Virus record (IMG/VR): IMGVR_UViG_3300030419_002835
Coordinates: 1 to 55,531 of that record
Reading direction: 5' to 3' (one strand)
DNA from: a virus
DNA length: 55,531 nt
The position numbers and the translations under genes were made by a program. The notes beneath the pieces are model-generated. The model worked only from the letters and a program-made list of their open reading frames with translations, did not search any database and was not told the DNA's origin. This document shows, one piece after another, positions 1-55,531 of the stretch. The number at the start of each line of letters is the position of its first letter. Positions within the stretch are counted from its first letter, which is position 1.

Positions 1-14
1 ATCTAATTAACAAC

Positions 15-43
15 AAAGGAGGGCACAATTACCCTCCTTTTTT
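15..43. terminator. Rho-independent terminator, possibly bidirectional
   Basis: A perfect 9-bp stem (AAAGGAGGG / CCCTCCTTT) with an 8-nt loop runs into a T tract on the + strand; the A tract on the 5' side gives a T tract on the other strand too. It most likely ends a gene lying to the left of the window, or insulates the late block. Confidence 0.8.
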
Positions 44-48
44 AGTAG

Positions 49-205
49 TTTTCCACAGAATTATGCTAAAAAGTATTAAAAAAGCCCTTTTTAAATGGCT
101 ATCAGTTGTTTATAACGTTTTCCACAATACTGTTGAAAAGGTGTTAATTAGTGTGGAAATATGCTCATTAAGTGTGGAAAACTATGTGTAATCAGTTGTG
201 GAAAA
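49..205. promoter_or_regulatory. Cluster of cyanobacterial-type DnaA boxes (candidate origin or DnaA-binding region)
   Basis: Four perfect copies of TTTTCCACA lie within 157 bp: 49-57 and 118-126 on the + strand, 173-181 and 197-205 on the - strand. A one-mismatch copy is at 152-160 (ATTTCCACA on the - strand) and another at 131-139 (TTTTCAACA on the - strand). TTTTCCACA is the DnaA-box consensus of cyanobacterial chromosomes (established knowledge). The DNA between the first two boxes (about 60-115) is very AT-rich, like an unwinding element. Outside the cluster I noticed only imperfect matches, e.g. near 18399 inside gp7. The function as phage origin, host-DnaA titration site or regulator is inference. 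Confidence 0.6.
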
Positions 206-260
206 CTTGTTACATAGTAGACTTATTAGCCCTCTTAAATGTGCTCAGATGTTGTTATCT

Positions 261-290
261 AAGCGAGCGTAGTATAACACGAAGCGAGCG
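261..290 (+). repeat. Direct repeat AAGCGAGCG, two copies
   Basis: The GC-rich 9-mer AAGCGAGCG occurs at 261-269 and 282-290, exactly 21 bp (two helical turns) apart, in otherwise AT-rich DNA. The phased spacing suggests two protein-binding sites on one helix face (inference). The second copy lies inside the loop of the neighbouring nested inverted repeat. Confidence 0.6.
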
Positions 291-328
291 ATATTACAAG
301 GGATTTGTAATATTTTGTAGTGTTATAC
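272..328. repeat. Nested inverted repeats (two 9-bp stems)
   Basis: An outer perfect inverted repeat GTATAACAC (272-280) / GTGTTATAC (320-328) encloses an inner perfect inverted repeat ATATTACAA (291-299) / TTGTAATAT (305-313) with a 5-nt loop. The two stems could stack into one long hairpin or cruciform. There is no T tract after it, so it is not an intrinsic terminator. Confidence 0.65.
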
Positions 329-389
329 CAAACCAGTTCAGTAACAAACTAGAACCGACAGTTTAGGTTCGATTTTGTAACATAAGGTG

Positions 390-397
390 TATAAATA
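390..397 (+). promoter_or_regulatory. Late promoter box TATAAATA
   Basis: Exact T4 late-promoter consensus TATAAATA, 71 nt before the 469 gene. It is followed immediately by a sigma-70 promoter at 409-437, giving tandem late and early-type control. Confidence 0.65.
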
Positions 398-408
398 CTG
401 ACAATCTA

Positions 409-437
409 TTGACAACAACTCTCAGGTATTCTATGAT
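409..437 (+). promoter_or_regulatory. Sigma-70 type promoter (TTGACA-17-TATGAT)
   Basis: TTGACA at 409-414, a 17-nt spacer and TATGAT at 432-437 match the housekeeping sigma-factor consensus with one mismatch. The start would be near 444, about 25 nt before the ATG at 469, leaving room for the GGAGGT ribosome binding site. Confidence 0.7.
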
Positions 438-468
438 ACCTTAGTAACAACCAATCGGAGGTAATCCC

Positions 469-645
469 ATGGCCGTTTCTTACTATAACCGTACAGATAA
501 TAAGTATAGAATAACCCTGGAATTATCAGTCGAAGATGACTTTAATCCAAGGCAAATTGATTGGCGTAAAGTATTAGATTTGCACCCTAATGAGGTAGTG
601 CAATGTTATACTGAAGATCTGAGTAATCCTGTCAGTGATTATTAA
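469..645 (+). CDS. Small conserved-type cyanophage protein, function unknown (58 aa)
   Basis: A 58-codon gene with a strong ribosome binding site (GGAGGT, 6 nt before ATG) and tandem promoters upstream. The product is acidic at its C-terminus and has an alternating polar/hydrophobic N-terminal half (YRITLELSVEDD) followed by FNPRQIDWRKVLDL, which reads as a beta strand pair plus helix. From memory, similar short proteins with the pattern DDFNP-x-Q-I-x-W occur in other cyanophages, always without known function. No membrane segment or catalytic motif is visible. The good start signals make it a real gene; the role is unknown, and the host-type promoter suggests early expression. Confidence 0.75.
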   Translation: MAVSYYNRTDNKYRITLELSVEDDFNPRQIDWRKVLDLHPNEVVQCYTEDLSNPVSDY

Positions 646-741
646 TTGGGCCCTTTAAAGTGTCCTACTAGTGTAACACAGTCCTTGGCAAGACTTTAAA
701 CTACCAGTGTTAACAATCCAACCCTAATTTGGTGTTTTATT

Positions 742-846
742 ATGTCTAAAACCTTTGCAATCTTCCTTCTAGAAAATGCAAACAATGGCAATGACATTTT
801 GGCAGTGCTCGATGATATCTCGGAGGTGACAGATACAGTCCTATAA
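742..846 (+). CDS. Very small protein, unknown (34 aa)
   Basis: A 34-codon frame from ATG to TAA. The peptide has a short hydrophobic N-terminus (FAIFLL) and the segment NGNDILAVLDDI, a pattern I associate with small unknown proteins of marine phages (from memory, not searched). There is no convincing ribosome binding site (TTGGTGTTTTATT precedes ATG) and no clear promoter, so expression is uncertain. Just after its stop lies a 10-bp direct repeat and a strong hairpin, so it may be a shortened remnant of a longer gene. Chance open frame is the alternative. Confidence 0.4.
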   Translation: MSKTFAIFLLENANNGNDILAVLDDISEVTDTVL

Positions 847-880
847 GTAACACAAACTGAATACTACAGTAAGTAACACA
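845..880 (+). repeat. Direct repeat AAGTAACACA, two copies
   Basis: AAGTAACACA occurs at 845-854 (overlapping the stop codon of the 34-aa frame) and 871-880, 26 bp apart. Related GTAACAC words appear just upstream near 671. Function unknown. Confidence 0.5.
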
Positions 881-890
881 CAGTAAAGCA

Positions 891-925
891 AATAAGGGCA
901 TCGTGGTTGACACTTTGCCCTTATT
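891..925 (+). terminator. Hairpin, terminator-like
   Basis: Perfect 10-bp stem AATAAGGGCA (891-900) / TGCCCTTATT (916-925) with a 15-nt loop. The T tract is poor, so termination may be weak. The loop contains TTGACA (907-912), but no -10 element lies at the proper distance. Confidence 0.5.
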
Positions 926-1068
926 ATGTTAGCCTCTAGTTAGTAATGCGTATGGACAGTGTTTTTGTTCTTATGTGTTCCCGTGCGGCGGCGCGATGCC
1001 CGTATATAAAAAGGTTAACTACCCTAACCTACAGAGGTGACAATTCGAGAGAGCTTTATCGATATATA

Positions 1069-1110
1069 AAAAAAATCCCGCAGAAAATTTTCACCATCTG
1101 GGGGTTTTTT
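1069..1110. terminator. Rho-independent terminator
   Basis: An A tract, CCC-G-CAGA stem arm (1077-1084), loop, TCTG-G-GGG arm (1097-1104) and six T residues form a terminator with one internal G/G mismatch. It sits 40 nt before the TTG start of the next gene and separates it from the upstream signals. Confidence 0.6.
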
Positions 1111-1149
1111 AATATATACTATTAACCAACATGAGGAGGTAAAAACGTT

Positions 1150-1383
1150 TTGGATGAAACGGTAACAACATATCACATTTATGCAAAAGATAAATGTTTA
1201 TACCATAATCTAGAGAAAGAAGATTTCGAAGAGAAATGGCAACTCTTAAATGTTATGGTTGGATTAATTAAAACGGACTATGTAGAATCAGATTTATCAT
1301 ATATCGAACTAGCGCCCAAAGTGGGTATGGGAGGCCCTGGTAGGGTTATCCACAAACAAGAATGGGAAGAACATTCATATTGA
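1150..1383 (+). CDS. Small hypothetical protein with TTG start (77 aa)
   Basis: The start is TTG at 1150: a strong AGGAGGT lies 9 nt upstream, while the nearest upstream ATG (1131) is followed at once by an in-frame stop. The 77-residue product (YHIYAKDKCLYHNL, then EDFEEKWQLLNVMVGLI) looks like a small mixed alpha/beta protein and has a Gly-rich turn near residue 58 (KVGMGGPGRV). I recognise no family; cyanophages carry many such short genes. Its TGA stop overlaps the -35 box of the promoter for the next gene, so the two genes abut tightly but are probably transcribed differently. Confidence 0.75.
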   Translation: MDETVTTYHIYAKDKCLYHNLEKEDFEEKWQLLNVMVGLIKTDYVESDLSYIELAPKVGMGGPGRVIHKQEWEEHSY

Positions 1384-1408
1384 CACTATACATATAACAG
1401 TGTATAAT
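1380..1408 (+). promoter_or_regulatory. Perfect sigma-70 consensus promoter (TTGACA-17-TATAAT) with operator-like palindrome
   Basis: TTGACA at 1380-1385 and TATAAT at 1403-1408 are separated by exactly 17 nt, a full consensus match. An inverted repeat TATACA (1387-1392) / TGTATA (1401-1406) overlaps the spacer and -10 box and resembles an operator. The start would be near 1415, 17 nt before the glycosyltransferase ATG. Confidence 0.8.
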
Positions 1409-1431
1409 TGAAATGAAGGTTATTAAACACT

Positions 1432-2235
1432 ATGGCAAAAGGATTTACTGTAAAAACTGTTGCACCTAAGAAGAAAGAACCTGATTGGGATATAGATGCA
1501 ATTAAAGCAAGAATGAAAGGAAAGAGTATAGTCTTTTGCCTACCTGGTAGAGGATGCTCTTTTATCTTTTTAAAGAATTTTGTACAATTATGTTTTGATA
1601 TTGTACAAAACGGAATGAGTATTCAGATAAGTCAAGACTACTCATCAATGGTTAACTTTGCAAGATGTAAGTGTTTAGGTGCTAATGTATTACGTGGGCC
1701 TAAGCAAGTACCTTGGGATGGTAAACTTAAGTATGATTATCAACTATGGATTGACTCGGATATTGTCTTTGATACACAGAAGTTCTGGCAGTTATGTGAT
1801 CTTGCGTATCCTGCAGAAGCAATTAAAGAAGATGGTACAACCGATGAAGAACTATTAAAGAGTCATGCAATTGCTGCAGGTTGGTATGCCACTGAAGATG
1901 GACGCACAACCTCTGTAGCACACTGGTTAGAAGAAGATGATTTCCGCAAGAATGGTGGAGTTATGAATCATGAAACTGTGGAATCCATTTCTAAGCGTAA
2001 GAAACCCTTTACTGTTGATTATACAGGGTTTGGTTGGGTAATGATTAAGAACGGTGTCTTTGAAAATATGGAATATCCTTGGTTTGCTCCTAAGATGCAA
2101 ATCTTTGAGTCTGGTAATGTACAAGATATGTGTGGAGAAGACGTTAGTTTCTGTTTAGATGCAAAGGATATGGGACATGAGATCTGGTGCGACCCTCGGA
2201 TCAGAGTAGGCCACGAAAAAACTCGCGTTATTTAA
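1432..2235 (+). CDS. GT-A-like glycosyltransferase
   Basis: A 267-residue protein with the hallmarks of a nucleotide-sugar glycosyltransferase of GT-A fold: a buried strand after the basic N-terminus (SIVFCLPGR, about residue 31-40), a long helix, then the strand-plus-DxD motif WIDSDIVF with D108-S-D110 as likely metal and sugar-nucleotide ligands, and a C-terminal GEDVSFCLDAKD followed by DPRIRVGHEK, which resembles the acidic base plus conserved GH of such enzymes. Substrate is unknown; virion proteins, lipopolysaccharide or modified DNA are all possible. It stands alone behind a perfect host-type promoter rather than in a late operon, so early expression is likely. The fold is inferred from motifs only. 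Confidence 0.65.
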   Translation: MAKGFTVKTVAPKKKEPDWDIDAIKARMKGKSIVFCLPGRGCSFIFLKNFVQLCFDIVQNGMSIQISQDYSSMVNFARCKCLGANVLRGPKQVPWDGKLKYDYQLWIDSDIVFDTQKFWQLCDLAYPAEAIKEDGTTDEELLKSHAIAAGWYATEDGRTTSVAHWLEEDDFRKNGGVMNHETVESISKRKKPFTVDYTGFGWVMIKNGVFENMEYPWFAPKMQIFESGNVQDMCGEDVSFCLDAKDMGHEIWCDPRIRVGHEKTRVI

Positions 2236-2242
2236 TTAAATT

Positions 2243-2389
2243 ATGGCAAAAATTGGTGCGGGTTTAATGAAATCCGATTATTTAGAGCAAAAACCGAAAA
2301 AAACTCGTCAAGGAGCAGGCAAACATACCAAATATGCCGCTTCTTCTCGAAATAATAAGTCAAAAAAGTACAGAGGACAAGGAAGATAA
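2243..2389 (+). CDS. Small basic protein (48 aa), unknown
   Basis: A 48-codon gene starting 7 nt after the glycosyltransferase stop and ending just before a terminator, so the two probably form one transcript. The product is strongly basic (many Lys/Arg), with a KKTRQG-x-G-K-x-T-K-YAASSRN pattern and a C-terminal RGQGR tail, suggesting binding to nucleic acid or to an acidic partner. I have the impression that near-identical short proteins are widespread in T4-like cyanophages, but cannot name one. No ribosome binding site of strength is seen; coupling to the upstream stop may serve instead. Confidence 0.7.
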   Translation: MAKIGAGLMKSDYLEQKPKKTRQGAGKHTKYAASSRNNKSKKYRGQGR

Positions 2390-2393
2390 CTAC

Positions 2394-2418
2394 GGGAGGC
2401 AGAAATGCCTCCTTTTTT
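2394..2418 (+). terminator. Rho-independent terminator
   Basis: Perfect 7-bp stem GGAGGCA (2395-2401) / TGCCTCC (2406-2412) with a GAAA tetraloop and six T residues. It ends the glycosyltransferase/basic-protein transcript. Confidence 0.9.
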
Positions 2419-2454
2419 CATGTGTAAATAGAAAAAAATCGGGAAATTAGGAAA

Positions 2455-2637
2455 ATGAATGATTTTCTAGACAACTTGGGTAATCATCAACACCAAAAAA
2501 TGCTTAGAGAAATCGCAAATGATGATATAACTCCTAAAAAAAGAGATAAAAAGGTAATAAATGACTTATATGAAGCAGTTCCAGACGAAGATGGACTGGA
2601 TTATGACATCAGCCAGGTTCCTTTAGCAGAATTTTAG
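2455..2637 (+). CDS. Small acidic hypothetical protein (60 aa)
   Basis: A 60-residue frame with ATG preceded by TTAGGAAA, a modest ribosome binding site. The protein is highly charged, with a helical N-terminal half (MNDFLDNLGNHQHQKMLREIAND) and an acidic, probably flexible C-terminus (VPDEDGLDYDISQVPLAEF). No motif is recognised. It lies between a terminator and the baseplate genes, so it may be the first gene of the baseplate transcript. Chance occurrence is less likely given the codon pattern and the ribosome binding site, but the function is unknown. Confidence 0.6.
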   Translation: MNDFLDNLGNHQHQKMLREIANDDITPKKRDKKVINDLYEAVPDEDGLDYDISQVPLAEF

Positions 2638-2688
2638 TAGTAAACCCTTACTAAATAACTTAGATAATAGTATTATTTTTATAATTTA

Positions 2689-3117
2689 ATGCCTGTACAG
2701 CGAGTCAGTAAATCATTTAAAGATATTAGCGCCTCTTTTAAGGTTAATCCGATTACGGATGATCTTATTGCGCTAAAAGATGAGAATGCCATTGCTCGTT
2801 CGGTGATGAACCTTGTATTTACAAATAAAGGTGAAAGAATGTTTCAGAATGATATAGGTTCACAAGTACAAAGTATACTTTTTGAAAATCTTAATGATAT
2901 TACTGCCGATTCCGTTAAGGATGAAATTGAAAATGTCATTCAAAACTATGAACCTAGAGTGAATTTAATAGATGTTGAGGTTTTAAACTCTGAAAAGTTC
3001 AATGATCTTGCATTTAAAGCTGATCGACATGAACTCAACGTCAAGATTACATATGAAATTGTTGGAATTAATGCCCAACCACAACAGTTATCATTCGCCT
3101 TAGAGCCCACACGATAA
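2689..3117 (+). CDS. 25: gp25 baseplate wedge subunit
   Basis: 142 residues, close to T4 gp25 (132). It shows the GPW/gp25 family pattern: a segment setting out the first and last constraints (AIARSVMNLVFTNKGERMFQNDIGSQVQSILFENL, residues about 36-70) followed by IENVIQNYEPRVNLIDVEV (about 84-102), and the EPR signature that holds the sheath initiator core. In T4, gp25 with gp6 and gp53 forms the inner wedge and nucleates sheath assembly. Its stop and the gp6 start overlap as TAATG, implying translational coupling. In T4 this gene lies beside uvsY; here it has moved to the front of the gp6-gp7-gp8 block, as is usual in cyanophages. Confidence 0.95.
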   Translation: MPVQRVSKSFKDISASFKVNPITDDLIALKDENAIARSVMNLVFTNKGERMFQNDIGSQVQSILFENLNDITADSVKDEIENVIQNYEPRVNLIDVEVLNSEKFNDLAFKADRHELNVKITYEIVGINAQPQQLSFALEPTR

Positions 3118-5114
3118 TGCCACTAGTAAATTTCGCCAATCTGGATTTCGATCAGATAAAAACTTCTATTAAGGATTATCTTCGATCTAATTCGAATTTC
3201 ACTGACTATGATTTCGAAGGATCTAACCTATCCAGTATTGTAGATGTACTTGCGTATAACACGTATATTACTTCATACAATGCTAATATGGTATCTAATG
3301 AAGTTTTTATTGATAGTGCCACACTTAGAGAGAATGTTGTTTCTTTAGCACGAAACATTGGATATACTCCAATGTCAAGAAAATCTTCTCGTGCACTAAT
3401 TTCCTTTAGTATTGATACATCGGGTTATGCTACACAACCGGAAACCATTACTCTTAATAAAGGATTAGTTGCTACAAGTGCACGTTTTGGTAATACCAGT
3501 TATATGTTTAGTATTTTAAATGATATAACGGTTCCTGTATTAGATAATAAAGCCTATTTTGATAATATTACCGTTTTTGAAGGAACTTATACTACAAATA
3601 ACTTTACTATTGACTCTTATACACCAAATCAGAGATTTATTCTTCCAAATACGGGTATTGATATATCAACAATTCGTGTTATTGTAAAACCAACAAAAAA
3701 TAGTTCAGTTAAAACGACATATACAAAGGCAGACAGTCTTTTTGACGTTACATCTGACTCAACTGTGTTTTTTGTACAAGAAATTGAAGATGAAAGGCAT
3801 GAAATTATCTTTGGCGACGGTATTTTCGGCAAAAAACTAGATTCTCCCAATTATATTGAAGCATCTTACTTAATATCGAGTGGTGCTGAAGGAAATAATG
3901 TTCAAAAATTCGAATTTACAGGTAAATTAACCTCATCTAGAGAAGCTAGTGCTCTTACAGGTGGTATTTCTGTTATTACTACAAATGAACAGTCTTTTGC
4001 TGGTGCAGAAATTGAAAGTGTTGAATCTATTAAAAAATATGCAACGCGAATTTATGCTTCACAGAACAGAGCTGTAACTGCAAGAGATTATGAAACCATT
4101 GTACCGACTTTATATCCAGAAACTGAATCAGTTGCTGTTTTTGGTGGAGAAGAATTAGATCCTCCACAATTTGGTAAGGTTTACATTAGTGTTAAACCTG
4201 TGAATGGTGCATATCTCTCCAGTATGATTAAAGATAATATTAAGAGAGATATTAAACAGTATGCGGTTGCAGGAATAGTCCCTGAAATCATTGATTTAAA
4301 ATATCTTTATATTGAACCTGATATAAATGTATATTACAATACTAATTTAGCTAGATCAGCGAGTTCTATTACAAGTATTGTATCAACTAACGTTGAAAGA
4401 TATGCAGATTCTACAGAATTGAATAAATTTGGTGCAAGATTCAAATATAGTGAATTTTTACAGATAATTGATGAGAGTAATGCAGCGATTACATCCAATA
4501 TTACTACAATTGTGATGAGAAGGGATTTAAGAACTGTTTTAAATAGTTTTGCTGAGTATGAAATTTGTTTTGGTAATAGATTCCATGTTAAAAACCATGG
4601 ACATTCTCCAAAATATGGAGTTGGATACAATATTAAATCTTCCGGATTTACCGTAAGTGGAATTCCTGGTACTGTATATCTTGCTGATATGCCATATGGT
4701 GATTTACAAGAGGGAACTGTTAATTTAATAAGATTAAGTTCTCCAACTGATCCTATTATTGTCAAAAGAGATGTAGGTGAAATAGATTATATTAAAGGAG
4801 AGGTTAAACTTCATCCGATAAATATTACTTCAACAGTCCTTAATAAAGGGTTCCCTGTTATTGAAGTGTCAGCCGTTCCTTACTCTAATGACGTGATTGG
4901 ATTACAGGATCTTTATTTGCAACTAGATATTAATAACACAACCATTGCTTCCATTTCTGATCGGATATCTTCTGGTAATGATATTTCAGGATCAAATTAT
5001 ATTGTATCTTCAAGTTATGCAAACGGTGGATTGGTTCGTGGGACTCCCCAAATAGTTACATCAGGATCAACAGCATCCACAACACCTATATTAGCAACCA
5101 CTTCGTCCTATTAA
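3117..5114 (+). CDS. 6: gp6 baseplate wedge protein
   Basis: 665 residues, matching T4 gp6 (660). The N-terminus (FDQIKTSIKDYLRSNSNFTDYDFEGSN... then LSSIVDVLAYNTYI and the ARNIGYTPMS segment near residue 80) is the typical gp6/baseplate J-like start, and the middle contains the ENVVSLARNIG and ARDYETIVPTLYPE segments (about residue 320-335) that characterise this family. gp6 dimers form the continuous ring of the inner baseplate and drive the change from hexagon to star. It is coupled to gp25 by a 1-nt overlap and followed after 6 nt by gp7. The C-terminal 60 residues are Ser/Thr-rich low-complexity sequence. Confidence 0.93.
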   Translation: MPLVNFANLDFDQIKTSIKDYLRSNSNFTDYDFEGSNLSSIVDVLAYNTYITSYNANMVSNEVFIDSATLRENVVSLARNIGYTPMSRKSSRALISFSIDTSGYATQPETITLNKGLVATSARFGNTSYMFSILNDITVPVLDNKAYFDNITVFEGTYTTNNFTIDSYTPNQRFILPNTGIDISTIRVIVKPTKNSSVKTTYTKADSLFDVTSDSTVFFVQEIEDERHEIIFGDGIFGKKLDSPNYIEASYLISSGAEGNNVQKFEFTGKLTSSREASALTGGISVITTNEQSFAGAEIESVESIKKYATRIYASQNRAVTARDYETIVPTLYPETESVAVFGGEELDPPQFGKVYISVKPVNGAYLSSMIKDNIKRDIKQYAVAGIVPEIIDLKYLYIEPDINVYYNTNLARSASSITSIVSTNVERYADSTELNKFGARFKYSEFLQIIDESNAAITSNITTIVMRRDLRTVLNSFAEYEICFGNRFHVKNHGHSPKYGVGYNIKSSGFTVSGIPGTVYLADMPYGDLQEGTVNLIRLSSPTDPIIVKRDVGEIDYIKGEVKLHPINITSTVLNKGFPVIEVSAVPYSNDVIGLQDLYLQLDINNTTIASISDRISSGNDISGSNYIVSSSYANGGLVRGTPQIVTSGSTASTTPILATTSSY

Positions 5115-5120
5115 TCGCAG

Positions 5121-8100
5121 ATGATATCTACCGATCTTCAGAGAGTACAGACTCAAGATATAGTTGAGAATCAACTTCCTGCATTTGTTAGGGAAGATTT
5201 TCCTTTATTGCCAGATTTCTTGCGACAGTATTATATTTCGCAAGAATATCCAGGAGCTGCTAATGATTTAATACAAAATATTGATCAATATTTAAAATTA
5301 GAATCTTTAACAACTAATACAGAGTCTACAAAACTTTCAGGTGATCTAAGTATACTTGATACAACAGTTAATGTTTCCTTTGCATCTACGGAAAGTATTT
5401 ACGGTACTTATCAATTTCCTGATAAGTATGGTTTGATTCAAATTGATGATGAAATTATTCTTTATAAGTCAAAAACTGATACTTCATTTGTTGATTGTCA
5501 AAGAGGATTTAGTGGTGTAACATCCTATGATAATATTGATGCAAAAGATCAATTAACTTTTAAAGAATCTTCGGTTGCTAAACATACAAATGGAGCTAAG
5601 ATAGTTAATCTTAGTGCTTTATTATTCCAAGAATTTTTAACTAAAATTAAATATCAATTTACTCCTGGATTCGAAGATAGGGAGTTAGATAGTGAATTAG
5701 ATAAAAGACTGTTTATATCAAGAGCAAACGATTTTTATACATCGAAGGGAACTGATGATTCCTTTAAAACTCTCTTTGGTGCTCTTTATGGAGAGAGTGT
5801 AGATGTTATTAAACCTAAAGAATTTCTTTTTAGGCCTTCAGATGCACAATACAGAGTAGTAAAAGATATAGTTGTTGAAGCCATATCAGGTGATCCTAGT
5901 CAATTATTAAATCAAACTCTTTTTCAGGATGCAAATAGTGCTTATGGAATTCCTAAAGCATATGCACCGATTACAGATGTTGAAAGGGTACTTTATGGTG
6001 GAAAGGAATTTTATAAATTAAGTGTCGATTTTAACTATCAATTAGATATTCCTCTTGAGGGAAGTATTTTTGGGGAATTCTCTGTTCACCCTAATACTAA
6101 AATTATTAATAATGTTTCTGCTGGTGCTACTGTTATTTCTGTAGATTCAACTGTAGGATTCCCTGCGGAGGGTGAATTAATCACTCATTTTAATGCTGGT
6201 ATAAACACTGTTGGAATTTTAACATATACATCTAAATCTGTAAACCAATTCTTTGGAGTTCAGGGTGTAGATACTGCTATTGATAATTTAAGAGATATCA
6301 GATTAAATACGAATGCATATGGTTATGTTGGTATTGGAACAACTACTAAAGTTGAAGTCAGAATAGGTTCTGTTTTATCTACCCCAATTATTGATGAAGA
6401 AACTTATTATTATTCTGAAGATGATACTATAAAAATTAAATCACTTGGTATTACTACAGCAAGTCCTAGAACATATAGTTGGTTATATAATCTTGCAACA
6501 TCATTTTCTATTAAATCTTTAACTTTAATTGATGCTTCTGATTATACTTATGAGGTTGAGACTTATACTGAGAATGATATTGGAGTAGGAGATAATATTG
6601 CAGTTGTTAATACAGCCGGTGTAGAATATACTTCTAGTGTTACTGGTGTGATTAATCCCACTACATTTAGTATTGTAGGACAGGGTGTTATTGACGGAGT
6701 ACCTGGAACAGTAAAAAGAAAATTATTAAAACCAGAAGTAAGTGCTGTTTTATCAAAATATAATTACATTGAATCTAATACTGCAAATGTTCAAAACTCT
6801 TATGTAAATTTTGATCATGATGTTTTAATTGCAGCACCTTCTCTTCCATATTATGCTGATCGGAAATTAAATTTCTATGATAGAGAACTTACCTTAAATG
6901 GCTCTTATGAAGGTGAAACCTTTACTATTACTGATAGAGATGAGCATGGATATTATACAGGAGATCCTGTTTATTATAACAATAATGTAACTGAGACTAC
7001 TGTAGACAATGTAGTTGTTAAAACTATTAGTCAGTTTGATAATATGGATCCAGGAATCTTCTATATGAAGAGGATTAATGGAACTCAATTTAAATTAGCA
7101 AGCAGTCAGGCAAATCTTTATAATGAAGAATATATTTCTGTCTCTGGTATTGTAACATCTAATACGATAATACCATCAGATTTCCATAATAAGATATTAC
7201 AGCACCAAAATTTAATAAGACAATTTAAAGAGCCTAGTAAGAAGAGTGGTATCTATGAGACAGAACCTGGTAAGACAGGTATGTTAATTAATGGTGTAGA
7301 AATACTTAATTATAAGTCTCAAGAAATAGTTTATTCTGGAACTTTAACCTCAATTGATATTGCTAGTGAAGGATCTGATTATGATGTTATTAATCCACCA
7401 ATTCTTTCAATTCAAGATGCAACTGGAGTTGGTGCAACTGGAGTTGTAGCTGTAAAGGGTGTTTTTGAAGCAATTGATATTATTGATCCAGGATTTGATT
7501 ATGTCTCAAAACCTATTTTAACAATTAGTGGGGGAAATGGTATTAATGCCACTGCCACTGTTAATACAAAATATATTGATCATTCAGTATCTTTTAATGC
7601 AACTGCTGCATCGGCAAGAGTAAACATTGATAATGATACTATTGGTTTTTCTACCTATCATAAATTTAGAAATGCTGAAAAAGTAATCTATAAAACAGAT
7701 GCACAACGTGCAGTTACTGGACTGACTACAGATGCCATTTATTATGTCAATGTAGCTACTGCCTCTACAATTAAATTATATCCAACTGAAGCAGATTTAA
7801 TAGTTGGAATTAATACTGTAGATTTAACTGGATATGGTGAAGGTGTTCATAGAATAGAAGCATTTAATCAGAAACAAATTTTATCCAATATTGTAGTTGA
7901 TAATGGTGGAGAGAATTATGAAAATAAACAGAGATCATGTTCTCCTGCTGGAATTAACACTGCATCGGATCAAGTAAACATCGTTAATCATGATTATAAT
8001 TCAAGAGATATAATAAAGTATTCTAATGATTCAACTGCAGTTAGTGGATTAACTGATGATACCTCATATATTGTTACCCGTGTAGATGCAAATAATTTTA

Positions 8101-11100
8101 GATTATCAAGTGTAGGTGTAGGTACTACAGCAAAATATCATTATTTTGATACTAAGCAGTATATCGATTTTGAAGCTAGTGGTGCTGGCAGTCATGTTTT
8201 CAATTATGAACCTATTACTTTAAGTCTTGTCGGTGAAATAGGAGTAACAACATTTAGTGGACAAGATTTTAATGCAGTTCTTCAACCAATTGTAAGAGGA
8301 TCTATTAAGAGTGTTCAGATTACGGATAATGGTTCAGGTTATGGTTCAAACATTATTAATTACAATAGACAACCACAAGTTCAAGTTCTCAGTGGAGAAG
8401 ATGCAGAACTTTTACCAATTGTAAGTAATGGAAGTCTTCAAGAAGTTTTAATAACTAAAGGTGGTAGTGGTTATAATTCTCCACCAACTTTAACAGTAAA
8501 TGGTGAAGGAAAGTATGCAAAATTAGTTCCAGTTATTTCAGGTGGACAGATTATAAAAGTTATAATTGACAGTCCTGGAGTAGGTTTTGCTACTGAAGGT
8601 ACATCTGTAGCTGTGGAAGAAAGTGGTGCGGATGTTAACTTTAAGTCAAATCTCGATACTTGGACAGTAAACTTATTTGAAAAATATAAGGATATTATTT
8701 CTGCTGATGATGGAGTTTTAGACAATCCTATTAATAGTGAATATGGTATTGAGTATACTCATTTATTTGCTCCTAGAAGTTTAAGAGAATCTGTTTATGG
8801 CAAAACTCAGGATAATGATATTAAATATGGAACATTTGATCTTCAAAAAATCAGTGAACAGGAAGTAAATTCTGGTTATCACTCTCCTATTTTGGGTTGG
8901 GCATATGATGGTAATCCAATTTATGGCCCTTATGGATTCTCTACTCCTACTGGTGGTACTATAAAACAAATGCTTACTGGTTATGAACCAGTAACTAAAG
9001 CTAATCGTCCTTCATTAAGTGCGTTCTCTCAAGGATTTTTTGTTGAAGATTTTAAATTTACAGATTGTGGAACTCTTGATAGGCATAATGGACGTTTCTG
9101 TATAACACCAGATTATCCTACGGGAACTTATGCATATTTTGCAACTATAAATCCTGGATCAGTTGAGGAAGTTCAACCCTTCAAGAACTATAGAGCACCA
9201 GTTTTCCCTTATCTAATTGGTAATACTTATAAGTCAGAACCTAATGAGTTTAATTTTAATAAGGATTCTACTCAAGCATCATATGATTTAAATGAATCAA
9301 ATTATTTTAGAAATACTACTCCATATTTTCTTACGGATAAAGATGCCCAATATAATTATGTGTTCCAACCAAATAAGGCAAAAGAGCAAACTATTAATAT
9401 TTCCGCTGTTACAACAGGTAGTATTGATTCGGTTGGTATTATAACTGGGGGAAGTGGTTATAGAGTAAATGATGCTGTTGAATTTGAAAGAGGTGTATCC
9501 AACACAAAATCAAAAATAGCAAAAGTTCTTGGTAAAGTAGTAAAGTATGTTAGTGTTGCTTCTTCTATTGCAAATGGATTAGAAATAATGCCAGTAGATG
9601 CAAGAGGATCTTATGTTGCATTTGCAGCTACTCCACATAATTTCCAAAATTTGGATCTTGTTTCTTTAGCTGGATTTAATACTTCTGTTAACCATCTTGA
9701 TAATTCCTTTAATATTGGAATTAGTACTGGTGAATATATTCTTAATGTGGGTGTTGGTACAACAGGTGTAACTGGAATTGTTACTTACTTTAATGTTGGT
9801 GGTAGATTAACAGATGATTTACTCTCTGTTAGAGAGAATGATATCTTTGCAATTGGTGATGAGAGAGTAAAAGTTCTTGCAGTTGATAATTTAAATTCTA
9901 GAATAAGAGTATTGAGAACACAGGATGGAACAGTATCTGCTGCTCATACAGCATCTACTGTACTTTATGAAGATTCTCGTAAATTTACATTTGATTCTGA
10001 ACCTGAAAATGATGTAACCTTCGAAATTAATAAGCAAATCTATTTCAATCCTGTAGAATCTTTAGCTTTGGGAGCAAGTTCTGGCGTAGGTATTGGAACT
10101 ACTATTTTCTTCTCTAATCCTGGAGCAGGAATTACTCAAGTCTTTATTGAAACTCAATCAATTTATCTTCCAAAGCATGGATTGAAGACTGGAGATACTC
10201 TTACTTATCAAGTTAATGATGGAGATTCTATAGGAGTAACTACAACTGGATCTAGTGCGGTTAATTTCTACTTACCTAATAATCAAACAGTATATGCTGC
10301 AAAACTTTCTGATGATTTAATTGGTATTGCAACTGTTAAAATTGGTTTAGGAGCAACAGGAACCTATATTGGTGTTGCTGATACTACTGCTAATGATGGG
10401 TTATTATATTTCTCTGGAATAGGAACAGGACTTTATCACAGCTTTAAGACAGTAAAAACAAATGTTGTCACTGCAGAAGCCAGTAAGAATACGGTAACAG
10501 TTTCTTGTGGATCAACACACGGTCTTAGTTTAAGAGATAATATTGATATCTCTATAGATGCGGGAATAACAACTAGTATTGTTGTAAAATATAATGATTA
10601 TAATAGAAGAATTGTTTTTGATCCTCTTTCATTTACTGCATCTAATGTTGATACTACTGAAAATACCATTACTGTTAGTGATCATGGATTGGTTAATGGT
10701 GATAAAGTAATTCATACGGCAACAACTCCTTCTGGTGGATTATCAGATCAGAAGATTTATTACATTTATAGATTTAGTAAGGATAAAGTAAAATTAACCC
10801 TTACAGATTATCAAACTACAGTTTTCACTCCCAAGTTTGTTGATATTACTTCTGCATCGGCTGGAACTCTTTCTCCAATTAACCCTAAGGTAGATGTTTA
10901 TAAAAACGATACAGTAGAATTTAATCTTTCTGACAGTTCTTTATCTTCTTTACATAATTCTACCCTATATTCTGCTTTCTCTTTAGATTTGTATAGTGAT
11001 TCTAATTTGACTGGTCTTGGACAGAGTTCTTTCCAGAGTCAATTTGATTCTTCCTTTAAAAATGATTATTTTGAAGTTTCTAAGGTTGGAAGAGTTGGTA

Positions 11101-14100
11101 TTGATACAAATGCGAAATTAGTCTTAAGAGTTACAGATCAAATTCCTGAAAACTTATATTATAAGTTTACTCCTGCTAACCCTAATAAAATTAGCGCACC
11201 TAAAGAAGAGATTTATATTGATACTGAGGTTCCTAATTATAACCAAGTTAATGTTCAATCCAGTAAATACTCTGGTTCTTTCAGTGTGGTGGGATTTGGA
11301 ACTACTTCTTTTGAATATAATTTAAAGGAGACTCCAGAAAGAGCAGAATATGATCGAACAACTGCAAGGATGGAGTATGAGACAAGTTCTACTTCTGCGT
11401 ATGGCGGCATCTCTGATATTTTAATAACTTATAGTGGCACTGGATATGAAAAGGTTGTTGGAATTTCTACTATTGTATCTACTTTAGGTGCGGGAGCTAT
11501 TCTAGAACCTTCTAGTGATACGATTGGAAAGATTACAACTGTAGAGATTGAAGATATTGGTTTTGATTGGCCAACAGATAATACTTTAAGGCCTGTTGCT
11601 AATCTACCAGAAATCTTAAGAGTAGATTCTTTAACCTCATTTAGGTTTATTGGAATTAGTTCAGTAGGTAAGGATTATACTATTGCACCTAAACTTGTTG
11701 TTCTAGATGGACTTACTGGTAAGCAAGTAACTGATGTTGATATTTTCTATAATATTGGAGATACCAGTGTAACTATTAGAAACAATACTTATGGTATTTC
11801 GAATGTAACTCCTACTATTATACCTACGAGTAATCCCAATGGAGTTGGTATTGCCACTGTTACTTATGATCTCTCAACTAATACGGTTGCTGTTGGATTA
11901 GACACTGCATTTAGTGATAGTGTTCCATTTGCTGTGGGTGATAAGGTTCTAATTGAGAATTTAAGTGTTGGTGTTGGAACAACTGGTAAAGGTTATAATT
12001 CTGAAAATTATGGATATAATAGATTTACTTTAACCGATGTTAATATTCCTCTGGGAGGAGCAATTGGTTTTGTTACTTATAGTCTTGATGGTTTTGTAGA
12101 TAGCGTTGGAGGTGAAATACCTGGTAATGTAGATTACCTCAATTCTGCTGGCCGAATGATAGCAGAAAAAGATTTCCCACAATTTGATATTCAACTTAAG
12201 AAGAATAATTACATTATAGGGGAAACTGTCACTGCTGGATCTAAAACTGGAATTGTAGAGAGTTGGAATAATGAAATCGAACTTCTTAAAACTTCTACAA
12301 TAAATGAATTAAATATTGGCGATGTCATTGTTGGAAAAACCTCTAGGACTCAAAGTAGAGTTAGAGAAAAAATCGATTTTAACTCTTATATTAAACTCGG
12401 CCCAACTTCGATAGTTAAGAAAGGTTGGAGAAAGGATACTGGATTCTTAAATTATGATACAGAGAGATTGCCTGATAATAATTACTACCAGAATTTCTCT
12501 TATTCACTGAAATCTAAAGTTTCAATGGATGAATGGAATGATGCTGTTAGTTCTTTAAATCATACATCAGGATTCTTGAAATTTAGTGATTTAACTATAG
12601 AGTCTGAAGATCCAAATTTTGGAGGCCCTTACTCAGATTATAGTGGAGCAACGGTTGATGTAGTTACCGATTTTGCTAATGCAATGGATCTTAATTCTTA
12701 TAGTAATTTTGATCTTGCTACAGAAAATGGATTAGCAATAGGAACAAAAACTATTTCGAATAACATATACTTCAATTCTAAAGTTCTTACTGATTATTAT
12801 GAATCTTTTGGTAATAGAGTTTTAGTAATTGATGATGTAAGCACACAATTCAGCAGTGAACCACGAGCTGAGAAGTTCTCTGTTGTTGATAAATTTGATG
12901 TTAAGCAAAGATCTAAAAAATATTTCACTTTTGTAAGAGATAAGAGATATACTGATCAAAGATCAGTTTCATTGGTTACTATTATTCATGATAATTTCCT
13001 GGGATATGCCAATAATTATGCTAAGTTACCAACAGTATATGATCAAGGATATTTTGATTTCAATATTGCTGGTTCCGAAGGACAATTATTATATTATCCA
13101 TCAAAATATGAAGACAATAATTACAATATAAGTGCTATTTCTTTTGATATTGATGATTCTATAAGTGGAGTTGGTACTACTGCTATTGGCCAGATTTGTA
13201 ATATTGAATCTACACAAACAGATATTGCTGCAGGAACTGCTACAACAATTGTTTCTATAGCATCTACTTACAGATCAAGTAAGATTATTGTGGAGATAGA
13301 TGGTGATAATGGTGAATTAGAATTTAATGAATTAAGTATTATTCATAATGACACTATTGCAGAAATTCTAGAATATGGACAAATGACAACTACTCCTACT
13401 CTCTGGGATAGTGGAGTAGGTTTAGGAACATTTGGTGTAGCGATGGCTGATGATCATTTGAATGTGAACTTTACTCCTGCGATAACAGGGGTTGCTATGA
13501 CAGCCAATACCGTAAGAGTTTCAATGTCTAGTAGTGAATCTACTGGTATTGGATCATTTACATTAGGTGGTGCAAGAGAAAATATTGGTTTATTAGAATC
13601 TCATTATACATCCATTGCATCTACTACAAGCCCTGGAATTCATACGGTGGCATCTTATTTCCATACCGGAGATACTGATTATGATCACTCTGGTGCATAT
13701 TTTATTGTAAGTATTGAAGATACTACAAATATGAAGTTCCAGATGACGGAAGTGGTTGTTGTTAATGATTCGAGTAATGCTTATATAACACAATATGGAG
13801 ATATCTTCACTGATGGTGATTCTCTATCTGGTATTGGAACTATAGGTGCTCTTTGGACAAGTGATCATACTTATCTTCAATATACTCCACCTGCAAGTGT
13901 TAATACTGCAGTTCGTGTATTTGGAATGGCTATTCAGTTAGTTGCTGTTGATAATACTGAGAATAGTGAGATTAATCTTAATAATGCTTCTATAACTGCA
14001 GGTTATGGATTCTATTATGGAACAGGAACTGCGGTTAAGAGAGAATTTGCTCTAAAACATAGAGAAAAGGATATCTTTAAGAGATCAGTTGATGCTTCAG

Positions 14101-17100
14101 ATACTGATGTTGTTGATTTATCTTTAGATACTGTTACAATTCCAGAGCATTTCTTTGTTAGTGGTGAAGAACTTATCTATTCTTATGACACTACTCCTAT
14201 TGGAATAGGAACTACTGATGGTTTTGTTGGTGTGGGAACTACTGATCTTCTTCCTCGTAGTGTTTTTGCAATCAAGGTTGATGATAAAACCTTGAAGTTT
14301 GCTACTACTGCTGAGAATGCTTTAAAAACCACTCCCGTTCCTATAGACATTACTGCCGTAGGTGTTGGAACTAGTCATTCATTTACTTCAACTCAACAAA
14401 ATACCAAGTGTCTTATTACTATTGATAATTATTGTCAATCACCAGTTGTTGCAACTTCTGTTACTACAGGAATTGGTAAAAGTCTTAACTTAACAGATGA
14501 TGGAGTTATATTCCAAGGTATTACATCTTTCTTTGGTGGAGATCTGGTTAAGGTTGATGATGAAATAATGAAGATTAGTACCGTTGGGTATGGATTGACG
14601 AATAGGATTTTAGTTAATCGTCCTTGGATGGGAACTGCTCTTGGTGTACACTCAGAGAATGCAATTGTAACTAAGGTAGAGGGTGATTATAATATTGTTG
14701 ATAATACACTTCATTTGATTGAGGCTCCTCAAGGACCCACTCCTATTAGTAGTACAACAAATCCTCCTGAATCGGTTGATTGGGTTGGTATCACCACCTT
14801 CTCTACTTTCCAGGGAAGAAGCTTTATGAGATCCGGTGCAGAGAATAGTGCAAAACAACCTTATGCAGAGAACTATGTCTTTGATGATATTGCTGGTAAG
14901 TTTGATGCTGTTACTAAGAGATTTACATTAACATCTGATCAAGAAAATATTAGTGGATTCTCTACTAATAATGCAGCAATATTAGTAAATGGTATTTTCC
15001 AAGGTCCAACTGGTACTTTGGATACGGATCAGGATTATTCTTTAGGTGAGAATGCAGGTATTACAAGTATCTACTTTACTGGAACTGCAACATCGGTTTC
15101 ATATGATCCTAATAATGCAAACATTCCTGTTGGTGGAATAGTTATATCGGTTGGATCTACGAAGGGATATGGATATCAACCTTTAGTTGCTGCAGGTGGT
15201 ACAGCATTAGTTTCTACTTCAGGAACTATTACATCAATTGCTATTGGAAATACTGGTTCTGGATATCGTGTTGGAGTACAAACCGTTCATGTTGGGATTC
15301 AAACTTATACTACTGGTACTGTAGTTCCTATGGGAATTGGTACTGCCCAGATAACCAATGGACATATTACTGGAGTTGCTGTTACTAATCTTTCTGTAAT
15401 TTACAAACCACGGGAAATATGGGATGTCGGTTATACCTCCACAACTGGTGTTACTACTGTAACTACTGCTACTCCTCATGGATTACTTACTGGTGATGAT
15501 GTTATCATAACTGGAATTGCATTTACTTGTGATTATGCTCCCATAGTAGGGATTCAGAGTGCAGATTATAATAATACCGCTGGTATTATGACAGTCACGA
15601 CGAGTTCTAATCATGGACTGTCAGCATTTAGTACTACAACTCCAGCTAACAGTAGTCATGTAGTTCTAGCAGGATTGGCAATGTCTTGTGCTATAGATGC
15701 TGGAGTTTCTACTCACATCTATCCAAGAAATAGGGATCCATTCTATGATACTTCAATTCCTATTGATTCTGTCGATGCCACAACTATTACTGTTGGAGTG
15801 GGTACTGCTAAGACATTACAGCAATACGCACATACATTTGTAAGCGCTGCTACTAGTGCTGTTATTGCAGGTGGTGAATATTCACACACCTTTAGATATG
15901 CTGTGGGTGGTGGAGTTACTGCAAACACTGGAATAGGATATACCCCCTCAGACGCTACATATGATCCTGTAACGGGTGATATGGTACTAACTATGGTAGG
16001 ACATGGACTTACCACTGGAAACACCGTATCCTTCGCTACAAGCGCCTTATACTTCGCATGTAGTATGGATGGGTATGGTAGTGATCATGGATATCCTCGT
16101 ACCACAGATCCTGTTGCTGGTATAGGAACTACTATTTCTTCAGTCACTACAGATACTATTACAGTTAATGTAGGAACTACTCCTGTTTCTTTCTTTGATG
16201 TAAGTGCTGCAACTTATACACAGTCTACAGGTGCTTTACAATTAACTATCGGATCTCATAGTTTAACTGCTGGAACCAGTATTAAGATATTAAAGGAATC
16301 TTTATCATTCAAGTGTTCTGCAGATAGTTATTCAAGTGTTCACAAATATCCTCGTGCAGGGGATCCTACTTATGGTGGTGTAGCTGTTGTGGGTGTTGCT
16401 AGTGCAACTCAATTCTCAGTAAATGTAGGTACTTCAACTGTTCCAACTGTTTATCAATCTGGTGGAACAATGCAAGCAGCGATTATTGCACCTAGAGCCC
16501 AGAATGCTTCTGCTAATAAGCAAGATGGTGCTTGGGATGGAACTGGAAGTATCGAAGTATTGGATAGTAAGAGATTCACATTTAATGCTGGTGTATCTAC
16601 TAGAACTCACTTCTACAATAGAGGTGGAAAGGTTAATAAGAACTTAAAGGTTGTATTTGATTCACCTCTTTCTTATTCTGATATTCCTTTAATCTATAGT
16701 GAAGACTCACCTGGTGTTGGGGTTGGTACAACTGCAACTGTTAATATTGTAGTTGGACAAGGATCAAGTATAATTGATTTCGAAATTCAAAATCAAGGAT
16801 ATGGTTATGGTGCAAATCAAATTTTAACTGTTCCTATTGGTGGGGCAACAGGAATTCCTACTGATCCTTCACTTACATTTGATGAGTTCCAACTTTCAAT
16901 TGAAAAAGTTGCATCTGATTCATTTGCTGGATGGCATTTCGGACAAGTTGAAATGCTAGATCTTATTCAGGATCAGTTTGATGGAATTAAGAAACAATTC
17001 CTCCTTAAACTTAATGGCTCATCTGTGACAATTAGAGCAGCGGCTGGATCTGCTATCGATGTTCAATCAACTCTTTTAGTATTCATTAATGATATTCTAC

Positions 17101-18458
17101 AACTTCCCATTGAATCTTATACATTAACTGGAGGAAGTGTACTTACATTTAATGAGGCTCCTAAAGGAGCTAATAGAAAAGATGGTAATGATTTTGCAGG
17201 TGATAGTTGTAAGATTCTATTCTATAAGGGTAGTGGTGATACTGATGTGATCTTCAAGGATATTTTAGAAAGTGTCAAACCTGGTGATGACTTAACTATG
17301 GAGAATCAAGATGAAAGATTAGTAATGGGTGTACCATCTTCTGATACTGCTGAAACTAATCCTTATGAGGGTATAGGAGTTGATGGAAGTCCTACTAATA
17401 AGAGAGTTGTTACCTGGACTAAACAACGTGCTGATAAGATTATTAATGGACAGGTTGTAAGTAAGAGTAGAGTTCTGAATGAAGCTCTTATACAACCAAC
17501 TACTAATATAATTCAATCTGTTGGTATTGGTTCTACTGAAATTTATGTTGAAAATGTAAAAACTTTCTTTGATTCTGATGCTGAAAATACAACTACATCT
17601 AAGAAGCAGAAGATTACATTAACTTCTCAGAATAATATTGTTGGTGCATCTGCTACCGCTGTTGTTTCTGTTGCTGGAACTGTTTCTTCTATAACGATTG
17701 GTGCAGGCGGAACAGGATATACTTCTGCTCCTAGTGTTAGTATTGAAACTCCTGTTGGATTGGGAACTACTGCAAGAGCAGAAGCAACTTCTACTCTTAC
17801 TGGGGACACAGTTTCTGCTATCACTGTTACAACTGCAGGAGTAGGATACACTAGAACTTCTATTCCTCAAGTTTTAATTCAGACTCCTAAACTTATTAGA
17901 GAAACAAATACTAGTGATACATATACAGGAGACTTTGGTGAAATTGTTGGAATAACATCAACAACGGTAGGAGTAGCTTCTACTGGATATATCTTTGATT
18001 TATTCATTCCTATTGAATCATCTCTAAGAAATACTGATGTAGTTGGAACTGCTATTACTGTAAGTACTCTAGCGGTTGCTGATTACTTTGTGGTTAACAA
18101 TAGTAATGTTGGAAGTGCGGTAACTTCACTTTATCAAGATAGTTCAATTCTTGGAATAGGAACTCAATTCCTAGATAATGTATATGAAGTTGCTGCTGTT
18201 TCTACTGCAACTACTGCAGTAGCTGGTGTGGGTATAACTTATGTTAGAAGAGTTACTGTAAGTGTTGAAGATCTTGGTGATATTAGTGGAATTGGATTAA
18301 CAGAATTCTATGGAGACTTCTCCTGGGGCAAGATTACTCTGGGATCTAGAACTAATGCAGCTGCCTTTGATGCGTATACCCGTAAGGGTGCAACAGGAGT
18401 TTCCACAGGTGCTATTGTTACCAGAGTTGAACCACTTAAATATCAAGACTATTCGTAA
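5121..18458 (+). CDS. 7: gp7 baseplate wedge initiator, giant form (4445 aa)
   Basis: An uninterrupted frame of 4445 residues, over four times T4 gp7 (1032). The N-terminus (DLQRVQTQDIVENQLPAFVREDFPLLPDFLRQYY) is the cyanophage gp7 start, and position between gp6 and gp8 fits. The rest is a chain of beta modules: GGSGY-type repeats near residues 750-820, 1055-1170, 1435-1460, 2095-2160, 3375-3395 and 4195-4260; a GETVTAGSKTGIV module near 2363; a YHYH-like domain near 1240-1370 (GWAYDGNPIYGPYGF, NGRF, PTGTYAYFAT, FPYLIGNTY); and three repeats with YPR-x-x-DP near 3480-3770. The word G-[IVL]-G-T-T recurs throughout. T4 gp7 starts wedge assembly with gp10; the added modules probably form surface decorations or host-contact arms (inference). 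Confidence 0.85.
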   Translation: MISTDLQRVQTQDIVENQLPAFVREDFPLLPDFLRQYYISQEYPGAANDLIQNIDQYLKLESLTTNTESTKLSGDLSILDTTVNVSFASTESIYGTYQFPDKYGLIQIDDEIILYKSKTDTSFVDCQRGFSGVTSYDNIDAKDQLTFKESSVAKHTNGAKIVNLSALLFQEFLTKIKYQFTPGFEDRELDSELDKRLFISRANDFYTSKGTDDSFKTLFGALYGESVDVIKPKEFLFRPSDAQYRVVKDIVVEAISGDPSQLLNQTLFQDANSAYGIPKAYAPITDVERVLYGGKEFYKLSVDFNYQLDIPLEGSIFGEFSVHPNTKIINNVSAGATVISVDSTVGFPAEGELITHFNAGINTVGILTYTSKSVNQFFGVQGVDTAIDNLRDIRLNTNAYGYVGIGTTTKVEVRIGSVLSTPIIDEETYYYSEDDTIKIKSLGITTASPRTYSWLYNLATSFSIKSLTLIDASDYTYEVETYTENDIGVGDNIAVVNTAGVEYTSSVTGVINPTTFSIVGQGVIDGVPGTVKRKLLKPEVSAVLSKYNYIESNTANVQNSYVNFDHDVLIAAPSLPYYADRKLNFYDRELTLNGSYEGETFTITDRDEHGYYTGDPVYYNNNVTETTVDNVVVKTISQFDNMDPGIFYMKRINGTQFKLASSQANLYNEEYISVSGIVTSNTIIPSDFHNKILQHQNLIRQFKEPSKKSGIYETEPGKTGMLINGVEILNYKSQEIVYSGTLTSIDIASEGSDYDVINPPILSIQDATGVGATGVVAVKGVFEAIDIIDPGFDYVSKPILTISGGNGINATATVNTKYIDHSVSFNATAASARVNIDNDTIGFSTYHKFRNAEKVIYKTDAQRAVTGLTTDAIYYVNVATASTIKLYPTEADLIVGINTVDLTGYGEGVHRIEAFNQKQILSNIVVDNGGENYENKQRSCSPAGINTASDQVNIVNHDYNSRDIIKYSNDSTAVSGLTDDTSYIVTRVDANNFRLSSVGVGTTAKYHYFDTKQYIDFEASGAGSHVFNYEPITLSLVGEIGVTTFSGQDFNAVLQPIVRGSIKSVQITDNGSGYGSNIINYNRQPQVQVLSGEDAELLPIVSNGSLQEVLITKGGSGYNSPPTLTVNGEGKYAKLVPVISGGQIIKVIIDSPGVGFATEGTSVAVEESGADVNFKSNLDTWTVNLFEKYKDIISADDGVLDNPINSEYGIEYTHLFAPRSLRESVYGKTQDNDIKYGTFDLQKISEQEVNSGYHSPILGWAYDGNPIYGPYGFSTPTGGTIKQMLTGYEPVTKANRPSLSAFSQGFFVEDFKFTDCGTLDRHNGRFCITPDYPTGTYAYFATINPGSVEEVQPFKNYRAPVFPYLIGNTYKSEPNEFNFNKDSTQASYDLNESNYFRNTTPYFLTDKDAQYNYVFQPNKAKEQTINISAVTTGSIDSVGIITGGSGYRVNDAVEFERGVSNTKSKIAKVLGKVVKYVSVASSIANGLEIMPVDARGSYVAFAATPHNFQNLDLVSLAGFNTSVNHLDNSFNIGISTGEYILNVGVGTTGVTGIVTYFNVGGRLTDDLLSVRENDIFAIGDERVKVLAVDNLNSRIRVLRTQDGTVSAAHTASTVLYEDSRKFTFDSEPENDVTFEINKQIYFNPVESLALGASSGVGIGTTIFFSNPGAGITQVFIETQSIYLPKHGLKTGDTLTYQVNDGDSIGVTTTGSSAVNFYLPNNQTVYAAKLSDDLIGIATVKIGLGATGTYIGVADTTANDGLLYFSGIGTGLYHSFKTVKTNVVTAEASKNTVTVSCGSTHGLSLRDNIDISIDAGITTSIVVKYNDYNRRIVFDPLSFTASNVDTTENTITVSDHGLVNGDKVIHTATTPSGGLSDQKIYYIYRFSKDKVKLTLTDYQTTVFTPKFVDITSASAGTLSPINPKVDVYKNDTVEFNLSDSSLSSLHNSTLYSAFSLDLYSDSNLTGLGQSSFQSQFDSSFKNDYFEVSKVGRVGIDTNAKLVLRVTDQIPENLYYKFTPANPNKISAPKEEIYIDTEVPNYNQVNVQSSKYSGSFSVVGFGTTSFEYNLKETPERAEYDRTTARMEYETSSTSAYGGISDILITYSGTGYEKVVGISTIVSTLGAGAILEPSSDTIGKITTVEIEDIGFDWPTDNTLRPVANLPEILRVDSLTSFRFIGISSVGKDYTIAPKLVVLDGLTGKQVTDVDIFYNIGDTSVTIRNNTYGISNVTPTIIPTSNPNGVGIATVTYDLSTNTVAVGLDTAFSDSVPFAVGDKVLIENLSVGVGTTGKGYNSENYGYNRFTLTDVNIPLGGAIGFVTYSLDGFVDSVGGEIPGNVDYLNSAGRMIAEKDFPQFDIQLKKNNYIIGETVTAGSKTGIVESWNNEIELLKTSTINELNIGDVIVGKTSRTQSRVREKIDFNSYIKLGPTSIVKKGWRKDTGFLNYDTERLPDNNYYQNFSYSLKSKVSMDEWNDAVSSLNHTSGFLKFSDLTIESEDPNFGGPYSDYSGATVDVVTDFANAMDLNSYSNFDLATENGLAIGTKTISNNIYFNSKVLTDYYESFGNRVLVIDDVSTQFSSEPRAEKFSVVDKFDVKQRSKKYFTFVRDKRYTDQRSVSLVTIIHDNFLGYANNYAKLPTVYDQGYFDFNIAGSEGQLLYYPSKYEDNNYNISAISFDIDDSISGVGTTAIGQICNIESTQTDIAAGTATTIVSIASTYRSSKIIVEIDGDNGELEFNELSIIHNDTIAEILEYGQMTTTPTLWDSGVGLGTFGVAMADDHLNVNFTPAITGVAMTANTVRVSMSSSESTGIGSFTLGGARENIGLLESHYTSIASTTSPGIHTVASYFHTGDTDYDHSGAYFIVSIEDTTNMKFQMTEVVVVNDSSNAYITQYGDIFTDGDSLSGIGTIGALWTSDHTYLQYTPPASVNTAVRVFGMAIQLVAVDNTENSEINLNNASITAGYGFYYGTGTAVKREFALKHREKDIFKRSVDASDTDVVDLSLDTVTIPEHFFVSGEELIYSYDTTPIGIGTTDGFVGVGTTDLLPRSVFAIKVDDKTLKFATTAENALKTTPVPIDITAVGVGTSHSFTSTQQNTKCLITIDNYCQSPVVATSVTTGIGKSLNLTDDGVIFQGITSFFGGDLVKVDDEIMKISTVGYGLTNRILVNRPWMGTALGVHSENAIVTKVEGDYNIVDNTLHLIEAPQGPTPISSTTNPPESVDWVGITTFSTFQGRSFMRSGAENSAKQPYAENYVFDDIAGKFDAVTKRFTLTSDQENISGFSTNNAAILVNGIFQGPTGTLDTDQDYSLGENAGITSIYFTGTATSVSYDPNNANIPVGGIVISVGSTKGYGYQPLVAAGGTALVSTSGTITSIAIGNTGSGYRVGVQTVHVGIQTYTTGTVVPMGIGTAQITNGHITGVAVTNLSVIYKPREIWDVGYTSTTGVTTVTTATPHGLLTGDDVIITGIAFTCDYAPIVGIQSADYNNTAGIMTVTTSSNHGLSAFSTTTPANSSHVVLAGLAMSCAIDAGVSTHIYPRNRDPFYDTSIPIDSVDATTITVGVGTAKTLQQYAHTFVSAATSAVIAGGEYSHTFRYAVGGGVTANTGIGYTPSDATYDPVTGDMVLTMVGHGLTTGNTVSFATSALYFACSMDGYGSDHGYPRTTDPVAGIGTTISSVTTDTITVNVGTTPVSFFDVSAATYTQSTGALQLTIGSHSLTAGTSIKILKESLSFKCSADSYSSVHKYPRAGDPTYGGVAVVGVASATQFSVNVGTSTVPTVYQSGGTMQAAIIAPRAQNASANKQDGAWDGTGSIEVLDSKRFTFNAGVSTRTHFYNRGGKVNKNLKVVFDSPLSYSDIPLIYSEDSPGVGVGTTATVNIVVGQGSSIIDFEIQNQGYGYGANQILTVPIGGATGIPTDPSLTFDEFQLSIEKVASDSFAGWHFGQVEMLDLIQDQFDGIKKQFLLKLNGSSVTIRAAAGSAIDVQSTLLVFINDILQLPIESYTLTGGSVLTFNEAPKGANRKDGNDFAGDSCKILFYKGSGDTDVIFKDILESVKPGDDLTMENQDERLVMGVPSSDTAETNPYEGIGVDGSPTNKRVVTWTKQRADKIINGQVVSKSRVLNEALIQPTTNIIQSVGIGSTEIYVENVKTFFDSDAENTTTSKKQKITLTSQNNIVGASATAVVSVAGTVSSITIGAGGTGYTSAPSVSIETPVGLGTTARAEATSTLTGDTVSAITVTTAGVGYTRTSIPQVLIQTPKLIRETNTSDTYTGDFGEIVGITSTTVGVASTGYIFDLFIPIESSLRNTDVVGTAITVSTLAVADYFVVNNSNVGSAVTSLYQDSSILGIGTQFLDNVYEVAAVSTATTAVAGVGITYVRRVTVSVEDLGDISGIGLTEFYGDFSWGKITLGSRTNAAAFDAYTRKGATGVSTGAIVTRVEPLKYQDYS
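8871..9230 (+). other. YHYH-like domain within gp7
   Basis: Residues about 1250-1370 of gp7 carry SGYHSPILGWAYDGNPIYGP, then NGRF, PTGTYAYFAT and FPYLIGNTY. This follows the order of the YHYH domain (GWA-DG-PIYG-PYG, CNGR, NGTYHYY-T, PY-IG) known from secreted bacterial and marine proteins, but the eponymous YHYH is YAYF here, so two His positions are lost. Confidence 0.7.
15561..16450 (+). repeat. Protein-level tandem repeat in gp7 (YPR-x-x-DP modules)
   Basis: Three successive modules begin with Y-x-x-x-T/S-G-x-[ML]-x-[LV]-T-x-x-x-[HS]-[GS]-L (nt about 15561, 15957 and 16212), contain a cysteine in an [FMA]-x-C-[SA] strand, then YPRNRDP, YPRTTDP or YPRAGDP, and end in T-x-[ST]-V-N-V-G-T. 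A partial fourth copy (VTTATPHGLLTGDD) precedes them near 15450. A related but diverged copy is found in the 1210-residue protein near 34740-34960. Confidence 0.75.
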
Positions 18459-18470
18459 TTAATATCCCTA

Positions 18471-18478
18471 AATAAATA
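18471..18478 (+). promoter_or_regulatory. Late promoter box AATAAATA
   Basis: NATAAATA match 30 nt before the gp8 ATG, in the only gap of the baseplate block large enough for a promoter. Confidence 0.55.
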
Positions 18479-18508
18479 AAAAATCTCTGTCCAACAAGAT
18501 ATAAACTA

Positions 18509-20062
18509 ATGGCTGCCATTATAACTGATCAACTTCGTATCGTAAATGCTTCGGAATTTGTTGCTAGCGTTGCTTCAACAACTAATTCGTACTATGCGTT
18601 TGTTGGATTACCGAACCCTCTCGAAGTAAGTTCTTCGTGGAATACCACTCCACTAGATCCTAGAGACAATTTCGGTGAAGAGGATAATTATTGGGATACT
18701 ATGATTGCAATGAAGAAGATTACTTCTTCTGATTGTAAGCAAGTTGTTCCCAAAACAACATGGAAGTCGGGTACGACTTACGATATGTATCGTCAAGATA
18801 TTGGACCCTCTAATCCTTCCAAACCTTCCAATGCCATTAGCCTATATGATGCTAATTATTTTGTAGTAAATTCTGATTACAGAGTTTATATTTGTCTTCA
18901 AAATGGTACTAACCCAGAGAACCCTTCTGGTAGGGCTTCTTTAGATGAACCAACTTTTACTGATTTAGAACCTAAAGAAGCAGGTAGTAGTGGAGATGGT
19001 TACATATGGAAATATTTGTACACTATTTCTCCTAGTGACATTACAAAATTTGATTCGACAAACTTTATGCCTGTTCCTGCTGATTGGGCAACTAATAGCG
19101 CTGATGCAAGTGTTAGAGATAATGCTGCAACAAGTGGACAGTTGAAGATTGTAACTATTACTAATAGGGGTGTTGGACTAGGAACTGCTAATAGAACCTA
19201 TACCAAAGTTCCTATTAATGGAGATGGTACTGGTGCAGAAGCAACAGTTGTAATTAATAATAACTCTAAAGTTGAATCTGTAACTGTTTCATCTGGTGGT
19301 TCAGGTTATACTTATGGAACTTTGGATTTAGAAGCAGGTAGTGTACCTACTGGTTCCACTTCTGCTGTTTTTAATGTAATTATTCCACCTCAAGGTGGAC
19401 ATGGTGCAGATATCTATAGAGAATTGGGTGCAAGAAATGCCCTTTTATATTCTCGTATTGAAAATGATACTGAGAACCCTGATTTTATTACAGGCAATGA
19501 AATTGCTAGGATAGGAGTTGTTCAAAATCCTAAAGCTTATAGTTCATCATCTATTCTGGACTTAGATAAAGCAAGTGCTGTTTATGGATTGAAATTATCA
19601 GGTGCGGGATATAGTTCTGCTACCTTTACTGCAGATGCTGAAATTACTCAAACTGTTGGATTAGGATCAACTGCAGTTGGAAAAGTGGTATCTTATGATT
19701 CAGTTACTGGAGTTTTAAAATACTGGCAAGATAAGAGTATGGCAGGATTTACTACTGTAGGTGCTGCAGTCACTAATCCTACATATGGGTTTAAATTAAA
19801 TAGATTTACATCAACTCCTACTAGTGATGGATCTTTAAATATTATTGGTGGATCCGTAACTTTAGGTATTGATACCTCCTTTACTGGTGTGTCAACGGTT
19901 CTAAATAGTAGGACATATTACCTTGGTCAATCATTTACTGAAGGGGTAGCACCTCCAGAAGTTGAAAAGTATTCTGGAAATATAATTTATATTGATAATC
20001 GACCCTCTATCACCAGATCGGTGAACCAAAAAGAAGATATTAAAGTCATTCTGCAGTTCTAA
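18509..20062 (+). CDS. 8: gp8 baseplate wedge subunit
   Basis: 517 residues against 334 in T4. The N-terminal ~200 residues carry the gp8 pattern: TDQLRIVNASEFV, YYAFVGLPNPLE, DNYWDTMIAMKKIT, then GDGYIWKYLYTISPSDITKFDSTNFMPVP. The extra length comes from inserted beta-rich sequence in the middle (ESVTVSSGGSGYTYGTLDLEA near residue 255, and LKLSGAGYSSATFTADA near 365), the same repeat type as in gp7. The C-terminus (YSGNIIYIDNRPSITRSVNQKEDIKVILQF) is the conserved gp8 end. In T4, gp8 dimers bind gp10, gp7 and gp6 in the outer wedge. The gene has its own late promoter box and is followed 6 nt later by the 2512-residue gene. Confidence 0.92.
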   Translation: MAAIITDQLRIVNASEFVASVASTTNSYYAFVGLPNPLEVSSSWNTTPLDPRDNFGEEDNYWDTMIAMKKITSSDCKQVVPKTTWKSGTTYDMYRQDIGPSNPSKPSNAISLYDANYFVVNSDYRVYICLQNGTNPENPSGRASLDEPTFTDLEPKEAGSSGDGYIWKYLYTISPSDITKFDSTNFMPVPADWATNSADASVRDNAATSGQLKIVTITNRGVGLGTANRTYTKVPINGDGTGAEATVVINNNSKVESVTVSSGGSGYTYGTLDLEAGSVPTGSTSAVFNVIIPPQGGHGADIYRELGARNALLYSRIENDTENPDFITGNEIARIGVVQNPKAYSSSSILDLDKASAVYGLKLSGAGYSSATFTADAEITQTVGLGSTAVGKVVSYDSVTGVLKYWQDKSMAGFTTVGAAVTNPTYGFKLNRFTSTPTSDGSLNIIGGSVTLGIDTSFTGVSTVLNSRTYYLGQSFTEGVAPPEVEKYSGNIIYIDNRPSITRSVNQKEDIKVILQF

Positions 20063-20068
20063 AGAATT

Positions 20069-23000
20069 ATGTCTCAGGAAACTAATCTAAACGTAGCGCC
20101 ATACTTTGACGATTTTGACGCAAGTAATGACTACTATAAGGTTTTATTTAAACCTGGATATCCTGTTCAGGCTAGAGAACTTACCGGTCTTCAATCGATT
20201 TTGCAAAATCAGATTGAACGATTTGGACAACACTTTTTTAAAGAAGGTGCAAAGGTAATTCCTGGTAATACTGCATATAGTAATACGTATGATTGTGTAC
20301 AGTTAGAGAATCGTTACTTAGGAATCGCGTTATCTGATTATGCGAGTCAACTTGTTGGCGCAAAGATTACTGGATTAACTTCAGGTGTAACGGCAGTTGT
20401 AAATAAGATTATTCTAGCAGACGAATCGGATAGAGGCAATACCACATTATATGTAAGTTATTTGGGATCCAATAGCAGTGATAATACAACTACTACATTT
20501 GCTAATGGTGAACTTATTGCAGCTAATTTAGATATTAAGAGTGCGAATACTATTATTGCATCTGGGGAAGGTTTTGCAACGACTATTGCAACTAATGCAA
20601 CGGCTACTGGATCTGCATTTTCTATAACTAATGGAATCTACTTTGCAAAAGGAACGTTTTTATCTGTAGATGATGAAACTATTCTTCTTGATCAATACGG
20701 AAGTACTCCTACTTATAGGATTGGACTTTTAATCACTGAAAAAATTATTAATGCTGATTTAGATCCTAGTTTAAATGATAATTCTAAAGGATTTAATAAT
20801 TATGCTGCACCAGGAGCAGATAGACTTAAGATAACAACATCTCTCCATAAAAAGGAAATAACTGATTTTGATGATAATAATTTCATTGAACTTGCTACTG
20901 TAACAAGTGGTGTTCTAAGATCTAAGAGAAGAACGACAGATTATAATATTATAGCCGATGAGTTAGCAAGAAGAACATATGCAGAATCTGGAGATTATTA
21001 TGTAAAAGCTTTTGGATTATCTGTAAAAGAATCCTTAAACAATAATGATGGTAATAATGGAGTATTTAATGCTGATCAATTAACCTATGGTGGTGCTACT
21101 CCTTCTAAGGATTTAGCACTTTATAAGTTATCTCCTGGTAAAGCATTTGTAAAGGGTTATGAAATTGAAACCATTGCTCCTACTTTTTTAGATGTTCAGA
21201 AACCAAGAACTACTAAACTTTTAACATCTCAACAAATTAATTATGATGTTGGCGCAACTATAAAATTAAATAGAGTTTATGGAGCTCCTACTATTGGAGT
21301 TGGTAATACTTATATTGTAAGTTTGCGTGATTCTAGAGCAGGTGCTTCTCAAACTATTTTTTCTGGAAAGGAAATTGGACTTGCTAGAGTCTATGATTTT
21401 AAATTAGACTCTGGATCTTATGATTCAGCAACTCCTGCAACTAATGAGTGGGATATTTCTTTATATGATGCTCAAACATTTACTGAAATTACAGTAAATG
21501 AGCCAATGACTTTATCTGTACCTACTCATATTAAAGGAAAGTATAGTGGTGCAAGTGCTTATATCAGATCATCAGTTGCTGCTGGTACTGCATTAACAGT
21601 TTATGATGTTTCTGGAACTTTTGTTCAAAATGAGAATTTTGTTATTAATGGTATAGAGGATCCAAGAGTTGCCATTGCTGTAACTAGTTTTGGTATGGGT
21701 GATGTTCAATCTATTTTTGGTAATAATAATCTTGACGATGGTAATGTTGGAGCCGCTGCTACTTTCTCAGCAGATTGTATTCCAAGTACTATTTCTAATA
21801 TTGGTGTTGCAACAATTAGTAATTATGTATGGAGTACTGCTCATGGAAGTATTAGTACAGTAAGAAGTACAAGTGCTAATTTCCCTGGACAAATAGCCGT
21901 AGGAAATCTTCTCCAATTCAGTGGAACTGATTCAGAAGATCCTGTACTCGCGAAGGTTGTAAGTTTGGGATCAACTCATGCAGTTATTACTGGCGTTACA
22001 ACTGTAGGTGGTGTAGCAAGCGGTTCTTTACCTGCAGCATTATTCCAGGTTGCTGACTTAAATGTAGTTGCAACTAATCTTTCGGATTCGGAAGATAATG
22101 CATTCTATACTCCCTTCCCTAAAGCTAATATTTCTAATGTAGATTTAACTGATGCTTCTTTAACTATTAGAAAAGCTTATACTGTAACTATAACTGATGG
22201 GCAATTATCATCTTCTGTTTCTTCTGGTAGTAATCAAACATTCTTACCATTTACTCCTGAAAGATATTTACTGATTGGAAGTGATGGAGCAACAGAACCA
22301 TTGACAGAAGATCAGGTTAAATTAACAGGTGGTTCTAGTACCCTTCAGATTTATAATTTGGGTGCAGATGATGCTGATGCAACTCTTATTACTACAGTTA
22401 AAAAATTAAAGCCTAAAGCAAAAAATAAGATAAAGGATAGAGTAAATACTGTCGTTATTGATAAGTCTATTAATAGTTCTTCTGGTATTGGTTCTACTAC
22501 CTTGAATGATGGATTAACATATGGAACTTATCCTTATGGAACAAGAGTACAAGATGAAGATATTTGTTTAAATGTTGCTGATATTATAGAAGTTCATGGA
22601 ATCTATGAATCAATTGATACTAGTGATCCATCTGCTCCCACTGTAACTTTGGGTTCAATTTCTGGCCCAACAGGTAAAACATCAGATTTGATAATAGGAG
22701 AGAAATTTGTTGGCCAAAGTTCTGGTGCTTCTGGTATTGTTTTAGCACGAGTAAATGATTCTAAGATTGAATTTGTTGTTAAGAATCAAACTAACTTCAT
22801 AGAAGGAGAAGTATTGGTATTTGAAGAATCAAATATTCAGGCTCTTGTAACTACAATAACAGTTGTTAGTGTAGATGCATCCTTTAAGTATACATTTACA
22901 ACAGGACAAAATTCTTCTTTCTATAACTATGGAACTTTAATCAGAAAATCTGATATTACTGCTCCAAATAGAAAGTTGAAAGCATACTTTATGAATGGAT

Positions 23001-26000
23001 ATTATGAATCTACAGATGATGGTGATATAACGACAAGTGATTCTTATTCTTCTTTCGACTTTGATACTGAAATTCAAACTATCGATTCTAATAGAAATAC
23101 TGATATTTTAGATATTAGGCCTAAAGTTTCTGATTATACTGTTTCTACTGGAGCAAGATCTCCAATGGAATTCCTTGGTAGAAGTTTTAGTGGTTCTGGA
23201 AATTCTGCATCTAATATTTTAGCTTCCAATGAGGGAGTGGTAACAGATTATCAATTCTATCTTGGAAGAATTGATAGGATTTTCTTGACTAAAGATGGAG
23301 CATTCCAGGTTAAATATGGAACTCCAGCAGAAAAACCAGAGAAACCTGGTATAGTGGATGATGCTATTGAAATTGCTTCTGTTACTTTACCACCATATCT
23401 TTATAATGTATCTAATGCATCTAAGGTTTTCTTAGAGCATAAGAGATATAGAATGGTTGATATTAAGCAACTTGAGAATAGAATTAAAACTCTAGAGTAT
23501 TATACAACATTATCACTACTTGAAACTAATACAGCAAATTTATTTGTACCTGATGGTGCAGGTTTGAATAGATTTAAATCTGGATTCTTTGTTGATAATT
23601 TTGCATCTTTACTAGCACAAGAAGATGGAATTGAATTTAATAATAGTATTGATGTTAATCGCAAAGAAATACGTCCCAAGCATTATACAACCGCAGTTGA
23701 TCTTATTCAAGGACCTGTTGTAGGTGCAGATCCTACTGCTGATTTATCGACTACTGCACCTGAAGGAACTAATATTACGAAAACTGGGGATATCGTTACT
23801 CTTAAATATACTGAGCAAGAATGGTTAAAGCAAACATTTGCTACTAGGACTGAGAGTGTAACTCCTTTCTTGGTTAGTTTCTGGAATGGATCTTTAGAAC
23901 TTACCCCAGCAACTGATACTTGGACTGATACAGTTAGATTGGAAGCAAATATTATTCAAACTGAAGGAAATTTTGCAGAGACTCTTGAACTTGCAACTAG
24001 GACTTTAAATATAGATCCACAAACTGGTTTCTCACCAACTCTTTGGAATTCATGGGAAACTAATTGGACTGGAACTGAAGTTGTTGAAAATACTCTGGAA
24101 AGAAATGAAGTTACTACTACTGGTGGAAGGTGGGGCCAAAGAGGAATTGGTAATAATGCTACTGGATTAACTGGTGGTATATGGCTTGAAGATAGGACAA
24201 CTACAGTAGTTAGAGATACTCTAAGAGAAGTTAGAGATACTGGAGTACAGACAAGAACAGGTACTAGAACTGTAGTTACTGAACAATTTGATTTAGAATC
24301 TGTAGGAGATCGTGTTGTTAGTCGAAACTTGATATCTCATATGAGATCTAGAAATATACAATTTGTTGCTAAGAAAGTTAAACCATCAACTCAATTATAT
24401 GCATTCTTCGATGGTGTAAATGTAACTAAGTTCTGTACACCAAAACTGGTTGAGATCACTATGGTTTCTGGAACATTCACCGTTGGTGAGACGGTAACAG
24501 GAACTACTAGGCCAATTGGAATGACACCTCTTGATCCGGATGTAGTAGATCCTTCAATTACATTTAGGGTAGCAACTTCTAATCATAAGGAAGGCCCATA
24601 TAATGCACCAACTAGAATATTTGGTACTAATCCTTATAATGGACAAACTTTACCACAAACATATTCTTCAACTTCTACTGTATTGAATGTAGATACATTC
24701 TCTTTAGCAAATCAACCTGAAGGAGCATTTAAAGGTTATATTTCTAAAGATATGATTTTAGTTGGTGAGACTAGTGGTGCTCAGGCAACTGTTTCAGAAG
24801 TGAGATTAGTTTCTGATTTGACAGCAACATTAATGGGTACTTTCTTTATTCCAGATCCTAATTTAGCAACCAATCCTAAATTCGAGGTAGGAAGAAGAGT
24901 ACTTACTTTTGTTAATAGTGCTGTTAATGATCAGAATAATGCATCTACTATTGCAGAAGAAGGATTTACCGCTGCTGGTACTTTAGAAACAGTTCAGGAA
25001 GATATTGTTTCGGTTAGAAATGCTCGAATTGAGAATAAGATAGAATTTGAAGAACAAGCAGTAACAAATACAACTGGTACACAAGTCATTTCCAGTGAAG
25101 CAATTTCCTCTAATACTGATACTTCTAATAGAATGATTTGGTATGATCCTCTAGCACAATCTTTCTTAGTAGAAGATGATACTGGAGTTTATTTGACTAA
25201 ATGTGATGTATTCTTTGCTTCGAAGGATGATGTGGATATTCCTATCACCTTCCAATTGAGAAGTATGCAAGGGGGATTCCCAACTCAAAAGATTCTTCCT
25301 TTCTCTGAAGTTATTCTAGATCCTGATCAAGTTAATATTTCGGCGGATGGATCAGTAGCAACTACAATTACTTTTAAAGCACCTGTTTATCTAGAACCAG
25401 CTACTGAATACTGTATTGCTCTAGCATCACTCTCTACAAAATATAGTGTTTATATTTCTAGAGTAGGAGAGCAGGATTTAATAACACAAACCTTTATCTC
25501 TAATCAACCCTATCTTGGTTCATTGTTCAAATCTCAAAATGCTTCAACTTGGGAACCAAGTCAATGGGAAGATCTTAAGTTTACTCTTTATAGAGCAGAT
25601 TTTGTTAATAATGGAACCATAGAATTCTATAATCCAGAATTAACTAGAGGAAATAAAGAAATTGCTCATTTGCTTCCAAATTCTTTAAATGTAAGTTCTA
25701 GAAAGGTAAGAGTTGGACTGGGATCTACTTTACAAGATGATGATTTGAAATTGGGTAATACATTCTCTCAATTAGGAACTAATGCAACTGGTGATTATGT
25801 TGGAAATGCTGGAATAGCAACCGGAACCTTTAATATTATTAATGCAGGTGTTGGATATACTCCTTCATCTGGAACTTTACAATTTGATGGAGTTCCTTTG
25901 ACTAATATCACAAGTAGTGGTAGAGATGCCCTTGCAGATATTACAGTTACAAATGGTGTAGCTGTTGCTGCAACTATTTCTTCCTTTAGTGCAAGTAGTG

Positions 26001-27607
26001 GTGGCCAAGGATATGTTGTAGGTGATGTTCTTGGAATTGGTACAATTGGTGCTCAATCACTAGGTACTGGTGCAAGATTATCTCTTGTTTCTATTGCTAA
26101 CACTAATGAAATAATCTTAGATAATGTACAAGGTGATTTTGTTGTAGCAGGAACAGCAAAAACTGTTCAGTATGTTAACAATGCTGGATTAACAACTGAT
26201 CTTAATGCTGCTGCAGGTGGAAATGTACAAGTTTCTGCATTGAATACTGATAATGACGGACTTCATATTGTTGTTAATCATAAGAATCATGGAATGTATT
26301 TCAATGAGAATTATGTTGCTATTTCTAATGTTAAGACTGATTTAATTCCTACTAAACTATCTGTTGCTTATGATGCAACTTCTACAGATCCATTACAAGT
26401 TGATGATCTTACCAATTTAGGTACATTTGAAAATGTTGGTGTTGGAACTACTAATGCTGGATATATTCAAATTGGTGAGGAAGTAATTTCTTATACTGAA
26501 GCAACTGATTCTACTATTGCTGGTACAATTGGTAGAGAAGTGGATGAAACTGTCTCTAAAAACTATCCTGCAGGAACTGCAGTTTACAAATATGAATTAG
26601 GTGGAGTATCGTTGAGAAGAATTAATAAGACACATAATTTAGAAAATGTGTCTGTTGCTGGAACCACTATTACTTTCGATTCTTATAATATTAAACTTGA
26701 TATGGGTTCTAGTGGAGTTGGTAGATCTACTGGAGAGAGTTTCCCTATACTCTATATGGGCCAGACGGGATCTGCTGGTGGTTCGAATATTCATGCTACA
26801 CAGAACATCCCATTTGAAATTCTTACTCCTTATATTCAGAATGTTGCTGTAAGAGGAACTGCTATTGATGCTCAGGTGAGAACGGTTTCTAGTGCAAGTA
26901 TCAGTGGTAGTGAGATTCCTTATGCGGATCAAGGATATGAAGATGTTTCTATAAACAAATCTAATTATCTTTCAACACCAAGATTGATAGCATCCAAAGT
27001 TAATGAAGATGCTAAGTTAACTACCTTACCTGGTAATAAATCTATGAGTTTGAGAGTTAATCTGAATACTTTGGATAGTAGGGTATCACCAATTATCGAT
27101 ACTCAAAGAGTAGGAGCTATCTTTACATCTAACAGAGTTAATAGTGTTATTAACAACTATATAACTGATAATAGAGTGAATACTATTGGTGAGGATCCAA
27201 CTGCTTTTAAATATATTTCTAAGGAAATTGTCTTAGATAACCCTGCAACCTCTATTAAGATTTTGGTAGATGCTTATAATAACAGGTATACTGCTATTAG
27301 AGCATTCTACGCAATAGGTGAAAGTGAGAACTTTAATCCAATCTTTATTCCATTCCCAGGTTATAATAACTTGGATGAAAAAGGACAAATTATTGATGCT
27401 GCTAATAATGATGGATTACCTGACATTTATGTTCCTCCTTCATCCTCAACTGGATTTGTAGAAATGCAAAATGAGTTTAAGGAGAATGTATTTACTGTTG
27501 ACGAACTAACCTCATTTAGAGCTTATAGAATCAAGTTGATTATGACATCAACTAATCAAGTATATGCTCCTAAGATGAGAAGTCTACGGGTAATCGCACT
27601 TGCTTGA
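20069..27607 (+). CDS. Giant virion structural protein, DUF4815 type (2512 aa)
   Basis: The N-terminus (NVAPYFDDFDASNDYYKVLFKPGYPVQARELTGLQSILQNQIERFGQHFFKEGAKVIPG) is the DUF4815 pattern seen in large structural proteins of T4-like cyanophages. It occupies the place where T4 has gp9-gp12 and is presumably a baseplate or fibre component. Visible segments: an ATPase-free beta-rich body; SGASGIV-type modules near residues 490, 875 and 1570; a helical stretch near 1125-1150 (MVDIKQLENRIKTLEYYTTLSLLE), probably a trimer coiled coil; a charged TVVRDTLREVRDTGVQTRTG segment near 1380; a conserved-looking core IWYDPLAQSFLVEDDTGVYLTKCDVFF near 1690-1720; GVGYT and GGQGY modules near 1930-1985; and a C-terminal beta domain. 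Host-range role is inference. Confidence 0.75.
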   Translation: MSQETNLNVAPYFDDFDASNDYYKVLFKPGYPVQARELTGLQSILQNQIERFGQHFFKEGAKVIPGNTAYSNTYDCVQLENRYLGIALSDYASQLVGAKITGLTSGVTAVVNKIILADESDRGNTTLYVSYLGSNSSDNTTTTFANGELIAANLDIKSANTIIASGEGFATTIATNATATGSAFSITNGIYFAKGTFLSVDDETILLDQYGSTPTYRIGLLITEKIINADLDPSLNDNSKGFNNYAAPGADRLKITTSLHKKEITDFDDNNFIELATVTSGVLRSKRRTTDYNIIADELARRTYAESGDYYVKAFGLSVKESLNNNDGNNGVFNADQLTYGGATPSKDLALYKLSPGKAFVKGYEIETIAPTFLDVQKPRTTKLLTSQQINYDVGATIKLNRVYGAPTIGVGNTYIVSLRDSRAGASQTIFSGKEIGLARVYDFKLDSGSYDSATPATNEWDISLYDAQTFTEITVNEPMTLSVPTHIKGKYSGASAYIRSSVAAGTALTVYDVSGTFVQNENFVINGIEDPRVAIAVTSFGMGDVQSIFGNNNLDDGNVGAAATFSADCIPSTISNIGVATISNYVWSTAHGSISTVRSTSANFPGQIAVGNLLQFSGTDSEDPVLAKVVSLGSTHAVITGVTTVGGVASGSLPAALFQVADLNVVATNLSDSEDNAFYTPFPKANISNVDLTDASLTIRKAYTVTITDGQLSSSVSSGSNQTFLPFTPERYLLIGSDGATEPLTEDQVKLTGGSSTLQIYNLGADDADATLITTVKKLKPKAKNKIKDRVNTVVIDKSINSSSGIGSTTLNDGLTYGTYPYGTRVQDEDICLNVADIIEVHGIYESIDTSDPSAPTVTLGSISGPTGKTSDLIIGEKFVGQSSGASGIVLARVNDSKIEFVVKNQTNFIEGEVLVFEESNIQALVTTITVVSVDASFKYTFTTGQNSSFYNYGTLIRKSDITAPNRKLKAYFMNGYYESTDDGDITTSDSYSSFDFDTEIQTIDSNRNTDILDIRPKVSDYTVSTGARSPMEFLGRSFSGSGNSASNILASNEGVVTDYQFYLGRIDRIFLTKDGAFQVKYGTPAEKPEKPGIVDDAIEIASVTLPPYLYNVSNASKVFLEHKRYRMVDIKQLENRIKTLEYYTTLSLLETNTANLFVPDGAGLNRFKSGFFVDNFASLLAQEDGIEFNNSIDVNRKEIRPKHYTTAVDLIQGPVVGADPTADLSTTAPEGTNITKTGDIVTLKYTEQEWLKQTFATRTESVTPFLVSFWNGSLELTPATDTWTDTVRLEANIIQTEGNFAETLELATRTLNIDPQTGFSPTLWNSWETNWTGTEVVENTLERNEVTTTGGRWGQRGIGNNATGLTGGIWLEDRTTTVVRDTLREVRDTGVQTRTGTRTVVTEQFDLESVGDRVVSRNLISHMRSRNIQFVAKKVKPSTQLYAFFDGVNVTKFCTPKLVEITMVSGTFTVGETVTGTTRPIGMTPLDPDVVDPSITFRVATSNHKEGPYNAPTRIFGTNPYNGQTLPQTYSSTSTVLNVDTFSLANQPEGAFKGYISKDMILVGETSGAQATVSEVRLVSDLTATLMGTFFIPDPNLATNPKFEVGRRVLTFVNSAVNDQNNASTIAEEGFTAAGTLETVQEDIVSVRNARIENKIEFEEQAVTNTTGTQVISSEAISSNTDTSNRMIWYDPLAQSFLVEDDTGVYLTKCDVFFASKDDVDIPITFQLRSMQGGFPTQKILPFSEVILDPDQVNISADGSVATTITFKAPVYLEPATEYCIALASLSTKYSVYISRVGEQDLITQTFISNQPYLGSLFKSQNASTWEPSQWEDLKFTLYRADFVNNGTIEFYNPELTRGNKEIAHLLPNSLNVSSRKVRVGLGSTLQDDDLKLGNTFSQLGTNATGDYVGNAGIATGTFNIINAGVGYTPSSGTLQFDGVPLTNITSSGRDALADITVTNGVAVAATISSFSASSGGQGYVVGDVLGIGTIGAQSLGTGARLSLVSIANTNEIILDNVQGDFVVAGTAKTVQYVNNAGLTTDLNAAAGGNVQVSALNTDNDGLHIVVNHKNHGMYFNENYVAISNVKTDLIPTKLSVAYDATSTDPLQVDDLTNLGTFENVGVGTTNAGYIQIGEEVISYTEATDSTIAGTIGREVDETVSKNYPAGTAVYKYELGGVSLRRINKTHNLENVSVAGTTITFDSYNIKLDMGSSGVGRSTGESFPILYMGQTGSAGGSNIHATQNIPFEILTPYIQNVAVRGTAIDAQVRTVSSASISGSEIPYADQGYEDVSINKSNYLSTPRLIASKVNEDAKLTTLPGNKSMSLRVNLNTLDSRVSPIIDTQRVGAIFTSNRVNSVINNYITDNRVNTIGEDPTAFKYISKEIVLDNPATSIKILVDAYNNRYTAIRAFYAIGESENFNPIFIPFPGYNNLDEKGQIIDAANNDGLPDIYVPPSSSTGFVEMQNEFKENVFTVDELTSFRAYRIKLIMTSTNQVYAPKMRSLRVIALA

Positions 27608-27608
27608 T

Positions 27609-27833
27609 ATGGATTACATCGAAGTTGAAGGACATTCTGGATTGTACAGAGATCCAAAAACAAATTCTATTATTAATCGTAATGGATCTGAATATAATGA
27701 GTATATTAATCGCAAAGCGGTGAGAAGTGAAGAACAGCAAAAAACACAAAATATTGAAGAAGATCTTGCTAGTTTAAAGGATGAAATGAATGAGATAAAA
27801 TCTTTACTCAAGGAGCTAGTTTCTAATGGCTGA
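27609..27833 (+). CDS. Small structural-type protein with coiled coil
   Basis: A product of 74 residues when started at the ATG at 27609, one base after the upstream TGA; a TTG three codons earlier is less likely. The N-terminal half reads MDYIEVEGHSGLYRDPKTNSIINRN, a pattern (YRDP-x-T-x-x-IIN) I recall from small genes in the same place in other cyanophages; the C-terminal half (EEQQKTQNIEEDLASLKDEMNEIKSLLKELV) is a clear heptad coiled coil. It overlaps the next gene by 8 nt. A role as a small baseplate or fibre-attachment factor is inference from position. Confidence 0.7.
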   Translation: MDYIEVEGHSGLYRDPKTNSIINRNGSEYNEYINRKAVRSEEQQKTQNIEEDLASLKDEMNEIKSLLKELVSNG

Positions 27834-28245
27834 TAAAACTATAACAGTTGATACTTTATCTGGGGTTGCTAAAGAGTGTGATCTGACCATTTTAGGTGGT
27901 GCAGATTTTAATAATACTTTTACTATAAAGAACCCTAATGGAACTGCTCTTAATATGCAACAAGGAGCTGGTAGTACTGCTGGATTGGGAGTAACGTGGA
28001 CTGGTTCCTCTCAAATGACTAGGAGTGTTGCCGTTGGTGCAACTTTAGGTGTAACTACTACATTTAATGTAGGATTCACCAGTGCTGCAGGGGGAGTATT
28101 GAAAATATCTTTAGGATCAACTGATACTAGAAATCTAGAACAAGGTAGATATGTTTATGATATTTTAGTGGGTTCTGGAAATACTATATTTAGATTGGTT
28201 CAGGGAAATATCACAGTGCAAGCAGGCGTATCTTCTGCACCCTAA
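27826..28245 (+). CDS. Virion structural protein candidate (139 aa)
   Basis: A beta-rich 139-residue protein. The N-terminus (ITVDTLSGVAKECDLTILGGADFNNTFTIKNPNGTALNM) and the C-terminus (LEQGRYVYDILVGSGNTIFRLVQGNITVQAGVS) fit a small immunoglobulin-like sandwich; the GRYVYDI-x-V-x-x-G-x-x-x-RL-x-QG pattern is common in phage tail and baseplate accessory proteins. It overlaps the upstream coiled-coil gene by 8 nt and lies 25 nt before gp13. The insert between (GAGSTAGLGVTW...VGATLGVTTTFNVGF) carries the same Gly/Thr-rich style as the giant neighbours. Its exact virion location is unknown. Confidence 0.7.
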   Translation: MADKTITVDTLSGVAKECDLTILGGADFNNTFTIKNPNGTALNMQQGAGSTAGLGVTWTGSSQMTRSVAVGATLGVTTTFNVGFTSAAGGVLKISLGSTDTRNLEQGRYVYDILVGSGNTIFRLVQGNITVQAGVSSAP

Positions 28246-28270
28246 ATAACCTTATAGGCATAGTGTGTAA

Positions 28271-29116
28271 ATGGCACAACCAGCAAGTAGAACAGATCTC
28301 ATAAATTACTGCAAACGGCAACTGGGAGCTCCAGTGCTGGAAATTAATGTCGCTGAAGAACAAGTCAACGATATATTAGATGATGCCATTCAGTATTTTC
28401 ATGAGAGACATTTTGATGGTGTAACACAAATATATCTAAAATATAAAATTACTCAAGCGGATATTGATAGGGGTAAAGGGCCATCTCAAGCTGGAGTAAC
28501 AGGGATAACAACTACTACAGCAGATGCAACAATAGATGGTGCTACAACAACATTTTCTTATGAAGAAAATAGTAATTTTCTAGAAATTCCACCAGCAGTT
28601 ATTGGTGTAAATAAGATATTCCATTACGATGGAACAAATACTGTTACTAATAATATGTTCAGTGTTAAGTATCAGATGTTCCTCAATGACATTTATTATT
28701 GGGGTGCAATGGAAGTTTTGACTTATGCAATGACAAAAACTTATTTGGAAGATATTGAATTTGCATTAACAACTGATAAGCAAATAAGATTTAATCAGAG
28801 ACAAGATAGGTTATATTTGGATATTGATTGGGGTGCAGTAAGTCCTAATGATTGGTTAATTATAGATTGCTGGAGAACATTAGATCCCAATGATTTTACT
28901 AGGGTTTGGAATGATTCTTTCTTAAAGAAATATACAACTGCTCTTCTCAAGAAACAGTGGGGACAAAATTTATTAAAATTCCAAGGAGTAAAATTGCCTG
29001 GTGGTATTGAACTAAATGGAAGACAAATCTATGATGATGGAGAAAAGGATTTAGAAAAAATCATGGAGAAAATGTCTAATACTTGGGAATTACCACCTCT
29101 TGATATGATAGGTTAG
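28271..29116 (+). CDS. 13: gp13 neck protein
   Basis: 281 residues, against 309 in T4 gp13. The N-terminus (ASRTDLINYCKRQLGAPVLEINVAEEQVNDILDDAIQYFHERHFDG) is the gp13 signature, and the rest (IFHYDGTNTVTNNMFSVKYQMFLND, WRTLDPNDFTRVWNDSFLKKYTTALLKKQWGQNLLKF) matches the conserved helical C-terminal part. gp13 with gp14 forms the neck that seals the packaged head and receives the tail. It begins 25 nt after the preceding gene, with CTAAATAA nearby (weak late-box resemblance), and is followed 4 nt later by gp14. Confidence 0.93.
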   Translation: MAQPASRTDLINYCKRQLGAPVLEINVAEEQVNDILDDAIQYFHERHFDGVTQIYLKYKITQADIDRGKGPSQAGVTGITTTTADATIDGATTTFSYEENSNFLEIPPAVIGVNKIFHYDGTNTVTNNMFSVKYQMFLNDIYYWGAMEVLTYAMTKTYLEDIEFALTTDKQIRFNQRQDRLYLDIDWGAVSPNDWLIIDCWRTLDPNDFTRVWNDSFLKKYTTALLKKQWGQNLLKFQGVKLPGGIELNGRQIYDDGEKDLEKIMEKMSNTWELPPLDMIG

Positions 29117-29120
29117 TATC

Positions 29121-30518
29121 ATGGCGTTAAATCCCTTTTTTACCCAAGGTACTACTGGAGAACAGAACCTCGTTCAGGATTTAATCAACGAACAGTTGAG
29201 GATGTATGGTGTTGAAGTTTATTATCTGCCAAGAAGATATATAACCAAAAATACTGTTATACGCGAAGTTGTAGAATCTAAATTTGAGAATTCTTATCCT
29301 ATTGAAGCTTACGTGGATAATTATGATGGTTATGGTGATAATACTGTTATGTTATCAAAATTTGGTATTCAAGCTACCAATGAGATAACTCTTACTATTT
29401 CTAGAGAAAGATTTGAAGATTATATTACTCCTCTTATTAGCAATCTATCTAATATTGAATTATCTACTAGGCCGAAGGAAGGTGATTTAATATACTTCCC
29501 ATTAGGAGATAGACTTTTTGAAATTAAATTTGTAGAGCATGAAAAACCATTTTATCAATTAAAGAAAAATTATATCTACACTTTACAATGTGAACTCTTC
29601 CGTCCAGAGGATGAGGTTATTGATACTGGTATTGGTGATATTGATGATGAGGTAATTGATGTAAATGTAAGAACTCTAACATTACTTGGTGCTGGTACGA
29701 TAGCAACATTAGGAGATCTATCAATTGTCAATGGTGCTCTTGGTATCGCTACCCTTACTAATAGGGGACAAGGTTATACCGTTGCTCCTACAGTGGCAAT
29801 ATCCTCTGCTCCTACGGGAGGAGTCACCGCTGTAGGTATAGCTACTTTGATTAGTAATATGATTAACTGTGAAGGAACTACAGTTGGTGAAAAAGTACAA
29901 GGGGTTGAAATAACAAATCCAGGTGCTGGATATACAGTGGATCCTGGAATTGTATTCCTTACTTCATATCCTAATCCTGGAGTGGGTGCTGCTGCAAGTA
30001 CAACCATGGCAGATGGTGCTATTGGTATTGTTACTATCACAAGTGGTGGTAGTGGATATACTACTGCTCCTGCTGTTACCTTTAGTTCTCCTGGAATTGG
30101 TACTACTGCTATTGCAATAGCTGTAGTAAGTTCTGCAGGAACGATTAGCGCAATCAGATTCAGGAATGCGGGTGCTGGATATACTGGAGGAGATTCTCCA
30201 ACTGTTACTATTGGTGCTCCATATCAAGGTGGATCAGGATCCTATGTTCAAAATGAAACGATTACTGGATCTGAAAGTGGTACAACAGCACTTGTTAAAT
30301 CTTGGGATGCAGTTACAGGAGAACTTGATATTTCTCAGGTTACAGGTGATTTCATTGTTGGTGAGAATGTCACTGGAGATGAAAGTTCAGCAGTATATCA
30401 GGTTAAATCTACTGAGAAGGATAATACAGTGGATGCATTCGGAGAGAATCTCAATATAGAAACTGCTGCGGATTCTATATTAGACTTTACTGAGAAGAAT
30501 CCTTTTGGTACTCCATAA
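29121..30518 (+). CDS. 14: gp14 neck protein with beta-repeat insertion
   Basis: 465 residues, against 256 in T4. Residues 1-180 are the gp14 core (NPFFTQGTTGEQNLVQDLINEQLRMYGVEVYYLPRRYI, then FEDYITPLISN, and FYQLKKNYIYTLQCELFRPEDEVIDTGI). Residues about 190-370 are four or five glycine-rich beta modules (TNRGQGYTVAPTV, ITNPGAGYTVDPGIVF, ITSGGSGYTTAPAVTF, FRNAGAGYTGG), followed by one SGTTALV/GENVTG module (about 375-435). The end (ADSILDFTEKNPFGTP) is the conserved gp14 tail, so the repeats sit inside the protein rather than replacing its end. The insertion would decorate the neck, where whiskers sit in T4 (inference). Confidence 0.9.
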   Translation: MALNPFFTQGTTGEQNLVQDLINEQLRMYGVEVYYLPRRYITKNTVIREVVESKFENSYPIEAYVDNYDGYGDNTVMLSKFGIQATNEITLTISRERFEDYITPLISNLSNIELSTRPKEGDLIYFPLGDRLFEIKFVEHEKPFYQLKKNYIYTLQCELFRPEDEVIDTGIGDIDDEVIDVNVRTLTLLGAGTIATLGDLSIVNGALGIATLTNRGQGYTVAPTVAISSAPTGGVTAVGIATLISNMINCEGTTVGEKVQGVEITNPGAGYTVDPGIVFLTSYPNPGVGAAASTTMADGAIGIVTITSGGSGYTTAPAVTFSSPGIGTTAIAIAVVSSAGTISAIRFRNAGAGYTGGDSPTVTIGAPYQGGSGSYVQNETITGSESGTTALVKSWDAVTGELDISQVTGDFIVGENVTGDESSAVYQVKSTEKDNTVDAFGENLNIETAADSILDFTEKNPFGTP

Positions 30519-30521
30519 ATA
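30514..30521 (+). promoter_or_regulatory. Late promoter box CATAAATA
   Basis: NATAAATA match overlapping the gp14 stop and 21 nt before the gp15 ATG. Confidence 0.5.
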
Positions 30522-30542
30522 TAATATAACAGGTATCTAAAA

Positions 30543-31556
30543 ATGTTTGAATATTTTTATCACGAAATACTGAGGAAAACCATTATTGCGTTTGGAACGC
30601 TTTTTAATGGGATTGAGATTCAGCATACAGATGGTGCCGATAATACTGGGAGTGTCCAGAGTATTATTAGAGTTCCATTAGCTTATGGGCCTACCCAGAA
30701 ATTTCTAGCAAGACTTCAACAATCTCCAGATTTAAATAAACCCACTCAAATTTCATTACCTAGAATGTCTTTTGAGTTTATTGGATTAACTTATGATCCT
30801 ACTAGAAAGGTAACTACAACACAAACCTTTACTACTTCTACTGTAGGAATTTCGACTCAGATTAGAAAGGCTTATATGCCAGTTCCTTATAATATGCAAT
30901 TTGAACTTTCAATATATACTAAATTGAATGAAGATATGCTTCAGATTATCGAACAGATTCTTCCATATTTTCAACCTGCATATACTCTCACTGTAAATTT
31001 AGTTGAGACACTTGGTGAGAAGAGAGATATTCCTGTTGTTTTAGAAAATGTTACTATGCAGGATGATTATGAAGGTGATTTTTCAACTAGAAGAGCATTA
31101 TACTATACATTAAGATTTACTGCAAAAACATATCTATTTGGCAAGGTTCCTTCTGCAGACGATTCAACCAGAGATATTATCAAAAAGGTTTCTGTTGGAT
31201 ACGTTGCGGATACTTCTGCCAAGACAAGAGATCTTACATATACTGTTATTCCTCGTGCTACTAAGAATTATGATGGAGATACTGTAACTAATCTTGCTCA
31301 AGATTGCTCTGCAACTCAAACTCTTATTGAGGTTGATAGTGCAAGTGAAATTAGTGCAGACGACATTATTTCTATGAATAATGAATCCATGTTTGTGGAG
31401 AAGATAGACTCTAATAAACTCTTTGTTATTAGGGGATATGATAATACCTTACCAATTGCTCATGTGTCGGGTGCGGGTATTGGTAAGATAACAACGGCGG
31501 ATAATGCTCTGATTGAGACTGGAGATGACTTTGGATTTGATGGTAGTTACGTATGA
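30543..31556 (+). CDS. 15: gp15 tail terminator / sheath stabiliser
   Basis: 337 residues (T4 gp15: 272). The N-terminus (YFYHEILRKTIIAFGTLFNGIEIQH), the LPRMSFEFIGLTYDPTRK segment (about 75-92) and the YMPVPYNMQFELSIYTKLNEDMLQIIEQILPYFQPAYTLTV segment (about 112-155) are diagnostic. gp15 hexamers cap the finished tail and join it to the neck. The extra C-terminal ~70 residues (SAKTRDLTYTVIPRATKNYD onward) contain another small beta module. Stop and next start overlap as ATGA, coupling gp15 to gp16. Confidence 0.93.
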   Translation: MFEYFYHEILRKTIIAFGTLFNGIEIQHTDGADNTGSVQSIIRVPLAYGPTQKFLARLQQSPDLNKPTQISLPRMSFEFIGLTYDPTRKVTTTQTFTTSTVGISTQIRKAYMPVPYNMQFELSIYTKLNEDMLQIIEQILPYFQPAYTLTVNLVETLGEKRDIPVVLENVTMQDDYEGDFSTRRALYYTLRFTAKTYLFGKVPSADDSTRDIIKKVSVGYVADTSAKTRDLTYTVIPRATKNYDGDTVTNLAQDCSATQTLIEVDSASEISADDIISMNNESMFVEKIDSNKLFVIRGYDNTLPIAHVSGAGIGKITTADNALIETGDDFGFDGSYV

Positions 31557-31987
31557 AGATGACTAAAAAATTAGATGATACTTTTAATATAACTCCTACA
31601 GAAGTTACTGTAGATGAAAGTGATGTTGTTGTTGGTGTAGATCGGGAAAAACCTGATAGACTGACTAAAGATGATATTGAAAAAGATTATGAATACACAA
31701 GAGGAAATTTATACTCTATCATTGAAAAAGGACAAGAAGCAATTAACGGAATTCTTGAACTTGCTCAGGAAAGTGAAATGCCTAGAGCATATGAAGTCGC
31801 TGGCCAGTTAATTAAAAGTGTTTCTGATGCGACTGATAAATTAATGGATTTGCAAAAGAAACTTAAAGATGTAAATGAGGAGTCTCCAACTAAAGGCCCT
31901 AGTACGGTTAATAATGCCCTTTTTGTAGGATCAACTGCAGACTTACAGAAACTTTTAAAAACTGGACTAACGAAAGATAATAAATAA
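31553..31987 (+). CDS. 16: gp16 terminase small subunit
   Basis: 144 residues (T4: 164). The conserved core is DIEKDYEYTRGNLYSIIEKGQEAINGILELAQESEMPRAYEVAGQLIKSVSDATDKLMDLQKKL (about residues 41-106), two long antiparallel helices that form the ring-shaped DNA-recognition subunit, and it ends with the VNNALFVGSTADLQKLL segment. The acidic N-terminus is variable. gp16 regulates the gp17 motor and selects concatemeric DNA. In T4 genes 16 and 17 overlap; here 7.7 kb separates them. Confidence 0.93.
   Translation: MKMTKKLDDTFNITPTEVTVDESDVVVGVDREKPDRLTKDDIEKDYEYTRGNLYSIIEKGQEAINGILELAQESEMPRAYEVAGQLIKSVSDATDKLMDLQKKLKDVNEESPTKGPSTVNNALFVGSTADLQKLLKTGLTKDNK
31979..31986 (+). promoter_or_regulatory. 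Late promoter box AATAAATA
   Basis: NATAAATA match overlapping the end of gp16, 49 nt before the fibre-like gene at 32036. Confidence 0.5.
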
Positions 31988-32035
31988 AGGCAGGGAGATA
32001 AATCCCAAAGTAAAAACTTACTAATACTTTATAGA

Positions 32036-35000
32036 ATGTCGGAAGACAACATTGAAAATTTGCCGTCAGTAAATGATTTTACTGAGAATACTGAGAGTTT
32101 ACCCTCAGTTGATGAGTTTTTAGTAGAGAAAAAGGATTTACCATCAGTTGATGAGTTTGTTGAGAAGGAAGAAGAAGATATTGTAGAAGAGACAATAGAA
32201 GAACCTGTAGTAGAAGAAACAGCGGATCTTACAGAAATAGTACGTCTTATTAATGACGTAAGAAAGGATATCCCTGATATTCCTGAAATTAAATATTATG
32301 ATGAGCCATTACAGAAACTCTCTGAGTATGTTGAGCAGATTAAAGAGAGTATTCCTGAGATACCTGAGATAAAGGAATATGATCATGAAGTAGAAGCAAT
32401 ATGTAATCAAATTGACTTAGTAAGGGAAGAGATTAAAGGCCTTCCTGAAGTTAAGTATTATGATGAGCAGGTAACTTTAATTGAAGATAGAATTGATAAT
32501 CTTCAAACTGAAGTAACTAATCTACCTGAAGTAAAATATTATGATGCTGAGATAGAAGCAATATGTGAATCAATTGATAAGGTTAGATCAGAAATTCCTG
32601 TTTTCCCTAAATGGGTTAATGAAGTTAATGAAGTTCCTGATTTTACATGGATAGGTAAGACATTTAGTGTAATTGACGAAGACTTTGTTAAGGTAAATGA
32701 TCATATTGAAGATCTTAAAACTAAATTTGATCATGATTTTGGAAGTCTTACTGAAGATCTGGATCAAAAGGATTTTGATAAGAAAGTTGAAATAAAAGAA
32801 GTAAAAGAAAATCTTGAAGGAATAAAAGATAAGATATATCAAGAATTAAAAGAAACTTCTTTAAAAATTTGGGATCATCATACTCAATTTAAAGATGATG
32901 ATAGAAAATTAAAGAAAGAAGTATTAAGTAAATTAAATGAAGCAAGACAGAAAATTGAAGCACAGTTATCTGAAGTAGATAGTAAAAATTATGAATCTAA
33001 TAAAGATCTTAAAAATTATTTTGATGGATTAAGAGAAGAAATCTCTAATCTACCACAAGTAAAATATTATGATAATCCTATAAGAGATTTGAAGAAGGAT
33101 TTATCAACCTTAAGTGAAAGAGTTGATGATAAGGTTATTAATATTGGAGAACTTTATAAGATTGTTGAGGAGTTAAGAAGTAATCAAGAAAAACTTCAGG
33201 AAATCTATAATGATCGTCCTATAGGGCCCGATCCTAAACTTAAGCAAGCTCAAGATCCCCTTACTCCAACAGATCAACAATTTGCTACTTTAGAAGATCT
33301 GTCAAAGAATTATCGCTTATTTGTCAATAGAGTTGAACAGCAATTATATACCATTGGTGGCGGTGGTGCAGGATTCCTTAAAGATCTTTCTGATGTTAAT
33401 ATCGATGGATTAGAAGATGGTGATACTCTTATATGGAATGCATCTACTGAACAATGGGATGTAGGAGAGGGTGGTGGATCTGCGGGTACTGCTGGAACTT
33501 GGACATCACAGGGCTCTGTGGGTATTCATACCATTAAGAGTGTTGGTATAGGTACTACTGCTCGTTCTCATTTCCCATTGTGGGTTGGTAAGGCAGGTGT
33601 AACTACTGTTGCTTATTTTGATGGTGATATTTCTGTAGGTGGAACTATCTTCTATAGAGAAGTTCAACACATCGATGCTCTTGGAATATCTACTTTCCAA
33701 ACAGATGTTCAGATTCTTAATAACTTATATGTTGCAGGATTAACGACATTAGGTGCTACTAACGGTATAGGAACCGTTATGGTAGGTACGGGGAATACGG
33801 CACTTTGGGTTGATGGAGATGCTAGAGTTACGGGTATCCTCACTATTGGTAAAGGATCTGTAACGATTGATGGTACTAATAATACAGTTACTATTGGTGA
33901 CGAGAATGTAAGAATAACAGATTCTTCAGTTGTTATTGGTGATAATGTTACTATTCAAGCAGGTGCATCTGGTATTAACTCCGCACCAAATGTTTTCTAT
34001 GTTGCTAAAGATGGAGATGATTCTAATAATGGAACATCAATTGATAATGCTAAATTAACTATTGCAGGTGCTGTAGGAGTTGCTACAACAGGATCAACTA
34101 TTAAAGTTCTTTCTGGAGATTATGAAGAAGCAAATCCAATTAATGTCCCTGCTTTTGTAGCAATTGTTGGAGATGATCAGAGATCAGTAAATGTAAGTGG
34201 AACTTCTCCACATAAAGATATTTTTGCAGTAAGAAAGGGATGTAAATTATCGAACATGACGTTTAAGAGTCATGTTCATCCCGCAGCTGCAGTTGGATTC
34301 CCGACAGATTCAATCGCAGAAAATACCTTGGGCGGTAAATGGAAAGGGCCCTATATTCAAAACTGTACAAGTGATACGACTACAGGTATTGGTGTAAGAA
34401 TTGATGGGGATCAAGCAAGATCACTAAAAGCAATGAACGTCGATGCTTTTACTCAATATAATCAGGGTGGTATTGGTGTTGCAGTTACTAATGGTGGATT
34501 TGCACAATTAGTATCCTTATTTACAATTTGTTGTGACAAAGCAGTTACTGCACATAAAGGTGGACAAGCAGATATTGCTAATAGTAATTGTAGTTTCGGT
34601 ACTTATGGACTTTATGCTGATGGAGTAGGAGATTTACAATATACGGGATTCGTTACTACATCTGCTGGTACTGTTTCCCAGGATAATGTCATTGTCAATA
34701 TCGGTATTACAACTTCTACTATTACTGGAGTTGCATATACAGAATCTACTGGTGAGGCAACTGTTACTACTAGTAGTGCACATGGATTCCTAGTTGGAAT
34801 GGGAGTTAGCCTTTCTGATATTGTAATGAGTTGTAATTTGGGAACAAAGACATATCCAGTACAAACTCCATATGTCTTTACAGTAGAGTCTATTCCTTCT
34901 ACTACTACCTTTACGGTGAATTTGGGAGTATCTACTACTACCCACACTTATAGTTCAGGTGGAAAGGCAAAGATAGATCTCGATCGTCCCTATGATGGCC

Positions 35001-35668
35001 AACAGGTTTATTTTGATCAATTATATCAACAAGTAGAAAGTATTGCTGTAGGATCTGGAGGTACTGGTTATACATCCACTCCCACAGTAACTGTTGACGC
35101 TCCTAGTGGTCCTAATGGTGAGACTTGCACTGCGTTTGCTACTGTTGAAGATGAATCTATTACTTCTATTAGTATTATTAGTAATGGAACTCAATATACT
35201 GGAACTCCGAGTATAACGATTGGAGGGCCTAATGTTGGGGTTAATACTGCTACTGCTACAGCTAGCATGTCGCCTATTTATTATACGATAAATAGTTCAA
35301 CTCCAGTTACGTCTGGAATTACTACATTAACATTAGCAGAAAATTTACTTAATACCGTGGGGGTTGGATCCACTGCATTCTTCCACCAATCCAGTAGAAT
35401 CGTTGCTAGTTCTCATACATTTGAATATGTAGGATCTGGTAATACAATTACTCAGGCAACACCAAAACGCGGTGGTGTTACTAACCAAGCAAATGAAGTT
35501 TACACTGCTAATGGTGGTAAAGTTCTTTACACAAGTACGGATCAGTCAGGTAATTTCCGAATAGGTGATGATTTGTCGATCAATCAGGAAACTGGTACAA
35601 TTAGTGGTAGATCTTTCAGTAAGAGTTTGTTCTCAGAAATGACACCCTTTATCTTAGCACTAAGTTAA
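32036..35668 (+). CDS. Chimeric fibre-like virion protein with coiled coils and beta-helix (1210 aa)
   Basis: Domains in order. Residues 9-47: three perfect-period 13-residue repeats (LPSV-[DN]-[DE]-F). About 80-190: 27-residue repeats [IL]PE[IV]K-x-YD, with a late copy near 340 (LPQVKYYD). About 190-430: charged heptad coiled coil. About 450-480: DLSDVNIDGLEDGDTLIWN, a linker common in marine phage fibres. About 500-640: VGIGTT-rich beta strands. About 650-880: FYVAKDGDDSNNGTSIDNAKLTI followed by repeating short strands with Gly/Asn turns, which reads as a right-handed parallel beta-helix of pectate-lyase type. About 900-975: one YPR-type module relative. About 1000-1075: two GGTGYTSTPTV modules. 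The whole resembles a trimeric host-binding fibre or spike. No catalytic residues can be assigned by eye. Confidence 0.7.
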   Translation: MSEDNIENLPSVNDFTENTESLPSVDEFLVEKKDLPSVDEFVEKEEEDIVEETIEEPVVEETADLTEIVRLINDVRKDIPDIPEIKYYDEPLQKLSEYVEQIKESIPEIPEIKEYDHEVEAICNQIDLVREEIKGLPEVKYYDEQVTLIEDRIDNLQTEVTNLPEVKYYDAEIEAICESIDKVRSEIPVFPKWVNEVNEVPDFTWIGKTFSVIDEDFVKVNDHIEDLKTKFDHDFGSLTEDLDQKDFDKKVEIKEVKENLEGIKDKIYQELKETSLKIWDHHTQFKDDDRKLKKEVLSKLNEARQKIEAQLSEVDSKNYESNKDLKNYFDGLREEISNLPQVKYYDNPIRDLKKDLSTLSERVDDKVINIGELYKIVEELRSNQEKLQEIYNDRPIGPDPKLKQAQDPLTPTDQQFATLEDLSKNYRLFVNRVEQQLYTIGGGGAGFLKDLSDVNIDGLEDGDTLIWNASTEQWDVGEGGGSAGTAGTWTSQGSVGIHTIKSVGIGTTARSHFPLWVGKAGVTTVAYFDGDISVGGTIFYREVQHIDALGISTFQTDVQILNNLYVAGLTTLGATNGIGTVMVGTGNTALWVDGDARVTGILTIGKGSVTIDGTNNTVTIGDENVRITDSSVVIGDNVTIQAGASGINSAPNVFYVAKDGDDSNNGTSIDNAKLTIAGAVGVATTGSTIKVLSGDYEEANPINVPAFVAIVGDDQRSVNVSGTSPHKDIFAVRKGCKLSNMTFKSHVHPAAAVGFPTDSIAENTLGGKWKGPYIQNCTSDTTTGIGVRIDGDQARSLKAMNVDAFTQYNQGGIGVAVTNGGFAQLVSLFTICCDKAVTAHKGGQADIANSNCSFGTYGLYADGVGDLQYTGFVTTSAGTVSQDNVIVNIGITTSTITGVAYTESTGEATVTTSSAHGFLVGMGVSLSDIVMSCNLGTKTYPVQTPYVFTVESIPSTTTFTVNLGVSTTTHTYSSGGKAKIDLDRPYDGQQVYFDQLYQQVESIAVGSGGTGYTSTPTVTVDAPSGPNGETCTAFATVEDESITSISIISNGTQYTGTPSITIGGPNVGVNTATATASMSPIYYTINSSTPVTSGITTLTLAENLLNTVGVGSTAFFHQSSRIVASSHTFEYVGSGNTITQATPKRGGVTNQANEVYTANGGKVLYTSTDQSGNFRIGDDLSINQETGTISGRSFSKSLFSEMTPFILALS
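32060..32176 (+). repeat. Three tandem 39-bp (13-residue) repeats
   Basis: LPSVNDF, LPSVDEF and LPSVDEF begin at 32060, 32099 and 32138, an exact 39-nt period, each followed by six mostly charged residues. Such short repeats at the extreme N-terminus may be docking peptides for a repeated partner (inference). Confidence 0.8.
32270..32550 (+). repeat. Tandem ~81-bp (27-residue) repeats, PE-V/I-K-Y-YD
   Basis: Four copies of [IL]-P-E-[IV]-K-[YE]-Y-D spaced about 27 residues apart (lysine codons near 32291, 32369, 32453, 32534), alternating with helical stretches such as ICNQIDLVREEIKG. A fifth copy (LPQVKYYDNP) lies apart near 33050. The arrangement suggests a segmented coiled-coil stalk with a rigid break at each YYD. 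Confidence 0.7.
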
Positions 35669-35669
35669 T

Positions 35670-36002
35670 ATGGCACAATTAGCACTTAATAAGTTTCAAA
35701 CCGAAACCTTTGTAGTCACTAATGCAGAACAGACAGTTTATACTGCTCCAACTGGTTATACTGCGATTGTGTTATATGCTCATATAACAAATATTACCAG
35801 TTCATCCACAACGGTTTCACTTTATCACAATAGATCTGGAACACAAACAGAACTTATTGTGGGAGCTACAGTTCCTGGTAATGATGCTTATATTCCACTT
35901 GATGGAAAATTAGTTTTAGAAACTAGTGATACTTTAAGTATTATTGCAGGTGCTAATAATACATTGAAATTTATATTAAGTATTCTGGAGACGGCGAATT
36001 AA
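35670..36002 (+). CDS. Small beta-sandwich virion protein (110 aa)
   Basis: Begins 1 nt after the fibre-like gene. The sequence (TVYTAPTGYTAIVLYAHITNIT, VSLYHNRSGTQTELIVGATVPGNDAYIPLDGKLVLETSDTLSIIAG) is nearly all alternating beta strand and closely follows a pattern (YTAP-x-GYTAIV ... DA-x-x-x-L-x-GK-x-VLE-x-x-D-x-L) I associate with short structural proteins in cyanophage and other marine phage tail-fibre clusters. It is probably a fibre tip, adapter or decorating subunit; exact place unknown. Tight packing with the neighbours on both sides indicates one operon. Confidence 0.7.
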   Translation: MAQLALNKFQTETFVVTNAEQTVYTAPTGYTAIVLYAHITNITSSSTTVSLYHNRSGTQTELIVGATVPGNDAYIPLDGKLVLETSDTLSIIAGANNTLKFILSILETAN

Positions 36003-36003
36003 G

Positions 36004-36297
36004 ATGGCACGTTTATTAAGTGTTAAAAACCTGGCGAATCCGACTGCTAATGGGCAGGTATTAAAAGGTAATACTGATGGAACTCAAGAATGGGGAGCTT
36101 CATCTGGAATATCTTCCATAACTTCTTATTTGGCTATTCGAAACAGTGCTGATGATTCAAATGTAAATTTAGTCCTAAATAATTTTAGTCTTCAAATTAC
36201 GGACAGGGATGCATCTACAGTAGATATATCTAGTCTTGTTGTTAGTGGAAGGGATCAGGACGTTCCTATCAAAACAATTATAACGGCGGCATCTTAA
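36004..36297 (+). CDS. Small fibre-associated protein (97 aa)
   Basis: Starts 1 nt after the previous stop. The N-terminus (LLSVKNLANPTANGQVLKGNTDGTQEWGASSGISS) carries the GQVL-x-x-x-x-DG-x-x-x-W motif that typically precedes shaft repeats in phage fibres, and the remainder (YLAIRNSADDSNVNLVLNNFSLQITDRDAS) looks like beta strands. It may be a fibre subunit that works with the S74 fibre encoded 4 nt downstream, or a piece split off from a once longer fibre gene. No further family is recognised. Confidence 0.65.
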   Translation: MARLLSVKNLANPTANGQVLKGNTDGTQEWGASSGISSITSYLAIRNSADDSNVNLVLNNFSLQITDRDASTVDISSLVVSGRDQDVPIKTIITAAS

Positions 36298-36301
36298 ACT
36301 C

Positions 36302-37669
36302 ATGGCTAATAGATTTCCATTAATAGTTGACAGTAGTTCAACCTCACTAAAAGAAATCCCATCTGGTGATAATCTAGATTTGAATAGTGTCGGCGTTGTT
36401 AATGCTGGTGTTATAACTGCTTCAGGAGCATTTATTGGGGCTGCTGTTACTATTAATGCTACTGGTTTGAATCTGGGAGTAGGAGTATTAACTGCTGGTT
36501 CATACACAGGTGATGCAACAGGACTTAGTACTGATGCTAGTGTTAATACTACAGGAATTATAACTTGTTCGAATGCAAATATAACAGGAGTTATCACTTG
36601 TAGTTCTTTTGTTGGGGGTTTAATTGGTAATGCAGATACTGCAAGTGGATTAGCTAATGATCCTAGCGTAACGTGTAATTATATTGTTGGATCAGGTGTT
36701 AGTGTTGTTGGTGTTGTCACTGCCTCAAGTTTTGATGGTAATGCAACAGGACTTAGTGCGTCTGCCAGTGTTAATACTACAGGAATTATAACTTGTGCGA
36801 ATGCAAATGTATCAGGTATCATAACCGCAACTACATTAGTTGGAAATGTTACTGGTAACGTAACTGGGGATGTATCTGGTAATGCTGGTACTTTCACAGT
36901 TACTGCTAATAATACTACGGATGAAACTGTATATCCTCTGTTTGTAGACGGAGCAACAGGTAGTCAAGGTGCAGAATCTGATACAGGATTCTCATATAAT
37001 CCATCTACAGGAACTTTAACAGCTTCAACTTTTAGTGGTTCTGCAACTGAAGCTGCTGCTCTTGCTACTGATGCTACAGGTACTAATTTAACCTTAAGTG
37101 GAAACCTGACAGTTCAGGGAACAGAAACGATTATCAATACTGATGAATTGAATGTTCAGGATAAAACTATTGGTATTGGATCAACTAATGCACCATCAGC
37201 GTCATCTCAGGATGGTGCTGGAGCGATAATTTATGGACAAACTCATATAAACATTTTATATGATGTGGATAAAGCAGCGTTAGGAATAAGTACAGGTGTA
37301 AGTGTTTCTGGTTTTGTAACGGCAACGTCAGGAACTTATAGTGGTAACGTTGAAGCAGCTAATTTTAACTCCACATCGGATGCTGCAGTCAAAGAAAATA
37401 TAACCCCGATTGAAGATGCTTTAGATAAGATTCGGGGAATAGATGGTGTCAATTTCACTTGGAAAGAATCTGGACTTCCTTCTATTGGTGTTGTTGCGCA
37501 GAATGTTGAAACAGTATTCCCAGAATTAGTTACAGGAACGGATAAGAAAGCAGTTAATTATAATGGATTGGTTGGTGTTCTTATTGAAACTGTTAAGGAA
37601 CAGCAGCAACAAATTGAAAAATTAGAGACAAAAGTATCACAACTAGAGAAATGGGTAGGAGGCTCTTGA
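36302..37669 (+). CDS. Tail fibre with S74 intramolecular chaperone
   Basis: 455 residues. The shaft (about 30-340) is built of short Gly/Thr/Val repeats such as GDATGLSTDASVNTTGIITC and GNVTGNVTGDVSGNAG, with one DELNVQDKTIGIG segment (about 280) common in cyanophage fibres. The C-terminal ~95 residues are a Peptidase S74 / endosialidase chaperone: SDAAVKENITPIEDALDKI, GVNFTWKESGLPSIGVVAQNVETVFPELV, VNYNGLVGVLIETVKEQQQQIEKLETKV. In this family the chaperone trimerises the fibre and cuts itself off before the Ser of the SD-x-x-x-K-x-N motif, here near residue 359 (established knowledge). It is a likely receptor-binding fibre; the receptor is unknown. Confidence 0.85.
   Translation: MANRFPLIVDSSSTSLKEIPSGDNLDLNSVGVVNAGVITASGAFIGAAVTINATGLNLGVGVLTAGSYTGDATGLSTDASVNTTGIITCSNANITGVITCSSFVGGLIGNADTASGLANDPSVTCNYIVGSGVSVVGVVTASSFDGNATGLSASASVNTTGIITCANANVSGIITATTLVGNVTGNVTGDVSGNAGTFTVTANNTTDETVYPLFVDGATGSQGAESDTGFSYNPSTGTLTASTFSGSATEAAALATDATGTNLTLSGNLTVQGTETIINTDELNVQDKTIGIGSTNAPSASSQDGAGAIIYGQTHINILYDVDKAALGISTGVSVSGFVTATSGTYSGNVEAANFNSTSDAAVKENITPIEDALDKIRGIDGVNFTWKESGLPSIGVVAQNVETVFPELVTGTDKKAVNYNGLVGVLIETVKEQQQQIEKLETKVSQLEKWVGGS
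36513..36796 (+). repeat. Imperfect direct repeat inside the S74 fibre gene
   Basis: The block beginning ATGCAACAGGACTTAGT at 36513 recurs at 36741, and an identical 30-bp block at 36539-36568 recurs at 36767-36796; the offset is 228 bp (76 codons) in both cases. Such in-frame identity can support unequal recombination that lengthens or shortens the fibre. Confidence 0.75.
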
Positions 37670-37673
37670 ACCT

Positions 37674-37994
37674 ATGAAATGGGAAAACAAGAGTAAAGAC
37701 AAAAAAGCAATTAATGCACGCGCAAAGAATTTATTTAAAAAGGATGTAACTGGTGAAGTTCAGAGTGTAAATGAGAGATTGAGTAAAGATGGTTTTGTTA
37801 TGTCGGATTCTCAAGTACGGGCAGCGGATAGGGAAAAACAAAGAAAAGAAAAAAATCTTCGCATGAAGCATGGTAAGAATTGGAAGCAATTTACTGCTGA
37901 TGTTCTTGCCGCAAAAGAAAGAGAGAAAAAGAGATTAAAACCAGGAGAAGTTAGAAAATTGGTAAAAGGAAAGTGGATATCTAATAAAAGGTAA
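37674..37994 (+). CDS. Small highly basic protein, unknown
   Basis: 106 residues, extremely rich in Lys/Arg and mostly helical by eye (KDKKAINARAKNLFKKDV, then REKQRKEKNLRMKHGKNWKQFTADVLAAKEREKKRLKPGEVRKLVKGKW). The start lies 4 nt after the fibre stop. No family is recognised; a DNA- or RNA-binding role, or binding to the acidic scaffold, would fit the charge. The ordered pattern and lack of low-complexity runs argue for a folded protein rather than a chance frame. Confidence 0.65.
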   Translation: MKWENKSKDKKAINARAKNLFKKDVTGEVQSVNERLSKDGFVMSDSQVRAADREKQRKEKNLRMKHGKNWKQFTADVLAAKEREKKRLKPGEVRKLVKGKWISNKR

Positions 37995-38023
37995 CTATAT
38001 AATAAGTCTTTGCTATTTTTATC

Positions 38024-38629
38024 ATGGATAATAAATGGAAATGGATTTCAATTGGGACTATTGGAAGTCTTTTTGCATTATCTCATATTGGAATGATAGG
38101 AATGATTTCGAGGCAGAGTAGATTTCCTCAACTTAATCTTCCTGTTACTGAACATACTTCTTACAGTGTAAAAGCAGGTAGGGATGGTTATGCAATTAAC
38201 TATCGTGCCCATGACCCTTTGATCATGCATGTGGAACGGGATGTAAAAACCAAAGGTGGGTTTCTGGGACTGGCTAATAACAGGGTTAAGACTAAAGAAC
38301 AGTACACAGTCGGTAGTAAAACACATCATGGTGGACCGGTATCTAACTCTCAGACATGGATCGATCCGTCAGCAAAAGGAGGAGAACTCAGCGACAAAAC
38401 CATCAAGTGTATCGAAGCAAGAGGAGGTGGTAAGTCTACGGGAAAGATTGTCGGGGGTAGCGTTGGGGCTACTCTTGGTAGCTCCCTTACTGGTATTCCC
38501 TTTGTTGGGTGGGTTGTTGCAGGTGCTGCTTCGATGATTGGTATGGATGCCGGATCAGAGATTGGTGGTAGTATGGCAGAGTCTTATGCGGGATGTGATC
38601 CTCTTCTAGAGATTGAAGAAGATAAATAA
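38024..38629 (+). CDS. Membrane protein with glycine zipper, unknown
   Basis: 201 residues. An N-terminal hydrophobic segment (about 7-28, ISIGTIGSLFALSHIGMIGMI) reads as a signal anchor. After a charged middle domain, residues about 137-182 form a long Gly/Ala-rich stretch with repeated G-x-x-x-G spacing (GKIVGGSVGATLG, GIPFVGWVVAGAASMIGMDAGSEIGG), the glycine-zipper pattern that packs membrane helices. Three cysteines are absent except C132 and C191. A role in lysis, membrane passage of DNA or envelope modification is possible; none can be shown. It lies between the fibre group and gp17, with no late box immediately upstream. Confidence 0.6.
   Translation: MDNKWKWISIGTIGSLFALSHIGMIGMISRQSRFPQLNLPVTEHTSYSVKAGRDGYAINYRAHDPLIMHVERDVKTKGGFLGLANNRVKTKEQYTVGSKTHHGGPVSNSQTWIDPSAKGGELSDKTIKCIEARGGGKSTGKIVGGSVGATLGSSLTGIPFVGWVVAGAASMIGMDAGSEIGGSMAESYAGCDPLLEIEEDK
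38621..38628 (+). promoter_or_regulatory. Late promoter box GATAAATA
   Basis: NATAAATA match at the end of the glycine-zipper gene, 32 nt before the DUF192 gene ATG. Confidence 0.5.
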
Positions 38630-38660
38630 AGAATGGACCTAAAATCTGGAAAAGCGCACC

Positions 38661-39566
38661 ATGACTAAAAAATGTCCTCCAGGCAAATATTATTGCTATG
38701 ATAGGAAAAAGTGTATGCCTATTCCTAGTGGATATCATATAGGTGCAAGAGGGTATTTAGTGTCCGATCGTAAAAATGGAAATGGCAACGGTAATGGGTC
38801 CAATAACGGGAATGGAAATGGCCATGCTAATGGTAACGGTAACGGTACTGGGAATGGCAACGGCAATGGTGGCGGCGTTAGTGAAGGATTAATGAATATT
38901 CCACTGAAACTTGAAATTCCAGCTACTATTGGTGAATTTAAAACAGGTTTGATGTTTAGAGAAACATTAGACGAAAATACAGGAATGCTTTTTATTTTTG
39001 ATAGTGTTGCTAATCATTCCTTCCATATGAAAAATACAACTATTCCTCTTGATATTGCTTTTATTAATAGAGAAGGAATTATTGAATCTATTAAATCACT
39101 TAATCCATTAAGTCGAGAGCATGTTTTTGCTGATGCATCAGTTCTTTATGCTCTAGAAGTAAATCGTGGGTGGTTTAAAGAGAATAATGTAAATGTTGGA
39201 GATCAAATTTTGAATCCTCTCTCTGAAGATGTACAAATACATGATTCAAAAGGAAATCTTTATGCTGAAATAATTGATATTATTAAACCAGAACCTATTA
39301 AAGTTCCACAATCAAATATTAAATGGATAGAGTTGGATGAGGCGACAAGACTTCCAACTAAGACAGGAAATATAATATTCGTTTATTTGTCTTGGAGAGC
39401 AAAGAACTTCGTGTTACAAATGTTCTTCCCTCAATCCAAGAAACCTTCACGCAGAGAAGTACAGGATCAATTGGAAAAAGTATATCCTGGTGCTAAACTC
39501 TGGAATTATCAAATCTCAAGCTATGAACCAGGAGAACCACTTCTCCAAGCCGGAGAAAGTAAATAA
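38661..39566 (+). CDS. DUF192 domain protein with Asn-Gly linker
   Basis: 301 residues in four parts. Residues 1-37: Cys-containing head CPPGKYYCYDRKKCMPIPSGYH (C5, C12, C18), a motif I recall at the start of other marine phage proteins. Residues 39-72: low-complexity Asn-Gly linker. Residues about 78-205: a full DUF192 domain (FKTGLMFRETLDENTGMLFIFD, FHMKNTTIPLDIAFINREGIIESI, LYALEVNRGWFKENNVNVGDQIL). Residues about 220-301: a C-terminal domain of unknown type (WIELDEATRLPTKTGN, then WRAKNFVLQMFFPQSKKPSRREVQDQLEKVYPGAKLWNY). DUF192 proteins are small, often secreted proteins of unknown biochemical role. Position beside gp17 is shared with other cyanophages as far as I recall. Confidence 0.8.
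   Translation: MTKKCPPGKYYCYDRKKCMPIPSGYHIGARGYLVSDRKNGNGNGNGSNNGNGNGHANGNGNGTGNGNGNGGGVSEGLMNIPLKLEIPATIGEFKTGLMFRETLDENTGMLFIFDSVANHSFHMKNTTIPLDIAFINREGIIESIKSLNPLSREHVFADASVLYALEVNRGWFKENNVNVGDQILNPLSEDVQIHDSKGNLYAEIIDIIKPEPIKVPQSNIKWIELDEATRLPTKTGNIIFVYLSWRAKNFVLQMFFPQSKKPSRREVQDQLEKVYPGAKLWNYQISSYEPGEPLLQAGESK
38775..38877 (+). repeat. Low-complexity Asn-Gly coding repeat
   Basis: About 34 codons alternate AAT/AAC with GGN, interrupted by Ser, His-Ala and Thr. The local G+C is clearly above that of neighbouring genes. Repeat slippage could change the linker length between related phages. Confidence 0.85.
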
Positions 39567-39657
39567 AGAATTAAAAAAAGAAGTTGAAACTTTGAGAAAG
39601 ATGTTAAATATGACTATGGATCATGAAGCAAAATTTGTTCGTAAAGCACAAAAATGA
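39523..39657 (+). CDS. Small coiled-coil protein overlapping the DUF192 gene (44 aa)
   Basis: A 44-codon frame that starts inside the last 44 nt of the DUF192 gene in another frame and ends 11 nt before gp17. The peptide (NKELKKEVETLRKMLNMTMDHEAKFVRKAQK) is a strongly amphipathic charged helix, as expected of a coiled coil. The overlap start ATG at 39523 is preceded by AATCTCAAGCT, not a strong ribosome binding site, so translation would rely on coupling. The 90 nt between the two large genes are otherwise unexplained, which favours a real gene. Confidence 0.5.
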   Translation: MNQENHFSKPEKVNKELKKEVETLRKMLNMTMDHEAKFVRKAQK

Positions 39658-39668
39658 GGTAATATATT

Positions 39669-41327
39669 ATGTCTGATGATGTATATCTTGGTAATCCGAA
39701 TTTAAAGAAAGCCAATACGCAGATTGAATTTACTCAGGAGCAAATTCTTGAGTTTATGAAATGTAAGGCGGATCCAGTTTATTTTGCAAAAAATCATGTA
39801 AAGATTGTTTCTTTGGATGAGGGTTTAACACAGTTCGAACCCTATCATTTTCAGGAAAAATTATTAACTAATTTCCACGAGAATAGATTTAATATCTGTA
39901 AGATGCCACGACAGACTGGTAAGTCTACTACTGTGGTATCTTATTTGTTGCATTATGCTGTATTTAATGATAGTGTAAATATTGGTATTCTTGCCAACAA
40001 AGCAGCTACTGCAAGAGAATTGTTGGGAAGGTTACAAACTGCATATGAAAATCTACCAAGATGGATGCAGCAAGGTATTTTATCTTGGAATAAAGGTTCT
40101 TTAGAATTGGAAAATGGTTCGAAAATTCTGGCTGCTTCTACCTCTGCAAGTGCTGTCCGTGGCATGTCTTTTAATATTTTGTTCTTGGATGAATTTGCAT
40201 TTGTCCCTAATCATGTTGCAGATAGTTTCTTTGCTTCTGTTTATCCTACTATTACTTCTGGTAAATCGACTAAAGTTATAATAGTATCAACGCCACATGG
40301 TATGAATCATTTCTACCGAATGTGGCATGATGCAGAGAGAAGTAAGAATGAATATATTCCTACAGATGTTCACTGGTCGGAAGTTCCTGGTAGGGATGAA
40401 AAGTGGAGAGAACAAACTATTAAGAATACTTCTGAACAACAGTTCAAGGTTGAGTTTGAGTGTGAATTTTTAGGATCTGTTGATACTCTTATTGCTCCAA
40501 GTAAATTAAGGAGCATGGTATATGAAAATCCCAAAATGCGTAATGCTGGATTAGATGTTTATGAAGAACCTATTAAAGGACATGATTATATTTGTACCGT
40601 AGACGTTGCTCGCGGAGTAGTTAAAGATTATTCTGCATTTGTAGTAATAGATATTACTACTTTTCCTCATAAGGTAGTGGGTAAGTATAGGAATAATGAA
40701 ATTAAACCTATGTTATTTCCTAATATAATTTACGATGTATGTACGAAATATAATAAAGCATTTATTCTTTGTGAGGTTAATGATGTAGGGGATCAAGTAG
40801 CATCTATATTAAATTATGATTTGGAATATGCAAATCTTCTTATGGCATCTATGAGAGGACGTGCTGGACAAGTAGTAGGCCAAGGATTTTCTGGTAAGAA
40901 GACTCAACTTGGAGTTAAGATGTCCAAGACAGTTAAGAAAGTGGGTGCTCTTAACCTTAAAACAATTATTGAATCTGATAAGTTAACATTTTGTGATTAT
41001 GAAATCCTTAGTGAATTAACTACATTTATTCAGAAAAGTAATTCCTTTGAAGCAGAAGAAGGATGTAATGATGACTTGGCAATGTGTTTGGTGATCTATG
41101 CGTGGTTAGTAGCACAAGATTATTTTAAAGAACTTACTGATCAAGATGTAAGAAAGAGATTATATGAAGAGCAAAAAAATCAAATAGAACAGGATATGGC
41201 ACCCTTTGGTTTCATGGATGATGGGATGGATGAGAGTAGTTTTGTGGATGCTGATGGGGATAGATGGTTCACAGATGAGTATGGAGATAAGGGTGGTGGG
41301 ATGAATTATATGTGGGACTACTTGTAA
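39669..41327 (+). CDS. 17: gp17 terminase large subunit (packaging ATPase/nuclease)
   Basis: 552 residues (T4: 610). Domains: ATPase with Walker A near residues 79-87 (PRQTGKSTT), Walker B with catalytic glutamate near 169-175 (ILFLDEF), and the coupling motif VSTPHG near 206; then an RNase H-like nuclease with first Asp in VDVARGVVKDYSAFVVID (near 313), a second acidic site near 369 (CEVNDVGDQV) and a last one near 467 (NDDLAMCLVIYAW). gp17 binds the gp20 portal, pumps DNA into the prohead and cuts concatemers. The gene is 11 nt after the 44-residue gene, with ribosome binding site GAGGT. Confidence 0.96.
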   Translation: MSDDVYLGNPNLKKANTQIEFTQEQILEFMKCKADPVYFAKNHVKIVSLDEGLTQFEPYHFQEKLLTNFHENRFNICKMPRQTGKSTTVVSYLLHYAVFNDSVNIGILANKAATARELLGRLQTAYENLPRWMQQGILSWNKGSLELENGSKILAASTSASAVRGMSFNILFLDEFAFVPNHVADSFFASVYPTITSGKSTKVIIVSTPHGMNHFYRMWHDAERSKNEYIPTDVHWSEVPGRDEKWREQTIKNTSEQQFKVEFECEFLGSVDTLIAPSKLRSMVYENPKMRNAGLDVYEEPIKGHDYICTVDVARGVVKDYSAFVVIDITTFPHKVVGKYRNNEIKPMLFPNIIYDVCTKYNKAFILCEVNDVGDQVASILNYDLEYANLLMASMRGRAGQVVGQGFSGKKTQLGVKMSKTVKKVGALNLKTIIESDKLTFCDYEILSELTTFIQKSNSFEAEEGCNDDLAMCLVIYAWLVAQDYFKELTDQDVRKRLYEEQKNQIEQDMAPFGFMDDGMDESSFVDADGDRWFTDEYGDKGGGMNYMWDYL

Positions 41328-41338
41328 AGTGACTTTTT

Positions 41339-41346
41339 AATAAATA
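41339..41346 (+). promoter_or_regulatory. Late promoter box AATAAATA
   Basis: NATAAATA match 35 nt before the gp18 sheath gene, in the gap after gp17. Confidence 0.6.
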
Positions 41347-41381
41347 ATTTCTAGATAACTGAGTCCTCGGAGAAAAAAAAC

Positions 41382-43607
41382 ATGGCAACTCCTCAATTAT
41401 CTCCTGGTGTAATCACGAGAGAGGTTGATCTTACTGTTGGGAGAGCTGATAATGTATTAAATAATATCGGTGCAATTGCTGGCCCATTTAAAATTGGTCC
41501 TGTTGAAGAAGCAACTGACATCACGACTGAACAAGAATTGATTAATGTATTCGGTAAACCAATTTCAACAGATACTCAGTATGAATACTGGATGTCTGCT
41601 TCTTCCTATTTAAGTTATGGAGGAGTTTTAAAAGTTGCTAGAGTGGACGGTAGTACACTTAACAATGCAAACGCTGGTGTTGGATACGCTGCTACTACTA
41701 GCGCAAAAGTAAAGAATTTTGATGACTATAATGCTAATTGGACTGATGACACAGTTAAGTTCTCTTATGCAGCAAAATCTCCAGGGACATGGGGAAATCA
41801 ATTAAAAGTTTGTTTTATTGATGATTTCGCAGATCAGACTATCGGTATTAGCACAATAGACTTATTGGCGCAAGGTGCTAGTATTGGTGCTGGTATTACA
41901 GTAGCATTAACTTCAGTAACTGTTGCAGGTGTTGGTACAACTACAACATACAGTGGTTATTTAAAAGGTATTGTTACAGGTGTATCTACTGATACATCAA
42001 ATGGTGATTCAACAATTGATGTTAAGATTGTTTCTAAGGTCTCAAGTGGGAGTACAGAAGAACAAATATCTTATAAGGAAAACGATCCTTTAGCATCCTT
42101 TACTTCAGGGGATTCAGTATACTTTATGAATTCATTGGGTGTTACTACTGGATTAACAAATACTGATGGGCCTGGTACTGCAGGAACAGTTACAGACTGG
42201 TATAATGCACAAACACTGGGATTAACCAATTCTACTGTTTATTGGAAGCAAATTGCTGTTAAACCCACCACTAACAAGTTTAGTGAAGATAGAAGTGGAT
42301 ATAACGATGCAATGCACGTTGTAATTGTTGATGATACTGGTACAGTAACTGGAATTCAAGGTAATATCCTTGAAAAGAATATTAGTATTTCTAAAGCATC
42401 AGATGCTGTATCTGCGGTTAATTCTCCACAGAAGATTTACTATAAGGATTATCTAAGTCAGTCCTCTGATTATATCTACGCGGGAGGAAATCCATCTTCC
42501 GCAGCAGATGGATACTGGGGTACTACTCCTACAGCTACTGGATTCACTACTTATTCTGGTACTGCATCTGCATCCTTTACTCCTATTACAGATGCAAATG
42601 GTATCTGGGGACAAGCAGCACAAGGAATTACCTATAGTGCTATTGGTAATAAAACTTACACCTTAACTGGTGGTAAAGATTATAGTGATACTGGTGGATT
42701 CAAGGCAACTTTAGGTAGTCTTGCTACTGCATATGATTTATTCTCTAATAAAGATGAAATTGATGTAGATTTCTTGATTAACGGCCCAGGACTTAGTGTA
42801 GAGACTGAATCTCAAGCAAAAGCAAATAAACTAATTGCTATTGCCGAGTCTAGACAAGATTGTGTTGCTGTTGTTTCTCCGCATAGAGGAAACGTTGTTA
42901 ATGTAACTAGTGCTGCTACTCAAACTAACAATGTTGTTAAGTTCTTTAGTCCTTTAACATCTTCTTCTTATGCAGTATTTGATAGTGGATATAAGTACGC
43001 TTATGATAGATTCAATAATAAATTCCGTTGGGTTCCTTGCAATGGAGACACTGCTGGATTGATGGTGAGAACGGATATTGAACAATATCCTTGGTATTCA
43101 CCTGCAGGACAACAAAGAGGCACGATAAATGGTGCTATCAAGTTGTCATATAATCCTAATAAGACTCAAAGAGACACTCTTTATGAATCAAGGGTTAACT
43201 CCATAATCAATCAACCTGGAAGTGGAGTTATACTTTATGGTGATAAGACTGCATTGAGTGTTTCATCTGCATTTGATCGCATTAATGTTCGTCGTCTATT
43301 CTTGACAGTGGAGCAGACATTGCAGAGAACTGCTAATGCTCAACTCTTTGAATTCAATGATCAGATTACTAGAGCAAACTTTGTTAATGTTGTTGAACCT
43401 TATCTCCGTGATGTTCAAGCAAAGAGAGGACTTTATGATTTCCGAGTTATTTGTGACGAAACAAATAACACTCCTGCGGTGGTTGACAACAATGAATTTA
43501 GGGCAGACATCTTCTTGAAACCTTCTAAGTCAATTAATTATGTAACACTTACCTTTGTTGCTACCAGAACTGGAGTCAGTTTTGATGAAGTAACTGGAAC
43601 TGTTTAA
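41382..43607 (+). CDS. 18: gp18 tail sheath protein
   Basis: 741 residues (T4: 659). The N-terminus (LSPGVITREVDLTVGRADNVLNNIGAIAGPFKIGPVEEATDI) and the first domain (YWMSASSYLSYGGVLKVARVDGS, KSPGTWGNQLKVCFIDD) are the sheath-family pattern; the C-terminal assembly domain (GDTAGLMVRTDIEQYPWYSPAGQQRGTINGAI, NSIINQPGSGVILYGDKTALS, FDRINVRRLFLTVEQTLQRTANAQLFEFND, DVQAKRGLYDFRVICDETNNTPAVVDNNEFRADIFLKPSKSINYVTLTFVATRTGV) is very well conserved. It polymerises around the gp19 tube and contracts at infection. The middle is variable and surface-exposed. A TTTAATAAATAA late box precedes it. Confidence 0.96.
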   Translation: MATPQLSPGVITREVDLTVGRADNVLNNIGAIAGPFKIGPVEEATDITTEQELINVFGKPISTDTQYEYWMSASSYLSYGGVLKVARVDGSTLNNANAGVGYAATTSAKVKNFDDYNANWTDDTVKFSYAAKSPGTWGNQLKVCFIDDFADQTIGISTIDLLAQGASIGAGITVALTSVTVAGVGTTTTYSGYLKGIVTGVSTDTSNGDSTIDVKIVSKVSSGSTEEQISYKENDPLASFTSGDSVYFMNSLGVTTGLTNTDGPGTAGTVTDWYNAQTLGLTNSTVYWKQIAVKPTTNKFSEDRSGYNDAMHVVIVDDTGTVTGIQGNILEKNISISKASDAVSAVNSPQKIYYKDYLSQSSDYIYAGGNPSSAADGYWGTTPTATGFTTYSGTASASFTPITDANGIWGQAAQGITYSAIGNKTYTLTGGKDYSDTGGFKATLGSLATAYDLFSNKDEIDVDFLINGPGLSVETESQAKANKLIAIAESRQDCVAVVSPHRGNVVNVTSAATQTNNVVKFFSPLTSSSYAVFDSGYKYAYDRFNNKFRWVPCNGDTAGLMVRTDIEQYPWYSPAGQQRGTINGAIKLSYNPNKTQRDTLYESRVNSIINQPGSGVILYGDKTALSVSSAFDRINVRRLFLTVEQTLQRTANAQLFEFNDQITRANFVNVVEPYLRDVQAKRGLYDFRVICDETNNTPAVVDNNEFRADIFLKPSKSINYVTLTFVATRTGVSFDEVTGTV

Positions 43608-43640
43608 CTTTATAATTAATTACGTAAGGAGCACTCACTA

Positions 43641-44285
43641 ATGGCAAACCTCAAGACTATTACACAATTTAAGTCCAGACTTTCAGGAGGAGGCGCAAGG
43701 CCCAATCTATTTGAAGTAAATATTAATGACTTTAAATTTGCAAATCCTACATTTGATAATGAGACTTTCCAATTCCTTTGCAAAGCTGCTACTCTGCCAG
43801 CATCAAATATCACCCCGATAGAAATTCCTTTCCGAGGAAGAACTCTTAAAGTAGCTGGGGATAGGACATTTGATGTATGGACTGTATCAGTTATTAATGA
43901 TGAAGATTTCAAATTGAGAACTTCATTTGAGCAATGGATGAATGGAATTAGCAAACTATCTGATAACTCTGGTGCAACAAATCCTAATTCCTATATGGGT
44001 AATGCGGTTGTCAATCAACTAGGAAGAGGGTATAATCAAGGAGCCCAATCTGTTGCGAATAGCGGAGCCAATGATGGATCTGCAGGACAAGGTGGTGTTC
44101 AACCATTAAGAACATACTATTTCGATGGTATTTTCCCAACTAATGTTGGCGCAATAGATCTATCATATGATAGTGGCGATGCTATTGAAGAATACACTGT
44201 AGAATTCCAAGTTCAGTACTGGATGGCAGGGGCTGATTCAACATCTGGCTCACCAACTGATCTGGCTAACAATATAGTGGTATAA
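43641..44285 (+). CDS. 19: gp19 tail tube protein
   Basis: 214 residues (T4: 163). The pattern GGARPNLFEVNI, FQFLCKAATLPASNITPIEIPFRGRTLKVAGDRTFDVWTVSVINDEDFKLRTSFEQWMNGI is diagnostic for the tube family. The extra length lies in a Gly/Asn/Ser-rich loop about residues 125-155. Ribosome binding site AAGGAG lies 12 nt before ATG. It shares a transcript with gp18 (33-nt gap, no late box). The tube hexamers form the channel for DNA. Confidence 0.95.
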   Translation: MANLKTITQFKSRLSGGGARPNLFEVNINDFKFANPTFDNETFQFLCKAATLPASNITPIEIPFRGRTLKVAGDRTFDVWTVSVINDEDFKLRTSFEQWMNGISKLSDNSGATNPNSYMGNAVVNQLGRGYNQGAQSVANSGANDGSAGQGGVQPLRTYYFDGIFPTNVGAIDLSYDSGDAIEEYTVEFQVQYWMAGADSTSGSPTDLANNIVV

Positions 44286-44291
44286 TAAATA
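44284..44291 (+). promoter_or_regulatory. Late promoter box AATAAATA
   Basis: NATAAATA match overlapping the gp19 stop and 30 nt before the gp20 portal gene. Confidence 0.55.
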
Positions 44292-44321
44292 GTAGAAAGA
44301 TAAATCTCTTTAAAATAAATT

Positions 44322-46001
44322 ATGGCTAAGTTGTTTGGATTCTCTATTGAGGATCAAGAACCATTATCTCCTACTGCCGTATCCCCCGTTCCTCCGAATA
44401 ACGAGGACGGGGTTGATCACTACTTAAGTAGTGGCTTTTTTGGTTCTTATGTCGATATTGAAGGGGTTTATAGAACAGAGTTCGATCTTCTTAAAAGATA
44501 TCGTGAAATGGCACTTCATCCTGAGTGCGATAGTGCCATTGAAGATATTGTGAATGAAGCAATTGTTTCAGATACAAATGATGTACCTGTTCAAATTGAT
44601 TTAGAAAATTTGAATGCGAGTGATGGTATTAAGAAAAAAATCAGAGAAGCTTTTAAATTCGTTCTAGATTTATTGGATTTTGATAGAAAAGCACATGAGA
44701 TTTATAGGAATTGGTATATTGATGGTAGATTATATTATCATAAAATAATTGATTTGAAAAATCCCCATGAGGGAATTAAGGAATTGCGTTATATTGACGC
44801 AATGAAAATGCGTTATGTGAGACAAAAAAAGAAAAGTGAAAAGGATCAGCATCGTCTGGCCAATATGAATAATGATAATCCCATGGAATTTGAATTCCCT
44901 GAGATTGAAGAATATTTTCTTTACAGTCCTAAAAATACTTGGCCTGCTTCCAATCCTTCAGCTACTGCAGGAATTAGTGGAAGTCAAGGAATTAAAATTG
45001 CAAAAGATGCAATTACATATGTTACTTCAGGACTTGTAGATAGAAATAAAGGAACTAATTTATCATATTTACATAAAGCAATTAAATCTCTCAATCAACT
45101 TCGGATGATTGAGGATAGTTTAGTTATTTACAGATTATCTCGTGCTCCAGAGCGTAGGATTTTCTATATTGACGTAGGAAATTTACCTAAAATCAAAGCA
45201 GAGCAATATCTTCGTGATGTCATGATGCGTTATAGGAATAAGTTAGTCTATGATGCTGCTACCGGAGAGATCCGCGATGACAAGAAGTACATGGCAATGC
45301 TGGAAGATTTCTGGCTCCCTAGAAGGGAAGGAGGACGTGGTACTGAAATTTCTACTCTTCCAGGAGGCCAAAACCTCGGCGAAATTACGGACATCGAATA
45401 CTTCAAAAAGAAATTATTCAAATCATTAAATGTTCCCATCTCCCGAATTGAAGGTGATGGTGGATTTAATCTGGGAAGATCCTCAGAGATATTGAGGGAT
45501 GAAGTTAAATTTAGTAAGTTTGTTGGACGTTTGAGAAAGAGATTCTCATATATGTTCAATGATATGTTGAAGACTCAATTACTTTTAACTAATGTAATTA
45601 CCCCAGAAGACTGGGAAATAATGAGTGAACACATACAATATGACTTCTTATATGATAATCACTTCTCAGAATTAAAAGAAACTGAACTTTTAAATGAGAG
45701 ATTAGCAAGTGTTCAAACAGCAGAACCTTATATTGGTACATATTTTTCTCAAGATTATGTAAGACGTAAAATCTTACGTCAAACTGAAGAAGAGATTATA
45801 GAACAGGATAAACTCATTGAAAAAGAAATTAAGGATGGAAAGATTCCAGATCCTACTGCTCCTATAGATCCAGAGACAGGAGCTCCTCTTGAGGGTGGTC
45901 CATTAGGAATGGAACCAAATGTAAATGTAAGAGATACTGAAGTAAATACTGCTTCTACGGAATTAACGACAAATATTCTTCCAAAAGGAGGTGAAATTTA
46001 A
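44322..46001 (+). CDS. 20: gp20 portal vertex protein
   Basis: 559 residues (T4: 524). Diagnostic segments: EGVYRTEFDLLKRYREMALHPECDSAIEDIVNEAIV (about 47-83), TNLSYLHKAIKSLNQLRMIEDSLVIYRLSRAPERRIFYIDVGNLPKIKAEQYLRDVMMRYRNKLVYDAATGEI (about 245-318), LPGGQNLGEITDIEYFKKKLFKSLNVPISRIEGD (about 345-378). gp20 is a dodecamer at one vertex that starts prohead assembly and docks gp17 and later the neck. This region is the one used as a marker gene for cyanomyovirus diversity. The C-terminus is acidic and Pro-rich. The next gene starts 2 nt later. Confidence 0.96.
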   Translation: MAKLFGFSIEDQEPLSPTAVSPVPPNNEDGVDHYLSSGFFGSYVDIEGVYRTEFDLLKRYREMALHPECDSAIEDIVNEAIVSDTNDVPVQIDLENLNASDGIKKKIREAFKFVLDLLDFDRKAHEIYRNWYIDGRLYYHKIIDLKNPHEGIKELRYIDAMKMRYVRQKKKSEKDQHRLANMNNDNPMEFEFPEIEEYFLYSPKNTWPASNPSATAGISGSQGIKIAKDAITYVTSGLVDRNKGTNLSYLHKAIKSLNQLRMIEDSLVIYRLSRAPERRIFYIDVGNLPKIKAEQYLRDVMMRYRNKLVYDAATGEIRDDKKYMAMLEDFWLPRREGGRGTEISTLPGGQNLGEITDIEYFKKKLFKSLNVPISRIEGDGGFNLGRSSEILRDEVKFSKFVGRLRKRFSYMFNDMLKTQLLLTNVITPEDWEIMSEHIQYDFLYDNHFSELKETELLNERLASVQTAEPYIGTYFSQDYVRRKILRQTEEEIIEQDKLIEKEIKDGKIPDPTAPIDPETGAPLEGGPLGMEPNVNVRDTEVNTASTELTTNILPKGGEI

Positions 46002-46003
46002 GG

Positions 46004-46369
46004 ATGCAAGTTGTTATTACTGATTATGATCCCAATAGGGACGAGTGGTTTCCTAATCCTCTTGATTCAATGCCTGTTGCTACTGACAAGGGTGGATTTG
46101 ACTGGGAAGATACGGCACCATCTGAGTATGAACCCCCAAATGATAATAAGTGGGCTCCTGCAGAAAAGAGAGCAGAGTTAGAATCTAATCCACGTCCTGA
46201 AGAGGAGGTGGCAGATTGGTTCGCTGAAAATCCAGATGAAAGTGATGATATAGAGAAGGAAAAAACCATGCATGAAAAGATGTATCAGATTGCCACTGCA
46301 AAGTATAATCCCTTTGCTGTAGGAGGTTCTGAAAATTTAGGAGGAGGTTCGGAACAAATACAGAAATGA
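46004..46369 (+). CDS. Acidic hypothetical protein after portal (121 aa)
   Basis: 121 residues, acidic, Trp/Pro/Asn-rich and probably poorly folded in part (DPNRDEWFPNPLDSMPVATDKGGFDWEDTAPSEYEPPNDNKW), with a charged helix (EKEKTMHEKMYQIATAKYNPF) and a Gly-rich tail. It starts 2 nt after gp20 with ribosome binding site AGGAGGTG in the gp20 end, and its last 4 nt overlap the next gene (ATGA). Position among prohead genes suggests a head-assembly accessory role, but no family is recognised. Confidence 0.7.
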   Translation: MQVVITDYDPNRDEWFPNPLDSMPVATDKGGFDWEDTAPSEYEPPNDNKWAPAEKRAELESNPRPEEEVADWFAENPDESDDIEKEKTMHEKMYQIATAKYNPFAVGGSENLGGGSEQIQK

Positions 46370-46581
46370 TTGATGAAGACGAGAGAGGACAACCTTTTAT
46401 TAAAGTAGATTTTAACGTTAATGATGTACGTTTACTTTATAATGCTGTAGATTTTTATTTGGAAAATAGGGTAGAAGTTCTTGATGGTAAGGAAGAAATA
46501 AAAGATCCTACTGAAAATGTGGTTGCAATGAAGAGACTTTTATATCAAATGGTACTCGAAGCAAACTTCCACCTTCAGTAG
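46366..46581 (+). CDS. Small helical hypothetical protein (71 aa)
   Basis: 71 residues, starting within the stop of the upstream gene (ATGA overlap). The sequence (IKVDFNVNDVRLLYNAVDFYLENRVEV, then NVVAMKRLLYQMVLEANFHLQ) is amphipathic helix-rich. No recognised motif. The overlap and upstream GGAGGA make it a convincing gene in the portal/prohead operon. Confidence 0.7.
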   Translation: MIDEDERGQPFIKVDFNVNDVRLLYNAVDFYLENRVEVLDGKEEIKDPTENVVAMKRLLYQMVLEANFHLQ

Positions 46582-46583
46582 TG

Positions 46584-46591
46584 TATAAATA
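46584..46591 (+). promoter_or_regulatory. Late promoter box TATAAATA
   Basis: Exact T4 late consensus in the gap after the 71-residue gene, 28 nt before the gp67-like gene. Confidence 0.7.
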
Positions 46592-46619
46592 CTACAGGTT
46601 ACACTATTGATGTATTACA

Positions 46620-46919
46620 ATGCCTGAAATTAACAATGAATTAATGGATATGATCATGGCTGATGAATCTCCATCGCAAATTAGTGATAAAATAAAGGAT
46701 ATACTTTTTGCTAAGTCTGCAAAGAGAGTCGATGATTTTCGACCAACTACGGCAAATTCTTTATTTGGTGATCAGGAGTCTGCTGATGAAGTAGATGCTG
46801 AGGTTGCAGCCGCTGCTGCAGTTGTTAATGGAGATGATCCTACTGCTGCAGAATATAATGCAGGATCAGAAGAAGGAGTTGAAGCGGAAGCTGATACTGA
46901 AGACTCTTCTGACGATTGA
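46620..46919 (+). CDS. Prohead core protein, gp67-like
   Basis: 99 residues with a helical N-terminal half (NNELMDMIMADESPSQISDKIKDILFAKSAKRVDDFRPTTANSLF) and a strongly acidic Ala/Glu/Asp C-terminal tail. This shape, small size and place between gp20 and gp21 match T4 gp67/gp68, small core proteins that are cut to peptides by gp21 during maturation. Sequence identity to T4 cannot be seen by eye, so the assignment is mainly by position and composition. Own late promoter (exact TATAAATA) 28 nt upstream. Confidence 0.55.
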   Translation: MPEINNELMDMIMADESPSQISDKIKDILFAKSAKRVDDFRPTTANSLFGDQESADEVDAEVAAAAAVVNGDDPTAAEYNAGSEEGVEAEADTEDSSDD

Positions 46920-46923
46920 AAAA

Positions 46924-46931
46924 TATAAATA
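46924..46931 (+). promoter_or_regulatory. Late promoter box TATAAATA
   Basis: Exact T4 late consensus followed by further ATAA repeats (to about 46940), 26 nt before the 46958 gene. Confidence 0.65.
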
Positions 46932-46957
46932 AATAAATAAATGGAACTTTTACTATA

Positions 46958-47521
46958 ATGGCACATAGACCGGTTGGAACAGGGATTTCACTCGTCACGG
47001 GTGCATCTAGCGGAATGACAACTTCTTTTAACGTCCAAACTGACGCTGTAAGGGTTGTTTCTGTTACTGCTGATGCGTTTGTGGAAGTTGGAGGTAATCC
47101 TACTGCATTTACAACATCTTATTATATCCCAACTGGTGGAACTGGGGTACTTGATATACCAAAAGCATCAAATCGTGTTGTGAGTATGACTGCGGGAACA
47201 ACAACTTTAATTGATTGTCCCGAAGGAATGCAACAACCATTTGCGGTTGGTGATTATATTACCTTAAAAAGAGGAAGTGGTTGTGATGTAAATTGGGAAA
47301 ACTTGGTTAACCATGCATATGTAACTAATGTGAATCACACTTCTGGAGTGGGTGGATATTATGGTACAAGATTGACATGCGATGCGAATACTTCGGGTAT
47401 TAGTACTGCCTTTAGTTCCCATGATGCATCATTAGTATTATCACGCAGAGTTGCAGTAAGAACTTCTGGTTCTGCTGGAGTTGCTTATATTCAACAAGTT
47501 CAAATTTCAGGAGATCAGTGA
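46958..47521 (+). CDS. Beta-rich structural protein between prohead genes (187 aa)
   Basis: 187 residues, mostly alternating beta strands (GISLVTGASSGMTTSFNVQTDAVRVVSVTADAFVEVG, TTSYYIPTGGTGVLDIPKASNRVVSMTAGTTTLIDCPEG, QPFAVGDYITLKRGSGC) with two cysteines near the middle. T4 has nothing like it between gp67/68 and gp21. The pattern resembles small phage capsid- or tail-decorating proteins. Own exact late promoter and 1-nt TGATG overlap with gp21 tie it to head assembly; an outer-capsid or vertex role replacing T4 Soc, Hoc or gp24 is inference. Confidence 0.6.
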   Translation: MAHRPVGTGISLVTGASSGMTTSFNVQTDAVRVVSVTADAFVEVGGNPTAFTTSYYIPTGGTGVLDIPKASNRVVSMTAGTTTLIDCPEGMQQPFAVGDYITLKRGSGCDVNWENLVNHAYVTNVNHTSGVGGYYGTRLTCDANTSGISTAFSSHDASLVLSRRVAVRTSGSAGVAYIQQVQISGDQ

Positions 47522-48171
47522 TGAAACTAATCAGAGAAGAAATTGAAACCGTAGAATTTCTCGTCGAAAATCGTAACGGCAAAAAGTCCATGTATATTGA
47601 AGGTGTATTCCTTCAAGGGAATATCCAAAACCGTAATGGTAGGATGTATCCTATAGAAACTCTTCGTAAAGAAGTAGCACGTTATAATGAGAATCATATT
47701 CAAAGTGGAAGAGCACTTGGAGAATTGGGACATCCTGATGGACCAACTGTAAACCTTGATAGAGTTTCTCATAAAATTACTTCTTTAAGAGAATCTGGTT
47801 CCAACTTTATTGGAAAAGCAAAGATTTTATCTACACCCATGGGTAAAATTGCATCTTCATTAATTGAAGAAGGTGTAAAATTAGGTGTTTCTTCTCGTGG
47901 TATTGGTTCATTAAGGCCAACCAAAGAAGGAGTCAATGTTGTTGGTGACGATTTTATGTTAGCAACTGCTGCTGATATCGTTGCTGATCCTTCAGCTCCC
48001 GATGCATTCGTAGAGGGAATTATGGAAGGAAAAGATTGGGTTTGGGACGGTGGAGTCCTGCGTGAAAGGTTAGCACATAAAACCTATAAGACTATTAATA
48101 CCCTAGTTGATCAAAAGAAACTCGATGAAAATAAGTTAAACTTATTTAACGACTTCCTTTTGAATTTATAA
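47521..48171 (+). CDS. 21: gp21 prohead core protease
   Basis: 216 residues from ATG 47521 (T4: 212). A GTG one codon earlier is also open, but the ATG overlaps the upstream stop as TGATG. Key residues of this serine protease family are visible: His in GELGHPDGP (H71), and Ser in KLGVSSRGIGSL (S124 or S125), plus the IQNRNGRMYP strand (36-44). gp21 is built into the prohead core, then cuts scaffold and gp23 after [LI]-x-E. Its neighbours gp22 and gp23 are its substrates. Confidence 0.95.
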   Translation: MKLIREEIETVEFLVENRNGKKSMYIEGVFLQGNIQNRNGRMYPIETLRKEVARYNENHIQSGRALGELGHPDGPTVNLDRVSHKITSLRESGSNFIGKAKILSTPMGKIASSLIEEGVKLGVSSRGIGSLRPTKEGVNVVGDDFMLATAADIVADPSAPDAFVEGIMEGKDWVWDGGVLRERLAHKTYKTINTLVDQKKLDENKLNLFNDFLLNL

Positions 48172-48174
48172 TTT

Positions 48175-48182
48175 TATAAATA
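48175..48182 (+). promoter_or_regulatory. Late promoter box TATAAATA
   Basis: Exact T4 late consensus immediately after gp21, 41 nt before the gp22 ATG; probably drives gp22 and gp23. Confidence 0.7.
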
Positions 48183-48223
48183 AATATAGATTTTAACTAC
48201 ACAGGTCAACGGAGCTGAACAAA

Positions 48224-49342
48224 ATGTCTCGTGGAACAACCCTACAAAGAATGGAAGAAGAAGTGAAGCAATCCAAGACTGCTGTTAATGCAAATGCAGC
48301 ACCTGGAGATCAAGCACTTCCACCAGAGTTAAAAGGAACTCCTGGTAATGAACCACCATTTGAAGATCTTGGTGGGCCTACTCCCGAAAATTATAGTCCA
48401 ACTAATGATTCAGCTAAGCTGAAGACACCTGGCAAGACTATTAAGCAGGTAAAAGATGTAGTTAACAAGAATGCTGGTAAAGCAGATCCCATGCAAAAAT
48501 TAACAGGTGCTATTGCTCAGTCTGAGGAAGAAGAAATGGATGCCGAAGCCACTTTAGAAGAAGCTCCTGAAGTAACCGATGAGGTTGTGGAAGAAGAAGT
48601 TGTCGAAGAAGAAATCAACATCGAAGATGATGTTAATGCACTTCTCGGTGGCGAAGAACTTTCCGAAGAATTTAAAGAGAAAGCAAAAACCATCTTCGAA
48701 GCAGCGGTTAAGTCCAAAGTTGCTGAAATGAAGGAGCAACTACAGGCAGATCACGATGCTAAACTTGCTGAAGAAGTAGAAGAAGCAAAACTTGCTCTTA
48801 CAGAGCGTGTCGATTCTTATCTTGAGTATGTTGCTGACGAGTGGTTCGAAGAAAATGCCCTCGCAGTCGAGCAAGGACTTAAGACAGAAATGACAGAATC
48901 ATTCCTCAGTGGAATGAAGAATCTTTTTGAAGAACATTATGTAACAATCCCTGAAGACAAATATGATGTACTTGAGAGTATGGTAGACAAACTAGATGAT
49001 ATGGAGACCAAGCTCAATGAGCAGCTCGAGAAGAATATCTATTTAAACAGTCGCCTTGGCGAATCTGTTGCTGATGGTATCCTTTCCGATGTATCTGAAG
49101 GATTAGCGTCCACTCAGAAAGAAAAGCTCGCCTCACTTGCCGAAAGTGTTGAGTTTGAAAGTGAAGAAGAATATCGTGAAAAGTTGGAAACACTTAGAGA
49201 GTCATATTTCTCCTCTAAAGCACAATCTCCAGCTGCTAAAACAGAAACCCTTTCTGAAGGATTAGATAACTCAGGTGCTGGTTCAGTATCTAGTTCAATG
49301 GAATCCTATCTCAGAACTATGGGCACGTTTGGCAAATCCTGA
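48224..49342 (+). CDS. 22: gp22 prohead scaffold core protein
   Basis: 372 residues (T4: 269). Strongly acidic and helical: an N-terminal Pro/Gly-rich region, an acidic block (EEEEMDAEATLEEAPEVTDEVVEEEVVEEE, about 105-140), then the scaffold domain (ALLGGEELSEEFKEKAKTIFEAAVKSKVAEMKEQLQ, RVDSYLEYVADEWFEENALAVEQGLKTEMTESFLSGMKNLFEEHYVTIPEDKYDVLESM). The latter is diagnostic for gp22. It directs gp23 assembly, then is degraded by gp21. The C-terminus (SSSMESYLRTMGTFGKS) probably touches the capsid. Codon choice begins to shift to C-ending codons, as in gp23. Confidence 0.95.
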   Translation: MSRGTTLQRMEEEVKQSKTAVNANAAPGDQALPPELKGTPGNEPPFEDLGGPTPENYSPTNDSAKLKTPGKTIKQVKDVVNKNAGKADPMQKLTGAIAQSEEEEMDAEATLEEAPEVTDEVVEEEVVEEEINIEDDVNALLGGEELSEEFKEKAKTIFEAAVKSKVAEMKEQLQADHDAKLAEEVEEAKLALTERVDSYLEYVADEWFEENALAVEQGLKTEMTESFLSGMKNLFEEHYVTIPEDKYDVLESMVDKLDDMETKLNEQLEKNIYLNSRLGESVADGILSDVSEGLASTQKEKLASLAESVEFESEEEYREKLETLRESYFSSKAQSPAAKTETLSEGLDNSGAGSVSSSMESYLRTMGTFGKS

Positions 49343-49390
49343 ATTTAATATTAATTCAAACGCAAAAAATCACACTATTAGGTAAACGCA

Positions 49391-50821
49391 ATGTTTCAAT
49401 CAGAAGCACTGCAGGAAAAGTGGAAGCCGCTTCTAGAGTATGAAGGTCTTGATCCAATCAAAGACAATCATCGTAAAGCAGTTACCGCTGTCCTGTTAGA
49501 AAACCAAGAAAAATTCCTTAAAGAGACCTCTGCATTTGAGCAGGGTGGTTCTCTATTATCTGAGCAACCAACTAACTCATCTGGTACAGGTGGTTTTGGT
49601 AGTGACGCAACCGCCACTGGCCCAGTTGCTGGTTTCGACCCAGTATTGATTAGTCTAATTCGTCGCTCAATGCCTAACCTAGTCGCTTATGACTTGGCTG
49701 GTGTTCAACCAATGAGCGGTCCTACTGGACTTATCTTTGCAATGCGCTCCATGTACGGTACTGATAGAGTACCTTCTACTGGAACAGAAGCATTCTACAA
49801 CGAAGCAGACTCTGCCTGGTCTGGACAAGACTTCGGTCGTGATCTGACTGGTGGATTTACCGATACCGCTGCTGGTATGGGTACAACTGCTCAGTCCGGT
49901 ACTAACCCTGCTGTTCTTAACCCAGTTGCAACTGCAACATCTGAGTCCTACAACGTAGGCCAGGGTATGAACACAGGTGATGCTGAATCCCTAAACACAG
50001 GGCAGGATGCATTCAACCAGATGGCATTCTCGATCGAGAAAGTCACTGTTACTGCTAAGTCTCGTGCCCTTAAGGCTGAGTACTCACTTGAGCTTGCTCA
50101 GGACTTGAAAGCAATCCACGGATTGAACGCAGAAGCAGAACTTGCTAACATCCTTTCTACTGAAATCCTTGCTGAAATTAACAGGGAAGTCATTAGAACC
50201 ATCTATAAGGTTGCTGAGCAAGGTGCTGTACAAAACACCGCTACTGCTGGTGTGTTCGACTTAGACATCGACTCCAACGGTAGGTGGTCTGTTGAGAAGT
50301 TCAAAGGACTTCTATTCCAGATCGAAAGAGACGCTAACGCAATCGCACAAAGAACTCGTCGCGGGAAGGGCAACATCATCCTCTGCTCTGCAGACGTTGC
50401 ATCCGCCCTCACAATGGCAGGAGTTCTGGATTATACTCCAGCACTTAATGCCAACCTCAACGTTGACGACACTGGTAACACCTTCGCTGGTGTGCTCCAA
50501 GGTAAGTATAGAGTCTACATTGACCCTTACTCAGCTAACCTCACCAGTGCAAACGCTGCACCTACAGGTGGCAACCAGTACTATGTTGTTGGTTACAAAG
50601 GTTCCTCACCTTATGACGCAGGACTATTCTACTGTCCTTACGTTCCACTACAGATGGTACGTGCAGTCGGAGAAAACTCCTTCCAGCCAAAAATCGGCTT
50701 TAAGACTCGTTACGGTCTTGTTGCCAACCCATTTGCTGAAGGAACTACTCAAGGCAGTGGTGCTCTTAACGTTAACCAGAACCGCTACTATCGTCGCGTT
50801 GCTGTTAAGAACCTCATGTGA
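49391..50821 (+). CDS. 23: gp23 major capsid protein
   Basis: 476 residues (T4: 521), HK97 fold. Diagnostic segments: WKPLLEYEGLDPIKDNHRKAVTAVLLENQEKFL (N-terminal), RRSMPNLVAYDLAGVQPMSGPTGLIFAMRSMYG (about 90-123), VTAKSRALKAEYSLELAQDLKAIHGLNAEAELANILSTEILAEINREVIRTIY (about 219-271), and RYGLVANPFAEG (C-terminal). A likely gp21 cleavage site is after LSE58, fitting the [LI]-x-E rule. The gene is G+C-richer and uses many more C-ending codons (AAC, TTC, GAC) than its neighbours, as expected for the most highly expressed gene. It is followed by a strong terminator; T4 gp24 is absent. Confidence 0.97.
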   Translation: MFQSEALQEKWKPLLEYEGLDPIKDNHRKAVTAVLLENQEKFLKETSAFEQGGSLLSEQPTNSSGTGGFGSDATATGPVAGFDPVLISLIRRSMPNLVAYDLAGVQPMSGPTGLIFAMRSMYGTDRVPSTGTEAFYNEADSAWSGQDFGRDLTGGFTDTAAGMGTTAQSGTNPAVLNPVATATSESYNVGQGMNTGDAESLNTGQDAFNQMAFSIEKVTVTAKSRALKAEYSLELAQDLKAIHGLNAEAELANILSTEILAEINREVIRTIYKVAEQGAVQNTATAGVFDLDIDSNGRWSVEKFKGLLFQIERDANAIAQRTRRGKGNIILCSADVASALTMAGVLDYTPALNANLNVDDTGNTFAGVLQGKYRVYIDPYSANLTSANAAPTGGNQYYVVGYKGSSPYDAGLFYCPYVPLQMVRAVGENSFQPKIGFKTRYGLVANPFAEGTTQGSGALNVNQNRYYRRVAVKNLM

Positions 50822-50842
50822 TTCATATTCACATTTCAATAC

Positions 50843-50870
50843 AAAGGGAACCGCAAGGTTCCCTTTTTTT
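50843..50870 (+). terminator. Rho-independent terminator after gp23
   Basis: Perfect 7-bp stem GGGAACC / GGTTCCC with a GCAA tetraloop, flanked by AAA and followed by seven T residues. It ends the capsid transcript. Confidence 0.93.
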
Positions 50871-50875
50871 ATCTA

Positions 50876-50883
50876 AATAAATA
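50876..50883 (+). promoter_or_regulatory. Late promoter box AATAAATA
   Basis: NATAAATA match just after the gp23 terminator. The transcript would start near 50889, very close to the ATG at 50893, so the first translated gene might use ATG 50905 or the transcript may chiefly serve the gene at 51085. Confidence 0.55.
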
Positions 50884-50892
50884 TGTAAAGTA

Positions 50893-51057
50893 ATGTTACG
50901 AACCATGTTTTGTAAATTCTCTAAAATGACTCTAGAGGAACGCCGTGAAAAGAAACTAAAGATGTATAATTTCTTTGAGGAGTCTCTAGAAGAAAGACTA
51001 GCAGGAGTCAAAGCTGCTAAAGCAAAATTAGAAGAGCAGATGTCAAAAGAGGTCTAA
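50893..51057 (+). CDS. Small helical protein after gp23 (54 aa)
   Basis: 54 residues, strongly helical and charged (KMTLEERREKKLKMYNFFEESLEERLAGVKAAKAKLEEQMSKEV). It fills the gap between the gp23 terminator and the next tail gene. Starts at ATG 50893, 50905 or 50926 are all in frame; the last, MTLEERREKK, has the clearest helix beginning and is far enough from the late box. I recall comparable short frames in this place in other cyanophages. Function unknown; an antisense frame over the same DNA is a shadow. Confidence 0.6.
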   Translation: MLRTMFCKFSKMTLEERREKKLKMYNFFEESLEERLAGVKAAKAKLEEQMSKEV

Positions 51058-51084
51058 ATATATAAAGGAGACCTGCGAGAACTA

Positions 51085-51639
51085 ATGGCATACGGGAATG
51101 CGTTTCAAAATCAGATAAAGAATAGAAATTTTCTATCACCTACAGGATTTAAATTCACTTTGAATAGAGCTCCTAAGGTTTCCTTTTTTGGAAATACTGC
51201 AAATATTCCTGCACTCACATTGGGTGTAGCGGAACAACCTACTTATCTGCGAGATCTTCCTACACCTGGAGATAAGATTATATTTGATGATTTTACAATC
51301 CGTTTCCTTGTTGATGAGGATCTTAAAAATTATCTAGAGCTTTCTAATTGGATTCGGGGATTAGGATATCCAGAAACTCTTCAAGAAATTAGAGATCTTC
51401 AAACAGGTAGTGATCAACCTGAAGATAGTGGAATGAATATCTTTTCAGATGCAACATTACAAGTTTTAACAAGTTCACAAGTCCCTAATTTTAAAGTTGT
51501 TTTTAATGATTTGTGGCCTTATACATTAAGTGCATTGGATTTTGATGCAACAAATACCGACATAGAATACTTTACAGCAGAGGCATCTTTCAAGTATACT
51601 ATGTTTAATATACAGGATTTAAAAGGCAATAACTTATGA
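51085..51639 (+). CDS. Tail-tube-family protein in the gp3 position
   Basis: 184 residues. The sequence (FLSPTGFKFTLNRAPKVSFFGNTANIPALTLGVAEQPTYLRDLPTPGDKIIFDDFTIRFLVDEDLKNYLELSNWIRGLGYPE) follows the fold pattern of the gp19/gp54 tube proteins: beta strands, NIPALTLG, PGDK and a hinged NWIRGLG segment. In cyanophage annotations the gene between gp23 and uvsY is often called gp3, tail completion protein; gp54, the tube initiator, is the alternative. The product is a virion tail protein in either case. Ribosome binding site AAGGAG, 13 nt before ATG. Its end overlaps uvsY by 4 nt. Confidence 0.75.
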   Translation: MAYGNAFQNQIKNRNFLSPTGFKFTLNRAPKVSFFGNTANIPALTLGVAEQPTYLRDLPTPGDKIIFDDFTIRFLVDEDLKNYLELSNWIRGLGYPETLQEIRDLQTGSDQPEDSGMNIFSDATLQVLTSSQVPNFKVVFNDLWPYTLSALDFDATNTDIEYFTAEASFKYTMFNIQDLKGNNL

Positions 51640-52073
51640 GCATTGATCTTGAAGCAATTCAAGAGATGTGGGAAAAAGATGCAAAGATAGACAGAGATAA
51701 TCTACACGAAGAATCATTGAACATCCCTTCTCTTCATGCGAAATATTTTGAATTATATAATACTGTATTTCTTCTAAGAAAGAAAGCAGAACAGCAAAGA
51801 AAGAATATCCGTCATGAACGGTATGAGTATTTTAGTGGGAAAGCAGATCCAGAAGTCTATGTAGAGAATCCCTTTGGAAAAAAGATTAGGGATAAAGATA
51901 CAATGACAAAATATCTTGATGCAGATGAAAAATTATCTAATTCTTCACTAAAAATTGACTATTATGATACAGTACTGGTATACTTGGAGAGTATATTAAA
52001 AGTAATTCAGAATAGAACTTATCAAATTAAGAATGCAATTGAATTTATGAGATTTCAATCTGGATTGGGATAG
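51636..52073 (+). CDS. uvsY: UvsY recombination mediator
   Basis: 145 residues (T4: 137). The pattern EAIQEMWEKDAKIDRDNLHEESLNIPSLHAKYFELYNTVFLLRKKAEQQRKNIRHERYEYFSGKADPEVY and YLESILKVIQNRTYQIKNAIEFMRFQSG fits T4 UvsY throughout, including the helical C-terminus with R-x-x-x-IK-x-x-x-x-[FM]. UvsY helps load UvsX recombinase on gp32-coated single strands, feeding recombination-dependent replication. It overlaps the gene before by 4 nt (ATGA) and the next by 1 nt (TAGTG), so its translation is linked to both. Confidence 0.93.
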   Translation: MSIDLEAIQEMWEKDAKIDRDNLHEESLNIPSLHAKYFELYNTVFLLRKKAEQQRKNIRHERYEYFSGKADPEVYVENPFGKKIRDKDTMTKYLDADEKLSNSSLKIDYYDTVLVYLESILKVIQNRTYQIKNAIEFMRFQSGLG

Positions 52074-52672
52074 TGGAAATTGTTAGACCATTTGCTCCTG
52101 TTTTAGGTGCGATGATTATTAAAGAAGATCATGAAAATGTATTGCATCAACTTATACATTATAGGAAAGCTAGTGGTTCAGTTTTAGTAAGTAGTGATAA
52201 AAGAATTCTTAAAAAATATTCCAAACTGGAGTTAATACTGATAAATAAATTTTATGAATTTATAAATGCTAGCAATCTTTTATATCCTAATGATTTTATA
52301 ATTACAACTTCTTGGGTTGTAAAAACTCCACCAAGACAAAAATCTGAATATCATTTTCATAAAAATTGTTTTTATAGTGGAATTTATTATTTTGAAGATC
52401 ATTATGAATCGGAATGCGGTAATTTATCCTTTCAAAATCCCCTACAAAAACTTACTGATTTTGAAATAACTCCAGAAACATTTAATGAGATAAATTGTCA
52501 GGAATGGGTTGTTTTTCCCAAACCCCATCAATTAGTATTTTTTCCCAGTTATCTTACACATAGAATTTTAGAGAATAAAAGTTACAAAGATAGATATTCT
52601 TTAGCCTTTAATATTGTTCCCACTGGCGAATATGGTTCAAATGATTCAACTTATAATACGGATTGGACATGA
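52073..52672 (+). CDS. 2OG-Fe(II) oxygenase-like protein 1
   Basis: 199 residues, GTG start sharing its G with the uvsY TAG stop. The pattern YHFHKNCFYSGIYYF (about 92-106) matches the H-x-H-x-[NS]-x-x-[SY]-G-[VI]-YY strand of small 2-oxoglutarate/Fe(II) oxygenases (TIGR02466-like), and VFFPSYLTHRILENKSYKDRYSLAFNIVPTG (about 162-192) supplies the distal His and the Arg expected to bind 2-oxoglutarate. Substrates of phage members are unknown; DNA, protein or small-molecule hydroxylation have all been proposed for the family. It forms a coupled pair with the next gene. Confidence 0.7.
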   Translation: MEIVRPFAPVLGAMIIKEDHENVLHQLIHYRKASGSVLVSSDKRILKKYSKLELILINKFYEFINASNLLYPNDFIITTSWVVKTPPRQKSEYHFHKNCFYSGIYYFEDHYESECGNLSFQNPLQKLTDFEITPETFNEINCQEWVVFPKPHQLVFFPSYLTHRILENKSYKDRYSLAFNIVPTGEYGSNDSTYNTDWT

Positions 52673-53367
52673 CTGATAAAATACCCAATAATATACCTCC
52701 AATAGATCCACAAGATAAGTCGGAGATTAAGGTAATTCGTCCTCAAAATTTGGGATGGTTAGAAGCTAAACTTCCTTCCGATGCTATGGAGAGATTGTGG
52801 CAATATATTGAAAAAGCAGAGGGTGATTATAGACATCATTTGGCTGGAAATCTTGGTAAAAGTTCAAAAATAAAAGATAAGGATAATTGGTTTAGGGATA
52901 ATGTTTTAGAAAAGTTATGTGAAGTTTATTTTAATGAGTTTAAGAATCCCATGGAATGGGATTTTGCTGGAAATGGCCATCATAACTATGTTTTAAATTC
53001 TTTTTGGGTAAATTTTCAAAATCAATATGAATTTAATCCTCTTCATAGACATTTAAGGGCATTTTATTCTTTTGTAGTATGGATGAAAATCCCTACAGAT
53101 TGGAGAGAACAGCATAAATTACCTTTTGTAGAAAAGTCAAATTTTCATACCGCATCTAATTTTGCTTTTGCTTATACAGATATTCTTGGTAATCTTACAG
53201 ATGAGCAATATCATCTTGATAAAAGTATGGAAGGAACCATTTTATTTTTTCCAGGAAAATTGCAACATCAAGTTTACCCATTTTTTAATTCAGATGAACA
53301 AAGAATTTCTATTTCGGGAAATATTTGTGCAGATACCTCTTATTGCTTGGGAGTAGATAAATACTGA
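52669..53367 (+). CDS. 2OG-Fe(II) oxygenase-like protein 2
   Basis: 232 residues from ATG 52669, which overlaps the previous stop by 4 nt (a TTG two codons earlier is also open). Key segments: NSFWVNFQNQYEFNPLHRHLRAFYSFVVWMKIP (about 104-136, with His-x-His) and GTILFFPGKLQHQVYPFFNSDEQRISISGNI (about 188-218, with distal His and Arg). These are the same elements as in the preceding gene but the sequence is otherwise quite different, so the pair is not a recent duplication. The reaction and substrate are unknown. Late-type box GATAAATA lies at its 3' end, before uvsW. Confidence 0.68.
   Translation: MTDKIPNNIPPIDPQDKSEIKVIRPQNLGWLEAKLPSDAMERLWQYIEKAEGDYRHHLAGNLGKSSKIKDKDNWFRDNVLEKLCEVYFNEFKNPMEWDFAGNGHHNYVLNSFWVNFQNQYEFNPLHRHLRAFYSFVVWMKIPTDWREQHKLPFVEKSNFHTASNFAFAYTDILGNLTDEQYHLDKSMEGTILFFPGKLQHQVYPFFNSDEQRISISGNICADTSYCLGVDKY
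53356..53363 (+). promoter_or_regulatory. Late promoter box GATAAATA before uvsW
   Basis: NATAAATA match inside the end of the second oxygenase gene, 20 nt before the uvsW GTG. T4 uvsW is a late gene, which fits. Confidence 0.45.
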
Positions 53368-53383
53368 TAGATGCATGGGATAG

Positions 53384-54859
53384 GTGATTGATACATCAGC
53401 TAATGTTGTTATATCTAAAGCAAACGAAGTATTTTTAAGAATTAACGCAGAACCTCATATTGAATATGAATTAAGGGATCATTTTACGTTTGAAGTTGAG
53501 GGTGCTAAGTTTATGCCTCAATATCGAAAACGTAATTGGAATGGTGAGATCCATTTATTCGATATGAGATCGAAACAAATTTATGTTGGTCTCTTAGATA
53601 GGATTATTGCTTTTTGCGAAAGAAACGATTATACCTATAAGTTTGAAGATAATAAGTATTATGGACTTCCCTTTGAAGTCAATGAAGGGATTTCATATGA
53701 AGGTGTTAAAGATTATATGCAATCTATTTGCCGTCATTCGCCTCGGAAGTATCAAATAGAGGGCGTATACGATGCATTAAGACATAATCGAAAGCTATTG
53801 ATAAGTCCCACTGCATCAGGCAAATCTCTGATGATTTATTCGTTAGTGAGATACTACACAGATAAGCACGAAAAAATACTTTTAGTTGTTCCCACGACAT
53901 CTTTGGTAGAGCAGATGTATAAGGACTTTTCCGATTATGGTTGGGATTGTGAGTCATATTGTCACCGTATATATTCTGGTAAAGAAAAGACAAATGAATA
54001 TCCAGTCACAATTACCACGTGGCAATCTGTATATAAACTTCCTCGTTCATTTTTTGAGGATTATAATGTAGTCATAGGAGATGAAGCACATCTCTTTAAG
54101 AGTAAGTCATTAATATCTATAATGACAAAATTGCATCATGCCAAATATCGATACGGTTTCACCGGAACACTTGATGGTACTCAGACACATAAATGGGTAT
54201 TGGAAGGATTGTTTGGACCTTCGTATAAGGTAACAAAGACTGATGAATTAATGAGGCAAGGACATTTGGCTCGATTGAATATTCAATGTTTAGTCCTTAA
54301 ACATTCTCCTCAAAAATTTGAAACTTATCAAGATGAAATTCAATATCTTATAGAGCATGAACAAAGAAATAACTTTATAAAAAATTTGACTTTGGATTTA
54401 AAGGGTAATACACTGGTATTATTCTCCAGAGTGGAAGCACATGGAGCAGTCTTATATGATTTAATAAATACAAATAAGACAAGTGATCATAAAGTATTCT
54501 TTGTCCATGGTGGTGTCGATACTGAACAAAGAGAATTAGTTAGAGAAATTACTGAAAAGGAGGAAAATGCAATCATTGTTGCGTCCTATGGCACTTTCAG
54601 TACTGGTATTAACATTAAGCGGTTGCACAACATCATCTTTGCTTCTCCCTCTAAATCAAGGGTTAGAAATCTACAAAGTATTGGTAGAGTTCTTCGAAAA
54701 GGAGCAGATAAAATAAAAGCAATTCTTTATGATGTTGCCGACGACTGTACCCATAACTCTAAAAGGAATTATACTTTAAATCACTTTATTGAAAGAATTA
54801 AAATCTATAATGAAGAAAATTTTAATTATGAAATAATCTCAATACAATTAAGGAAATAA
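53384..54859 (+). CDS. uvsW: UvsW RNA-DNA and DNA helicase
   Basis: 491 residues, GTG start (an in-frame TAG just before it excludes a longer form). The N-terminal domain (ELRDHFTFEVEGAKFMPQYRKRNWNGEIHLFD) is the UvsW-specific DNA-binding part. SF2 motifs: PRKYQIEGV (Q-like, about 120), SPTASGKS (Walker A, 141-148), GDEAH (about 232-236), GFTGTLDG (motif III region, about 258-265), QSIGRVLRKGADK (motif VI, about 430). UvsW unwinds R-loops and branched DNA and marks the switch from origin-dependent to recombination-dependent replication. It is followed after 3 nt by the next gene. Confidence 0.95.
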   Translation: MIDTSANVVISKANEVFLRINAEPHIEYELRDHFTFEVEGAKFMPQYRKRNWNGEIHLFDMRSKQIYVGLLDRIIAFCERNDYTYKFEDNKYYGLPFEVNEGISYEGVKDYMQSICRHSPRKYQIEGVYDALRHNRKLLISPTASGKSLMIYSLVRYYTDKHEKILLVVPTTSLVEQMYKDFSDYGWDCESYCHRIYSGKEKTNEYPVTITTWQSVYKLPRSFFEDYNVVIGDEAHLFKSKSLISIMTKLHHAKYRYGFTGTLDGTQTHKWVLEGLFGPSYKVTKTDELMRQGHLARLNIQCLVLKHSPQKFETYQDEIQYLIEHEQRNNFIKNLTLDLKGNTLVLFSRVEAHGAVLYDLINTNKTSDHKVFFVHGGVDTEQRELVREITEKEENAIIVASYGTFSTGINIKRLHNIIFASPSKSRVRNLQSIGRVLRKGADKIKAILYDVADDCTHNSKRNYTLNHFIERIKIYNEENFNYEIISIQLRK

Positions 54860-54862
54860 TTT

Positions 54863-55276
54863 ATGGAAGATGATTTTTACGCAACAATAAAATTAATATC
54901 GGGTGAAGAAATATTTGCCAAGGTCGCTGCCTCGGAAGAAGAAAATAGGACAATGTTAATTCTTCATCATCCTATTATTATTTCAGAAGTCAAAGGAAGG
55001 AAAGGAGTAATAGGATACAAAGTTGAACCATGGTTAAAAACCACTAAAGAAGATATGTTTATTATGAATATTGATAAGGTTGTTACTCTTTCAGAATCTA
55101 GTGATATAGAAATGATGATGATGCATCAAAGATACTTAAGAGATACTCAAATGGATGAGGAATTCAATAAATCCAGAATTAATCGTAAAATGGGATATAT
55201 TGGTAATGTACATGATGCAAAAGAAATATTAGAAAAACTTTATAAATTAGATACTAAAAAGAATACTAATAGCTAA
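54863..55276 (+). CDS. Sm-like protein candidate (137 aa)
   Basis: 137 residues. The N-terminal ~75 residues (DFYATIKLISGEEIFAKVAASEEENRTMLILHHPIIISEVKGRKGVIGYKVEPWL, then IMNIDKVVTL) have the strand order and spacing of an Sm/LSm barrel: strand, SGEEI turn, strand, hydrophobic strand, loop, closing IDKVVTL strand. A structure of an Sm-like protein thought to come from a cyanophage has been published; whether this is the same family I cannot check. The C-terminal half is charged and helical. It starts 3 nt after uvsW and ends before the gp55 promoter. Confidence 0.55.
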   Translation: MEDDFYATIKLISGEEIFAKVAASEEENRTMLILHHPIIISEVKGRKGVIGYKVEPWLKTTKEDMFIMNIDKVVTLSESSDIEMMMMHQRYLRDTQMDEEFNKSRINRKMGYIGNVHDAKEILEKLYKLDTKKNTNS

Positions 55277-55323
55277 TCCTCCTCACGAACCCTGACAGAG
55301 TTATTCTACTCGTATTTCGTAAC

Positions 55324-55352
55324 TTGTCAACTATAGATAGAAATGTTATACT
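55324..55352 (+). promoter_or_regulatory. Sigma-70 type promoter of gp55 (TTGTCA-17-TATACT)
   Basis: TTGTCA (55324-55329), 17-nt spacer, TATACT (55347-55352). It lies in the only clear gap of the right-hand part, before the late sigma factor gene, as expected for a gene that must be made before late transcription. Confidence 0.75.
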
Positions 55353-55401
55353 ATCTACATAATAGTGACAAAGACTTATGCCAATAATACCAGGTAAAAC
55401 T

Positions 55402-55531
55402 ATGGGACGACCTAGAGGTAAGCGGTCTGAACACTATGTTAATAATAAAGAGTTTCTTGCGGCATTGATTAAGTATCGTGAGGATGTCGAAATCGCAAAA
55501 TTGCGCGATAAACCTAAGCCTGTTATACCTC
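55402..55531 (+). CDS. 55: gp55 late sigma factor, N-terminal part (cut by window end)
   Basis: The frame runs off the window. The visible start MGRPRGKRSEHYVNNKEFLAALIKYREDVEIAKLRDKPKPVIP is the typical cyanophage gp55 N-terminus (RGKRSEHYVNNKEF is a strong signature, from memory). ATG 55402 is chosen because CAGGT lies 6 nt upstream; an in-frame ATG at 55378 would add eight residues but lacks a ribosome binding site. gp55 redirects RNA polymerase to ATAAATA late promoters such as those in this window. It has its own host-type promoter at 55324-55352. Confidence 0.85.
   Translation, partial: MGRPRGKRSEHYVNNKEFLAALIKYREDVEIAKLRDKPKPVIP

Follow-up and report, generated by a model that had tools for sequence, protein, structure and literature searches.

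Does a T4-like cyanophage carry the DnaA boxes of its hosts, and what could such boxes do there? The question is raised by the left end of a 55,531-bp IMG/VR virus record, which was analysed whole and is here called the window. The record is a fragment of a T4-like cyanophage with g25, g6, uvsY, uvsW, and structural genes. A preliminary description pointed to a cluster of cyanobacterial DnaA boxes and proposed that it could be an origin that recruits host DnaA, a decoy for DnaA, or a site where DnaA acts as a regulator.

The box cluster and its surroundings

The preliminary description counted four exact copies of TTTTCCACA and two copies with one mismatch at 49-205, in both orientations. A motif scan identified the same six boxes.

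49-57, + strand: DnaA box 1, exact TTTTCCACA
118-126, + strand: DnaA box 2, exact TTTTCCACA
131-139, - strand: DnaA box 3, one mismatch, TTTTCAACA, 13 bp from box 2
152-160, - strand: DnaA box 4, one mismatch, ATTTCCACA, 21 bp from box 3
173-181, - strand: DnaA box 5, exact TTTTCCACA, 21 bp from box 4
197-205, - strand: DnaA box 6, exact TTTTCCACA, 24 bp from box 5

These four exact copies are the only ones in the 55,531-bp record, as had been noticed. The AT-rich DNA that separates box 1 from box 2 is real, and so is the palindromic layout of the boxes. Copies with at most one mismatch are not enriched over the whole window (26 found, 24.8 expected), so the signal is the exact cluster. Windows simulated with a first-order Markov model (n = 300) held a mean of 1.1 exact copies, and the largest simulated cluster within 157 bp had two exact copies, once in 300, versus the four observed. 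A chance origin of the box cluster is excluded. The convergent 13-bp offset of boxes 2 and 3 was found again in relatives, while the window's box pair as an exact sequence had no match in IMG/VR.

TTTTCCACA had been taken for the DnaA box of cyanobacterial origins. In Cyanobiaceae genomes, TTTTCCACA-like boxes (at most one mismatch) are 75-fold denser in the non-coding DNA upstream of dnaN, and exact TTTTCCACA is 205-fold enriched at the dnaN-side oriC versus the rest of the locus. Gel shifts in Cyanothece and Anabaena also identify it as the cyanobacterial DnaA box (PMC4674748), and in Prochlorococcus, DnaA boxes next to dnaN served to validate the origins (PMC2836286). The enrichment at host oriC and the published gel shifts support the assignment and indicate that the phage carries its hosts' own box. 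Judging from the sequence, host DnaA likely binds to the phage boxes.

From left to right, the site consists of a terminator-like hairpin, the box array with its AT-rich segment, a conserved element (E), a sigma-70 promoter, and a gene for a 58-aa protein. The features around the boxes are as follows.

15..43, + strand: terminator-like hairpin with a T tail, AAAGGAGGG-CACAATTA-CCCTCCTTT TTT, read from the sequence
58..117, + strand: AT-rich segment between boxes 1 and 2, candidate unwinding element
236..281, + strand: conserved element E, consensus TTaAATGTgnnnaggtgTTGTnaTCTTaGCncGCatncTAtCAnangTCaAC, nhmmer profile match E=1e-8, the window being one of the seven seed sequences of the profile
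409..437, + strand: sigma-70-type promoter TTGACA-N17-TATGAT, score 11/12
469..645, + strand: 58-aa acidic protein, phrog_12516, first gene past the promoter
1432..2235, + strand: 267-aa phrog_1574 protein, syntenic anchor
2689-3117, + strand: g25, start of the baseplate genes
3117-5114, + strand: g6, baseplate gene; g25-g6 is a positional landmark common with T4 oriE

Two adjacent 2OG-Fe(II) oxygenase genes were also seen at the other end of the window (52073-53367), between uvsY (51636-52073) and uvsW (53384-54859).

A hairpin scan puts the stem at 15-40, on the - strand, and similar hairpins lie ahead of the site in relatives. Such a terminator-like hairpin would shield the site from upstream transcription, and this insulation is also origin-like. 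The AT-rich segment resembles S-SM2 (GATTATGC...TATTAAAAAAG...TTTTTAAATG...GTTGTTTATA.CGTT), and of the 97 loci found independently, 54 have TATTAAAAA in the 300 bp ahead of E. Across loci, the AT content at -160 to -20 relative to E is 0.67-0.70 versus a mean of 0.63, which is a modest effect. The weakest duplex is at about -130 to -150 relative to E, that is, at the boxes, and E with the next 40 bp is GC-richer than the box zone.

Adjacent boxes are spaced 13, 23-24, or 34-35 bp apart when convergent and 12 or 21-22 bp apart when tandem. Helical phasing at 10.5 bp gave resultants of 0.92 and 0.81 among loci that are partly related and were in part picked for a convergent pair within 30 bp; this is compatible with cooperative binding. 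With steps close to one helical turn, such a ladder points to proteins bound side by side more than to hairpins. A hairpin or terminator reading of the palindromic boxes was rejected, as convergent, divergent, and tandem pairs all occur. When the site was inspected by eye for DnaA-trios, the box-plus-trio layout was not seen; TAGTAGACTTATTAG is located just to the right of box 6, which for the boxes next to it is the wrong side.

The same variety of pair types, in which hairpins are not a common feature, speaks against functions that do not involve DnaA at all, for example in packaging, in recombination, or as an RNA structure. RNAalifold found no consensus structure for E and Rfam gave no credible match. 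An RNA gene was rejected on these grounds and is also disfavoured by the position of the site, which has a terminator on one side and a promoter on the other. IMG/VR contigs frequently end in this region, which counts for a role without DnaA, but a role of this kind is hardly probable at all.

Conservation of the site in relatives

Relatives from IMG/VR (n = 80) were fetched through the phrog_1574 gene at 1432-2235, blind to boxes. Among the 67 with sequence ahead of this gene, all exact boxes are upstream of it and none are downstream. The gene is annotated as glycosyltransferase-like in some records. It follows E at a median of 1.2 kb and is never on the wrong strand. In six isolates and in a 182-kb IMG/VR genome (G019), the best box cluster of the whole genome is found in the same small-gene region.

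S-SM2: 58,064/58,085
P-TIM68: 58,194/58,208
S-PM2: 19,231/19,244/19,256
Syn9: 52,565/52,589
S-SM1: 48,835/48,866
Syn19: 50,629/50,660
G019: 45,973/45,996 and 46,602/46,623, with g25 downstream

The clusters of the six isolates are 1.6-7.7 kb upstream of g25-g6-g7. Conservation of position, which had been put forward as a check on the cluster, is thus seen both among the phrog_1574 relatives and in the whole-genome searches of isolates. Equal clusters elsewhere would have spoken against it; no second box cluster was found in the window or by whole-genome scans of the complete genomes of cluster-bearing relatives. An exact box pair of this kind is absent from SynMITS9220M01, Bellamy, P-SSM2, P-SSM4, and several others. 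When all of IMG/VR was scanned for two exact boxes in convergent orientation, at least 120 contigs came up, many with phrog_1574, g25, or g6 downstream.

Other observations were made during these searches. An TTTTCCACA...TGTGGAAAA pair with an identical 36-bp span is present in L147, L149, L162, L165, L180, L189, L201, and L203. These contigs are mostly GC-rich (G+C 0.45-0.60) and viral, without cyanophage landmarks. The pair perhaps marks a further conserved site with DnaA boxes, in another group of viruses. In S-PM2 (NC_006820.1, 17,000-20,000; L225), several tRNAs are annotated, and two of these annotations run over the box cluster and E. ARAGORN found no tRNA in this stretch, and the annotation coordinates look misplaced. 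In many IMG/VR contigs of the group, one end falls near the site, no more than about 3 kb upstream of phrog_1574, and the window itself starts 49 bp from the first box. These ends are probably assembly breaks at variable DNA.

Element E is about 52 bp long and is located downstream of the boxes, with a single match in each complete genome that has it. It is previously undescribed in the literature searched. In 34 loci and isolates that were not selected for boxes, and with the window excluded, 34 exact boxes were found in the 10.1 kb made up of up to 350 bp upstream of E, versus 17 in 1,325 kb elsewhere, a 262-fold enrichment. One-mismatch boxes are enriched 5.4-fold upstream of E in the same set. 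An independent set of 97 unique loci was found by E patterns only. These loci are mutually related, so that counts are not independent events: exact TTTTCCACA is present in the last 300 bp ahead of E in 40 of the 97, and in 30 it occurs two or more times there, versus none of the 2,117 windows used as controls. Among repeated 9-mers upstream of E in these loci, TTTTCCACA ranks first, and it emerged without being supplied. The sequence itself shows the boxes and how exact they are, their conserved place next to E, and the promoter and AT-rich flank.

E was not found in P-SSM4, P-HM1, or most of the P-SSM2 genome, nor in the g25-upstream stretches tested of S-SSM7, ACG-2014f, S-CAM7, S-T4, and S-B05. 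As judged by these searches, it is absent or unrecognisable in more distant cyanophages. It is also absent from host oriC loci. The left half of E (TTAAATGTGCTCAGG.CTTGTGATC) is repeated 33-68 bp apart in L443, L543, L549, and L553.

A GC-skew switch at the cluster, which had been suggested as a further sign of an origin, did not appear. In the complete genomes tested, there is no switch at the site and the detrended minima and maxima fall elsewhere, and GC skew was rejected as origin evidence. Such a switch is usual at bacterial chromosomal origins but is not strictly defining. T4 oriA and oriC are also without one (PMC3016281); therefore, a missing switch does not exclude a phage origin.

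Other boxes, no boxes, and what they imply

Exact TTTTCCACA is missing from 57 of the 97 E loci (about 60%). TTCTCAA/TTGAGAA boxes take its place in 24 of these 57, and at least two copies are present in 20 of the 24. Loci with such boxes within 230 bp upstream of E include L059, L042, L082, L038, L430, L434, and L446, among others. Yet other repeats are found upstream of E in L427, L018, L499, and L471 (tandem TGTAACACA; CCTTAAAGAATG; TATCTGTGG), and from their sequences, the type of repeat seems to differ from phage to phage.

TTTTCCACA and TTCTCAA occupy the same place and never occur together (0/97, Fisher p=3e-7). The box class also does not follow the host strain, since on the same strain, WH8109, Syn19 is with boxes and Bellamy and S-SSM7 are without. 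Both points would fit a phage-encoded initiator or another phage protein that binds the boxes, with the two sequences as two specificities of one system. However, the exact match to the hosts' own 9-mer would then be a coincidence. No initiator gene that tracks the box class was found among the genes within 1 kb, and the first gene is of the same family in all classes, which makes a phage-encoded binder rather improbable. That family, phrog_12516, was found at a distance of 165-233 bp past E in 88 of 136 loci, and every box class is represented among them. For the 58-aa gene, autoregulation was rejected, as the same family is present in TTTTCCACA, TTCTCAA, and no-box loci.

The main rival to an origin is DnaA-controlled transcription, in which the boxes and E would control the adjacent early promoter and small genes and there would be no origin. 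Early transcription of the phage would in this way depend on host DnaA. A strong promoter (at least 10/12) is present downstream of E in 82.5% of E loci versus 11% of control stretches. Boxes are located at +100 to +250 beyond E in some relatives, and the first gene is usually of the same family whatever the boxes. In L154 and L196, the best promoter-like site after E has TTTTCCACA in its spacer, between -35 and -10, where it would let DnaA block the promoter. Most boxes, however, are 110-350 bp upstream of the promoter and on the far side of E. There are up to 5-8 boxes per site, which is above what is usual for one regulated promoter, and the AT-rich DNA of low stability is at the boxes, not at the promoter. 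A purely regulatory site is thus unlikely, though it deserves to be kept in view.

A decoy that titrates host DnaA and stops host replication would profit from exact, presumably high-affinity sites in DNA that multiplies in the cell. It would need neither a conserved element and promoter nor helical spacing, but the sites, only 2-7 in number, are always beside the former and show the latter. Many relatives also do without the boxes. A decoy therefore appears very unlikely.

On the phrog_1574 protein tree, the TTTTCCACA class needs at least 27 changes, 11 of them forced by well-supported branches. With so many changes, boxes have often been gained, lost, or exchanged, or the site recombines away from the gene. 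The loci without boxes, the switches of class, the mismatch with hosts, the missing skew switch, and the lack of E in distant phages together suggest that DnaA use may be one of several options at a conserved site.

A candidate origin and its known counterparts

The site is best explained as an early replication origin of T4-like cyanophages, of the iteron type, that recruits host DnaA (probability about 0.57). Of the three roles first proposed, the origin fits best, as a prediction, because there is a single site with AT-rich DNA, a conserved E, a promoter, and the neighbourhood of T4 oriE; the decoy is disfavoured. The cluster of host-type boxes, spaced in multiples of roughly one turn of the helix, would gather host DnaA, as can be expected because the boxes are the hosts' own sequence. 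The boxes adjoin AT-rich DNA that would be bounded by the upstream terminator and by E downstream. The strands would be separated by DnaA binding with the help of transcription that starts at the neighbouring early sigma-70 promoter. The first forks could then be started by the phage's own helicase and primase or from an R-loop primer, after which recombination-dependent replication would take over. We infer DnaA binding in vivo and strand opening, and origin activity at the site, from the sequence features. T4-like cyanophages with this site thus probably borrow the host's start protein for DNA copying.

A wider reading is more tentative, with somewhat less than an even chance. There may be one modular origin at the T4 oriE position, made of a terminator, AT-rich segment, box array, E, and early promoter, in which the initiator boxes were swapped repeatedly. 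Its commonest module would recruit host DnaA, so that lytic phages would start with the host initiator.

The site is real, conserved, and undescribed in the literature searched. Literature searches for cyanophage DnaA boxes found nothing relevant, in agreement with the first impression that no DnaA-dependent origin has been described in T4-like cyanophages. A review of T4 initiation never mentions DnaA (PMC3016281). T4-like cyanophages are among the most abundant marine viruses, and the only published statement on a start site that was found is the single theta origin predicted for Syn9, as given in a cyanophage review (PMC2984593). Use of a host initiator is not known for T4-type phages. The site is conserved and can be mapped in cultured Syn9, S-PM2, S-SM2, and Syn19, so the question of where replication starts is directly testable. 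If the origin is confirmed, phage replication would be tied to the host's own initiation control, and the site would exemplify an origin that keeps its frame but exchanges its initiator boxes.

The phage site and cyanobacterial oriC have the same TTTTCCACA 9-mer, mixed-orientation clusters, and a non-coding stretch. They differ in convergent spacing, which is 20-21 in hosts versus 13, 23-24, or 34-35 in phages. Unlike oriC, the phage site has no dnaN or dnaA neighbour and has element E, and its boxes are more often exact than host boxes. In pSC101 and phage P1 oriR, host DnaA boxes and AT-rich DNA are present at an extrachromosomal origin, as here. Those origins also carry iterons for an element-encoded Rep protein; we know of no such iterons at the cyanophage site. 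The cyanophages also differ in being lytic and T4-like, with their own replisome.

T4 oriF, or ori(uvsY), is also beside g25 and has a promoter and an AT-rich unwinding element, with R-loop priming. It differs in its location on the 3' side of g25, in its MotA middle promoter, and in that no DnaA boxes are reported. Homology with oriF was considered and rejected, as oriF adjoins g25 on the other side.

The annotated oriE of T4 is at 79,355, in gene 5, 1.7 kb upstream of g6, and is followed by 5.4 (PAAR), 6, and 7. The cyanophage site is likewise upstream of 25-6-7, and in S-SM1 it is also upstream of a PAAR gene. The repeats of oriE recall plasmid iterons and are kept in syntenic regions of close relatives, and oriE depends on an early promoter (PMC3016281, Kreuzer and Brister). 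A putative sigma-70 promoter is also near the cyanophage site. The T4 repeats, in contrast, are gene 5 coding sequence with a 24-nt period, and no DnaA box was found in the T4 oriE stretch. The T4 genes repEA and repEB, in turn, were not seen at the cyanophage site. Thus, position and logic agree between the two, while the parts differ.
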